33,462 nucleotides of DNA from a virus. The notes beneath the pieces were generated by a model. That model ran no database searches. It saw nothing but the letters and a program-made list of their open reading frames with translations, and was not told the DNA's origin. Shown here piece after piece: positions 1 through 33,462 of this stretch; within the stretch, counting starts at the first letter, position 1, and each line of letters starts with the position of its first letter. The stretch is from the IMG/VR virus record IMGVR_UViG_3300022918_000027, positions 1 through 33,462 of that record, one strand, 5' to 3'. The position numbers and the translations under genes were made by a program.

Positions 1-996
1 AACCGACTCGGCCCGCTCGACGACGTCATCTCAGCATCTATCACGAACAACTCGCTTTCGGAAATCAAGCGCACTGCGAAGCTCACCCTTCGCGAGAACC
101 CCGGCGCGATCGACTTCGCCCGCGACCGAATTCAGCCGTGGGCGCGCCTAGCGATGAGCGGCGGCGGCTACGTGGAGTGGCCTCTCGGTGTCTTTCTCCT
201 CGCCTCTCCCGAGCGCACACTTGGCATGAGCGGCGGCGTCGTACGCGCTGTCGAAGCGTACGACCAGAACCTTGTGCTACGCGACGACAAGATTCTCAAC
301 CGTTTCTCCGTCCCGCCTGGCGACCTCTACACCGACGCCGTCGAGGATCTACTTGACGACTTCGTCGTCAACATCGTCCCCTCACCGCTCGGGCTACCCG
401 TTGCGAAAGAGTGGGAGCCCGGCACATCGAAGCTGCAAATCGTCAACGATCTACTCGCCGCCCTGAACTACGAATCACTTTGGTTTGACGAGTACGGGCG
501 CGCCATCGTGCGGCCATACCAGTCGCCGGCCGAGCGACCCGCCGAGTACGACTACGCGGCCAACGACGTGAGCCTTATCTCGGGCGACGTCAAAGACTCG
601 ACCGACCTTTTCTCGGTTCCGAATCGCTGGGTGCTCGTCAAGAGCGAAGCCGATCAAGCGCCGTTGACAGCGGTCGCGACCAACGACAACCCGGCATCGA
701 TCACCTCAACAGTCTCGCGCGGCCGGACGATAACCGACTTCCGCACCGAGCAAGACGCCGCCGACCTCGACACGCTTCAAGCCAAAGCCGAGCGACTCAA
801 GTTCGAAGCGAGCCAGGTCTATAACGTAGTCACGTTCCCGACCCTCGCGATGCCGGTGCACTCAAACGGCGACGTCTACTCGGTGACAGTGGAGGGTCTC
901 TCAGTGAGCGCGAAGTTCGCCGAGACCGAGTGGAGCCTGTCCCTCACACCGGGCGCCGTAATGACGCATAGTGTCCGACGGGTGGTGTCCGTCTAA
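1..996 (+). CDS. minor tail protein (3' part; 5' part at window end)
   Basis: This frame is open from base 1, so the 5' end is missing here. The 26 codons at 33385-33462 end exactly on a codon boundary and join it in frame, giving a 357-aa protein. The N-terminal part resembles the distal or minor tail proteins of actinophages: DVISASITNN and EIKRTAKLTL, then WARLAM and YVEWPLGVFLL. That family assignment is from recognition of the pattern, not from a search. The gene lies between the 920-aa minor tail gene (upstream across the join) and a small tail gene that starts within its stop codon (TAATG). It is probably part of the tail tip or baseplate. Confidence 0.75.
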   Translation, partial: NRLGPLDDVISASITNNSLSEIKRTAKLTLRENPGAIDFARDRIQPWARLAMSGGGYVEWPLGVFLLASPERTLGMSGGVVRAVEAYDQNLVLRDDKILNRFSVPPGDLYTDAVEDLLDDFVVNIVPSPLGLPVAKEWEPGTSKLQIVNDLLAALNYESLWFDEYGRAIVRPYQSPAERPAEYDYAANDVSLISGDVKDSTDLFSVPNRWVLVKSEADQAPLTAVATNDNPASITSTVSRGRTITDFRTEQDAADLDTLQAKAERLKFEASQVYNVVTFPTLAMPVHSNGDVYSVTVEGLSVSAKFAETEWSLSLTPGAVMTHSVRRVVSV

Positions 997-1505
997 TGCG
1001 CGCCGTCGAGTTCGTCAGAGCTATTCGTAGCGCGGCCGAGACTCCCATTAGCGACCAGACAAGCGCCGACCGCGTGACCCGCCTCGGCACGATCGACTCG
1101 GCCTATGACGGGACCGGGCTACCGCTCGTACTGTTCGATGGTGAAACCCTCATGGGCGTCAAGGGGTACCCGTGGATTGGTCGCAAACCATCCGCCGATG
1201 ACCGCGTCGTGCTCACCCCGGTCGGCACCTCTTACGTCATCGCGGGCAGCGTGGGCGACGACCTACAGCCACTCGGTGACACAGTCGTATTCACTATCGG
1301 GGCGGGCCTCTCAGCGGCCACGCTGGTGTTCGGCGTCAACGTCCCCCTCTCATGGAAAATCTTCGTCATGAATACGAACGTGGCCGCTAACGGCGCGTCG
1401 GTCGTCGGCATCAGCGGGCGCACCTTGACGCAGGTGACGCTCACGACGAATAACCCCGGCGTGTCAGGCTTGGCACAATTCGATTGGATTGCGGTGCCAG
1501 GCTGA
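996..1505 (+). CDS. minor tail / tail-tip protein, hypothetical
   Basis: This 169-aa protein starts at the ATG overlapping the previous stop (TAATG), so the two genes are probably translationally coupled. It has no obvious membrane segment. The N-terminal half (RLGTIDSAYDGTGLPLVLFDGE, then GDRVVLTPVG-like DDRVVLTPVGTSYVIAGSV at about residues 65-85) looks like a small beta-barrel as seen in phage tail-tip proteins. The C-terminal half (TNVAANGASVVGISGRT and VTLTTNNPGVSG) is rich in beta and small residues and could be a receptor-binding or fibre tip. The role is inferred from position among the last tail genes; the specific function is unknown. Confidence 0.6.
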   Translation: MRAVEFVRAIRSAAETPISDQTSADRVTRLGTIDSAYDGTGLPLVLFDGETLMGVKGYPWIGRKPSADDRVVLTPVGTSYVIAGSVGDDLQPLGDTVVFTIGAGLSAATLVFGVNVPLSWKIFVMNTNVAANGASVVGISGRTLTQVTLTTNNPGVSGLAQFDWIAVPG

Positions 1506-1891
1506 TGGACGTTCTCGCATTTATCGCTGGACTCGCCACCTCGAGCGCCCCATTCTTCAACGTTGCCGGCGGATTCACTCTCACCGCACTGTTCGCTACT
1601 GATCGCGTGCTTACCCGAGGGCAGCACGAGCGGCGCGTCGCTGACATGGTCAAGGCGCACGAGAAGGAACTCGCATCGCTGCACGAGTACCATGCTGCGA
1701 TTCTCAACGAGAAGGATAAGGCTTTTGACAAGATGGAAAAGTCGAGAGACTTCTATCGCGACGCCGTGGACGTGCACCGCGGACGGGCCGACTCGGCAAC
1801 CGAGGCTCTTGGCGAGGTGTCTCGCGAACTCGCGGGCGTGACGTCGCAACTCCTCGCCGCGTTCGATGACGTGAAAGGCGCAACAACATGA
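1505..1891 (+). CDS. small membrane-anchored coiled-coil protein
   Basis: The ATG at 1505 overlaps the previous stop (TGATG) and is preferred over an upstream in-frame start at 1484, giving 128 aa. Residues about 3-33 are hydrophobic (LAFIAGLATSS, then FNVAGGFTLTALFA) and form one or two membrane segments. Residues about 38-125 are highly charged with heptad-like spacing (HEKELASLHEYHAAI, NEKDKAFDKMEKSRDFY) and probably form a coiled coil. Its place between tail genes and the holin candidate suggests a lysis-related membrane protein, such as a holin partner or spanin-like factor, but no family is recognised. Its stop overlaps the next start (ATGA). Confidence 0.6.
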   Translation: MDVLAFIAGLATSSAPFFNVAGGFTLTALFATDRVLTRGQHERRVADMVKAHEKELASLHEYHAAILNEKDKAFDKMEKSRDFYRDAVDVHRGRADSATEALGEVSRELAGVTSQLLAAFDDVKGATT

Positions 1892-2094
1892 ACCCCGAAC
1901 AAGACCCGGACTTTGAGCACACGGCAGGAATACCCGCCGCGCGTCAAGCCCTCGATCACTCCCGCCGCGCGAGCGTGCAAACCGATACCGTTGTAGCGGA
2001 GGCCCGCGCGAAGGTCGCCGAGCTCAGAGAGCGTCGCGATCGTAACCACTTCCGCGACAAGTTACACGACATCATTATTGGAAAGACGGCCTAG
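1888..2094 (+). CDS. small conserved phage protein (68 aa)
   Basis: This 68-aa hydrophilic protein starts at an ATG overlapping the previous stop (ATGA). The C-terminal half (AEARAKVAELRERRDRNHF) is a charged helix followed by an NHFRDKL motif. I have seen similar small alpha-helical proteins with an NHF motif next to actinophage tail and lysis genes, but cannot confirm the family without a search. No enzymatic motif or membrane segment is visible. The tight overlap with the gene before it supports real translation. Confidence 0.55.
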   Translation: MNPEQDPDFEHTAGIPAARQALDHSRRASVQTDTVVAEARAKVAELRERRDRNHFRDKLHDIIIGKTA

Positions 2095-2097
2095 ACC

Positions 2098-2706
2098 ATG
2101 ACGCCCGACCAGTTCAACGACACGGTGAACAACTTCTTTTCACTCACGGCTTTCCTCGCCGCTCTCGGGTGCGCGCTGCTGTACGGCGTTGGCTCGTTTA
2201 GAGTGTGGCCGCGCTCACTTCTCGGCGTCGCTGAGATAGCGATGACAGGCGGCATCGCGGCCGTGCTGCTCGTTGTCGTCTTGCGACGGTACCTCGGCGA
2301 TTACCCTGGCTATGCAGTTGTTGCGTTCATCGTCTACCTGCTGCTGACCCTCGCCCTCATCATGCGGTTCGTCGTCATCCTTGTCGAACGTCGGAACGCG
2401 TCGGTATCCTTGGTATTCCCGTTACTGAAACGAAAGGTCGACCCCGTGGCTAAGGCAAAGAATCAGACCGTCAACCCCGACAGCTTCGCGTACACCGTGA
2501 AGCGTTACCGCAAGGCCATCGCCGGTTTCATCGTCCCGGCGCTCGTCATCCTCGGCTACGCCGTTACAGTCGGCAGCGACGGCGGTGCGACCGTGACCGC
2601 CGCTGAATGGATTGCCGCGGCGATCGCAGCGCTCGGCACCGGCTCGACGGTCGGCGCTGTCAACAACGCCCCCGTGCAGCCGATTGACCCTGACGACCCC
2701 GAGTAG
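2098..2706 (+). CDS. membrane protein fused in frame to a holin-like domain
   Basis: This 202-aa ORF has about five hydrophobic segments: roughly residues 13-32, 42-63, 70-97, 141-158 and 168-188. Residues 1-115 look like a three-segment membrane protein. Residues 117-202 resemble the small holins of actinophages: a basic KRYRKAIAGF, a hydrophobic segment, GSDGG, then AAEWIAAAIAAL and a short polar tail. The second part has its own strong ribosome site (GAAAGG) and a GTG at 2446, so it may be a separate gene that lost its boundary. A role in lysis (membrane permeabilisation) is inferred from this similarity and from its place as the last late gene before a terminator. Confidence 0.6.
   Translation: MTPDQFNDTVNNFFSLTAFLAALGCALLYGVGSFRVWPRSLLGVAEIAMTGGIAAVLLVVVLRRYLGDYPGYAVVAFIVYLLLTLALIMRFVVILVERRNASVSLVFPLLKRKVDPVAKAKNQTVNPDSFAYTVKRYRKAIAGFIVPALVILGYAVTVGSDGGATVTAAEWIAAAIAALGTGSTVGAVNNAPVQPIDPDDPE
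2446..2706 (+). CDS. internal-start holin (86 aa), alternative product
   Basis: GTG at 2446 is preceded by CGAAAGG with an 8-nt spacer, the same arrangement used at other starts in this genome. Initiation here would give an 86-aa holin-like protein with two membrane segments and a short acidic tail. The reading frame is that of the longer 2098-2706 ORF. The two other forward frames both stop next to this start (TGA at 2426-2428, TAA at 2451-2453), as would be expected if an unfused upstream gene originally ended here. Whether the long form, the short form or both are made cannot be told from sequence. Confidence 0.5.
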   Translation: MAKAKNQTVNPDSFAYTVKRYRKAIAGFIVPALVILGYAVTVGSDGGATVTAAEWIAAAIAALGTGSTVGAVNNAPVQPIDPDDPE

Positions 2707-2762
2707 CTACACTCGTTACGTCGCAACCGCGACGACTGCTGACCCGGCCCGGTTTGCAGTTG

Positions 2763-2800
2763 AAACGACCTCGCTCCCTAAAAAGGTGCGGGGTCGTTTT
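2763..2800. terminator. bidirectional intrinsic terminator
   Basis: A 12-bp stem pairs 2763-2774 (AAACGACCTCGC) with 2788-2799 (GCGGGGTCGTTT), with one G-U pair and a 13-nt loop. It is followed by T on the + strand, and the A-rich 5' arm gives a T run for the - strand. It lies between convergent genes (holin on +, endonuclease VII on -). The - strand stop codon (2778-2780) is in the loop. Confidence 0.8.
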
Positions 2801-3587
2801 CGCGTTGCTGGTCGAGGTATCGCATGAGCGCATTGAGCTCGTGAACGCTGAGCGCGCGGGCATCTTCGACCGTCGGCAAGGAAACCCTGCCGATCGTGGA
2901 GCTTTGCCGGGTCTCGCGGGCGTTCGCGGCGCTCGGCACCGCTAGGCCGTCGTCAACCTCCGACGCCTTAGAGGGGCGCTGAGCGTCGTCGCGTTCTTCG
3001 ATCACGGCCGGCGCGAGAAGGCCGAGCTCGGGAGAACGCCAGTACCCCGACGCGGGGGGAGTGTTCATGTAGTGCCACAGGGCGAGAGCCATGCTCATCG
3101 AATCCCAAGCGCTACCCATCAGGTCGTGATTGCAGCGCGAGCAGAGAAGGCCGCGCACCGCGCCGGTCTTATGGTCATGGTCAACGGCGAGGCGCTTCGA
3201 CTTGGGGCGGGCGCGACAGATAGCGCAACGGCCCCCTTGAGCGGCGAGGAGAGAGTCGTAGTCCGTCGCCGTCAAGCCGTACGTTTTCTCGATCATCGAC
3301 GCGTGCGTCTTGGCGCTCTTGCACGCCCGGCACTGCGCCCCGTTCTTCGGCACGTCCTCGAGCATCACGAACGACTGACAGCCCGCGCACCAACGGGTGC
3401 CATCGGGCCACAGCTTCGCGGGCACAGTCTTGCGCCTGAGCTCGGGTGGCACCATTGAGAGCCGACGGCGAGACTCTTGCACCTGGTCGCCGATCGGCAT
3501 GTGCCGCATCGCGCAGACAATGCAACGGTGCCGCGCTCCCCACTTAGGGCGAACGCGGCACTCGATACACGGTTGCTTGTTAGACAT
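2778..3587 (-). CDS. recombination endonuclease VII with extra zinc knuckles
   Basis: This 269-aa protein belongs to the endonuclease VII family, which resolves branched DNA such as Holliday junctions during replication and packaging. The core is at about residues 100-160: YGLTATDYDSLLAAQGGRCAIC-type opening, then LAVDHDHKTGAVRG with D136, H137, D138 and H139, and LLCSRCNHDLMG. The Cys pairs 121/124 and 149/152 are the expected structural zinc ligands. N-terminal to this are four more CxxC pairs (7/10, 22/25, 67/70, 86/89), suggesting two additional zinc knuckles. The C-terminal ~90 residues are hydrophilic and not recognised. It is the last gene of the early - strand block. Confidence 0.85.
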   Translation of the reverse strand: MSNKQPCIECRVRPKWGARHRCIVCAMRHMPIGDQVQESRRRLSMVPPELRRKTVPAKLWPDGTRWCAGCQSFVMLEDVPKNGAQCRACKSAKTHASMIEKTYGLTATDYDSLLAAQGGRCAICRARPKSKRLAVDHDHKTGAVRGLLCSRCNHDLMGSAWDSMSMALALWHYMNTPPASGYWRSPELGLLAPAVIEERDDAQRPSKASEVDDGLAVPSAANARETRQSSTIGRVSLPTVEDARALSVHELNALMRYLDQQRENDPAPF

Positions 3588-3737
3588 GATTCTTGACGAT
3601 GTGCTGACGGGCGGCGTTCACTGCGTTTCGCCTATAGTCCCATCCCCTCGCTGTCCAGGAACACACACGGCACCTGGCGTCGAACATCGACCACCGCTCG
3701 CGAGTCCGCCGAACGACTTCATATAGAAGCGGCCGAG
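3588..3737 (-). promoter_or_regulatory. intergenic gap with weak promoter candidate
   Basis: This 150-bp gap lies between the zinc protein gene and the endonuclease VII gene. A weak - strand candidate has -35 TGGACA (3652-3657) and -10 TATAGG (3631-3636), but the spacer is only 15 nt. The start at 3587 has no clear GAAAGG site. No RNA gene or repeat stands out. Confidence 0.2.
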
Positions 3738-4187
3738 TCATCGCGGGCGCACCGAGTGAGGCTTAGGCGCCGTCTTGCCGCTCGGAAGAGTGCACGGTGC
3801 ACCGTCGGTCGCACCGCATCGCGGGCACGTGTCATTGAACTCGCCGAGGAGCTCCTCGACTTCGGCCTCATCCATCGCACGCAGTCGGTCCGTCTTTACT
3901 TCAACGTGGATGGAATCACTCGAATCGTTCGGGCGACGACCGAGCGTTACGACGGCGAGGTCGAACACGTCACCGCCCTCGGTGTGTACCTTCTCGAGAA
4001 GATCGACGATCGTGGCAGCGAGGAGCTTGAACGCTGCCGTACGTTCGGTCTCGTCGTCGAGCGCGCCACGCACCTCGGCCGGCAACGCGTAACGAGCGAC
4101 GATGAGGTCGTTCGACTTGTTGCCACGTGAGAACTTGCGGCGCTCACGTCGGTTGGCGCGCTTCGCCGGGTTGCCTGAGAGTCCCAT
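3738..4187 (-). CDS. small protein with C-terminal phage zinc-finger motif
   Basis: This 149-aa protein has a basic N-terminus (NRRERRKFSRGNKSND), a mainly helical middle, and a C-terminal motif CPRCGA-x4-APC-LPSG-x6-H-x2-R. That pattern matches the short phage zinc-binding domains that occur widely in actinophages (CPxCGAxxGxPCxxPSG...H). It probably binds nucleic acid, but target and role are unknown. Its ATG overlaps the stop of the upstream gene (TAATG on the - strand), so it is likely coupled to the 195-aa gene. Confidence 0.6.
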   Translation of the reverse strand: MGLSGNPAKRANRRERRKFSRGNKSNDLIVARYALPAEVRGALDDETERTAAFKLLAATIVDLLEKVHTEGGDVFDLAVVTLGRRPNDSSDSIHVEVKTDRLRAMDEAEVEELLGEFNDTCPRCGATDGAPCTLPSGKTAPKPHSVRPR

Positions 4188-4774
4188 TACTTCTTCCCCT
4201 TCTTCTTCTTGCCGGGAACGTAAAGCTCCTCGACGTCGGCTCGATACTTGAGCACGCGAACGAAAATCCGATGAGACAAGCCAGCGTCGTCGATGACCTG
4301 GACCCAGGATTCGCCTTCACTCTCTCCGTCAACGGTTGTGAGGTACCCGCGTCGCGTACCTTCTTCGTCGTAGACATAGGTGAAGGGCAGCGTGTCGTCG
4401 TCGACCGGAAGATACGTCGGCGCGTCGGGATCTTCGGGAGGCGTTTCGCCCGGCGCGTTCATGATGTGCGAGGCGAGGCCGTCACGCGTGACCGTGTCGA
4501 GGTCGTTGAGAACGATCGCGATGAACGAACCGTCGGGGCGCGTGATGCTCTCACCGTTGGCGATGAGTGTGACGACGCGCGGGTCAAGAAGCTCCTCGAC
4601 CTTGCCCGTCGCGTACTCCTCAAGTGCTGCCTGTGGTGCGCTGAGTGAGCGAGCGATGTCGACGAGCGCGAGCGCTGTGATCTTCGCGACCTCGCGGTCG
4701 GCGGCGGCTATCTGCGCGACGCTTGTGATGTTAGAGAGGCGCTCGACTTCCGCCGTGGCCTTGTCGTAATCCAT
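4187..4774 (-). CDS. hypothetical early protein with Lys-rich tail
   Basis: This 195-aa protein is preceded by a GAAAGG site 5 nt before its ATG. The N-terminal third is helical (AAADREVAKITALALVDIA), the middle is acidic (PPEDPDAPTYLPVDDDTL), and it ends in a lysine cluster (PGKKKKGKK). No family is recognised. The same kind of lysine cluster ends or begins the two neighbouring proteins (candidate ssDNA-binding protein and exonuclease), which may mark a set of DNA-associated proteins. A perfect 13-bp hairpin lies just upstream, between it and the preceding gene. Confidence 0.5.
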   Translation of the reverse strand: MDYDKATAEVERLSNITSVAQIAAADREVAKITALALVDIARSLSAPQAALEEYATGKVEELLDPRVVTLIANGESITRPDGSFIAIVLNDLDTVTRDGLASHIMNAPGETPPEDPDAPTYLPVDDDTLPFTYVYDEEGTRRGYLTTVDGESEGESWVQVIDDAGLSHRIFVRVLKYRADVEELYVPGKKKKGKK

Positions 4775-4797
4775 GATTACCTTTCTGAAAGAGTGAG

Positions 4798-4836
4798 GCG
4801 CGGCACGTACAAGCTCGGGTCGAGTACGTGCCGCGC
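4798..4836 (-). terminator. 13-bp perfect hairpin between early genes
   Basis: GCGCGGCACGTAC (4798-4810) and GTACGTGCCGCGC (4824-4836) form a perfect 13-bp stem with a 13-nt loop. On the - strand it follows the ssDNA-binding candidate and precedes the 195-aa gene. The tract after it (CTCACTCTTTC) is only moderately T-rich, so it may be an attenuator or RNA-processing and stability hairpin rather than a full terminator. Confidence 0.6.
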
Positions 4837-4849
4837 GGTCGGGGTGAGG

Positions 4850-5377
4850 TTACTTCTTTGACTTCTTCTTTGCGGGCTTCTCGTCCGGCTCGGCCTTCGA
4901 CTTCTTGGCTTTGCCACCCGTGGCGAACGGGTCGATCGACTCGACGTACGCCTTGGCGAGCGCGTACTCCTTGTCGGTCGGGTCGTCGAAGATCCATGCC
5001 GGGTTATTGCCCTTCTTCGTGACCTCGGACTTCTTCTGCAAGCGAAGGCGGGCGACCACCTTACGCTCACCGATGAACCCGCGAAGCGCACCCTTGAGCC
5101 AGCCCTGGAAGATCCAGACCGCGAGGTGCTCCTCGGACTTCTCCGGCTTCTTCTCGTCGATCACGACGATGTTGGCGACGATGACCTCCTTGACGGCGCC
5201 GGGCACCTTCGAGTAGTTATCGGGCACTTCCTTCGATTCGAGCGGGGTGATGAGGAGCAGTCGCCCCTCGGCCTCCTCGGTGAAGTTCCACCCGTCGCCA
5301 GTGGCGGGAGCCTCGGACGGCTTCGCCCAGTTGTCGTCGGTCGCGCCGCTCTTCTTCTTATCTTTGTCCTTACCCAC
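4850..5377 (-). CDS. candidate ssDNA-binding protein
   Basis: This 175-aa protein starts at GTG with an AGAAAGG site. A compact domain at about residues 30-150 contains GRLLLITPLESKEVP, then VIVANIVVIDE, then a basic stretch ending ERKVVARLRLQKK and NNPAWIFDDPTD. This layout resembles the ssDNA-binding-like proteins of actinophages, whose usual pattern is a leading EPL, a VLGRL-type strand and a PWxLxDAT motif. Both termini are lysine-rich (KDKDKKK and KPAKKKSKK). It sits between a RecB-type exonuclease and other early genes, which fits a replication or recombination role. The assignment rests on pattern memory and gene context, so it is tentative. Confidence 0.5.
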   Translation of the reverse strand: MGKDKDKKKSGATDDNWAKPSEAPATGDGWNFTEEAEGRLLLITPLESKEVPDNYSKVPGAVKEVIVANIVVIDEKKPEKSEEHLAVWIFQGWLKGALRGFIGERKVVARLRLQKKSEVTKKGNNPAWIFDDPTDKEYALAKAYVESIDPFATGGKAKKSKAEPDEKPAKKKSKK

Positions 5378-5433
5378 GGTGTGAGCCTTTCTGTTGGTGT
5401 TGCACTTGTCTCCCCTGACCGGGTGAGTAGAAC

Positions 5434-5469
5434 GGGACGGCGGTGAAAGGTCAGTAACCCCGCCGCCCC
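5434..5469 (-). terminator. GC-rich hairpin in intergenic gap
   Basis: GGGACGGCGG (5434-5443) pairs with CCGCCGCCCC (5460-5469) with one mismatch and a 16-nt loop. It lies in the gap between the exonuclease gene and the ssDNA-binding candidate, with a T-poor 3' side on either strand. It may reduce read-through or stabilise mRNA ends. Confidence 0.35.
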
Positions 5470-5545
5470 TCGTGCCGCCTGGCGATGTGCGCGCCTCGCG
5501 ATAGCTGGGACCAATCGCGACTAGCCGTTATAGGAACGGCCGACG

Positions 5546-5596
5546 GCTGCTCGAGCCCACCCCCAGCACTGCTGCTAGGAACTCGAGCGGCTTTTG
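5546..5596 (+). terminator. hairpin with T tract at the 3' edge of the exonuclease gene
   Basis: GCTGCTCGAG (5546-5555) pairs with CTCGAGCGGC (5582-5591), 10 bp with one G-U, followed on the + strand by TTTTGTTATT. The 26-nt loop contains a small inner hairpin (AGCA-ctgc-TGCT). The T tract is on the + strand although the flanking genes are on the - strand, so it would stop antisense transcription. Confidence 0.4.
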
Positions 5597-7357
5597 TTAT
5601 TCCGTCACCACCGGGGCGGCGAGGTCGACCGTGAAGTCGATAGCGCGCTTGCCCTCGTTGCGCCAGGCTCGGACGTCGGCGCTGATCGCGTTGCCCTTGT
5701 GCCCGAGCGTCAAGTCGACGACGTAAATCGCGCACGTCCCCTTACCTTGCGGGAGATGGATAAGCAAGCCCTTGCTCTTGCTCAACTTGAGGTCGACGCG
5801 CTCGTCGGGCTTCGCGGGGTCGTACCCCTTGCTGCCGCTGTAGAGCTCGATCTGCTGGGCGATCTTCCCGGCGCCGTACTCGACCTTCCCTGTCTTGATA
5901 TCCGCGACCACGTGGGCGGCCCGCTGAGTGCCGGGCGCTTTCCACATTGCGGTGCGGTCGAGTCGGCCGGCGACCTTGAGGTCATCGTTGACGACGACCT
6001 GTTCGGAGTGACGCCACACGATGCCCGCGGTCTTGACGGCCTCGACGTAGGCGATCATCGAGTCGAGGTCGGAACGTGTGATGCGCTCCTCGTCGAACTC
6101 GGTCTTAGCCCAGTCGATGCCGAACTCGTCGACCTTCTCGGCGAGGGCGTGGAGGTCGGTGCCCTTGTTGGCCGCGTCGTGCGCGCCACCGATGTCCATT
6201 GCCTCCTCGGCGATTCGGTCGGCGATCGTGTTGAACGTCTTGTTTGCGGTGTCGAGCAGCGGTGCGAGTTCACCCTTGACGAGCTTGCCCTTGCGATCGG
6301 CCTTGAGCGCCTTCGCGATTGCGACGTCGCGGTTGTGCATCGCGTCGCGGATCGTGCCGAGGAAGTACTCGGTCTCCGCTGCGTCGTCGCGCTTGCCCGC
6401 CTGTTCGCCCGCGGTGCGTTCGTTGATCGTGAGACCCTCGAGCATCTTGCGCATCTTCCATTTGGTCAGTTGCGTCTTGTCCTCGAGGTTGTCGATGTAG
6501 GTAGTCGCTCGCGTGTACGCCTTACCACTGCCGTCGGGCGACTTGATCTTGTAGCCGTTGCGGTTCACCTCGACGACGGGCGGCGTGTCGCTCGGGACGG
6601 CGAGCGCCTGGTTGTACGCATCTTCCGCGCCTGGCGTTGCACTGTCGTATCGTGCGTCGATGTAGTTCTCAGCTTTCGGTATCTCCTCGGTCGGCTCGCG
6701 GTCTCCCACGGGCGCCGCGAGGGTCTCGCCGCCAATCTCGACGACGAGCTCGTCGTCTTTCGCCTTGCGTGGCTTCGGCTCGAGGGCAGCCTCGGCCGCT
6801 TTGGCTTCGGCGTCCTGGCGGTCGAACTCGGCTTGGACGTCGGCGGCTGCCTTGTCGCGGGCGTCGCGAAGGCGCTCGAGGTACGAGTCGTCGGTTTCGG
6901 TCTCGCCCTTGCGAGGCTTGATCGTGACGAGCTTGCGCGCCTTGTCCTTCGCCGCTACGCGTAGTTGGATGGTGCGGAACGGTTCGGGCTGCTCCTCGAC
7001 GGGCATCGGGTCGGTGCCGTAGTCGACCTTCACGGTGCGCTCGTCGGCGTCCTCGATCGGCGTCACGTCGAGCTTCGGCTTCTTGCGACCGAGGGTCGCC
7101 TTACGCAACTCCTCAAGCTCAGCGGCGGCGGCCTTGCGAGCTTTGCCCTTCGCGTTCGGATCCGCGACGATGCCGTTGAGTTCGGCGACGCGGTCGAGGT
7201 GCTCGACGTGCGGGTGCTTCGCCTTCTTCGGCTTCTCAGCCTTCGCGGCGAGCGCGGCCTCAAGCTCAGCCTCGCGGCGCTTGAGTTCTTTCTTGCTCGG
7301 CGTCGGCTCGTCGACGACGGCCTTGCCCTTTTTCTTCGACTTGTCCTTCTTAGCCAC
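5597..7357 (-). CDS. PD-(D/E)XK exonuclease, RecB/Cas4-like, with long charged N-terminus
   Basis: This 586-aa protein has a C-terminal nuclease domain with the expected order of motifs: GTDLHALAE (H403), SEQVVV (E452), AGRLDR (D467), VADIKTGK (D486, K488) and QQIELYSG (501-508). The segment YTRATTYIDNLEDKTQL near residue 281 is a conserved lead-in in actinophage members. Such enzymes degrade DNA ends and support recombination-dependent replication. Residues 1-260 are Lys/Glu/Ala-rich, mostly coiled-coil or disordered, and unusually long. The start is GTG with CAGAAAGG. No iron-sulphur Cys cluster is visible, so it is closer to RecB-type than classical Cas4. Confidence 0.8.
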   Translation of the reverse strand: MAKKDKSKKKGKAVVDEPTPSKKELKRREAELEAALAAKAEKPKKAKHPHVEHLDRVAELNGIVADPNAKGKARKAAAAELEELRKATLGRKKPKLDVTPIEDADERTVKVDYGTDPMPVEEQPEPFRTIQLRVAAKDKARKLVTIKPRKGETETDDSYLERLRDARDKAAADVQAEFDRQDAEAKAAEAALEPKPRKAKDDELVVEIGGETLAAPVGDREPTEEIPKAENYIDARYDSATPGAEDAYNQALAVPSDTPPVVEVNRNGYKIKSPDGSGKAYTRATTYIDNLEDKTQLTKWKMRKMLEGLTINERTAGEQAGKRDDAAETEYFLGTIRDAMHNRDVAIAKALKADRKGKLVKGELAPLLDTANKTFNTIADRIAEEAMDIGGAHDAANKGTDLHALAEKVDEFGIDWAKTEFDEERITRSDLDSMIAYVEAVKTAGIVWRHSEQVVVNDDLKVAGRLDRTAMWKAPGTQRAAHVVADIKTGKVEYGAGKIAQQIELYSGSKGYDPAKPDERVDLKLSKSKGLLIHLPQGKGTCAIYVVDLTLGHKGNAISADVRAWRNEGKRAIDFTVDLAAPVVTE

Positions 7358-7412
7358 GGTGTGACCTTTCTGTTATCGGGGTGAACGACCCGCGTAGCGG
7401 TGTCGGGAATCG

Positions 7413-7682
7413 TTAGAGAGTGGAAAAGATCGCGCACATCGCGATCGTGAGGCCGTAGCATCCGGCGAGGACGCCGACCGACACCACGGTATAGGCGATC
7501 ACCGACAGCGTCGCGCGCACCATTGGGCGGGCGAGAAGCTCTCGACCCGTGACCGCGATGCGGTAGCGGCGATCACTCTGGCGTGTGGACTTCGCGTACA
7601 CGGCGCGACGCTGGGCGAGAGCAAGCTCGTACGCGTCCTGAATCGTGGCCTCGGGTCGAAGATGAGTCGTGCGGTGGTTCAT
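7413..7682 (-). CDS. small C-tail membrane protein under operator control
   Basis: This 89-aa protein has a polar, basic N-terminus and one or two C-terminal membrane segments (residues about 57-88: LSVIAYTVVSVGVLAGCYG, then LTIAMCAIFSTL). It has no signal peptide and no known family. The start has a GAAAGG site. Its promoter carries two inverted copies of the ACTCGTTAGGT half-site, so it likely shares regulation with the surface-protein gene near 10404. A role at the host membrane (for example superinfection exclusion) is only a hypothesis. Confidence 0.65.
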   Translation of the reverse strand: MNHRTTHLRPEATIQDAYELALAQRRAVYAKSTRQSDRRYRIAVTGRELLARPMVRATLSVIAYTVVSVGVLAGCYGLTIAMCAIFSTL

Positions 7683-7700
7683 GGTTGACCTTTCGTTGTT

Positions 7701-7746
7701 ACTGACCTAACGAGTCAAGACTATGACCATACTCGTTAGGTGTCAA
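7701..7746 (-). promoter_or_regulatory. - strand promoter with paired operators
   Basis: On the - strand: -35 TTGACA (7741-7746), 17-nt spacer, -10 TAGTCT (7718-7723). Half-site ACTCGTTAGG (7731-7740) fills the spacer and its inverted copy CCTAACGAGT (7706-7715) covers the expected transcription start. This layout is shared with the promoter at 10433-10476. The -35 overlaps the 3' end of the upstream gene. Confidence 0.65.
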
Positions 7747-8077
7747 GCGACCCGAGGTAAACGAGGAAACCGACGGCTGTCGCGCGAAGGTTAGAGTTGC
7801 CCGCGCCTTGCGCGAGCTTGGCCTTATTCGCGAGAAAGCGACCGTTGCGGATAAGGTCGGCGCGCTCTTGCTCGAGCTTCGCGATGCGCACCGCCAGGGG
7901 CGACGGCGTCGTAATCTCAAGCTCGGCGAGGAGCTCGGCACGACGGTCGGGCGTGACAGCGTTGTCGGGTCGCGGCTCGGTGACGCACGTGCACTCGTAC
8001 TCGTCGCCGATCGAGAGCACGAGCGCGATGAACGCGACGGCCCCGAGCCCGAGAGGTATAGCAATTACGGGGTGCAT
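7736..8077 (-). CDS. small membrane protein with coiled coil
   Basis: This 113-aa protein has an N-terminal membrane segment (residues about 3-22, VIAIPLGLGAVAFIALVLSI), then a CTC motif and a charged helical region (AVRIAKLEQERADLIRNGRF). No family is recognised. Its ATG overlaps the stop of the 92-aa gene upstream (TAATG). Its own stop codon lies inside the promoter and operator of the next gene. Confidence 0.55.
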   Translation of the reverse strand: MHPVIAIPLGLGAVAFIALVLSIGDEYECTCVTEPRPDNAVTPDRRAELLAELEITTPSPLAVRIAKLEQERADLIRNGRFLANKAKLAQGAGNSNLRATAVGFLVYLGSLDT

Positions 8078-8355
8078 TAGTTTTCCTTACTCTCGGTGGT
8101 ACGAGGGACAGGGGTGAGAGCGACATGGTTGTACAAGTCGCGGTGGATAAATCCCGGATCAACTGCATCTCGAATCTGCTGCATCGCATGGAGAATCGCA
8201 GCACGGTCGTCACCTGTCGCTTCGGGTTGAGGGTCAGGGGTGGCGAGAGCGTCGGTGAGCCGCAAAATCAGGTCACGCGAGTAGGTGTCAGCGGTGACTA
8301 GAGTCACATGCGCGCGAGCTTCCGCAATCAGCGTTTCTCGGGTGTTGTCACTCAC
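8077..8355 (-). CDS. hypothetical early protein (92 aa)
   Basis: This 92-aa soluble protein is mostly helical (RETLIAEARAHVTLV, AAILHAMQQIRDAVD). No motif or family is recognised. It overlaps both neighbours by a few bases (ATGA-type and TAATG-type), placing it in a tightly packed early operon. Confidence 0.5.
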   Translation of the reverse strand: MSDNTRETLIAEARAHVTLVTADTYSRDLILRLTDALATPDPQPEATGDDRAAILHAMQQIRDAVDPGFIHRDLYNHVALTPVPRTTESKEN

Positions 8356-8927
8356 GGTCGCTCCTTCGTGTGCCAGTGATTCACGGCGAGAGGTTCGCCG
8401 GTATCGACAGCGGCGCGGTGCGCGTTGTCGTGAAAGTCCATGAGCGCCGTCGGCGACAGGTGGTCGAGTTCGGCCTCGTGGAATAAAAACAGGTGAGCGG
8501 CGACAGTGGAAGGATCCACGGGCGGCACGTACCAGCCCGTCTTTTCGTCCGTCGCCTCGCCGACGAGCTTGGCGCCGGGGAGCTCAGCCATAATGACGCG
8601 CTCAGCCTTACCCTTCGGTTCGTCCCACTCTCCGCCCGACGCCTTCACGGGTGGCTTGAGCGTCGACTTATGCTCGGTCGTCGTCGCCCAGCGCTGCTGC
8701 GCGCCAGTCTCGTCGCGAAGTGGAGAGCGCTTCGTGATCTTCGCTGGGCGGGCCGATGCGATGTCGACCTCATCCTTGGCGCGCACCTCGCTCTTGAACG
8801 TGCCGCCGGCCGCCTCGAGCATCACCTTGACGCGCTTGCCCTTGACCTTCGCGCGGGCAACCGAGAAGTCGCGACCTTTCAGCGTGACGGTCATGCCCGC
8901 CTCGACCTTCGACCAGGGGAGTCTCAT
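8352..8927 (-). CDS. hypothetical protein with SH3/KOW-like N-terminus
   Basis: The ATG at 8927 overlaps the stop of the upstream gene (ATGA), giving 191 aa, and is preferred to an in-frame start at 8954. The N-terminus (KVEAGMTVTLKGRDFSVARA, then KGKRVKVMLEAAGG) looks like a small KOW/SH3-type beta-barrel. Later residues are mixed, with a His-rich C-terminus (HLFLFHEAELDHL, ALMDFHDNAH, NHWHTKERP). Neighbouring genes at 9133 and 9339 open with the same kind of domain. Function unknown. Confidence 0.55.
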   Translation of the reverse strand: MRLPWSKVEAGMTVTLKGRDFSVARAKVKGKRVKVMLEAAGGTFKSEVRAKDEVDIASARPAKITKRSPLRDETGAQQRWATTTEHKSTLKPPVKASGGEWDEPKGKAERVIMAELPGAKLVGEATDEKTGWYVPPVDPSTVAAHLFLFHEAELDHLSPTALMDFHDNAHRAAVDTGEPLAVNHWHTKERP

Positions 8928-9136
8928 GAGTCGATACCTCCGGGCAAGACGCAAGAATGATGGCGAGGTAGCTCACCGGATTCGACGCGCCCAATATCGG
9001 GCCGAGCTTCGAATACGGAAACTTCCATATCGAGCGCCCATTTGGTGCCGAGTTCAACTGCGAGAGCGAGACGGCCGGGGCGCTTCGGGGGCTTCACGTC
9101 GTCGGCGTAATAACCGCGGGCAAAGTAGTGAGTCAT
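8924..9136 (-). CDS. hypothetical small protein (70 aa)
   Basis: This 70-aa protein overlaps both neighbours through ATGA junctions, which supports it as real. It is soluble, with RPGRLALAVELGTKWALDME in the middle and no recognised motif. Function unknown. Confidence 0.5.
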   Translation of the reverse strand: MTHYFARGYYADDVKPPKRPGRLALAVELGTKWALDMEVSVFEARPDIGRVESGELPRHHSCVLPGGIDS

Positions 9137-9342
9137 CGCTTGGCCTTCTTCCGTTTGACGAGTACGAGCTTGCCGAGCGCGACGCGCTTTACCTTGGCGC
9201 CTTTGCGGCGACTCTTGGCAACGAACGCAACCGGCTCAAGCCCGGCGATGTGGATGAACGGGGGCAACATCGTGACGGTCGCGACGATCGTGTAGCGCAC
9301 CTTCCCGCGCTTGCCGATCGTGACCCTCATGCCGGGCTTCAC
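9133..9342 (-). CDS. small basic SH3/KOW-like protein (69 aa)
   Basis: This 69-aa protein begins MKPGMRVTIGKRGKVRYTI, followed by strands (ATVTMLPPFIHIAGLEP, VAFVAK) and a very basic end (LVKRKKAKR). The pattern matches a single small beta-barrel with a charged tail, as in nucleic-acid-binding KOW or SH3-like proteins. It is coupled to both neighbours by overlaps. The role is unknown. Confidence 0.5.
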   Translation of the reverse strand: MKPGMRVTIGKRGKVRYTIVATVTMLPPFIHIAGLEPVAFVAKSRRKGAKVKRVALGKLVLVKRKKAKR

Positions 9343-9620
9343 TTCCCCGACTCGAATCGGGCTCGAGCCTCACGCGCTGCCGCCCAGTCGGGGAGGTAGG
9401 GGTGCGACCCGTCGGGCATGAACGGCTCGCCGCACATCGGGCACGTCGGCACCGGCTCAGCGTCGAGTACGCGCGGGTCGAGTCGCATCGTTATGCCGTC
9501 GTCAAACTTGACGTCGACGTCAAAAGGGTCGCCGACCGAAGCCGATACGATGACGCCAGGGGTCGCGAGCGGGCCGCGCATGACGACGCGGGTGCCGGGC
9601 TGCGCTTCGGACTCACGCAT
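9339..9620 (-). CDS. small protein with beta-barrel and CxxC motif (93 aa)
   Basis: This 93-aa protein opens PGTRVVMRGPLATPGVIVS, then DPFDVDVKFDDGITMRLDP, again a KOW/SH3-like barrel, followed by a CPMCGEPF zinc-type motif. Only one Cys pair is present, so zinc binding would need other ligands or a dimer. It overlaps the surface-protein gene by 8 nt. Confidence 0.5.
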   Translation of the reverse strand: MRESEAQPGTRVVMRGPLATPGVIVSASVGDPFDVDVKFDDGITMRLDPRVLDAEPVPTCPMCGEPFMPDGSHPYLPDWAAAREARARFESGK

Positions 9621-10404
9621 GACGACGCCCCCGCACGATCATCGTGACGCCGAGGACGATGCCACCGATGGCGAACGCGCTGAGCGTGAACACCTCGAGG
9701 CCGTTGAGTCCGGTGTCGGCGAGCGTGTCGTCGGGTTCGTCAACGCGGGGCGGCGTGCCAAGTGTGGAACTGGGCGACGGGGTCGGCATAGGCGTGGCGG
9801 TCTCGTTGAGCACGCAGATCTTCCCGTACTTCCCGTCGGTCCAATGCTTGTCCCACGGGCATACGACCTTCGCGGTGCGGGTCGGTGCGGGAGTCGGGAA
9901 CGGCGTATCGTCGCCGGGATGCTCGGACGGCGTCGCGGTCGGCATCGGTTCAACCGTCGGGGTTGACGTCGGCGTCGGTGAGCTCGTCGGGGTGACGCTG
10001 CACACGGGCGCCTCACCGTGCTCACCGAAGTGGTAGGACTCGCCCGAGACCTGAACCCACGACACGCAGAACGGCGTCACGAGACCGAAGGCAGACCACG
10101 GTACGAACGTCGCGCCGATGTACTGGGCGTCGGCGTGTAGGTGCGTGCCGTTCGCGGCATCGTCACACTCGAAGTCGGTGCGGGTTGCGCACTTCGACTG
10201 AAAGTCGAGGTTGTGCGCCGGGGCGGGCGGGTTGATATTCACGTGCCCGCCGTCGGCGAAACCACTCGGGTAGGTGATGCCGTCCGCGTCGACGGTGAAC
10301 GGTGTCGGGTCGGCGTGTGCGGGCTGTACGGCGAGCGCGAGGCTTGCGACCAGGCCGATGCCGAATATCGCGACGGCGAGGCGTGAGCGAGTTGAGGTGT
10401 TCAT
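9613..10404 (-). CDS. secreted, sortase-type surface protein (LADTG)
   Basis: The ATG at 10404 with GAAAGGTCACATC is preferred to an upstream TTG; the product is 263 aa. It has a Sec signal peptide (basic start, hydrophobic 9-26, cleavage near AHA-DPT at 29-32), a Cys-containing domain at about 33-137, a Pro/Thr/Ser-rich linker at 138-178, a second small Cys segment, and a classic sorting signal: LADTG (228-232), a hydrophobic stretch (238-257) and a basic tail RGRRHA. LAxTG is the form used by class E sortases in actinobacteria. The protein would be covalently attached to the infected host's wall. The function is unknown; receptor masking is one possibility. Confidence 0.75.
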   Translation of the reverse strand: MNTSTRSRLAVAIFGIGLVASLALAVQPAHADPTPFTVDADGITYPSGFADGGHVNINPPAPAHNLDFQSKCATRTDFECDDAANGTHLHADAQYIGATFVPWSAFGLVTPFCVSWVQVSGESYHFGEHGEAPVCSVTPTSSPTPTSTPTVEPMPTATPSEHPGDDTPFPTPAPTRTAKVVCPWDKHWTDGKYGKICVLNETATPMPTPSPSSTLGTPPRVDEPDDTLADTGLNGLEVFTLSAFAIGGIVLGVTMIVRGRRHA

Positions 10405-10432
10405 GATGTGACCTTTCAAATGGCGGTTACTG

Positions 10433-10476
10433 ACCTAACGAGTATGACTCTAATTGCATAGTCGTTAGGTTGTCAA
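10433..10476 (-). promoter_or_regulatory. divergent control region: surface-protein promoter with operators
   Basis: For the - strand gene: -35 TTGACA (10471-10476), 18-nt spacer, -10 TAGAGT (10447-10452). Half-site AGTCGTTAGGT (10460-10470) lies next to the -35, and its inverted copy ACCTAACGAGT (10433-10443) overlaps the expected start of transcription. The same layout is seen at 7701-7746. The region also serves the divergent ribbon-helix-helix gene. Confidence 0.65.
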
Positions 10477-10490
10477 GTAGAGTCGTCGGC
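10454..10490 (+). promoter_or_regulatory. leaderless-type promoter of the RHH gene
   Basis: On the + strand: weak -35 TTGCAT (10454-10459), 18-nt spacer containing the AGTCGTTAGGT half-site, -10 TAGAGT (10478-10483), then 7 nt to the ATG at 10491. No ribosome site precedes the ATG, so transcription probably begins at or next to the start codon. Repressor binding to the spacer site would block this promoter as well as the divergent one. Confidence 0.5.
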
Positions 10491-10700
10491 ATGGCAGATA
10501 AGCGTGAACTTCGTTACCCCCGGCAGATCGGCGCGTTCATGTTGAGCGAGGAGCTTGACGACGCTATCCGCGCCGAAGCGCTCCGCCAGGGCGTCACCGT
10601 CGCCGAGGTCATCCGAGTCTGGCTCGAAGCCGGCCGGGCATGCCTACTCGACGCTTCACTCTCACGCGCCAACGGTGGCTCGGGCTACTTGCATCTCTAG
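10491..10700 (+). CDS. ribbon-helix-helix transcriptional regulator
   Basis: The ATG at 10491 gives 69 aa. ELRYPRQIGAFMLSEELDD then AIRAEALRQGVTVAEVIRV fit a short N-terminal strand followed by two helices, with the GVTVAEVIRVWLEAG helix typical of CopG/Arc-type dimers. Such proteins bind short inverted half-sites. The gene is next to a divergent promoter bearing inverted ACTCGTTAGGT-type sites, and it is the only + strand gene inside the early - strand block. It is therefore the likely regulator of those sites, with probable autoregulation. Its 3' end overlaps the HNH gene on the other strand by 39 nt. Confidence 0.7.
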   Translation: MADKRELRYPRQIGAFMLSEELDDAIRAEALRQGVTVAEVIRVWLEAGRACLLDASLSRANGGSGYLHL

Positions 10701-11132
10701 GTCGCGCCGCTCGAGGTGCTCGCTTCGCTTCGCTCGCTGAGTGCTGGCGCTCGTCGTGCCGGTTGCCCGCTCGTCGTTCAGCCGTTTCGGGATCGGGTCG
10801 AGGTGCATCGGATTGACGCAGTACCGCCCCGCGCAAATGGGGAACAGGTGGTCGAGGTACATATCAGCGTCGAGCGGTTGCGGATAGGTGAGAAACCACG
10901 CCATCCGGTGAGCGCGAACCGTGCGCTCTTTGCCGTCGATGCGCACCGAGAAGTTCCCATAGCCTTCACTCGATAGCGCGGCGGTCCATATCCAACACTC
11001 ATCGTCGTCGGTCGTGCGCTTGTCGACCTTCGCCCAGAAACGGTGAGCGACCTTCTCGTCGTTCATGCCGATGTCGCACAGTGCGAGCATGAGCTCGGGG
11101 TTGACGATCGCGACCCAGCGAGGCTCAGTCAT
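10662..11132 (-). CDS. HNH endonuclease
   Basis: This 156-aa protein carries ECWIWTAALSSEGYGNF (about 45-61), RAHRMAWFL, then YLDHLFPICAGRYCVNPMHL (92-111) with D94, H95, N107 and H110 and Cys 100/105. That is the beta-beta-alpha HNH fold of the phage and homing-type HNH family (CWxW...H..C.N..HL). Its ATG overlaps the primase gene stop by 8 nt. A start at Met23 (GMNDEKVAHRFWAKV) is also possible. It may be a free-standing homing nuclease or help DNA processing. Confidence 0.75.
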   Translation of the reverse strand: MTEPRWVAIVNPELMLALCDIGMNDEKVAHRFWAKVDKRTTDDDECWIWTAALSSEGYGNFSVRIDGKERTVRAHRMAWFLTYPQPLDADMYLDHLFPICAGRYCVNPMHLDPIPKRLNDERATGTTSASTQRAKRSEHLERRDLEMQVARATVGA

Positions 11133-13500
11133 CGTCGGGCTCGCTCGGGGTGTACTGCAGCATTGACGCGGCGCCCATCGGCATCGAGTCGACGGCGATA
11201 CCGAGAATGTAGCGGGTGCCTTTACTCATGAGGAGCGCGTGCCCGATATGCTCGAGGCGCTTGTAGAAGTTCCCCGCGTTCAAAGGCTGGTAGCCGTTCG
11301 TCGACGACCAGGTCTCGTACACCTTGTAGAGATGCGTGCGCACGGTGCGGATAGTGTCGTTGCCCGCCTCGGAGTGCTTCACGTGCTCGTCGTTGGCGAG
11401 CCAGAGCTTGACGGTGTTCGCCTCGAGCTCGAAGCGGCGCTTGAGGTCGGCGGCCTGACCGACAACCTCGAAGTCGCCGCGGCTCATGAGCACGCGCAAC
11501 GCGGTAAGTGCACGGTTGAAGATCCCCGACGCCTCGGCCATGAGCGCTGCCTCGCTGAACGATGGATCGTGCGACAGCTTATTCGGGAATGGTAGCGGTA
11601 GCCACCGACGTAGATACCCGTCGGTGTTGTCGCTCGACTGCCACATCTCATTTGCCGAGAAGATCGGCACGGCCCACGGGGTGAACTCGAACGGGTGCCC
11701 GTACTTATGCTGAACGAGCATCGAGTCGCCACCCGTGAACTGTTTGAACTTCGCCGTCTTGGTGAGCGCCTTCGACTCGAGGTCGCCCGCGATATTCGCC
11801 AGCTTCCCGAAGGTACCCGCGAGTTCGAACTTGCCGTCGGTGATGTCGTCGAGGGTGAGGGAGGCGGTGTTGTGCTTCCCGATGACGTGAGTGAGAACAC
11901 GCAAGAGGGTACCCTTACCGTTGCCACCGGGGCCGACGAGCAGCACCGCTTTCTGTAGCGGGTTGCCGCTCATGAGCAGATAGCCGAGCGCTTCCCATAC
12001 GAGTTGAATCGAGTCGGCCGGCACGACCTGGGCGAGCCACGCGTCGAACGTCGAGCACTCGGCACCGGGCACGTACTCGACCGGCAGTTGCACCGTCGAG
12101 AGTAGCTCGGGGTCGTGCGGTTCGAGCTCCCCGGTGCGCCAGTCGACCATGCCGTTACGCACGTTGATAAGTCGCGCGTTCGGCTCGAAGCCGATGCGTG
12201 GCAGGTCACGGCCGTAGATGACGCCCGATCGGACGTTCGGCACGTACGCCATCCGGTGACGGTTGCCGAGCAGCCTCGCGAGGCGCCGCTCAATCTCGTC
12301 GTCGCGACGTACCCACACGCCCGCCTCGTACAGCCAGATCGCCCCGTCGGGACCGACGGCGAGGTCGTACGCCACATGGTCGGCAATCTTCTGCGTGAGT
12401 AACCCTTCCGGCTTCTGAAAGAACGAGTCGGGATCGACACGTGTAGCCCGCTCGACGCCGATGTCAAAAGGGAGCGTGTACGCGAGAGCCTTACTCGGGT
12501 TGCCCGGCGTGATCGGTAGCGGTATCGCATCGGTGGACTTGCGCACGGCGCTCGCCCACTTCTCGAGCACCCGACGATCGTCGAACCCCTTGTCGCGCGG
12601 TGCGTGCTCGAGGAGGATCGCTTGAGCGTCATCGAGGGTCAGTGGCGACCACGGCGCCTTAGCGAGCTCAGCGAGGCGCACGGCCTTGCGGAACACCGTT
12701 TCATCCCAAGCCGGACCCTTGTAGTCCTCGGGTCGCGCGGTCGCCTTTTCGGTGAGCTCGGTGAGATCGGCGATGACGCCATCGATGGCCGAGGTCATCC
12801 ATTGCGTAAGGCGCTCGTTGTCGCCCGCGGTGAGCTTGTCGTAATCGAATAGCTCAACGTTGGTACCCGGCGCCTCGTAGACCTCGGGCGTGAGTGCCTC
12901 GAGCCACGCGTCGGGTAGGTCGGGGAGTTCGTCGATGTGGGGCGGCAGCTTGCTCCGCTTACCGGACGGGTCGTACCAGCGGTACTGCTCGTCGGTGTCG
13001 GGGTGCACGCTCGGCCACACGACCGAGTAACGGTGCCCGTGATGAATGACCTCGATGTCGGTCGTCGTCAAGCCCCGCTTGTGATCCTTCTTCGTGAGCG
13101 GTACCTGGCTTACGAGGAGGTGCCCTTCGGGGATCCGATAGAAGTACTGCCGGGTCGCCGAGTCGTCACCTCGTGCGGTGCTCGACCAGGTGGCGGGGAG
13201 TTTGCCCCACCGCTTGATCCTGTCGGCGAGAACGACGTCGCCGTGCTTCCCATCATGGTCGTGACCGTCGACGTCGAGCGCCATCGTGTCGACGTGTCGG
13301 AGGGCGACGTTGCGCGCCTGGCGTGACGGCTTGGCGATGAGGCGCTTGACGAGCTTGCGCGTGACCTCACCCGTAATGCCGGTCGTGCCCGGTTCGGGAT
13401 ACGCCTTGCCCTTGACAGGGATCGGCCAAAAGCCGACGTCGAGATAATCCTCAGCGCTGTAACCGAAGGGGCGTTCGCGCTGGGCCTTCTTGTCGCTCAC
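11125..13500 (-). CDS. primase-polymerase / SF3 helicase
   Basis: The GTG at 13500 overlaps the upstream stop (GTGA) and gives 791 aa; an upstream in-frame start is less likely. The N-terminal part is a bifunctional primase-polymerase domain: MALDVDGHDHDG (catalytic DxD at about 76-78), WSSTARGDD, and EVIHHGHRYSVVWPS (~149-163). The C-terminal part is a D5/P4-type superfamily 3 helicase with Walker A VGPGGNGKGT (~522-531) and downstream LANIAGDLES and FSANEMW (sensor and B-type motifs). It would prime and unwind DNA at the phage origin. No phage DNA polymerase is present, so elongation likely depends on the host. Confidence 0.9.
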   Translation of the reverse strand: MSDKKAQRERPFGYSAEDYLDVGFWPIPVKGKAYPEPGTTGITGEVTRKLVKRLIAKPSRQARNVALRHVDTMALDVDGHDHDGKHGDVVLADRIKRWGKLPATWSSTARGDDSATRQYFYRIPEGHLLVSQVPLTKKDHKRGLTTTDIEVIHHGHRYSVVWPSVHPDTDEQYRWYDPSGKRSKLPPHIDELPDLPDAWLEALTPEVYEAPGTNVELFDYDKLTAGDNERLTQWMTSAIDGVIADLTELTEKATARPEDYKGPAWDETVFRKAVRLAELAKAPWSPLTLDDAQAILLEHAPRDKGFDDRRVLEKWASAVRKSTDAIPLPITPGNPSKALAYTLPFDIGVERATRVDPDSFFQKPEGLLTQKIADHVAYDLAVGPDGAIWLYEAGVWVRRDDEIERRLARLLGNRHRMAYVPNVRSGVIYGRDLPRIGFEPNARLINVRNGMVDWRTGELEPHDPELLSTVQLPVEYVPGAECSTFDAWLAQVVPADSIQLVWEALGYLLMSGNPLQKAVLLVGPGGNGKGTLLRVLTHVIGKHNTASLTLDDITDGKFELAGTFGKLANIAGDLESKALTKTAKFKQFTGGDSMLVQHKYGHPFEFTPWAVPIFSANEMWQSSDNTDGYLRRWLPLPFPNKLSHDPSFSEAALMAEASGIFNRALTALRVLMSRGDFEVVGQAADLKRRFELEANTVKLWLANDEHVKHSEAGNDTIRTVRTHLYKVYETWSSTNGYQPLNAGNFYKRLEHIGHALLMSKGTRYILGIAVDSMPMGAASMLQYTPSEPDDD

Positions 13501-13820
13501 GACCGACGCGCCAAGGCGACAGGGTTGATGCACGCATAGAACAACTCGAGGTCGGTCATCCGCAAGGTATCGAGCACGAACGCGCTCACGCTGAACTCTT
13601 GACCATACGCGCCCGACTCGTCACGCTTGCGGGTCTGCCCGAATCGGGCTGTGCGCAAGTTGTAGTTCTCCACACCTAGCGATGAATAGTCGGAGAGATA
13701 GTCGCCAGGAAAGCGGGGAATGACCCTCGTTGGTATAGGGAGTTGCCAAGCCGTCGCGCCATCCGGCACGTTGAGCACGACGTTGTCATACGAACCGCCG
13801 AGGAACAGTGCGCCGCTCAT
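13497..13820 (-). CDS. hypothetical early protein (107 aa)
   Basis: This 107-aa protein begins with strand-rich sequence (GALFLGGSYDNVVLNVPDG) and ends with FYACINPVALARRS. It has no membrane segment. It is coupled at both ends (ATGA with the upstream zinc gene, GTGA with the primase), so it is part of the replication operon. No family was recognised with certainty. Confidence 0.6.
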   Translation of the reverse strand: MSGALFLGGSYDNVVLNVPDGATAWQLPIPTRVIPRFPGDYLSDYSSLGVENYNLRTARFGQTRKRDESGAYGQEFSVSAFVLDTLRMTDLELFYACINPVALARRS

Positions 13821-14155
13821 GCTGTCACCTCAACGATTCGCCCGTTGCCGCTACAGGTGGCGCAGGGCCAGCCGATGTCGTCGATGCGGTGAGGCGAACC
13901 GGTGCCCTCGCACGCGGGACAGATCACGGTGCCCTCGATGCAACGGATGAGGAGGAGTCCGTCTTGACGGCGTGCCTGGAACGCGCCGGCCGGACGGAAG
14001 GCAGTGAGTATGCCGTTCTCGACGTTGGTCGTCGCAAGACTCGGCACCGAGCCCCACTTATGCCACACGCCGGGATTGTTGCGCATGCGCTCAGCGGCAC
14101 GGTCATAACGAGTGACCACCTTGGGCGGTTCAAGATCGGGGAGGTTTTCAAACAT
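13817..14155 (-). CDS. zinc protein with DnaJ-like CxxCxGxG repeats, first early gene
   Basis: This 112-aa protein ends in two DnaJ-type zinc motifs, CPACEGTG and CATCSGNG (about 79-104), which should bind one zinc ion. The rest is not recognised. It is the first gene of the long - strand block. There is no ribosome site: an extended -10 (TGC then TACATT) ends 6 nt before the ATG, so the mRNA probably starts at the start codon. Confidence 0.6.
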   Translation of the reverse strand: MFENLPDLEPPKVVTRYDRAAERMRNNPGVWHKWGSVPSLATTNVENGILTAFRPAGAFQARRQDGLLLIRCIEGTVICPACEGTGSPHRIDDIGWPCATCSGNGRIVEVTA

Positions 14156-14410
14156 TGAATGAATGTAGCACGGTGCGCGGTGATGCGATACGGCGTGTCG
14201 ACGTCAATTAGTGGAGCCGTTTTCAGGTCGCTTAGTGCGGGGAGCAGCTAGGGAGCATGGCATTTACAAACTTCTTGCGTGCGTGCGTATGTGTGCGCGT
14301 GCGTGTATGCAATAGAGAAGTTGCTGAATCGGGTGCTCACCCCTGCTCCCTGCTCCTTTTGGCCTTAGCTCGTCAAATAAGGGCGCGTTATTTCGAGAGC
14401 TAAGGAAAGT
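14156..14410. other. dyad-rich control region, possible replication origin
   Basis: This gap separates the - strand early genes from the + strand late genes. It holds direct and inverted GGAGCA repeats near 14238-14252 (with copies TGCTCC at 14343-14356), an alternating purine-pyrimidine tract (14278-14311) flanked by ACTTCT and AGAAGT, and an 18-bp interrupted dyad at 14363-14405 (CCTTAGCTC...AAATAA / TTATTT...GAGCTAAGG, loop GGGCGCG). Dyads next to a primase-helicase operon fit an origin, but this is inference. I see no coding gene on either strand here. Confidence 0.45.
14162..14170 (-). promoter_or_regulatory. extended -10 promoter of the early operon (leaderless)
   Basis: On the - strand TGC-TACATT (14162-14170) is followed by CATTCA and the ATG at 14155. 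No clear -35 is seen. This spacing predicts transcription starting at the A of the ATG. The same arrangement recurs at several + strand genes. Confidence 0.5.
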
Positions 14411-14425
14411 ATGACGCTCGTCATA
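14410..14425. repeat. short palindrome TATGACG-ct-CGTCATA
   Basis: Two perfect 7-bp arms are separated by 2 nt, an operator-like shape. It overlaps the start of the tiny ORF at 14411 and lies about 70 bp upstream of the -10 at 14498. It could be a binding site for another regulator or a hairpin. Confidence 0.4.
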
Positions 14426-14509
14426 GAAACCCAAGACGCCTCCGCGCACCGCCTCGCCGAGCAGTGGCGGGCCTCGCAACGGCGGTGCGCCGAGTGCTAT
14501 ACTCGTTAG
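14411..14509 (+). CDS. possible 32-aa leader ORF
   Basis: ATG at 14411 is preceded by AAGGAAAGT and the frame runs to a TAG (14507-14509) directly abutting the GTG at 14510. The product would be 32 aa, MTLVIETQDASAHRLAEQWR followed by 12 more residues ending AECYTR. The abutting stop and start would allow coupling, but the same DNA also holds the -10 box and operator of the next gene. It could be a real small gene, a leader peptide or chance. Confidence 0.3.
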   Translation: MTLVIETQDASAHRLAEQWRASQRRCAECYTR

Positions 14510-14511
14510 GT
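14495..14511 (+). promoter_or_regulatory. extended -10 promoter overlapping the third ACTCGTTAGGT site
   Basis: TGC-TATACT (14495-14503) is an almost ideal extended -10. CGTTAG follows, then GTG at 14510, so the transcript would begin at the start codon. The half-site ACTCGTTAGGT (14501-14511) spans the end of the -10 and the start point, where a bound regulator would block initiation. Confidence 0.6.
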
Positions 14512-14980
14512 GACTCTCACCCATACGCTGCCCTGGTTCCGCGGGTCGCTGCCGTCGCGCCGCGTCTACCCGCACGTGCACATTGCGCGGCGCCCTGACG
14601 TCATCACACGCGCCGAGGTCGTATCGGCCTACGTTCACCCCGACCCGATCGAGATAGCTCACGAGGTGCCCGGCAACGCCTTCGCGGCACACGCACGAGC
14701 GGCCGGCTTCGAGGTTGTCGCTACCGCCGCACGCGGGTACGACCTGCCCCGATGGAACGTCAACGCCCAAAGCTCGGGCGGCCCGCCCGTCGCCTACGAC
14801 CAATACGTCACCGGGCCGCTCGTCGACTCGCTCCTCGTGCGCGTGCACAAGGTCGGCGTGTTCGACGCGAAGGCGTACTACGTCGAGGGTCGCATCGCGA
14901 ACGCGTTCATCCGCGAACCTGGCGGATTGTGGCAACCTATCGGCATCACGGCACTGACGGCGAAAGTGAAGGAAAGCTAA
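14510..14980 (+). CDS. hypothetical protein, first gene of the rightward block
   Basis: This 156-aa protein starts at GTG inside the operator and promoter just upstream. It is soluble and rich in His/Tyr/Arg in the first third (SRRVYPHVHIARRPDVITRA), with later strand-rich segments (LVDSLLVRVHKVGVFDAKA). No family is recognised. It lies before the terminase genes and may be expressed under the RHH-linked operator, separately from the structural genes. Confidence 0.6.
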   Translation: MTLTHTLPWFRGSLPSRRVYPHVHIARRPDVITRAEVVSAYVHPDPIEIAHEVPGNAFAAHARAAGFEVVATAARGYDLPRWNVNAQSSGGPPVAYDQYVTGPLVDSLLVRVHKVGVFDAKAYYVEGRIANAFIREPGGLWQPIGITALTAKVKES

Positions 14981-15159
14981 TGAACCCCGTAGACCCGATA
15001 GACGCAGCGCTCGACTTACTTGAGCATTTGATAGAGAAGGTTGAGGAAGAATGGAACTTTTGCCGCTCAATCGAAGAGATGAGAGCACAGGGCGATGAAG
15101 ATGTCGCGCTGCTCGACCAGGCGCGCGCCGACCTCAAGAAATTGAGGATCGCGCGATGA
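14980..15159 (+). CDS. small helical protein (59 aa)
   Basis: The ATG at 14980 overlaps the previous stop (TAATG) and has AAGGAAAG upstream. The product is acidic and helical (ALDLLEHLIEKVEEEWNF, LLDQARADLKKLRI), probably a coiled coil. Its stop overlaps the next start (ATGA). Function unknown. Confidence 0.55.
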   Translation: MNPVDPIDAALDLLEHLIEKVEEEWNFCRSIEEMRAQGDEDVALLDQARADLKKLRIAR

Positions 15160-15653
15160 GCAAGCAAGCCCGTCGCAAGCGCGACAAGATGACCAACACC
15201 GAGATAGACCTCTGGCTGTACGAGCAGAAACTTCGCGGCCTCACCCTCGACCAACTACGCACCCTCGCCGCGCTACCCGTCGAGCTCGGCGGCATCGGCT
15301 TCGAGCGATCCATCTCGACGATATGGCTACGCCTCGAGAAGCGCCTCGCCGCACGCATCGCACTGCTCGGCGACAGCGTCGAGGCTGAGCGCCTCATCCG
15401 CATCGAGCGCCTTGAGCGCCAGTACTACGACCTGGCGAAAGACACGACGTCGCCTAGCTGGCAAGCCCGGCACTCGGCACACAAGGGACTCATCGCGATC
15501 ACCCTCGCACAGTCGAAGCTCATGGGCCTCGACGCGCCCATCAAGATCGCGTCGACAATCACCGTCGTCGACAATATGGACCTTGAGCTACAAGCGCTCA
15601 TCGACAACGCCAAGCGCGCCGATCGCAAAGCGGCCGGGGAGATTGAATCGTGA
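15156..15653 (+). CDS. terminase small subunit (candidate)
   Basis: This 165-aa protein has a basic N-terminus (MSKQARRKRDK), a helical DNA-binding-like region (NTEIDLWLYEQKLRGLTLDQ, a possible helix-turn-helix), a long helix (ERLIRIERLERQYYDLAK), then HKGLIAITLAQSKLMGLDAP. The last segment is typical of small terminase subunits, and the gene lies shortly before terL. It would recognise the packaging site and recruit TerL. Two tiny genes separate it from terL. Confidence 0.65.
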   Translation: MSKQARRKRDKMTNTEIDLWLYEQKLRGLTLDQLRTLAALPVELGGIGFERSISTIWLRLEKRLAARIALLGDSVEAERLIRIERLERQYYDLAKDTTSPSWQARHSAHKGLIAITLAQSKLMGLDAPIKIASTITVVDNMDLELQALIDNAKRADRKAAGEIES

Positions 15654-15898
15654 ACAAGCTAATCAACATTGGCACTCGGCAGATGACAGACTCCGGATTG
15701 ATCGATTGGGGAACGTCTTACAACGCAGAGTCGTTGCCCGTTGCGGCTGCCGAGGTAAACGCGGCTTTCATCGCTACTCACCCGCGCTTGACGATTCGTA
15801 CGGTCACGATGGCGGTCGCCGGTATTGGCATCCTGGTCGACACGCTTACGGACGGCTACCCCATAAGCGGTGACGGATTGGCCTACTGGCGTGACTGA
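15650..15898 (+). CDS. hypothetical small protein (82 aa)
   Basis: This 82-aa protein starts at GTG overlapping the small-terminase stop (GTGA). It has one mildly hydrophobic stretch (VTMAVAGIGILVDTLTDG) and no recognised motif. Function unknown. Confidence 0.5.
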   Translation: MNKLINIGTRQMTDSGLIDWGTSYNAESLPVAAAEVNAAFIATHPRLTIRTVTMAVAGIGILVDTLTDGYPISGDGLAYWRD

Positions 15899-16100
15899 CG
15901 AGTGCCGCATACCGCCGATCCTGCAAGAGCGTGACTGTCTCGCGACGGTGAGCGTGACAAGCAACGGCGAGGTCGTAGCTACGTTGAATTGCTGCCTCGT
16001 GTGGCCGCACCTCGATCAGCCGCACCGCGTCGAGTGGCCCATCGATGATGAGGACCGACTCTTGACGCAGCTAGAGCGTGACCTCTACCGCCCACTGTAA
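15891..16100 (+). CDS. hypothetical small protein (69 aa)
   Basis: The GTG at 15891 overlaps the previous stop (GTGACTGA) and gives 69 aa; a GTG at 15870 would add seven residues. It is a compact strand-rich protein (CLATVSVTSNGEVVATLNC) with several Cys. No family recognised. Its TAA stop falls in the -10-like box preceding terL. Confidence 0.45.
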   Translation: MTDECRIPPILQERDCLATVSVTSNGEVVATLNCCLVWPHLDQPHRVEWPIDDEDRLLTQLERDLYRPL

Positions 16101-16109
16101 GATCGCCGC
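16098..16109 (+). promoter_or_regulatory. possible leaderless promoter of terL
   Basis: TAAGAT (16098-16103) followed by CGCCGC and the GTG at 16110, with no ribosome site. The spacing matches the leaderless-type starts at 17891, 19589 and 22126. The -10 match is only 4 of 6, so this is the weakest member. Confidence 0.35.
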
Positions 16110-17672
16110 GTGACCCCCGACACACGGCTTGACGCGTACCTGCTCAAGCTCGCCAAGCGCATGCGCAAAGTCAAGCGCGCGCTTACTAAGACGGGGCGTC
16201 CCTTCGCCGAGGGTGAGCTCGACTCGCTCGTACGCCGCACCGTCACCGAGGCCGACCCGCTCGCCTTCGCGCTGATCTACCTCTTGCACCACCTCAAGAG
16301 CGGCCTCAACCACGACGGCGACGTCACCCTCTCCGACGTTCATTGGGCGTGGGTGAATCGCGCTAAGGGGTGGATGACAGCGCCGACCGAACCGTACGAG
16401 TCGCGACACGCCGAGGTCGGCCCGCGCGACGTCGGTAAGTCGACGTGGAACTTCTTGATCCTGCCGATGTGGGCAGCCGCGCACGGGCACGTGAAGTTCG
16501 CCGCCGCCTTCTCGTCGACGCCGACACAGGCTGAGAATCACCTCGCATCGTTCAAGGCTGAGCTCGACAACAACGTGCTCCTTCGCGCCGATTACGCCAC
16601 ACTCTGCGAGCCTCGTACCCGTGGGCGGGGTCAGGTCGCCGCTGACCGGGTCTCGCTCTATCACGCCAAGAGTGGCTTCGTGTTCGCCGCGGCCGGCATG
16701 GACTCGTCGAACCTCGGTATGAAAGTCGGCGCGTTGCGACCCGACCTCATCGTCCTCGACGACATCGAGCCACACGAGGGGCAGTACTCGGCGGCCCTCG
16801 CACGCAAGCGACTCGGCACCCTCCTCGACGCGATCCTCCCGCTGAACATCTACGCCCGCGTCGTGCTCGTCGGTACTGTCACGCTCGAGGGATCCATCGT
16901 TCACCAACTCGTCAAGAGCGCGAAAGGCGAGCAGCTTAGCGACGACGAATCATGGATCGCCGAGCAGCGTTTTATCGCCCACCACTACCCCGCGATCATC
17001 GAGAACGACGACGGGACCAGGCGAAGCGTATGGCCTAGCAAGTGGTCGCTCGCGTTCCTCGAGTCGATCGAAGGCACGCGCACCTACGCGAAGAACTACG
17101 CCAACGACCCGCTCGGTGCCGACGGCGACTATTGGACGCCTGACCTGTTCCTGCACGGCGACCTTCCCGGCGTGTCGCGTCGCGTCATCTCGATCGACCC
17201 GAACGTCACGCAGAAAGCGACGAGCGACTACACGGGTATCGGCGTCGTCGGCTGGGCGCCGAGCACCAACCGTTGCCGGGTTGACTTCGCGACTCAGGTC
17301 AAGATGCAACCCGACAAGCTCCGCGACCACGTGCTACTACTCATCGCCGAGTACCGCGTTGGGCTGCTCATCATCGAGGTCAACCAGGGCGGTGACTTGT
17401 GGCTCAAGGTGTTCCACGACATGCCGATACGCGTGAAGGTCATTCACCAATCCGAGCCGAAAGAGGTGCGCGCCGCCGACGTGCTGCACCACTACGAGCT
17501 CAAGAAGGTCGTGCACGCGAAAGGTCTCGGGATTCTCGAGGGGCAAATGGTCGCGTTCCCGAACGCACCGCACGACGACATGGTCGACGCGGTCGGCACG
17601 GCGGTGCGCTTCTTCCTCTCACGCAAACGCAAACAGAGAACCGGCGCGGAACGACAGACGTATATCTCATGA
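16110..17672 (+). CDS. terL: terminase large subunit (ATPase-nuclease)
   Basis: This 520-aa protein is the DNA-packaging motor. The ATPase domain has Walker A GPRDVGKST (104-112) and Walker B LIVLDDIE (213-220). The nuclease domain has SIDPNVT (D363), LIIEVNQGG (E423) and HDDMVDAVG (D489/D490, D493), the usual three acidic clusters. The length is normal. It acts with the portal and small terminase at the head vertex. The GTG start follows a -10-like box rather than a ribosome site. Confidence 0.95.
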   Translation: MTPDTRLDAYLLKLAKRMRKVKRALTKTGRPFAEGELDSLVRRTVTEADPLAFALIYLLHHLKSGLNHDGDVTLSDVHWAWVNRAKGWMTAPTEPYESRHAEVGPRDVGKSTWNFLILPMWAAAHGHVKFAAAFSSTPTQAENHLASFKAELDNNVLLRADYATLCEPRTRGRGQVAADRVSLYHAKSGFVFAAAGMDSSNLGMKVGALRPDLIVLDDIEPHEGQYSAALARKRLGTLLDAILPLNIYARVVLVGTVTLEGSIVHQLVKSAKGEQLSDDESWIAEQRFIAHHYPAIIENDDGTRRSVWPSKWSLAFLESIEGTRTYAKNYANDPLGADGDYWTPDLFLHGDLPGVSRRVISIDPNVTQKATSDYTGIGVVGWAPSTNRCRVDFATQVKMQPDKLRDHVLLLIAEYRVGLLIIEVNQGGDLWLKVFHDMPIRVKVIHQSEPKEVRAADVLHHYELKKVVHAKGLGILEGQMVAFPNAPHDDMVDAVGTAVRFFLSRKRKQRTGAERQTYIS

Positions 17673-17673
17673 G

Positions 17674-17702
17674 TTGACGGAACGTCGACGAGTCGTTATG
17701 TT
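17674..17702 (+). promoter_or_regulatory. sigma70-type promoter downstream of terL
   Basis: TTGACG (17674-17679), a 17-nt spacer, then TATGTT (17697-17702) form a good promoter match. Transcription would start around 17708-17710, immediately before the predicted hairpin-forming sequence. Confidence 0.5.
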
Positions 17703-17704
17703 TG

Positions 17705-17793
17705 AGGCACCCCTTGGCGGGGGCTGCTGTCGGTATCTGGCTAATCACCTAATGGCGCGGCGAAGGACGACAACGCATTAGGTCTTGGTGCCT
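17705..17793 (+). ncRNA. structured RNA candidate between terL and the SGNH gene
   Basis: The arms AGGCACC (17705-17711) and GGTGCCT (17787-17793) can close a domain of about 89 nt. Inside it ACCTAATG (17747-17754) pairs with CATTAGGT (17776-17783), and CCCC/GGGG form a competing hairpin near 17710-17723. A sigma70-type promoter ends just before it. It could be a small RNA, an mRNA leader structure or a DNA site such as a packaging element. It is not a tRNA: no T-arm or anticodon arm can be drawn. Confidence 0.35.
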
Positions 17794-17874
17794 GAGACAA
17801 GCCGGGTGTCGTCGCTGGTTGCAGTCTAAGAACGAGGCGTCGCTACACGCCTACCCCGTCAAGGGCCACCCGTC

Positions 17875-17890
17875 TGGTATCCTCGCCGTC
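17875..17890 (+). promoter_or_regulatory. extended -10 (leaderless) promoter of the SGNH gene
   Basis: GTCTGGTATCCTCGC is followed by CGTC and the ATG. Almost the same sequence precedes the portal gene (19571-19588). TG-G-TATCCT is an extended -10, and no ribosome site is present. Confidence 0.5.
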
Positions 17891-19540
17891 ATGGCGACCA
17901 CTGTGAACGTAACCCTCACCATTGCACCGGCGACGGTTGTCACGGTTGGAATCGATGAGTATTACGACCTGCTCCGACAGAACCTCATCTACTCCGTGGT
18001 CGGCGGCGGCCCGGTAGACCGCCCCGACTTTAGCGACGAGCAGTACGCCGAACTTGAGGATCCGGCCGGGCTATTCGGTAAACACCTCGGCAAGAGTCTT
18101 GGCAGCGATGGAACGCTTGGGCTCAAAACGTCCCTTGATTCCAACTACGGTACGCATCCCGTAGGTATGGACTTTGTCGACGGAACGCCGAACACACGGC
18201 GCTCTACGCTAGTGCTCAGCGCACCGAACACGACTGTGGCATCGGGCAGCGCGATCGACTACGCCCAGCGGGTCCAGGTGCTACTGCCCGTCAAGACGAC
18301 GCGCTGGCGCTTCCGCATTGCTAACCGAAATATTCTCGCTGGCACAAGCCTCACCTCCGCGCTTGTGTGCACTGACATGTATCTCGGCGCACCCGCTGCA
18401 TCGGCAACCTATGTAGCGGGGGGTCGGTGGAGCGGGTCATTCGTTTCCGCCCCTGCCAAAGTTCTTTCTGGCTTCTCCGTCCCGACCGATGGCTCTGATT
18501 ACGTATCTCCGTGGGTGACAGATTCGAGCAAGCAATTCCAGCCCTATGAGGCCGCGATGCTGTCCTACGGCCTCACGGCCGCAACAGGCGGAACTGGGTA
18601 CGCGCGCGGTGCATCTGAACAATGGGCGTTCAAGGTCGGTGGATCTGCCGAGTTCGCCTCCACCACTCTCGCCGCTGCAACCGTTGGTCGCTCGGGCAAC
18701 TGGGGCGACGTGCGGATCGAGTACGAATACACCGAAGACGTGCCGATCGTCGCTGTCGTAGGAACGTCACTCGACTGGGGTTACGGCGATGGCGACATGA
18801 CCACGCTGCAAAATGGCTGCCTGGCTCACGAAGCTTGGCCGGTCGCGGCCGGATTGCAGGGGCGGTTTGTCGCGATCAACCTCGCGATTCCTTCGGCGGT
18901 CGCCGCCAACTTCGGGGCTGCAAACCTGTCGAGCTTTACTCGCGTGGATTGGGCAACGACCGTTCCCGATGTCGCTGTCGTAGCTGGGTTTACAAACGAT
19001 GTTGGCGCGTCCCGCTTCTCGACCATGACCGCGATTCTGACGACCGTCGCTGTGCTCAAGTCCCTCGGAGTGAAGCGCATCGTGCTCGCGACACTCCCGC
19101 CTCGAGGGGACATCATCACCGGGACTGTTGGTTCACTTGCGGCCGCAGCGTCCTCGGGTGCCACTTCAGTTTCGTCAACTATCTCAGTGGCCAGTGGCCA
19201 GGGCTTCCAGATTGGCACTGGTCGCACGCAGCAAGTAGTGGCGACAACGGGTGCCCCGACCGGATCAGGACCATACACGATACCCGTACCGGCGCTATCG
19301 GCAGCACACGCCAGCGGCGAAGTTGTTTACAGCGGATCAGAACTAAACCGCCGCCAGATCAACGACTTCATCCGGCAAGTGCCACAGGGGGTGCATCGAG
19401 TTCTCGACTTCGATCGTGAGCTTGCCGCTACTCCCGGCGCAAGCGTGATGGACCCTAATTACGCGAGCGCCGACACGCTGCACATTCTCCGAGCCGGGGC
19501 TCAAAAGCAAGCGGATATAGCTGCCGCGCTCGGTCGGTAA
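17891..19540 (+). CDS. SGNH-hydrolase structural protein
   Basis: The ATG at 17891 gives 549 aa. Residues 1-285 look like beta-rich virion protein. An SGNH/GDSL esterase domain follows: block I VVGTSLDWG (S293), block III AGFTNDVG (N369, D370) and block V ADTLH (D528, H531). Residues about 410-482 are an inserted beta module (GATSVSSTISVASG, then SAAHASGEVVY) seen in many phage surface proteins. The enzyme probably de-esterifies host surface glycans. Its place between terL and portal, away from the tail genes, is unusual. Confidence 0.75.
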   Translation: MATTVNVTLTIAPATVVTVGIDEYYDLLRQNLIYSVVGGGPVDRPDFSDEQYAELEDPAGLFGKHLGKSLGSDGTLGLKTSLDSNYGTHPVGMDFVDGTPNTRRSTLVLSAPNTTVASGSAIDYAQRVQVLLPVKTTRWRFRIANRNILAGTSLTSALVCTDMYLGAPAASATYVAGGRWSGSFVSAPAKVLSGFSVPTDGSDYVSPWVTDSSKQFQPYEAAMLSYGLTAATGGTGYARGASEQWAFKVGGSAEFASTTLAAATVGRSGNWGDVRIEYEYTEDVPIVAVVGTSLDWGYGDGDMTTLQNGCLAHEAWPVAAGLQGRFVAINLAIPSAVAANFGAANLSSFTRVDWATTVPDVAVVAGFTNDVGASRFSTMTAILTTVAVLKSLGVKRIVLATLPPRGDIITGTVGSLAAAASSGATSVSSTISVASGQGFQIGTGRTQQVVATTGAPTGSGPYTIPVPALSAAHASGEVVYSGSELNRRQINDFIRQVPQGVHRVLDFDRELAATPGASVMDPNYASADTLHILRAGAQKQADIAAALGR

Positions 19541-19572
19541 CTCGCGTCGCTAATTGCGTCGCGGCTGGCGTC

Positions 19573-19588
19573 TGGTATCCTCGCGCTC
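19573..19588 (+). promoter_or_regulatory. extended -10 (leaderless) promoter of the portal gene
   Basis: TGG-TATCCT (19573-19581) and CGCGCTC precede the ATG at 19589, with TTGCGT about 16 nt upstream of the -10 as a weak -35. No ribosome site is seen. The sequence is a near copy of that before the SGNH gene. Confidence 0.5.
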
Positions 19589-21202
19589 ATGGCGAACCGA
19601 CCCGACGAACTCCCGCAAATCCTCGACGACCTCGCCGCGGGGTGCAAGGTGATCGACGACCGGCACGCCGACTACGTCAAGGCGAAGGCGTACAAAGAGG
19701 GCGACGTCAAGGAGATGACCGGCACGAACCGGCTCATCCGCAAGGTGCTCACCATGACCGCCGAGTCGCACAAGCTCGCCTTCGCGGGCATCCCGGTCAC
19801 GGCGTTGTTCGACAAGATCAACCTGTCCGGCATCACGACCGACAACGAGGCCGCGACCAAGGCCATCGCCGACGCGTTCGAACGTGACGACCTCGAGGAT
19901 GAGGCCGACGACTACCAGGTGAAAGCCGGTATGTTCGGCGACTACTACCTCATTATCGACCCGCTCGAGCAAGACGAGAGCGGCAAGGCTACCGACCTCA
20001 CAACCGTCGGCGCGTCGCCCCTCTCGTCGGCAATGGTATACTCGAAGAAGGACAACCGCACCGCTCGCTTCGGGGTACGCCGCTGGAAAGCTGGCACCGC
20101 CGCGGCGCCCGAGTACAAGGCGCTCGTGTACTACGACGACTGCACGGTTGCTCTGACCTCGGCCACCGAGAAGCCCGAGATGTTCGAGCCCGACTACGAG
20201 TACGACGAGAACGGTGTCGCGGTCGAGAACTCGCACATCGTTCCCCACCTCGGCGGCCACAAGCTGCTCGTGCACTTTGCCGTCGACGACAAGCCGTACG
20301 GCCGCCCCGTGCACATCAACGCGTACGGCCCACAAGACGCGATCAACAAGAAGCATGCGACCTCCCTGGCGAACGACGAGCGCATCGGTTGGCCGTCGCG
20401 CTACGCCATCGCCGACCCGAAGGCATCCGTTGAGGATGACGACTTGGGCGAGGACTTCGGCGACGACGGTCTCCCCGTCGACACCGACCACCCGGTTACC
20501 GGAACGGGTGCCGACGGACAGAGCAACGTGACCGGCGACCGCTCACGTTCCCTCGCCGACGAGCCTGGCGCGATTACGAAACTGTTCGGCGTGACAAGTG
20601 TCGGCACCTTCGCCGCCGCATCGAACGACGGCTTTATCGCCGGCCTCGACTGGGAGGTGCGCGCAATGGCGACCCTCACCGGCACACCGATCGCCGAGTT
20701 CGACGAGAGCGCCAACCCGCCGAGCGGTGTCGCCCGGCGCCTCGCGAACACGCGCATCAACAACCACGCGAAGAAGGTCATTCGCTCACTGTCCCGCTCG
20801 TGGCGCACGTGGGGCGAAACGGTCCTCGCCGTGCAGGGGATCCCGGCCGCCAAGGTCGTCGTCGCGTACGAACCCGTGCAGACCGAGACCGACTCCGAGG
20901 GTCTCGCCCTCGTGACGGCCAAGGTCAAGGCGGGCGTGCCGATCGCGCGTGCACTCGTCGAGGCTGGCTATCCCGAGGCCGACGTCAGTGAATGGTGGCC
21001 TGACGAGAGCGCGTTGCTTCCACCCGACCTCTGGCCACCGTTCGCCGAAGCCGTTGCGAAGCTCACGACAGCGAGCGCTCTCGGCGCGCCGGTCAACCTC
21101 GCCGACCTGTTCGGTGCGTATATGTCGGGCATCACTCGTGAACCCGCACCGACACCCGCGCCCGTCCCGGCGCCTGTCGTCGAACCGCCCGTAGCCGAGT
21201 AG
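19589..21202 (+). CDS. portal protein (SPP1-like)
   Basis: This 537-aa protein matches phage portals in size and position after terL. Recognisable parts are the N-terminal LAFAGIPVTALFDKINLSG, GMFGDYYLIIDP, KLLVHFAVD, and PYGRPVHINAYGPQDAINKK with a long helix, then a Pro-rich tail (APTPAPVPAPVVEP). It forms the dodecameric ring at the packaging vertex and contacts TerL and the connectors. It is followed by the MuF-like gene after 4 nt. Confidence 0.85.
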   Translation: MANRPDELPQILDDLAAGCKVIDDRHADYVKAKAYKEGDVKEMTGTNRLIRKVLTMTAESHKLAFAGIPVTALFDKINLSGITTDNEAATKAIADAFERDDLEDEADDYQVKAGMFGDYYLIIDPLEQDESGKATDLTTVGASPLSSAMVYSKKDNRTARFGVRRWKAGTAAAPEYKALVYYDDCTVALTSATEKPEMFEPDYEYDENGVAVENSHIVPHLGGHKLLVHFAVDDKPYGRPVHINAYGPQDAINKKHATSLANDERIGWPSRYAIADPKASVEDDDLGEDFGDDGLPVDTDHPVTGTGADGQSNVTGDRSRSLADEPGAITKLFGVTSVGTFAAASNDGFIAGLDWEVRAMATLTGTPIAEFDESANPPSGVARRLANTRINNHAKKVIRSLSRSWRTWGETVLAVQGIPAAKVVVAYEPVQTETDSEGLALVTAKVKAGVPIARALVEAGYPEADVSEWWPDESALLPPDLWPPFAEAVAKLTTASALGAPVNLADLFGAYMSGITREPAPTPAPVPAPVVEPPVAE

Positions 21203-21206
21203 CCCG

Positions 21207-22112
21207 ATGGCTGGCACCGCGACAGCCACACAACGCGAGCTCCTCGCTCTTGAGGCAAAGGTGCTCGCATCCGCTGGCGACGGGTGGCTCAACTCGATCG
21301 ACGAAATTCGCCGCGACCTCGCCAACGAGGACGTCGACACGCGTAAGCAAGTCCTCGCGCTCATCGCCCCGAAGATTGAAGCGGGTGCCAAGCTCGCCGT
21401 CGCCGACGCGTTCAACATCGGGCGCGCCTCGGCACTGAGCATCATCAAAGGGCAGCGCGTCGGCGACAAGATCCTCAAGGCCGCGAACTCGAAGGCGGCG
21501 AAAGCCGGGCCGAGCGCCCGTGCCGTCGGCACCCTCGACGGACTCGACGCACGCAACGCCGAAGCTCTCGACCTGGCACGTAAACTTCTCGCGGCCGGCG
21601 CTGAACTTGACGCGGTATGCACACCACTATTCGCCGCCGCGAACTCAACGCGCGCATCGGTAACGTCATCGATCAACATGAGCGGCAACGACGCGACAAC
21701 GCTTGTCGCCGACGCTGCCGACTTGCCGACCGTATGGGTAGCCGAGACCGATGCGTGCGTCGAGTGCCTCGCCTACTCGGGTCTCGCTGCCGATCCCGGC
21801 GACCTGTTCCCCGGTGGACTCAGCTACGACAAGAGCTATAACGACGAGGATCTAGAAGCGCCACCGTTGCACCCTAACTGCCGCTGCACGGTCGAGCCTC
21901 TCGGTGATCCGTCGTACGCCGAGGCGCTGCGTCGTGAAGCTGACCGCTCGGTGTTGCGCGGTTTCAGCCTTGAGAGCGAAGGCATGGCGACGCGGATTCG
22001 TGCTGCCAAGAAGCTCATCGAGGGCGGCGTCGACGCGCCCAAGAGCGTTATCGACTACGCGAAGAAGTCAGTGAAAAAGGGCGAGTTCGCGACTCGTGGC
22101 CGACCCTCGTGA
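21207..22112 (+). CDS. MuF-like head morphogenesis protein
   Basis: This 301-aa protein lies directly after the portal gene. The C-terminal half has VWVAETDACVECLAYSGL, DPGDLFPGG and PPLHPNCRCTVEPLG, the signature of the MuF / minor capsid family with its Cys/His cluster. Such proteins are packaged in the head and help assembly or are injected with DNA. The last residues are basic. Its TGA stop forms the TG of the next gene's extended -10. Confidence 0.8.
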   Translation: MAGTATATQRELLALEAKVLASAGDGWLNSIDEIRRDLANEDVDTRKQVLALIAPKIEAGAKLAVADAFNIGRASALSIIKGQRVGDKILKAANSKAAKAGPSARAVGTLDGLDARNAEALDLARKLLAAGAELDAVCTPLFAAANSTRASVTSSINMSGNDATTLVADAADLPTVWVAETDACVECLAYSGLAADPGDLFPGGLSYDKSYNDEDLEAPPLHPNCRCTVEPLGDPSYAEALRREADRSVLRGFSLESEGMATRIRAAKKLIEGGVDAPKSVIDYAKKSVKKGEFATRGRPS

Positions 22113-22125
22113 TATTCTCCCGCGT
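22110..22125 (+). promoter_or_regulatory. extended -10 (leaderless) promoter of the M15 peptidase gene
   Basis: TGA-TATTCT (22110-22118) then CCCGCGT and ATG at 22126. TATTCT matches 5 of 6 and the TG extension is in the right place. No ribosome site precedes the ATG. Confidence 0.55.
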
Positions 22126-22620
22126 ATGACTCTCGTTACCTTTCAGACCGTAGAGCTCGACCCCGACCTCGCCCGTGAACTCAAGCGCCTGACTATCCGT
22201 CTTGCCGCTCGCGGTATTCGACTCCGCCCAGTGGACAGCAACTCTGGCGCTCGCACCATTGCCACGATTCGTGATATGCGAACACACCCCGCGAAGTACA
22301 GAATCACGGCTGCCGCGGCAGCGGGGCTGAGTGATGACTCCCCCCATCGGTACGGTCTTGCGTGCGACCTCTCTATCGTTGAGGTTAATTCTCGATTCAA
22401 CGACATCGATGCAACCTGGAGAAAGCGGATAGGGGCGAATACTTCCGCTATCTACGATTACGCCGAGCACGTTGCTAGCCACTACGGGTTGAACGTCGAT
22501 CGCCCGCTTTACCCGGCCCGCGCTGGCGAGCGCAATCACTTTGTCCTCGACTCGCGCGTCGGCATCAAGCCGCTCAGCGCCAGCGAGCTCGTACAGTATC
22601 GCCGAGCGCTCAAGCTGTAA
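22126..22620 (+). CDS. M15-type zinc peptidase, candidate endolysin
   Basis: The ATG at 22126 is favoured over an in-frame GTG at 22096 because a good leaderless promoter ends just before it; the product is 164 aa. SPHRYGLACDLSI gives the M15 zinc motif H-x6-D (H74, D81), and GERNHFVLD supplies a catalytic Glu (E135) and third zinc ligand (H138). This is the layout of VanY/endolysin-type L,D- or D,D-peptidases that cut peptidoglycan cross-links. It has no cell-wall-binding domain or signal peptide. Its position among head genes is unusual for a lysin. Confidence 0.7.
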   Translation: MTLVTFQTVELDPDLARELKRLTIRLAARGIRLRPVDSNSGARTIATIRDMRTHPAKYRITAAAAAGLSDDSPHRYGLACDLSIVEVNSRFNDIDATWRKRIGANTSAIYDYAEHVASHYGLNVDRPLYPARAGERNHFVLDSRVGIKPLSASELVQYRRALKL

Positions 22621-22652
22621 CACCCTCACCCCGATAACCGAAAGGCACCACC

Positions 22653-23378
22653 ATGCAGAGCTCACCCCTTGACGCGTTCATTCCGATCGACCCGTTCGCC
22701 GGGTACGCGCACGCCCCCGCCTGGCGTTCGCAGCACGAACCGCAGATGTTCGGCAAGAAGGATGACGACGAGGACGACGACGAGTCGGACGACGACGACG
22801 ATGACGGCGACGGGTCAGACGATGACGACGACGCCGAGGACGACCCCGATGAGGGGAAGAGTGAGGATGAACTCAAGGCGGAGTTGAAAGAGGTTCGCGC
22901 CGCGATCAAGACCGCGAACGGTTCAAGCGCCAAGCGTCGCCGCAAGATCCGCGAGCTCGAGGCTCAGATCGCCGGGAAGAAGCCCGCCGACAAGAAGGAT
23001 GACAAGGGCGACGACGAGAAGCCTGACGTCGAAGCGATCACTCGCGAGGCTGCACTCAAGGGCAAGGGCGAAGGGCTCGCCGTAGCCAAGCGCCTCGGCG
23101 CCCGTGCAGCACTGCTCGAGGCGGGCGTACCGAAGGCGAAGCTCGACCGCGCCGCCCGCATGCTCGACCTCGACGACGTCGACATCGACGACGACGGCGA
23201 GCTCGATGGACTCGACGACGCCGTCGCATCGCTCAAGAAAGACGTGCCCGAGTTCTTCGGCAAGGTCATCACCAAGCGCCGCTCAGTGGCAGGTGACGGC
23301 GACCGCGACGGTTCCGGCAAGGGCAAGAAGCTGACCGCCACGCAGCGCCAGGCGAACATGCTTCTCGGCAAGTCGTAA
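22653..23378 (+). CDS. scaffolding protein
   Basis: This 241-aa protein has a good CGAAAGG site. After a short N-terminus it has a long Asp/Glu/Ser-rich stretch (about 36-72), then coiled-coil-like helices (EDELKAELKEVRAAIKTAN, RRRKIRELEAQIAGKK), and a basic end (TATQRQANMLLGKS). Acidic, helical proteins just before the capsid gene are typically head scaffolds. There is no recognisable protease motif. Confidence 0.75.
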   Translation: MQSSPLDAFIPIDPFAGYAHAPAWRSQHEPQMFGKKDDDEDDDESDDDDDDGDGSDDDDDAEDDPDEGKSEDELKAELKEVRAAIKTANGSSAKRRRKIRELEAQIAGKKPADKKDDKGDDEKPDVEAITREAALKGKGEGLAVAKRLGARAALLEAGVPKAKLDRAARMLDLDDVDIDDDGELDGLDDAVASLKKDVPEFFGKVITKRRSVAGDGDRDGSGKGKKLTATQRQANMLLGKS

Positions 23379-23396
23379 CACAAGAGAAAATCGGCG

Positions 23397-23405
23397 TGCT
23401 ATATT
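23397..23405 (+). promoter_or_regulatory. extended -10 promoter for the major capsid gene
   Basis: TGC-TATATT (23397-23405) is a near-consensus extended -10 located about 105 nt upstream of the capsid ATG. No good -35 is visible. It would add transcription for the most abundant virion protein, and this transcript would carry a long leader with a ribosome site. Confidence 0.5.
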
Positions 23406-23460
23406 CGCACGCAAGAGGTCACCCCTCCGCGCTCGTGATGAGCAAGTTGAATCGTTTAGG

Positions 23461-23493
23461 TCGGTTCGACTTACCCATCAACTAACGAACCGA
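23461..23493 (+). promoter_or_regulatory. leader hairpin next to capsid ribosome site
   Basis: TCGGTTCG (23461-23468) and CGAACCGA (23486-23493) form a perfect 8-bp inverted repeat with a 17-nt loop, ending inside the ribosome binding region (GAAAGGGTGG). The loop carries CTAACGA, the core of the RHH-linked half-site. The hairpin may tune capsid translation or mRNA stability. Confidence 0.45.
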
Positions 23494-23510
23494 AAGGGTG
23501 GCCTTTTCTC

Positions 23511-24671
23511 ATGGCCCGTAACACACTCGAGGCGTGGATTCCCGAGGAGTACGACTCCTCCGTCATCGCGCGCATCGCGGCAACCTCGGCAATCGAGGCA
23601 ACCGCCCGCAAGATCCCGATGAAGTCCGACAGCAAGTGGGTACCTCGTACCGCTGGCATGGACGTCGAGCTCATCCCCAAGGGCGGCGCGTACGGCGAGG
23701 ACACCTCGCTCAACGACTCCGTTCTCCTCACCGTCTACAAGTTCGGTAAGGCTCTCCGCATCGCCGAAGAGGACATCGACGACTCGGTCGCCGACCTCAT
23801 CGCAGCGAAGAAGACCGACTGGGGCACGAGCTACGCTCGCATGCTCGACAACTCGGCACTCGGCACGACCGCCGCGGCGAACGGCACAACCGTTGCCTTC
23901 ACGTCGGTCTACCGCGCACTGAGCCAGACAGACGCCGCAACCGGATACACCGCCAACCAGAACATCACACAGGCGGGCACCCAGTTCGGTACCGTGACGT
24001 TCACCGACGCGGGCGACATCATCACCTTCGCGACGCCTCACAACCTCGTTGTCGGTGACAAGTTCAAGGTCGGCACTGTCACGTCGACCACGGGCATCAC
24101 GGCCGGCACCACGTACTACGTGCGTACCGTCCCGTCGTCCACGACGATCACCGCGAGCGCCACGCTCAACGGTGCAACGCTCGCGCTCACCACTGACGGC
24201 AGCGCCGCAAGCGCAACCGCCAAGGCGGGCCAGGCGTCGTACGACAACCTCAACGCAACGCTCGCGATCTACGAGGGTGGCGACTACTTCGACGAAGCGA
24301 ACACGGTGATCTACGCTCACCCGACGCTCAAGTCGAACCTTCGCGGACTCAAGGACAACAACGGCCTCCCGCTGTTCGTTGAGAACCCGCGCAAGGGCGA
24401 CCCCGAAACCCTGTTCGGGTACCCGATCAAGTTCACCAACGGTGCACGTACCTCGGCTGTTTCGACCTCGAAGCCGACGGGCAACCCGCTCGTCATCTTC
24501 GCGAACACCGACTACCTGTTCCTCGGTGTTCGTTCCGGTCCCGAGTCGATGGCTTCGGACGGCAACACGGGCGCGTCGATGCTTACCGATGAGGCGCTCA
24601 TCAAGATGCGTTCGCGTCGTGCGTTCGCTCTCGCCAACGAGTTCGCGGCCTCGGTCCTCGAAATCTCCTAG
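23511..24671 (+). CDS. major capsid protein, HK97 fold
   Basis: This 386-aa protein has GAAAGGGTGG before the ATG. N-terminal sequence (WIPEEYDSSVIARIAATSAIE, ARKIPMKSD, then FGKALRIAEEDIDDSV) and C-terminal elements (HPTLKSNLRGLKD, FGYPIKFTN, and ALIKMRSRRAFA) are typical of HK97-type capsids in actinophages. Residues about 155-235 are an inserted beta domain (DIITFATPHNLVVGDKF, TGITAGTTYYVRTVPSS) likely exposed on the capsid surface. It forms the icosahedral shell with scaffold and portal. Confidence 0.9.
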   Translation: MARNTLEAWIPEEYDSSVIARIAATSAIEATARKIPMKSDSKWVPRTAGMDVELIPKGGAYGEDTSLNDSVLLTVYKFGKALRIAEEDIDDSVADLIAAKKTDWGTSYARMLDNSALGTTAAANGTTVAFTSVYRALSQTDAATGYTANQNITQAGTQFGTVTFTDAGDIITFATPHNLVVGDKFKVGTVTSTTGITAGTTYYVRTVPSSTTITASATLNGATLALTTDGSAASATAKAGQASYDNLNATLAIYEGGDYFDEANTVIYAHPTLKSNLRGLKDNNGLPLFVENPRKGDPETLFGYPIKFTNGARTSAVSTSKPTGNPLVIFANTDYLFLGVRSGPESMASDGNTGASMLTDEALIKMRSRRAFALANEFAASVLEIS

Positions 24672-24677
24672 CCGCTG

Positions 24678-24709
24678 AGTGGCGGGCGTCCTGACCGGCG
24701 CCCGCCACT
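24678..24709 (+). terminator. 11-bp hairpin after the capsid gene
   Basis: AGTGGCGGGCG (24678-24688) and CGCCCGCCACT (24699-24709) form a perfect 11-bp stem with a 10-nt loop, starting 7 nt after the capsid stop. There is no T tract. Such hairpins often protect abundant capsid mRNA or reduce read-through. Confidence 0.6.
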
Positions 24710-24736
24710 TGCCGCATCGAGCAGAAAGGCACGAGC

Positions 24737-25240
24737 ATGGCAAACCGTATCAAGGGCAGCAAGTCTGCCTCAAAGAACGCCGCCGACGTTGTCGAGGTCG
24801 AACCCGTCAACCCCGACGTCGAGCCCGAACCGAAGAACGACGGCGACGTCGTCGAGAAGGTCGACCCCGACGTCGACCACTCGGCCGACGCTGACGGCGA
24901 CTTTGCGATCGAAGACGACCCGACCGACGAGCAGCCCGAAGAAGCCGACCTTGTACACGTCAAGGTGTTCACCCTCGGCGGGCCGATCGTTCGCAACGGC
25001 TTCATCGACAAGTCGCTCACCGGCTACGACCACACGGCGAATATCACCGCGACCCGCCAGTACATGATCGCCCAGGGCTTGCGCCCGGTCGGCGAGGTGT
25101 CATTCGTGGGCGCGACGACGAACGCTGACGGCGAAAGCCTTGACCTCGAGTACCGAGTCAAGGCCGTCGCCGCCGAGTCAACCGATGTTCCCGAGGTCGA
25201 GCACGCGCCGGCCGTTGAGGGATCCGTCGACTTCGACTAG
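24737..25240 (+). CDS. acidic head-associated protein, hypothetical
   Basis: This 167-aa protein follows the capsid gene. The first half is acidic and disordered with Asp/Pro/Glu repeats (VNPDVEPEPKNDGDV), and the second half is a compact domain (VHVKVFTLGGPIVRNGF, then RQYMIAQGLRPVGEV). It may be a minor head or connector-associated protein. No family is certain. It is preceded by GCAGAAAGG and followed by a strong hairpin. Confidence 0.55.
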   Translation: MANRIKGSKSASKNAADVVEVEPVNPDVEPEPKNDGDVVEKVDPDVDHSADADGDFAIEDDPTDEQPEEADLVHVKVFTLGGPIVRNGFIDKSLTGYDHTANITATRQYMIAQGLRPVGEVSFVGATTNADGESLDLEYRVKAVAAESTDVPEVEHAPAVEGSVDFD

Positions 25241-25250
25241 GCACTAAGCC

Positions 25251-25282
25251 GGGGCGCCGCGACTATCGGGGCGCGGCGCCCC
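25251..25282 (+). terminator. 11-bp GC-rich hairpin
   Basis: GGGGCGCCGCG (25251-25261) and CGCGGCGCCCC (25272-25282) form a perfect 11-bp stem with a 10-nt loop, followed by TCCTCATCTT. It is a possible attenuator between the head protein and connector genes. Confidence 0.6.
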
Positions 25283-25303
25283 TCCTCATCTTGAAAGGTA
25301 ATC

Positions 25304-25738
25304 ATGACCGCCGTGAAGTGGGCCACCGTCGCCGATGTTCTCGCCGTCACCAAGAAGGTCGTGACGCAAGAGGACATCGACGCTGCTGTGTTCACCATCG
25401 AGCTCGGTACCGGGGCGATTCAGGACGTCGAGCGCCCCTACCTTTCCCGCCGTGATTACTACTGGCTACGCCTTGCGGTGTGCTACCAGGCGGCGTGGCT
25501 GACAACTCAGCCGGACCACATCGAACGCTCGGCGCTCGAGAGCGTCAATCAGGACGGCGTGAACATCTCCGCCCCTAACACCGACTGGCTGAAATACGGC
25601 CCGCTCACCATCGCCGCTATCAAGCGCCTCTCGTGGAAGGGCACGCGCACGCTTGCGCCGCGCTCTCCGCTCGAGGCCCGCCCGATCTTCGCCAACTTCT
25701 TGAGCTACGACACCGAGGGCGGGTGGACGCCGCTATGA
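25304..25738 (+). CDS. head-to-tail connector (adaptor)
   Basis: This 144-aa protein has TGAAAGG before its ATG. It is helical at first (TVADVLAVTKKVVTQEDID) with the Trp/Tyr-rich RRDYYWLRLAVCYQAAWL typical of gp6/gp15-type adaptors, and it lies right after the head genes. It should attach to the portal ring. Confidence 0.7.
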   Translation: MTAVKWATVADVLAVTKKVVTQEDIDAAVFTIELGTGAIQDVERPYLSRRDYYWLRLAVCYQAAWLTTQPDHIERSALESVNQDGVNISAPNTDWLKYGPLTIAAIKRLSWKGTRTLAPRSPLEARPIFANFLSYDTEGGWTPL

Positions 25739-26079
25739 CATTCATGGCTACGTGCCGCGCTGCCGTCTACGGCGCGACGATCGACAACGGTCTCGGTGAC
25801 GCGATCGACGACAACGATACGCCAGTGGAGGGACTCGAGGACGTTCGCGCGTCGCTCATCGAGAAGTCCCGCAAACTGTTCGACGCGACAACTGGCGCGT
25901 CACGCACCGTCCGTTGGTGCGTCGCGCGCTTCGACGCGCACCTCGCGCCCCTGTTCGCCGAAGGCTACCGGATCAAGGATCTACGCAGCGGCAAGATCTA
26001 CGTCATCGACGAGCTCACTGTCGACGTGCACGGTCTCGCCAGTAACGCCGACTTCGTCCTCGATACGAGGATTCTCTAA
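25735..26079 (+). CDS. head-to-tail stopper
   Basis: The ATG at 25735 overlaps the previous stop (ATGA) and gives 114 aa; a longer in-frame upstream start is less likely. Strand-rich C-terminus (RIKDLRSGKIYVIDELTVD, NADFVLDTRIL) fits the beta-barrel stopper proteins that close the head-tail channel. Assigned mainly by position between adaptor and gp10-like protein. Confidence 0.6.
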   Translation: MTFMATCRAAVYGATIDNGLGDAIDDNDTPVEGLEDVRASLIEKSRKLFDATTGASRTVRWCVARFDAHLAPLFAEGYRIKDLRSGKIYVIDELTVDVHGLASNADFVLDTRIL

Positions 26080-26423
26080 TGGCCGCCGACGTCACCGTAC
26101 GCATCTTCCAGTCGGGGCTTTCCGACATCGACGACCAGGCCGAAACGTTTATGTCAAAGCTTGGCGACGAGATGCTCGTACGTACACAGCGCCTTGTGCC
26201 TAAGCGGACGTGGGCGCTGCACGACTCCCTCACGAAAGAGGTCGAGCGCGCTGAGCACGTCATCGTCGTAAGTGTCGGCGTTGACCCGAGCGCCCGCGGC
26301 GTTGAGCCTGGTGCCGCCGATCCTGCCGACTATGTCACCGACGTCGAGCTCGGCAACTCGCGACAGGCGCCGCAGCCGTTCCTCAAGCCAGCGCTCATGC
26401 AAACCATTGCGAGCATCCGGTGA
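26079..26423 (+). CDS. HK97 gp10-like tail completion protein
   Basis: This 114-aa protein starts at TAATG. LVPKRTWALHDSLTKEVE then VSVGVDP and QAPQPFLKPALMQTI are characteristic of gp10-like head-tail joining proteins, which have P-x-RTG/T-x-L-xxS and a C-terminal QPFLxPA. It helps complete the tail before attachment. Confidence 0.75.
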   Translation: MAADVTVRIFQSGLSDIDDQAETFMSKLGDEMLVRTQRLVPKRTWALHDSLTKEVERAEHVIVVSVGVDPSARGVEPGAADPADYVTDVELGNSRQAPQPFLKPALMQTIASIR

Positions 26424-26929
26424 GCGCCGCGCCCGTTTTCAACGTGCCGAACTCGGTTACGCCGAACGCCGAGACCGTTGGCGCGGCGTGGCTCAAGGCG
26501 CTACTGATTGCCGCCAACCCGATCACCGCGCCGGGTTGCGGCATCGCGCTACCTGAGAGCACCGACACCTGGCGCGACTATGGTTTCGTGCAAGTGCGCA
26601 CGATGCCCGGCGTGCCGAGCGACCTCTACACCCGACAGCGTCACTCGGTATTCCAGGTCGACGCGTGGGCGTGTAACGCTAAGGGCAACGTGCCGCCGTG
26701 GAACCTTGCCGGCCGCGCCGCGACGCTCGTGCAGTCGGCTACCGAGACTGCGCCCGGCGTCGTCGTCGGCGGTTGGACTCATGGCCGCACCGTCGTTCTG
26801 CCGACTCCGTACCGCTCAGCGGTCGTGCAGTCGGGCTATTTGCTTGGTGATCCGTACCGCGTAGAAAACGACCCGAGTGGGTACGCACGGTTCACTGCCA
26901 CGCTTGAGCTCGATTGGGCGGTAGCCTAA
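26420..26929 (+). CDS. tail terminator protein
   Basis: This 169-aa protein starts at GTG in a GTGA overlap. Its position after gp10-like and before the major tail protein, plus a compact alpha/beta body (GFVQVRTMPGVPSDLYT, HSVFQVDAWA, then ARFTATLELDWA), fits the tail terminator that caps the tail tube. Homology is not certain. Confidence 0.65.
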   Translation: MSAAPVFNVPNSVTPNAETVGAAWLKALLIAANPITAPGCGIALPESTDTWRDYGFVQVRTMPGVPSDLYTRQRHSVFQVDAWACNAKGNVPPWNLAGRAATLVQSATETAPGVVVGGWTHGRTVVLPTPYRSAVVQSGYLLGDPYRVENDPSGYARFTATLELDWAVA

Positions 26930-26991
26930 TGCGCATCAAGAGGGGCGACCGCCCCGACTCAACACCGAACCGAAAGGGGGCGACCTCGTGA
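26929..26991 (+). CDS. possible 20-aa micro-ORF
   Basis: ATG at 26929 overlaps the previous stop (TAATG), and the 20-codon frame ends in a TGA that overlaps the next start (GTGA at 26988). It would be very basic, MRIKRGDRPDSTPNRKGATS. The double overlap could mean translational coupling or simply chance. A short GGGGC-GACC-GCCCC hairpin lies inside it. Confidence 0.2.
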   Translation: MRIKRGDRPDSTPNRKGATS

Positions 26992-27299
26992 CACAGGTAC
27001 GCACCAAGTTCACCACGGGCGAGGTACACGAGGTCGGCCCCGCTGAGCTCCTCGACCTTGATCGCCAGGGACTTCTCTACTCCCACGAGCTCGACGCCGA
27101 TGCCGCCACCGAGGCGGGCATTAGCGAGAGCTCGCACAAGTGGAAGTCCGCCGAAGAAGCCGAGGAGCCGAAGCCCGTCAAGCGCGCCGGCCGCAAGCCG
27201 AAGGCACCCAAGCCCGAACCCGTGAAGCCCGACACCTTCACGAACCCCGACGGCACCGTCGTCGAGATTCCCGCTGACCACGATGGGAGCATCAACTAA
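26988..27299 (+). CDS. small hydrophilic tail-region protein (103 aa)
   Basis: This 103-aa protein starts at GTG after CGAAAGGGGG. N-terminal residues (RTKFTTGEVHEVGPAELLDL) look structured; the C-terminal half is charged and Pro/Lys-rich (RAGRKPKAPKPEPVKPD). It lies directly before the major tail gene, with a TAATG overlap. Function unknown. Confidence 0.55.
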   Translation: MTQVRTKFTTGEVHEVGPAELLDLDRQGLLYSHELDADAATEAGISESSHKWKSAEEAEEPKPVKRAGRKPKAPKPEPVKPDTFTNPDGTVVEIPADHDGSIN

Positions 27300-27838
27300 T
27301 GACCGTCACGAGCACCAACCTCATCCAAGGCCCAGCGACACTCTGGGCGGGCGTCTTTGGCGTCACCGAACCTGCCACTATCTCGACCGCCCCCGGCGCG
27401 GGATGGGTGGACCTCGGCGGCACACAGGACGGCATCGCGCTCAGCGACACGACCGACTTCGCCAAGCTCACCGTCGATCAGATTGCGATGGCCGTAGGCG
27501 CCACCGCAAGCGGTCGCACGGTGCAACTCAAGACGAACCTCGCCGAAGCTACGCTCGCGAACCTCGCCCTCGCCACGAACAACACCGCACCGGCTTCCGG
27601 TGTGCTGTCGCTCGACAACGACAGCAAGCAGTTCGTCAAGCCGTACCAGGCATTCCTCCTCGACGGCATCGCGCCGGGTGGCTTCCGTCGTCGCATCATT
27701 GGGCGTAAGTGCCTGTCGGTCGACTCGGTCGAGATGGCCTACAAGAAGGACGGCATGACCCTCATCCCGGTCACGTTCGAAATCTTCTGGGTGTCGACGA
27801 GCATCGTGCCGCTGGTCATCACCGACGCAACCTCATAG
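27299..27838 (+). CDS. major tail protein
   Basis: This 179-aa protein has typical major-tail sequence: IQGPATLWAGVFGVTEP, GWVDLGGTQDGIALSD, then RTVQLKTNLAEATLANLALA and KDGMTLIPVTFEIFW. It forms the tail tube of a siphovirus. Gene order (terminator, this gene, chaperones, tape measure) supports it. A 9-12 bp hairpin follows the stop. Confidence 0.9.
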   Translation: MTVTSTNLIQGPATLWAGVFGVTEPATISTAPGAGWVDLGGTQDGIALSDTTDFAKLTVDQIAMAVGATASGRTVQLKTNLAEATLANLALATNNTAPASGVLSLDNDSKQFVKPYQAFLLDGIAPGGFRRRIIGRKCLSVDSVEMAYKKDGMTLIPVTFEIFWVSTSIVPLVITDATS

Positions 27839-27854
27839 CACAACCCCCCGATAC

Positions 27855-27887
27855 GTGGCGGCGTCGATTCCCCCTCGGCGCCGCCAC
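27855..27887 (+). terminator. hairpin after the major tail gene
   Basis: GTGGCGGCG (27855-27863) pairs with CGCCGCCAC (27879-27887), extendable by three pairs with one G-U, leaving a 9-nt loop. There is no T tract. It resembles the hairpin after the capsid gene and may regulate the output of downstream tail genes. Confidence 0.6.
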
Positions 27888-27918
27888 ACCTCACCCCGAT
27901 AAGAGAAAGGCTCTAACC

Positions 27919-28347
27919 ATGAGCACCGCAACCCCGACAATCAAGCACACTCCCGAGGAGGCGTGGCTCGCTGGCGAGCGCGTCACCATCTTCTTCATCG
28001 ATCACGAGGTGCTCGACGATGACGGCAACGTCGTCTACGAGGATGACCCGACCGACTCGGCCGACGCAGCACGCGACGAGGACCGCGAGATTCGCCAGGT
28101 TCCCAAGGTCGAGCGTGTCGAGTACACGATGCCGAAGAAACCGAACGCTGGCATGGCCCTCAAATACCTCAAGAGCACCCGCACGATGGGCGTCGAGGCA
28201 GCGATGGGCTGGCTCTTTGAGCTCGCCATTGGGGGTGCCGCGTACGAGGAGCTCAGCAACGAGACCGACTTCGACATCGACGACCTGGCAACACTCATGC
28301 AGACCGTCGTAACCCGCGCGCTCGGCGGGCTCGAACCCCCAAAATAG
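27919..28347 (+). CDS. tail assembly chaperone (G-like)
   Basis: The ATG at 27919 has GAGAAAGG upstream and gives 142 aa; a longer upstream in-frame start is not needed. It is acidic and helical (TPEEAWLAGERVTIFFIDHE, GMALKYLKSTRTMGVEAA, DDLATLMQTVVTRAL), typical of gpG-type chaperones that keep the tape measure soluble. Its last codons CCC CCA AAA TAG contain a -1 slippery heptamer, so a G-T fusion is expected. Confidence 0.85.
   Translation: MSTATPTIKHTPEEAWLAGERVTIFFIDHEVLDDDGNVVYEDDPTDSADAARDEDREIRQVPKVERVEYTMPKKPNAGMALKYLKSTRTMGVEAAMGWLFELAIGGAAYEELSNETDFDIDDLATLMQTVVTRALGGLEPPK
28338..28344 (+). other. -1 programmed frameshift site CCCAAAA
   Basis: C CCA AAA (28338-28344) is an X XXY YYZ heptamer in the frame of the G-like chaperone, immediately before its TAG. 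Slipping back one base continues as IAFAER into the frame of the 91-aa ORF ending at 28637. This is the classical tail-chaperone mechanism. Confidence 0.8.
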
Positions 28348-28637
28348 CGTTCGCAGAAAGGATGAGCCAAGTGCTATCGACACTCGAATACAACGAGCTC
28401 GATGTGCTTAGCGACCTTTCTGCGTTCCACCGCGTCGACTCCCTCGAGGAGATTAGCTCGGTGCGCTACTTCCAACTTGTCCCTCGCCTCGGCGCCTACC
28501 GCGGTATGGTCCGCGCACGCATCGAGTACGAGGCGATCGACAAGAAAGAGCCCGCACCCGCGCGGCAGGACACCGCACTCAACGCCCTCGAGGGCGCCGG
28601 GTGGATCGAACGCAAAACCGAAGGGGTCGACGCATGA
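28344..28637 (+). CDS. tail assembly chaperone, frameshift extension (T-like)
   Basis: The -1 frame after CCCAAAA is open from 28344 to the TGA at 28635-28637. The extension (SQVLSTLEYNELDVLSDLSAF, YFQLVPRLGAYRGMV, ARQDTALNALEGAGWIERK) would be the T domain that binds the tape measure. There is also an AGAAAGG with GTG at 28371, or an ATG at 28362, so a short independent product of about 90 aa is possible. Confidence 0.75.
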   Translation: MAFAERMSQVLSTLEYNELDVLSDLSAFHRVDSLEEISSVRYFQLVPRLGAYRGMVRARIEYEAIDKKEPAPARQDTALNALEGAGWIERKTEGVDA

Positions 28638-30622
28638 CCGTGCTACTGGCCGAGGCGACTGTTGCCGTCAAGACCGACACGTCAAGCGTCGGCCCCGACG
28701 CCGAGAAGGGAGTAAAGTCCCAACGCGGCGTATTCTCCCGCATCGGCACCGTGGCGGGAGGCATCATTGCAGCCCAGCTTGTGACGAAAGGCGTCGCCGC
28801 CGTCAAGTCGATCTTCACTACGGGACTCGGCGAGGCAAAGGACGCCTCCGCGCTGAACGCCCAGCTTGCCGCGGCCATCACGTCGACAGGCAACGCGGCC
28901 GGCGTGAGCGTTAGTTATCTCAATGAGAGAGCCTCCGCGATACAAGCGATGAGCGGGCAGACTGACGACTCGATCGCCGCGGCACAGTCGTTGTTGCTCC
29001 GCTTCCAGTCGATCAACAACAACGGTCCCGACAAGATCTTTGACCGGGCCACCCTCGCCGCCGCGAACATGGCGGCGCGCCTCGGCGGCGACGCCTCGAG
29101 CCAGGCGACCAAGCTCGGCATCGCGCTCGAGTCACCCGAGAAGGCAGTCGCCAAGCTCGCCCGTTCCGGCGTCACGTTCAGCGAAGATCAGAAAAAGATG
29201 ATCGACGCGCTCGTCGAGACCGGCGACAAGGCTGGCGCGCAAAAGATCATCCTCGACCAGTTGGACGCAACCTATGGTGGTGCCGCTGAGAGCGCCGGTA
29301 AGACGCTGCCCGGCATGCTCGCACGCATCCGCCGCGGCTATGAGGACGTTACACAGGTCGTCACCGAGGCGTTTATGCCTGTCGTTCTTCCGGTGCTCGG
29401 GTGGTTGGCTGACCGCGCCGAAACGGCGGGTGATCGCGTCAAGTCCGTCACGGACAATATCAGCAGCTTCTTTGGCGACATCGACATCGGTTCGTTGGTC
29501 GAGACTATTCAGCAGTTCTCGCCGCTCATGCTCATCATCGAAACGATCAAGCCTCTACTCCCGCAACTCGCGGACTCTTTCAAGCAAATCCTTCCGATCA
29601 TCAAAGACGTTGCGACGTCGTTCGGGTCGACGCTTGGCACCGTGCTCAGTGAGGACGTCGTGCCCGCACTGACGAACGTTCTCGAGGCGCTCGTTCCCCT
29701 CATTCCGTTGCTCGCTGAGTCTCTCGGCGACGCGCTTATCAAGCTCATGCCCGCGTTCTCTGACCTCATTGTCGCGGTGCTGCCGCTGCTGCCGCCGCTC
29801 ACCGACCTCTTGCTTTCCATCATTCCGCCGTTCGCGGCGCTGCTCACAAACGTCACGATCCCCGCGCTCGTGTGGCTCGTTGAGGTATTCGCCGGGGCTG
29901 TCACGGCAGCGACCGACCTCGCCGATTACTTCGCTGGCGACACGTCGCTATCGGACCTGGCCGACCGCGTCAACGCACTGGGTGGCCCGTTCGGGAAGTT
30001 CGTGAAGTGGATCGAAGGGCTCATGCTCGCGATCTGGAATAACTTCATTGCGCCCGTCATCATCAACTTCAAGAAGTTTCAACAGGTAGTCGCCGACGTC
30101 GTGGGTAACGTGCTCGGCTTCTTCGGGAAGATTACGACGACCGTCGGCAAGGTCGGCGAGAAGATCGGTACGTCGATCGGCGGTGCCGCAACATTCATCG
30201 GTAGCACCTTCGGCAACATTGTGAACTTCGTCAAGGGCGGAATCAACAACGTAATCAGCCTGGTCAATAAGGGAATCGCTGCACTCAACAAGTTCAAAGT
30301 CACGCTGCCCGACGCCCTCGGCGGCATGACGATCGGCCTAAGCATCCCGTCGATACCGATGCTCGCTCGAGGTAGCAACAACGCACCCGACACATTCATC
30401 GCTGGCGAGAAGGGGCCGGAACTCATCACGGGTGCGGCCGGTTCGACGGTGCGGCCGTACTCCGCAACGCAAGACATTCTCGCGCAAGGCGGCGGGACCA
30501 CCAACCACTTTGCCGCGGGTGCGTTTACGATCGACCTGTCGAAAATCAAGTCGCTACAAGACCTCATCGACCTCATCGATACACTCAATCAAACGATTCG
30601 CACCAACCCGACCGGGAGTTAG
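28634..30622 (+). CDS. tape measure protein (662 aa, short)
   Basis: The ATG at 28634 overlaps the T-like stop (ATGA). The 662-aa product has an Ala-rich N-terminus, a hydrophobic central section (SPLMLIIETIKPLLPQLADS, VLPLLPPLTDLLLSIIPPF, IPALVWLVEVFAGAV) and a C-terminal AGEKGPELITG, a usual tape measure motif. Using about 0.15 nm per residue, the tail would be roughly 100 nm. The length relation is established for this family; the number is an estimate. Confidence 0.9.
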   Translation: MTVLLAEATVAVKTDTSSVGPDAEKGVKSQRGVFSRIGTVAGGIIAAQLVTKGVAAVKSIFTTGLGEAKDASALNAQLAAAITSTGNAAGVSVSYLNERASAIQAMSGQTDDSIAAAQSLLLRFQSINNNGPDKIFDRATLAAANMAARLGGDASSQATKLGIALESPEKAVAKLARSGVTFSEDQKKMIDALVETGDKAGAQKIILDQLDATYGGAAESAGKTLPGMLARIRRGYEDVTQVVTEAFMPVVLPVLGWLADRAETAGDRVKSVTDNISSFFGDIDIGSLVETIQQFSPLMLIIETIKPLLPQLADSFKQILPIIKDVATSFGSTLGTVLSEDVVPALTNVLEALVPLIPLLAESLGDALIKLMPAFSDLIVAVLPLLPPLTDLLLSIIPPFAALLTNVTIPALVWLVEVFAGAVTAATDLADYFAGDTSLSDLADRVNALGGPFGKFVKWIEGLMLAIWNNFIAPVIINFKKFQQVVADVVGNVLGFFGKITTTVGKVGEKIGTSIGGAATFIGSTFGNIVNFVKGGINNVISLVNKGIAALNKFKVTLPDALGGMTIGLSIPSIPMLARGSNNAPDTFIAGEKGPELITGAAGSTVRPYSATQDILAQGGGTTNHFAAGAFTIDLSKIKSLQDLIDLIDTLNQTIRTNPTGS

Positions 30623-30625
30623 ATC

Positions 30626-33388
30626 ATGGCTGAACCCGCAAGCTGGGCGTTCGAACAGGCCGACGGTCGACTTTATTGGTTCTTCTCGGGCATCGGCGCG
30701 CACAACAGTGTGTCGGTGCGACTGTCGACGAGCTCGACCCTCGCGACGAGCGAGGTCTATCAGGGCATGGACAACGGCGTCGACATTTGCGCTATGGATT
30801 ACAACGGGGCGCCGCTCGTCGAAGGTGTCACTTACTACTACACGATCAATGAGAACACAGCGGGAACTCCGCCAACTCACTCGTTCGTTTATGCCGGGTC
30901 TCGCGACAGCCTGACCGGCATCGTGCAAGCGTCCTCTATCTATGTGCTGAACAACGAGAGCGTCGAGGTCTCGGTGCGCTCCGACGGCGCGGTCAGTCCG
31001 ACACTCACCCTCGGCTACTCGAAGCTTGGCGATGCGACAACGTGGACCGCCATTGCCACTCTCACCGGCTTCTCGATCACCCACGCGAGTAACGACCTCG
31101 ACATTACGATCGCCGATAACGGTGACATCTACGTCGCGGGCTTCGACTCGTTCGTCGCCCCGACGCCCTCGGTGCCCGGTTCCACGACGAGCTTTGTCTC
31201 GAGCGCCGGTCAGTACGTTCGCGTCACCAAGTTCACCAAGACGAGCGCCTATGGCTGGGCGACCGTCACAACAGGCGTCGTCGACGTTTCGTTCTTCCGC
31301 TCAGTGAACCTCACGTGGATCCCTGGCGTTGCCGGTGGCACCCCGCGCGACTCGCTTTTCCTGATCGGCCGGCGCTACTCGAAGAACACCAAATACGGCC
31401 CTGCCGATATGTTGATCCTCGCAACCGACATTCTCCCGTCGCTGACCGTCTACACGATCCGTCGTGGCACCGACACCCCGCCGACAGGTGGCTTGCCTCC
31501 CGCGGTCGCAAATGCCTCGTACACTCCGGTCGACGTCGTGCAGCGTCAAGGCGACCCGACGATACTGAACATCTTCGCGGGTGGCTTCGCGTCGATGCAG
31601 ATTATCAACGGTGCGATCTTCTCGACCTTCTCGGCGACGGCGCTCAGCCTGGCGACGACCGCTCGCCAAACTAAGTACGTCCTTCTCGCGACGGCCACGA
31701 ACACGCTGAGCCTGATTAGCGTTATCAGTGACGGCACCCTGTACGTCGACCAATGGACCGAAGCCGGTGGAGGCATCGCTCGACTGACCTTCGCGCCTTC
31801 TCTCGCCGCGGGCGGCAACTTCGGGCGCAAGTGGGATGCGTGGCTAGACAAGCGCACGAATACCGTGAAGCTGCTCTACGTCACGGCTGCCGCAACTCCC
31901 ACCTTGCAGCGGGTCGACGTGGCTCTCTCGACTATGGCAATCGTTGTCGACGCTGTCGCCGCGACCTATGCCGCGAGCTCAGCCCTTCGCAATGTGCGCG
32001 CCCCCCACGGGCGTTCGATCGACGAGCGTCGGGCGCTCATCGAGATTGCCCGCGTAACGACGGGTGGCACTCGATCGCTCGAGGCGCTTGACGACCGGAC
32101 TGGCAACGTCGCTCCGACTGCCCCGACGCTCGTTGACGTCATCGGATTCGATGCCTCCGCAGCCTTCACGTTCAATTGGATTTTCGCCGACTCGAATACT
32201 TTCGACCTACAGACCGGCTACGACCTACAGGTGCAACGCGTGAGCGACAACGTCAACGTCGTCAATGTCGCGGGCGTAGTCTCTCCGACGCCTAGCCACA
32301 CCGTCACGGGCGGCACGCTCGCTAACCCGGTCAACTACCGTTGGCGCGTACGTACCCGCGACACGCTCGGTGAGCTCGGCGCGTGGAGCGCGTACGACTC
32401 GTTCGTTACGGCCGACGTCGGAACACTCACGATCATCGACCCGGTCGCCGATACCAACCTTCTCGACGAAAGCACCTATCTCGTCGAGTGGTCATACACG
32501 TCGGGCGGTGGCTTCACTCAGACTGCACGTCGGGTGCGGATGATCCGCGTCGACAACGGTGCGGTCCTTCTCGACACGACGATGCAATCGACCGCGAGCA
32601 ACACCTACACCGTGACTTTCCCGTCAGGTATCCAGGTTGACCTCATCGTGTCAATCACCTCCTCGGCGCCGGGCACGCCCGTCGTGACTTCGCCCGCCCG
32701 TCGCATCACGTCGACCTTCTTGGCGCCCGACGCGCCTACCATTGTCGGCGTAGCGAGCGGCAACGGTGTCGACCTCACGGTGACGAACCCGACGCCTACC
32801 GGATCCAAGCCCGACGCGACGACCAACTACATCGAGCGTCGCCCCGCGGGTGGCGGGGAATGGCTACGCGTCGCCGCTTTGGATCCCGGCACCGGATACT
32901 TCGACCGCGTCGTAGCGAGCGGTCGCCAGTACGAGTACCGCGCTGTCGCCGCCGCGTCAACGGGAGAGCAGCCAAGCGATTCGATCTTTGTCACCGCCCC
33001 GACTCTCATCGGCGTATGGATCCACGACCCGACCGACCCGAGCGGCACCGAGCAGAACTACCTCTACGCGAACGGGCGAAGCGGCAAGCTCAACGTCGGC
33101 GCGGTCTCGACCTCCGTCATGGGCCGCATCGACCCGATCGTTGAGTTCGGCGAGATTGAAACTCGCAACCTCACGATGACGGTACCTATCCCGTTCAACG
33201 AGCTCGACGCCATCACGCCGACCCTCGAGACATTCCTCATCAACCGTCGGGCAATTCTCTATCGCGACGGCCGCGGGCGTTGCATGTTCATGGCGTTCAC
33301 CGATCCGCTCGGAGTAACCGACGACCGCACCGGGGAAAGCGTCGCACTGAACCTCGTGCGCGTGTCTTACAACGAGGTCGTCGCGTGA
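30626..33388 (+). CDS. large minor tail protein with Fn3-like domains
   Basis: This 920-aa protein follows the tape measure. The N-terminal part is beta-rich, possibly a carbohydrate-facing propeller-like domain (TLGYSKLGDATTWTAIATL, DNGDIYVAGFDSF). The later part has fibronectin-III-like units: PTAPTLVDVIGF...YRWRVRTRDTLGE, then TLTIIDPVADTNLL...LVEWSYTSGG, then APDAPTIVGVASG...YEYRAVAAASTG. The C-terminus (GKLNVGAVSTSVMGRIDPI, NRRAILYRDGRGRCMFM) is like tail-tip connectors. It is likely a distal tail or host-contact protein. The next gene begins in its stop (GTGA). Confidence 0.75.
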   Translation: MAEPASWAFEQADGRLYWFFSGIGAHNSVSVRLSTSSTLATSEVYQGMDNGVDICAMDYNGAPLVEGVTYYYTINENTAGTPPTHSFVYAGSRDSLTGIVQASSIYVLNNESVEVSVRSDGAVSPTLTLGYSKLGDATTWTAIATLTGFSITHASNDLDITIADNGDIYVAGFDSFVAPTPSVPGSTTSFVSSAGQYVRVTKFTKTSAYGWATVTTGVVDVSFFRSVNLTWIPGVAGGTPRDSLFLIGRRYSKNTKYGPADMLILATDILPSLTVYTIRRGTDTPPTGGLPPAVANASYTPVDVVQRQGDPTILNIFAGGFASMQIINGAIFSTFSATALSLATTARQTKYVLLATATNTLSLISVISDGTLYVDQWTEAGGGIARLTFAPSLAAGGNFGRKWDAWLDKRTNTVKLLYVTAAATPTLQRVDVALSTMAIVVDAVAATYAASSALRNVRAPHGRSIDERRALIEIARVTTGGTRSLEALDDRTGNVAPTAPTLVDVIGFDASAAFTFNWIFADSNTFDLQTGYDLQVQRVSDNVNVVNVAGVVSPTPSHTVTGGTLANPVNYRWRVRTRDTLGELGAWSAYDSFVTADVGTLTIIDPVADTNLLDESTYLVEWSYTSGGGFTQTARRVRMIRVDNGAVLLDTTMQSTASNTYTVTFPSGIQVDLIVSITSSAPGTPVVTSPARRITSTFLAPDAPTIVGVASGNGVDLTVTNPTPTGSKPDATTNYIERRPAGGGEWLRVAALDPGTGYFDRVVASGRQYEYRAVAAASTGEQPSDSIFVTAPTLIGVWIHDPTDPSGTEQNYLYANGRSGKLNVGAVSTSVMGRIDPIVEFGEIETRNLTMTVPIPFNELDAITPTLETFLINRRAILYRDGRGRCMFMAFTDPLGVTDDRTGESVALNLVRVSYNEVVA

Positions 33389-33462
33389 AGATCTACGACC
33401 CGGCCGGCGTCTACACGGCCGACGAGGTGCGTGCCGCGCTTGAGGCTGACCTCGGCACGCGC
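33385..33462 (+). CDS. minor tail protein (5' part; continues at position 1)
   Basis: GTG at 33385 overlaps the previous stop (GTGA) and starts VKIYDPAGVYTADEVRAAL. The window ends after 26 complete codons. Position 1 continues in the same phase with NRLGPLDDVISASITNN, so this is the beginning of the protein at 1-996. Confidence 0.8.
   Translation, partial: MKIYDPAGVYTADEVRAALEADLGTR

Follow-up and report, generated by a model that had tools for sequence, protein, structure and literature searches.

Is the small protein encoded beside an inverted repeat at positions 10433-10700 a local switch, or a regulator of the whole phage? The locus lies in a 33,462-nt stretch of viral DNA (IMG/VR record IMGVR_UViG_3300022918_000027, positions 1 to 33,462; hereafter the window), which represents a Microbacterium-type phage. 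The original prediction was that a ribbon-helix-helix (RHH) regulator and a three-site operator set control a small regulon of a wall-anchored protein, a small membrane protein, and a 156-aa protein.

Half-sites on promoters of the window

The 11-mer ACTCGTTAGGT occurs in exactly four copies in the window, and a fifth half-site, AGTCGTTAGGT, which is present once, deviates from it by one mismatch (Table 1). In 300 first-order Markov simulations, 0.02 copies of ACTCGTTAGGT were expected, and for the core TCGTTAGGT five occurrences compare with 0.17 expected and a simulation maximum of 2. The half-sites are arranged as two inverted pairs on leftward promoters, with centre-to-centre distances of 26 and 27 bp; the remaining copy lies on a rightward promoter that is leaderless. 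The half-site at 7731-7741 overlaps the last bases of an upstream ORF; the other four are non-coding, in a window of which 5.4% is non-coding. The repeats are real, exceed chance, and form a larger set than first described.

The predicted inverted pairs near 7705-7740 and 10433-10470 and the single site at 14501-14511 are present, the 10460 arm being one mismatch off, and their location on promoters was borne out for P1L and P2L (both - strand) and for the extended -10 and start of P3R (+ strand). A weak match at 7408-7418, suggested earlier as an extra site, was dropped because its score of 8.4 bits is at background level. The fourth site, AGTCGTTATGT at P4, is new here and was absent from the original set. 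Across IMG/VR, the exact operator pattern had no match, and pattern scans for TTGACA plus half-site and for ACCTATYAGGTGACG gave nothing usable among the matches listed, one per contig.

Table 1. The RHH gene, promoters, and half-sites of the window
Feature	Position	Strand	Remarks
RHH protein gene, 69 aa	10491-10700	+	+ strand gene inside leftward gene array
P1L promoter, TTGACA-18-TAGAGT	10476-10447	-	Promoter scan; heads leftward genes 10404 to 7736
P1 half-site ACTCGTTAGGT	10433-10443	-	Covers start of leftward transcript
P1 half-site AGTCGTTAGGT	10460-10470	+	Leftward-promoter spacer and region of divergent RHH promoter
P2L promoter, TTGACA-17-TAGTCT	7746-7718	-	Read by eye; absent from promoter-scan list
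P2L half-site ACTCGTTAGGT	7705-7715	-	At transcript start
P2L half-site ACTCGTTAGGT	7731-7741	+	Adjoins -35 box
P3R extended -10, TGCTATACT	14495-14503	+	Read by eye; runs into GTG at 14510, leaderless
P3R half-site ACTCGTTAGGT	14501-14511	+	Spans -10 box to GTG start
P4 promoter, TTGACG-17-TATGTT	17674-17702	+	Promoter scan; 3' of large terminase gene
P4 half-site AGTCGTTATGT	17691-17701	+	15.1 bits; overlaps -10 box; own-phage match rank 1/12

Operon extents were inferred from gene order. The first of the P1L genes (10404-7736) codes for a secreted protein whose end is of the LADTG sorting type, and small genes follow. P2L precedes an 89-aa membrane protein (7682), the exonuclease (7357-5597), and further genes up to endonuclease VII (3587-2778), P3R the 156-aa protein and then the terminase genes, and P4 the gene at 17819-19540 and then structural genes. 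No site of at least 13 bits was found upstream of the primase operon in the motif scan of the window. The part of the original prediction that concerned an RHH regulator with an operator set is well supported by comparison among phages, and the putative regulon would comprise most transcription units and not a few surface genes. The three-gene regulon was too narrow, because those genes are merely the first in their operons and because of the fourth promoter.

GTTACTGACCT, common to P1L, P2L, and position 5448, was rejected as an operator; it is a leader sequence, and no half-site is found at 5448. GGTTACTGACCT at 5446-5459 is shared with the P1L and P2L leaders, but lies on the opposite strand and lacks a half-site. 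Another candidate for a weak operator is the inverted pair of ATTAGGT type (ACCTAATGGCG ... ACGCATTAGGT) downstream of P4 (17748-17783). A 14-nt inverted repeat (CTCCGCGCACCGCC / GGCGGTGCGCCGAG, 27 nt apart) is located just 5' of P3R at 14440-14494. At 2711-2721, five bases beyond the stop of the last rightward gene, ACTCGTTACGT scores 16.1 bits and is followed by a hairpin-like stretch (2764-2800).

The RHH protein and its conserved position

Pfam RHH_1 matched the 69-aa protein weakly (E 0.007, below cut-off). In the AlphaFold model (nine relatives in the alignment, mean pLDDT 80), helices are predicted at 20-33 and 37-60, and no strand is assigned ahead of them in the monomer; RHH proteins form an intertwined dimer and have a strand at the N terminus before the two helices. 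In a Foldseek search of the PDB, NikA and CopG topped the list and Arc followed at a lower rank (best E about 0.3, probabilities reaching 0.98, TM by target about 0.8). The predicted RHH (CopG/Arc/MetJ) fold of the monomer is well supported by this model, in agreement with the identity first proposed for the small protein. By eye, the RHH proteins of OscarSo, Wyvern, and Isperia are extended at the C terminus by a stretch resembling a second helix-helix segment.

A DNA-level search yielded no close phage record. Relatives were reached through the exonuclease and terminase: OscarSo, Wyvern, and Isperia, of about 33 kb, and 21 contigs of IMG/VR; as IMG/VR queries, the RHH protein and the primase returned no relative, whereas the terminase did. 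The window terminase (16110-17672) additionally has relatives in the Streptomyces satellites MiniFlayer and Mulchroom and in elements of Streptomyces and Micromonospora genomes. An RHH protein was found in eight of the ten larger IMG/VR records searched, and the two that gave no match were a fragment of 24 kb and a record of 42 kb that is more distantly related. RHH or terminase searches supplied the 12 records analysed; in every one of them, the RHH gene lies on the + strand between exonuclease and primase, the latter placed by annotation or order and not by tblastn in Wyvern, Isperia, and one IMG/VR record (G003). OscarSo gp47 carries the RHH annotation. In Wyvern (29003-29419) and Isperia (27854-28282) the gene is unannotated and runs antisense to the segments encoding the N termini of gp43 and gp42, respectively, both of which look misannotated. 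Site spacing and the number of sites per promoter vary among the phages.

The genomic position also bears on a reading of the protein as the orphan antitoxin of a toxin-antitoxin pair, for which a weak ParD-like profile match speaks. As a lone + strand gene among - strand genes, mostly without a co-directed partner in the records, and with sites spread across the genome, it is highly improbable that the RHH gene has this function. A type II toxin-antitoxin system and a ParB/omega partition system were both rejected because the partners are missing: both RHH neighbours in the window lie on the opposite strand with no co-transcribed toxin, and there is no ParA among the scanned leftward-arm proteins, nor are the sites in arrays.

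Phage-specific operator words

The best ungapped match of each RHH intergenic region at its own P2L, P3R, and P4 was compared with the matches that other phages' RHH regions gave at those places. With some regions delimited after motifs had been seen, and that of one record (G006) widened to include its repeats, own matches summed to 715 versus 522 ± 27; none of 20,000 label permutations reached 715, and the own match ranked first in 21 of 32 tests. The P2L share of this result is inflated by common leader sequences, the own best match there often being a GACCTTTCGG-type leader, whereas the shares of P3R (238 versus 168 ± 11, 0/20,000 permutations) and P4 (199 versus 154 ± 9.5, 1/20,000) are not. 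The test failed for OscarSo (ranks 11 and 6) and for P4 of Wyvern, though words are visible by eye at the latter. In most phages, the word at the RHH gene appears to recur on the other promoters of the same phage and not on those of other phages.

A more distant RHH protein, FuzzBuster gp72, is about 40-42% identical to that of the window over aligned residues. FuzzBuster, a Microbacterium phage of 54.8 kb, belongs to the family Hodgkinviridae (PMC12451628). Its word ACCTATYAGGT, allowing at most one mismatch, gave 14 strand hits at ten places, compared to 0.22 expected in the 50 kb searched: gp72 has two of these places and the terminase gene is followed by one; others are in gaps, and two copies lie inside coding sequence (2225 and 6554). 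Microbacterium phage SM23 contains an unannotated, homologous RHH gene (20617-20823; 86% identical) and six sites, all in annotated gaps, including those at the RHH gene, after the terminase, and upstream of the exonuclease. Several FuzzBuster copies lie within -35/-10 spacers, and in both phages the palindrome commonly fills the spacer, as in TTGCAC-GTCACCTAATAGGTGGGG-TATAGT of SM23. In a small RHH-less control of two phages and one motif, neither the RHH gene nor ACCTATYAGGT was present in 50 kb each of Quhwah and MementoMori, which are members of the same family. The anticipated co-occurrence of RHH gene and repeat in related phages holds for ACCTATYAGGT, the sole motif checked in both directions. 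The FuzzBuster RHH protein had no relative in bacterial genomes.

That this word is present with the RHH gene and absent without it argues against binding of the sites by another phage or host protein, with the RHH gene merely adjoining one of them. Furthermore, all phages of the set have the RHH gene at P1, and its product is the sole small regulator-type protein among the leftward-arm proteins scanned. A different binder is therefore improbable, although a putative DNA-binding zinc-finger protein is encoded at 3738-4187 and intergenic repeats without a known binder occur in other Microbacterium phages (PMC7302621). RHH identity and operator similarity co-vary (Mantel rho 0.38, p 0.003), in favour of the RHH protein as binder, but the correlation drops to 0.24 (p 0.03) as a partial on terminase identity and to 0.21 (p 0.055) without the two close pairs. 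This weakening would also be consistent with a different binder, and the co-variation gives just modest support to the view that the operators track the RHH protein and not overall kinship of the phages.

For the Microbacterium phage clusters EC, EG, and EI, motifs without known function that recur between genes, upstream of coding sequences, have been described (PMC7302621). No relative of the window RHH protein was found in the searched stretches of Quhwah (EC), MementoMori (EI), and Hyperion (EG); another binder is thus expected for those motifs, and such repeats need not imply an RHH protein.

Proposed role and comparison with known systems

Taken at the four promoters, the sites suggest that the RHH protein is probably an autoregulated multi-promoter repressor of the phage. 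RHH dimers would bind the TCGTTAGGT half-sites, two dimers together occupying inverted half-sites spaced by 26-27 bp, and host RNA polymerase would be blocked at P1L, at the divergent promoter of the RHH gene, at P2L, and at P3R, and more weakly at P4. We infer steric repression from the sites over spacer, -10, and start point, and autorepression from the site at the RHH promoter. The varying site positions could also suit an activator or a concentration-dependent dual regulator, like AvtR, which both activates and represses (PMC5569661). Such a protein in place of a plain repressor seems unlikely here, as nearly all sites lie within the polymerase footprint and the palindrome fills the -35/-10 spacer in FuzzBuster and SM23.

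Repression of nearly all lytic operons would likewise fit a temperate or episomal phage whose repressor serves lysogeny, immunity, or plasmid maintenance, and many dispersed sites are used by L5-type repressors (PMC6550527). A scan of leftward-arm proteins, which are part of the window proteins (many of these have no assigned function), turned up neither an integrase nor a partition gene, and the annotated products of the relatives include none. For that reason, the prophage-like maintenance switch considered in the original prediction is unsupported. The terminase relatives in genome records come from Streptomyces, Micromonospora, Kitasatospora, and one archaeal MAG; none was found in Microbacteriaceae, and the RHH gene is absent from the fetched stretches of all of them. 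Additionally, most Microbacterium phages are predicted to be lytic (PMC7302621). Taken with these points, an immunity or maintenance function appears unlikely.

Since its own and most main operon promoters carry the word and relatives keep the layout with different words, the RHH protein appears to act as a master repressor that sets timing across the phage and not just as a local switch. Early RHH protein would hold the other operons down during replication start, and would later be diluted or outnumbered by new genome copies, leading to release. Late-gene timing is favoured as its role because operators are placed on structural and recombination operons and no integrase or partition gene turned up in the leftward-arm proteins scanned or in the annotated relatives; a role in lysis timing or exclusion is a more speculative option. 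We also put forward, as a rather doubtful extension, that the RHH protein of a virulent phage serves as a genome-copy counter. Autoregulation would fix its amount while replication multiplies the operator copies, so that terminase and structural operons would be released in step with phage DNA; a word changing by phage together with its RHH protein would keep co-infecting relatives from cross-repression.

Transcription timing in Microbacterium phages is little known, and motifs in several clusters have no known binder (PMC7302621). The gain is a named candidate protein with its operators and a testable map in the cultured phages OscarSo, Wyvern, Isperia, FuzzBuster, and SM23; in three of these five, the RHH gene lacks an annotation. 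With so many protein-operator pairs that have diverged, the set could also be useful for studying specificity change in RHH strands. A genome-wide RHH operator set with phage-specific words appears to be new for bacterial tailed phages, as judged from a limited open-access literature search, in which the lack of a report is no proof of novelty.

Arc and Mnt of phage P22 are RHH repressors acting on inverted operators in one immunity region, whereas the candidate operators described here are on promoters across the genome. The mycobacteriophage L5-type repressor is not known to be an RHH protein. It resembles the present system in belonging to actinobacteriophages and in having dispersed sites whose motif varies by phage; L5 stoperators, however, are asymmetric, mostly in one orientation, and lysogeny-related (PMC6550527), in contrast to the inverted pairs or palindromes in both orientations found here on promoters, with a putative RHH regulator and no lysogeny genes found. 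An L5-type stoperator system was rejected, since the window and FuzzBuster sites are not asymmetric sites of one orientation. For omega (ParB) of plasmid pSM19035, likewise an RHH protein, a single short word is repeated across several promoters, that of its own gene among them, but there 7-10 contiguous heptads form arrays that double as a centromere with ParA (PMC9499535), whereas isolated pairs or single sites, and no ParA, were found here.

The closest working parallels are SvtR (SIRV1) and AvtR (AFV6), which are small RHH regulators encoded by archaeal viruses. Besides repressing its own gene, SvtR binds a few other promoters of its virus, with the strongest binding at that of a structural (tail fibre) gene; for AvtR, eight potential sites are known that the genus conserves (PMC5569661). 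Their promoters are of the TBP/TFB type and no sequence relation was detected, whereas sigma-70-type promoters, tailed phages, and operators on most operon heads are involved here. By analogy, the window protein would nevertheless work like these established viral RHH regulators: a small viral RHH protein putatively represses its own gene and a few other virus promoters, with a site on its own promoter (the 10433/10460 pair; also in FuzzBuster and SM23) and further sites on other viral promoters that are kept in relatives.

Follow-up and report, generated by a model that had tools for sequence, protein, structure and literature searches.

Gene Order and the Seven Junctions

The virus record analysed here over its whole length of 33,462 bp (the window; GC content about 63%) shares its gene order with the Microbacterium phages Isperia, Wyvern, and OscarSo, with about 40% identity in the portal protein, and GenBank phages include almost no close nucleotide relatives of it. 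As the nearest named relatives infect Microbacterium, we infer an actinobacterial host, in line with the actinobacterial context assumed in an earlier note on this DNA. A search of viral contigs for further relatives succeeded with TerL as the query, and a portal query against the same contigs gave no confirmed matches. The clade considered below consists of the window, the three named phages, and 15 metagenomic loci (L003–L016 and L050). Rfam and tRNA scans of the window returned no matches.

The genes of interest begin with a regulator of the RHH type (69 aa, start at 10491, plus strand), followed by a prim-pol/D5 helicase on the minus strand and a zinc-ribbon-like protein of 112 aa (start at 14155, minus strand). 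Beyond these lie a plus-strand gene of unknown function (GTG at 14510), a TerS-like gene named by its position (15156), TerL (GTG at 16110, plus strand), a GDSL-lipase-like cargo gene (ATG at 17891, plus strand), the portal gene (ATG at 19589, plus strand), a MuF-like gene (21207), an endolysin-like gene (ATG at 22126, plus strand), the scaffold gene (22653), and the capsid gene (ATG at 23511, plus strand), the latter named by position and by annotated capsid homologues in the relatives.

The earlier note had proposed that at seven of these starts a -10 box stands 6–7 nt before ATG or GTG, with no ribosome site, and all seven read as it described. Extended -10 elements are found at the zinc-ribbon-like gene (TGCTACATT, 14162–14170, minus strand, 6 nt to the ATG) and, on the plus strand, at the 14510 gene (TGCTATACT, 14495–14503, 6 nt), the cargo gene (TGGTATCCT, 17875–17883, 7 nt), the portal gene (TGGTATCCT again, 19573–19581, 7 nt), and the endolysin-like gene (TGATATTCT, 22110–22118, 7 nt), the TGn of the last being supplied by the TGA stop codon of the MuF-like gene. 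The two remaining plus-strand sites, TAGAGT before the RHH-type gene (10478–10483, 7 nt) and TAAGAT before TerL (16098–16103, 6 nt), have no TGn, so that the extension described for most sites is present in 5/7. The TAA of the TerL site doubles as the stop codon of the preceding gene; this site is the weakest of the seven, and the TerL genes of the relatives do not have the same arrangement. The arrangement common to all seven starts is thus TANNNT, 6–7 nt, and ATG or GTG, and we refer to it as a leaderless-type start. The two TGGTATCCT copies, said to be near-identical over some 25 bp, agree at about 25 of 27 positions (CGTCTGGTATCCTCGC..TCATGGCGA.C). As also claimed, other genes of the window, about 10 in number, are preceded by GAAAGG ribosome sites. 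The division into two start classes is therefore supported, and the classes are, moreover, assigned to particular genes and conserved in the lineage.

Spacing, Shine-Dalgarno Strength, and Promoter Composition

On both strands of the window TGNTANNNT occurs 10 times, and five of these occurrences sit 6–7 nt before ATG or GTG, compared to 0.8 ± 1.0 expected from dinucleotide shuffles. Before the 46 predicted starts of the window (the choices at 10491, 17891, and 22126 being taken from the earlier note) TANNNT is found three times at a gap of 6 nt and four times at 7 nt, and never at gaps of 0–5 or 8–10 nt. The same peak at 6–7 nt appears in the independently annotated phages Isperia (5 sites), Wyvern (2), and OscarSo (6), and in the four annotated genomes no TANNNT stands at gaps of 2–5 or 8–10 nt. 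Among 905 mechanically called ORFs of related loci, 68 have the motif at a gap of 6 nt and 32 at 7 nt, with about five at every other gap. Shine-Dalgarno (SD) pairing at leaderless-type starts is weaker than at other starts (median -1.9 versus -5.4 kcal/mol, p=4e-8), which bears out their description as starts without a ribosome site. A pyrimidine immediately precedes the start codon at 56 of 63 sites (22/22 at the 7-nt gap), compared to 107/167 for other starts, and this favors transcription beginning at the first base (A or G) of the start codon. A generic -35/-10 scan of the window misses the leaderless-type sites, because most of them lack a -35 element: at 16–19 nt no -35 hexamer is found at the portals (best match 3/6), one is present at the relatives' genes after TerL, and a G occupies the TGn position in 16/18 portals.

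One further property of these junctions is the frequent use of a stop codon as part of the -10. In the four annotated genomes, all seven TAA or TAG stops lying 9–10 nt before the next start have a T at the sixth position of the -10, compared to 8/79 for all other TAA/TAG stops (p=1e-6). Among sites at called ORFs, stop and -10 overlap in 12/61 cases in the clade, 1/42 in the host class, and 1/34 in other actinophages. The closest parallel is the overlap of a stop codon with the SD sequence of the next gene (PMC2784483), in which the stop likewise doubles as an initiation signal at a junction; there, however, it is the SD of a leadered gene that the stop overlaps, while in the phages it is the -10 of a leaderless-type gene. 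A literature search covering few subscription journals returned no report of an overlap between stop codon and -10.

Fixation at the Portal Gene

The most striking case is the portal. TANNNT, 6–7 nt, and an ATG at residue 1 are found in 19/19 portal genes of the clade (a count that includes the identical pair L012 and L015), whereas the background rate of leaderless-type starts is about 1% per gene. The clade proteins share only 33–46% identity with the window portal, and their upstream DNA has no sequence in common apart from the -10 motif. Every one of the 18 relatives compared has retained this placement, which indicates that it is selected and not due to chance. In the portal tree the clade forms a single supported group, and the leaderless label requires three changes overall. 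Outside the clade, 58/61 portals have an SD start and no leaderless-type start. The Streptomyces-type relatives have a portal-proximal TANNNT 22–32 nt upstream of the gene together with a strong SD. A portal-proximal promoter thus looks common to both lineages, with a leader in one and none in the other; as the tree is unrooted, it does not give the order of these states.

The pattern also bears on annotation. The GenBank portal starts of Isperia (L083; 3780) and Wyvern (L084; 4602) are probably misplaced and should probably be moved to 3888 and 4611, respectively, where leaderless-type starts match the conserved portal N-terminus.

Conservation at the Other Genes

Most of the remaining sites, too, recur at homologous or positionally equivalent genes of the relatives. 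TANNNT at 6/7 nt is found near the start of the zinc-ribbon gene in 3/3 homologues (L006, L015, L016), TATGCT at 6/7 nt before the 14510 gene in 2/3 (L008, L014), and TACGAT at 6 nt before the only homologue of the cargo gene (L007). The positional counterpart of the 10491 gene, an RHH gene of OscarSo at 29432, has TACGAT, 7 nt, and ATG. The lysin site has a positional equivalent in most relatives and is missing in L005, L006, L008, L010, L013, and L014. TerL, examined as a candidate for a conserved leaderless gene, was rejected, the arrangement not being found at the TerL of the relatives.

Genes after TerL in the relatives are preceded by a cassette composed of a TTGACR-17-TANNNT-like promoter, 6 nt, and ATG, with a recurring CACTA-type spacer (L083, 3242; L084, 3992; L085, 3522; L009, 7484; L014, 5407 and 6017, where it is repeated before two genes). 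In the window, the 218 nt between TerL and the cargo gene (17673–17890) hold no obvious ORF start, and they do hold a promoter-like TTGACG-17-TATGTT (17674–17702, plus strand), in the position where the relatives carry their leaderless genes. This region may be a remnant of such a gene.

The Leadered Capsid Gene

The capsid gene presents the opposite design. An extended -10 (TGCTATATT, 23397–23405, plus strand) lies about 106 nt before its ATG, and a similar element is found 90–115 nt upstream of the capsid gene in the window and in most of those clade members for which a capsid was matched. In six leaders (window, L003, L004, L005, L006, and L014), from which model R1 was built (23411–23525 of the window, plus strand, first codons included), the 5' end is predicted to pair with the region of the ribosome site, which in the window is GAAAGGG. 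Of the 22 pairs, 10 are changed on both sides, a value reached in 0/500 shuffles, and sliding the pairing partners abolishes the covariation signal. A search with R1 detected the L008 capsid leader strongly and those of L012, L013, and L083–L085 weakly, with nothing else below E=0.01 in 0.7 Mb; no Rfam family fits the leader. The predicted accessibility of the ribosome site is near zero in the window, and Isperia-like leaders are predicted to be largely open. According to these models, then, the capsid gene has a promoter similar to that of the portal, but, in the window together with six relatives, a covarying leader that buries the ribosome site.

A terminator-like GC hairpin (unscored) stands immediately 5' of the capsid promoter in L083, L084, L085, L012, L013, and L016, suggesting a separate transcription unit. 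In the Streptomyces-type relatives a different, strong capsid leader structure is predicted, likewise burying its GGAGGG.

Interpretation and Alternatives

The mark of these starts is familiar from cellular genomes. A TANNNT about 12 bp upstream is the signature of leaderless genes in Actinobacteria (Zheng, 2011; PMC3160421), and leaderless genes or mRNAs make up from more than 20% to 33% in the host class (PMC3160421, PMC3890552), the latter value being that for mRNAs of Corynebacterium glutamicum (PMC3890552). The TA-led genes of Actinobacteria and Deinococcus-Thermus (PMC3160421) have the same spacing peak and no SD; however, they are cellular and expected to be first in their operons, while the phage sites are found within a late operon, with fixation at the portal gene. 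Mycobacterial and corynebacterial leaderless transcripts (PMC4633059, PMC3890552, PMC7148126) share with the phage sites the ATG or GTG, the TANNNT -10, and the absence of a leader, but their 5' ends were mapped experimentally while those of the phage are predicted. The basic mechanism is already known in the hosts. In Escherichia coli, leaderless mRNAs are spared by kasugamycin (PMC5230787).

Known leaderless phage genes include cI of lambda. Gene 90 of mycobacteriophage Adephagia is another single phage gene, predicted to be leaderless (PMC11373665). Unlike these single toxin-antitoxin or regulatory genes, the sites considered here belong to late virion genes and to a whole lineage. A literature search with limited coverage of subscription journals found no report of leaderless genes in Microbacterium phages.

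It is likely, from the sequence features described, that the seven sites are leaderless promoters of the sigma-A type, with transcripts starting on the start codon. Host sigma-A-type promoters, mostly with an extended -10 and often without a -35, would drive transcription from the start codon itself, and the resulting mRNAs would be translated by actinobacterial ribosomes without an SD site. The points at which such starts recur in the lineage (the RHH regulator, the first rightward gene, TerS, replaced in the window by TerL, cargo genes after TerL, the portal, and the lysin) would divide the late operon into units, each with a start of its own. With no ribosome site at the start codon, poor use on read-through mRNA is expected, and the output of a unit would then depend on its own promoter. 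The start-codon 5' end, the leaderless translation, and this decoupling from read-through are all parts that we infer from sequence.

Three other explanations have to be weighed. That the motifs are chance TA-rich stretches at GC-rich junctions, with TA contributed by stop codons, is scarcely credible: stop codons in a GC-rich genome do contribute TA, but this would account neither for the empty neighboring gaps in the four genomes, nor for the T accompanying every closely placed stop, nor for the portals of the clade, and shuffles, gap profile, and conservation together rule out a chance origin. It is improbable, if less so, that the motifs are minor promoters and that the genes are expressed mainly from the polycistronic late mRNA by termination-reinitiation. 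Many stops do lie 9–16 nt before leaderless-type starts, and re-initiation on read-through mRNA is possible where the distance is about 10 nt; the portal start, however, lies 48 to 154 nt past the preceding stop in the window, Isperia, and Wyvern, and SD pairing is weak.

A better case, though still an unlikely one in our judgment, can be made for the phage merely following a host habit, the sites having no phage-specific role. The same signal is present at 42/436 ORFs (9.6%) in 25 stretches from Actinomycetes and in roughly 5–16% of the genes of surveyed Microbacterium phages, and these baselines rule out the notion that leaderless starts are unique to the window phage. However, other surveyed, unrelated actinophages, Microbacterium phages among them, have such sites mostly at genes that are small and early, regulatory, or of unknown function and not at terminase, portal, or lysin genes, while in the head region of the clade they reach 30% of ORFs, with the portal fixed, compared to 2% in the Streptomyces-type relatives. 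What is peculiar to the lineage is that leaderless-type starts occur within the operon of virion genes and have become fixed at the portal.

As to the purpose of the putative leaderless promoters, we tentatively favor dosage: independent, modest supply of proteins needed in few copies or as enzymes (portal, TerS, lysin, cargo), with the abundant capsid and tail proteins made instead from leadered GAAAGG starts. This reading relies on the assignment of genes to the two classes (portal, TerS, lysin, and cargo versus the GAAAGG-led capsid, scaffold, and tail) and on the observation that in Mycobacterium smegmatis leaderless reporters yield less protein than a strong leader (PMC7148126). Low dosage is not certain, as the same study found leaderless mRNAs to be translated equally to those with a weak leader (PMC7148126). 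The earlier note had suggested that the two classes might serve to time monosome (70S) initiation; no sequence sign of temporal control was found at the late leaderless-type sites, and dosage or autonomy would account for the gene assignment no less well. In its broadest form, the proposal would be that the design of the 5' end sets protein ratios in one late operon. The 12-copy portal, TerS, and lysin would have no source other than leaderless transcripts of their own, the stop codon of the preceding gene serving as the -10 at several of the junctions, and the capsid would be made, from a similar promoter, through a covarying leader closed over its ribosome site; the split between the lineages would be a leadered/leaderless switch of an essential virion gene. 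We offer this as a conjecture that may well prove wrong in part or in whole.

The lineage provides a conserved, gene-specific viral use of leaderless-type starts with culturable members (Isperia, Wyvern, and OscarSo on Microbacterium), so that the purpose of leaderless initiation becomes testable at the portal gene, and it provides a probable correction of two annotated portal starts.

Operator-Like Repeats and a Mini-ORF

Copies of an operator-like sequence, TCGTTAGGT, are found in the window at 7705 (minus), 7733 (plus), 10433 (minus), 10462 (plus), and 14503 (plus). They include two inverted pairs spaced 28–29 nt apart; the site at 10491 adjoins the inverted repeats ACCTAACGA/TCGTTAGGT, and the remaining copy (14503–14511) runs across the start codon at 14510. 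The RHH protein encoded at 10491 is a candidate for binding these repeats. In L018, L020–L024, L047, and L025–L029, a ACCTTTGATTCRAAGGT-like palindrome lies beside the Streptomyces-type portal promoter, a possible late-gene operator. Finally, Wyvern has, at about 7252–7278, a mini-ORF of eight codons (MTPDRRIS) with a leaderless-type start; the end of this ORF coincides with the annotated start of the endolysin, which has a GAAGGA site of its own.
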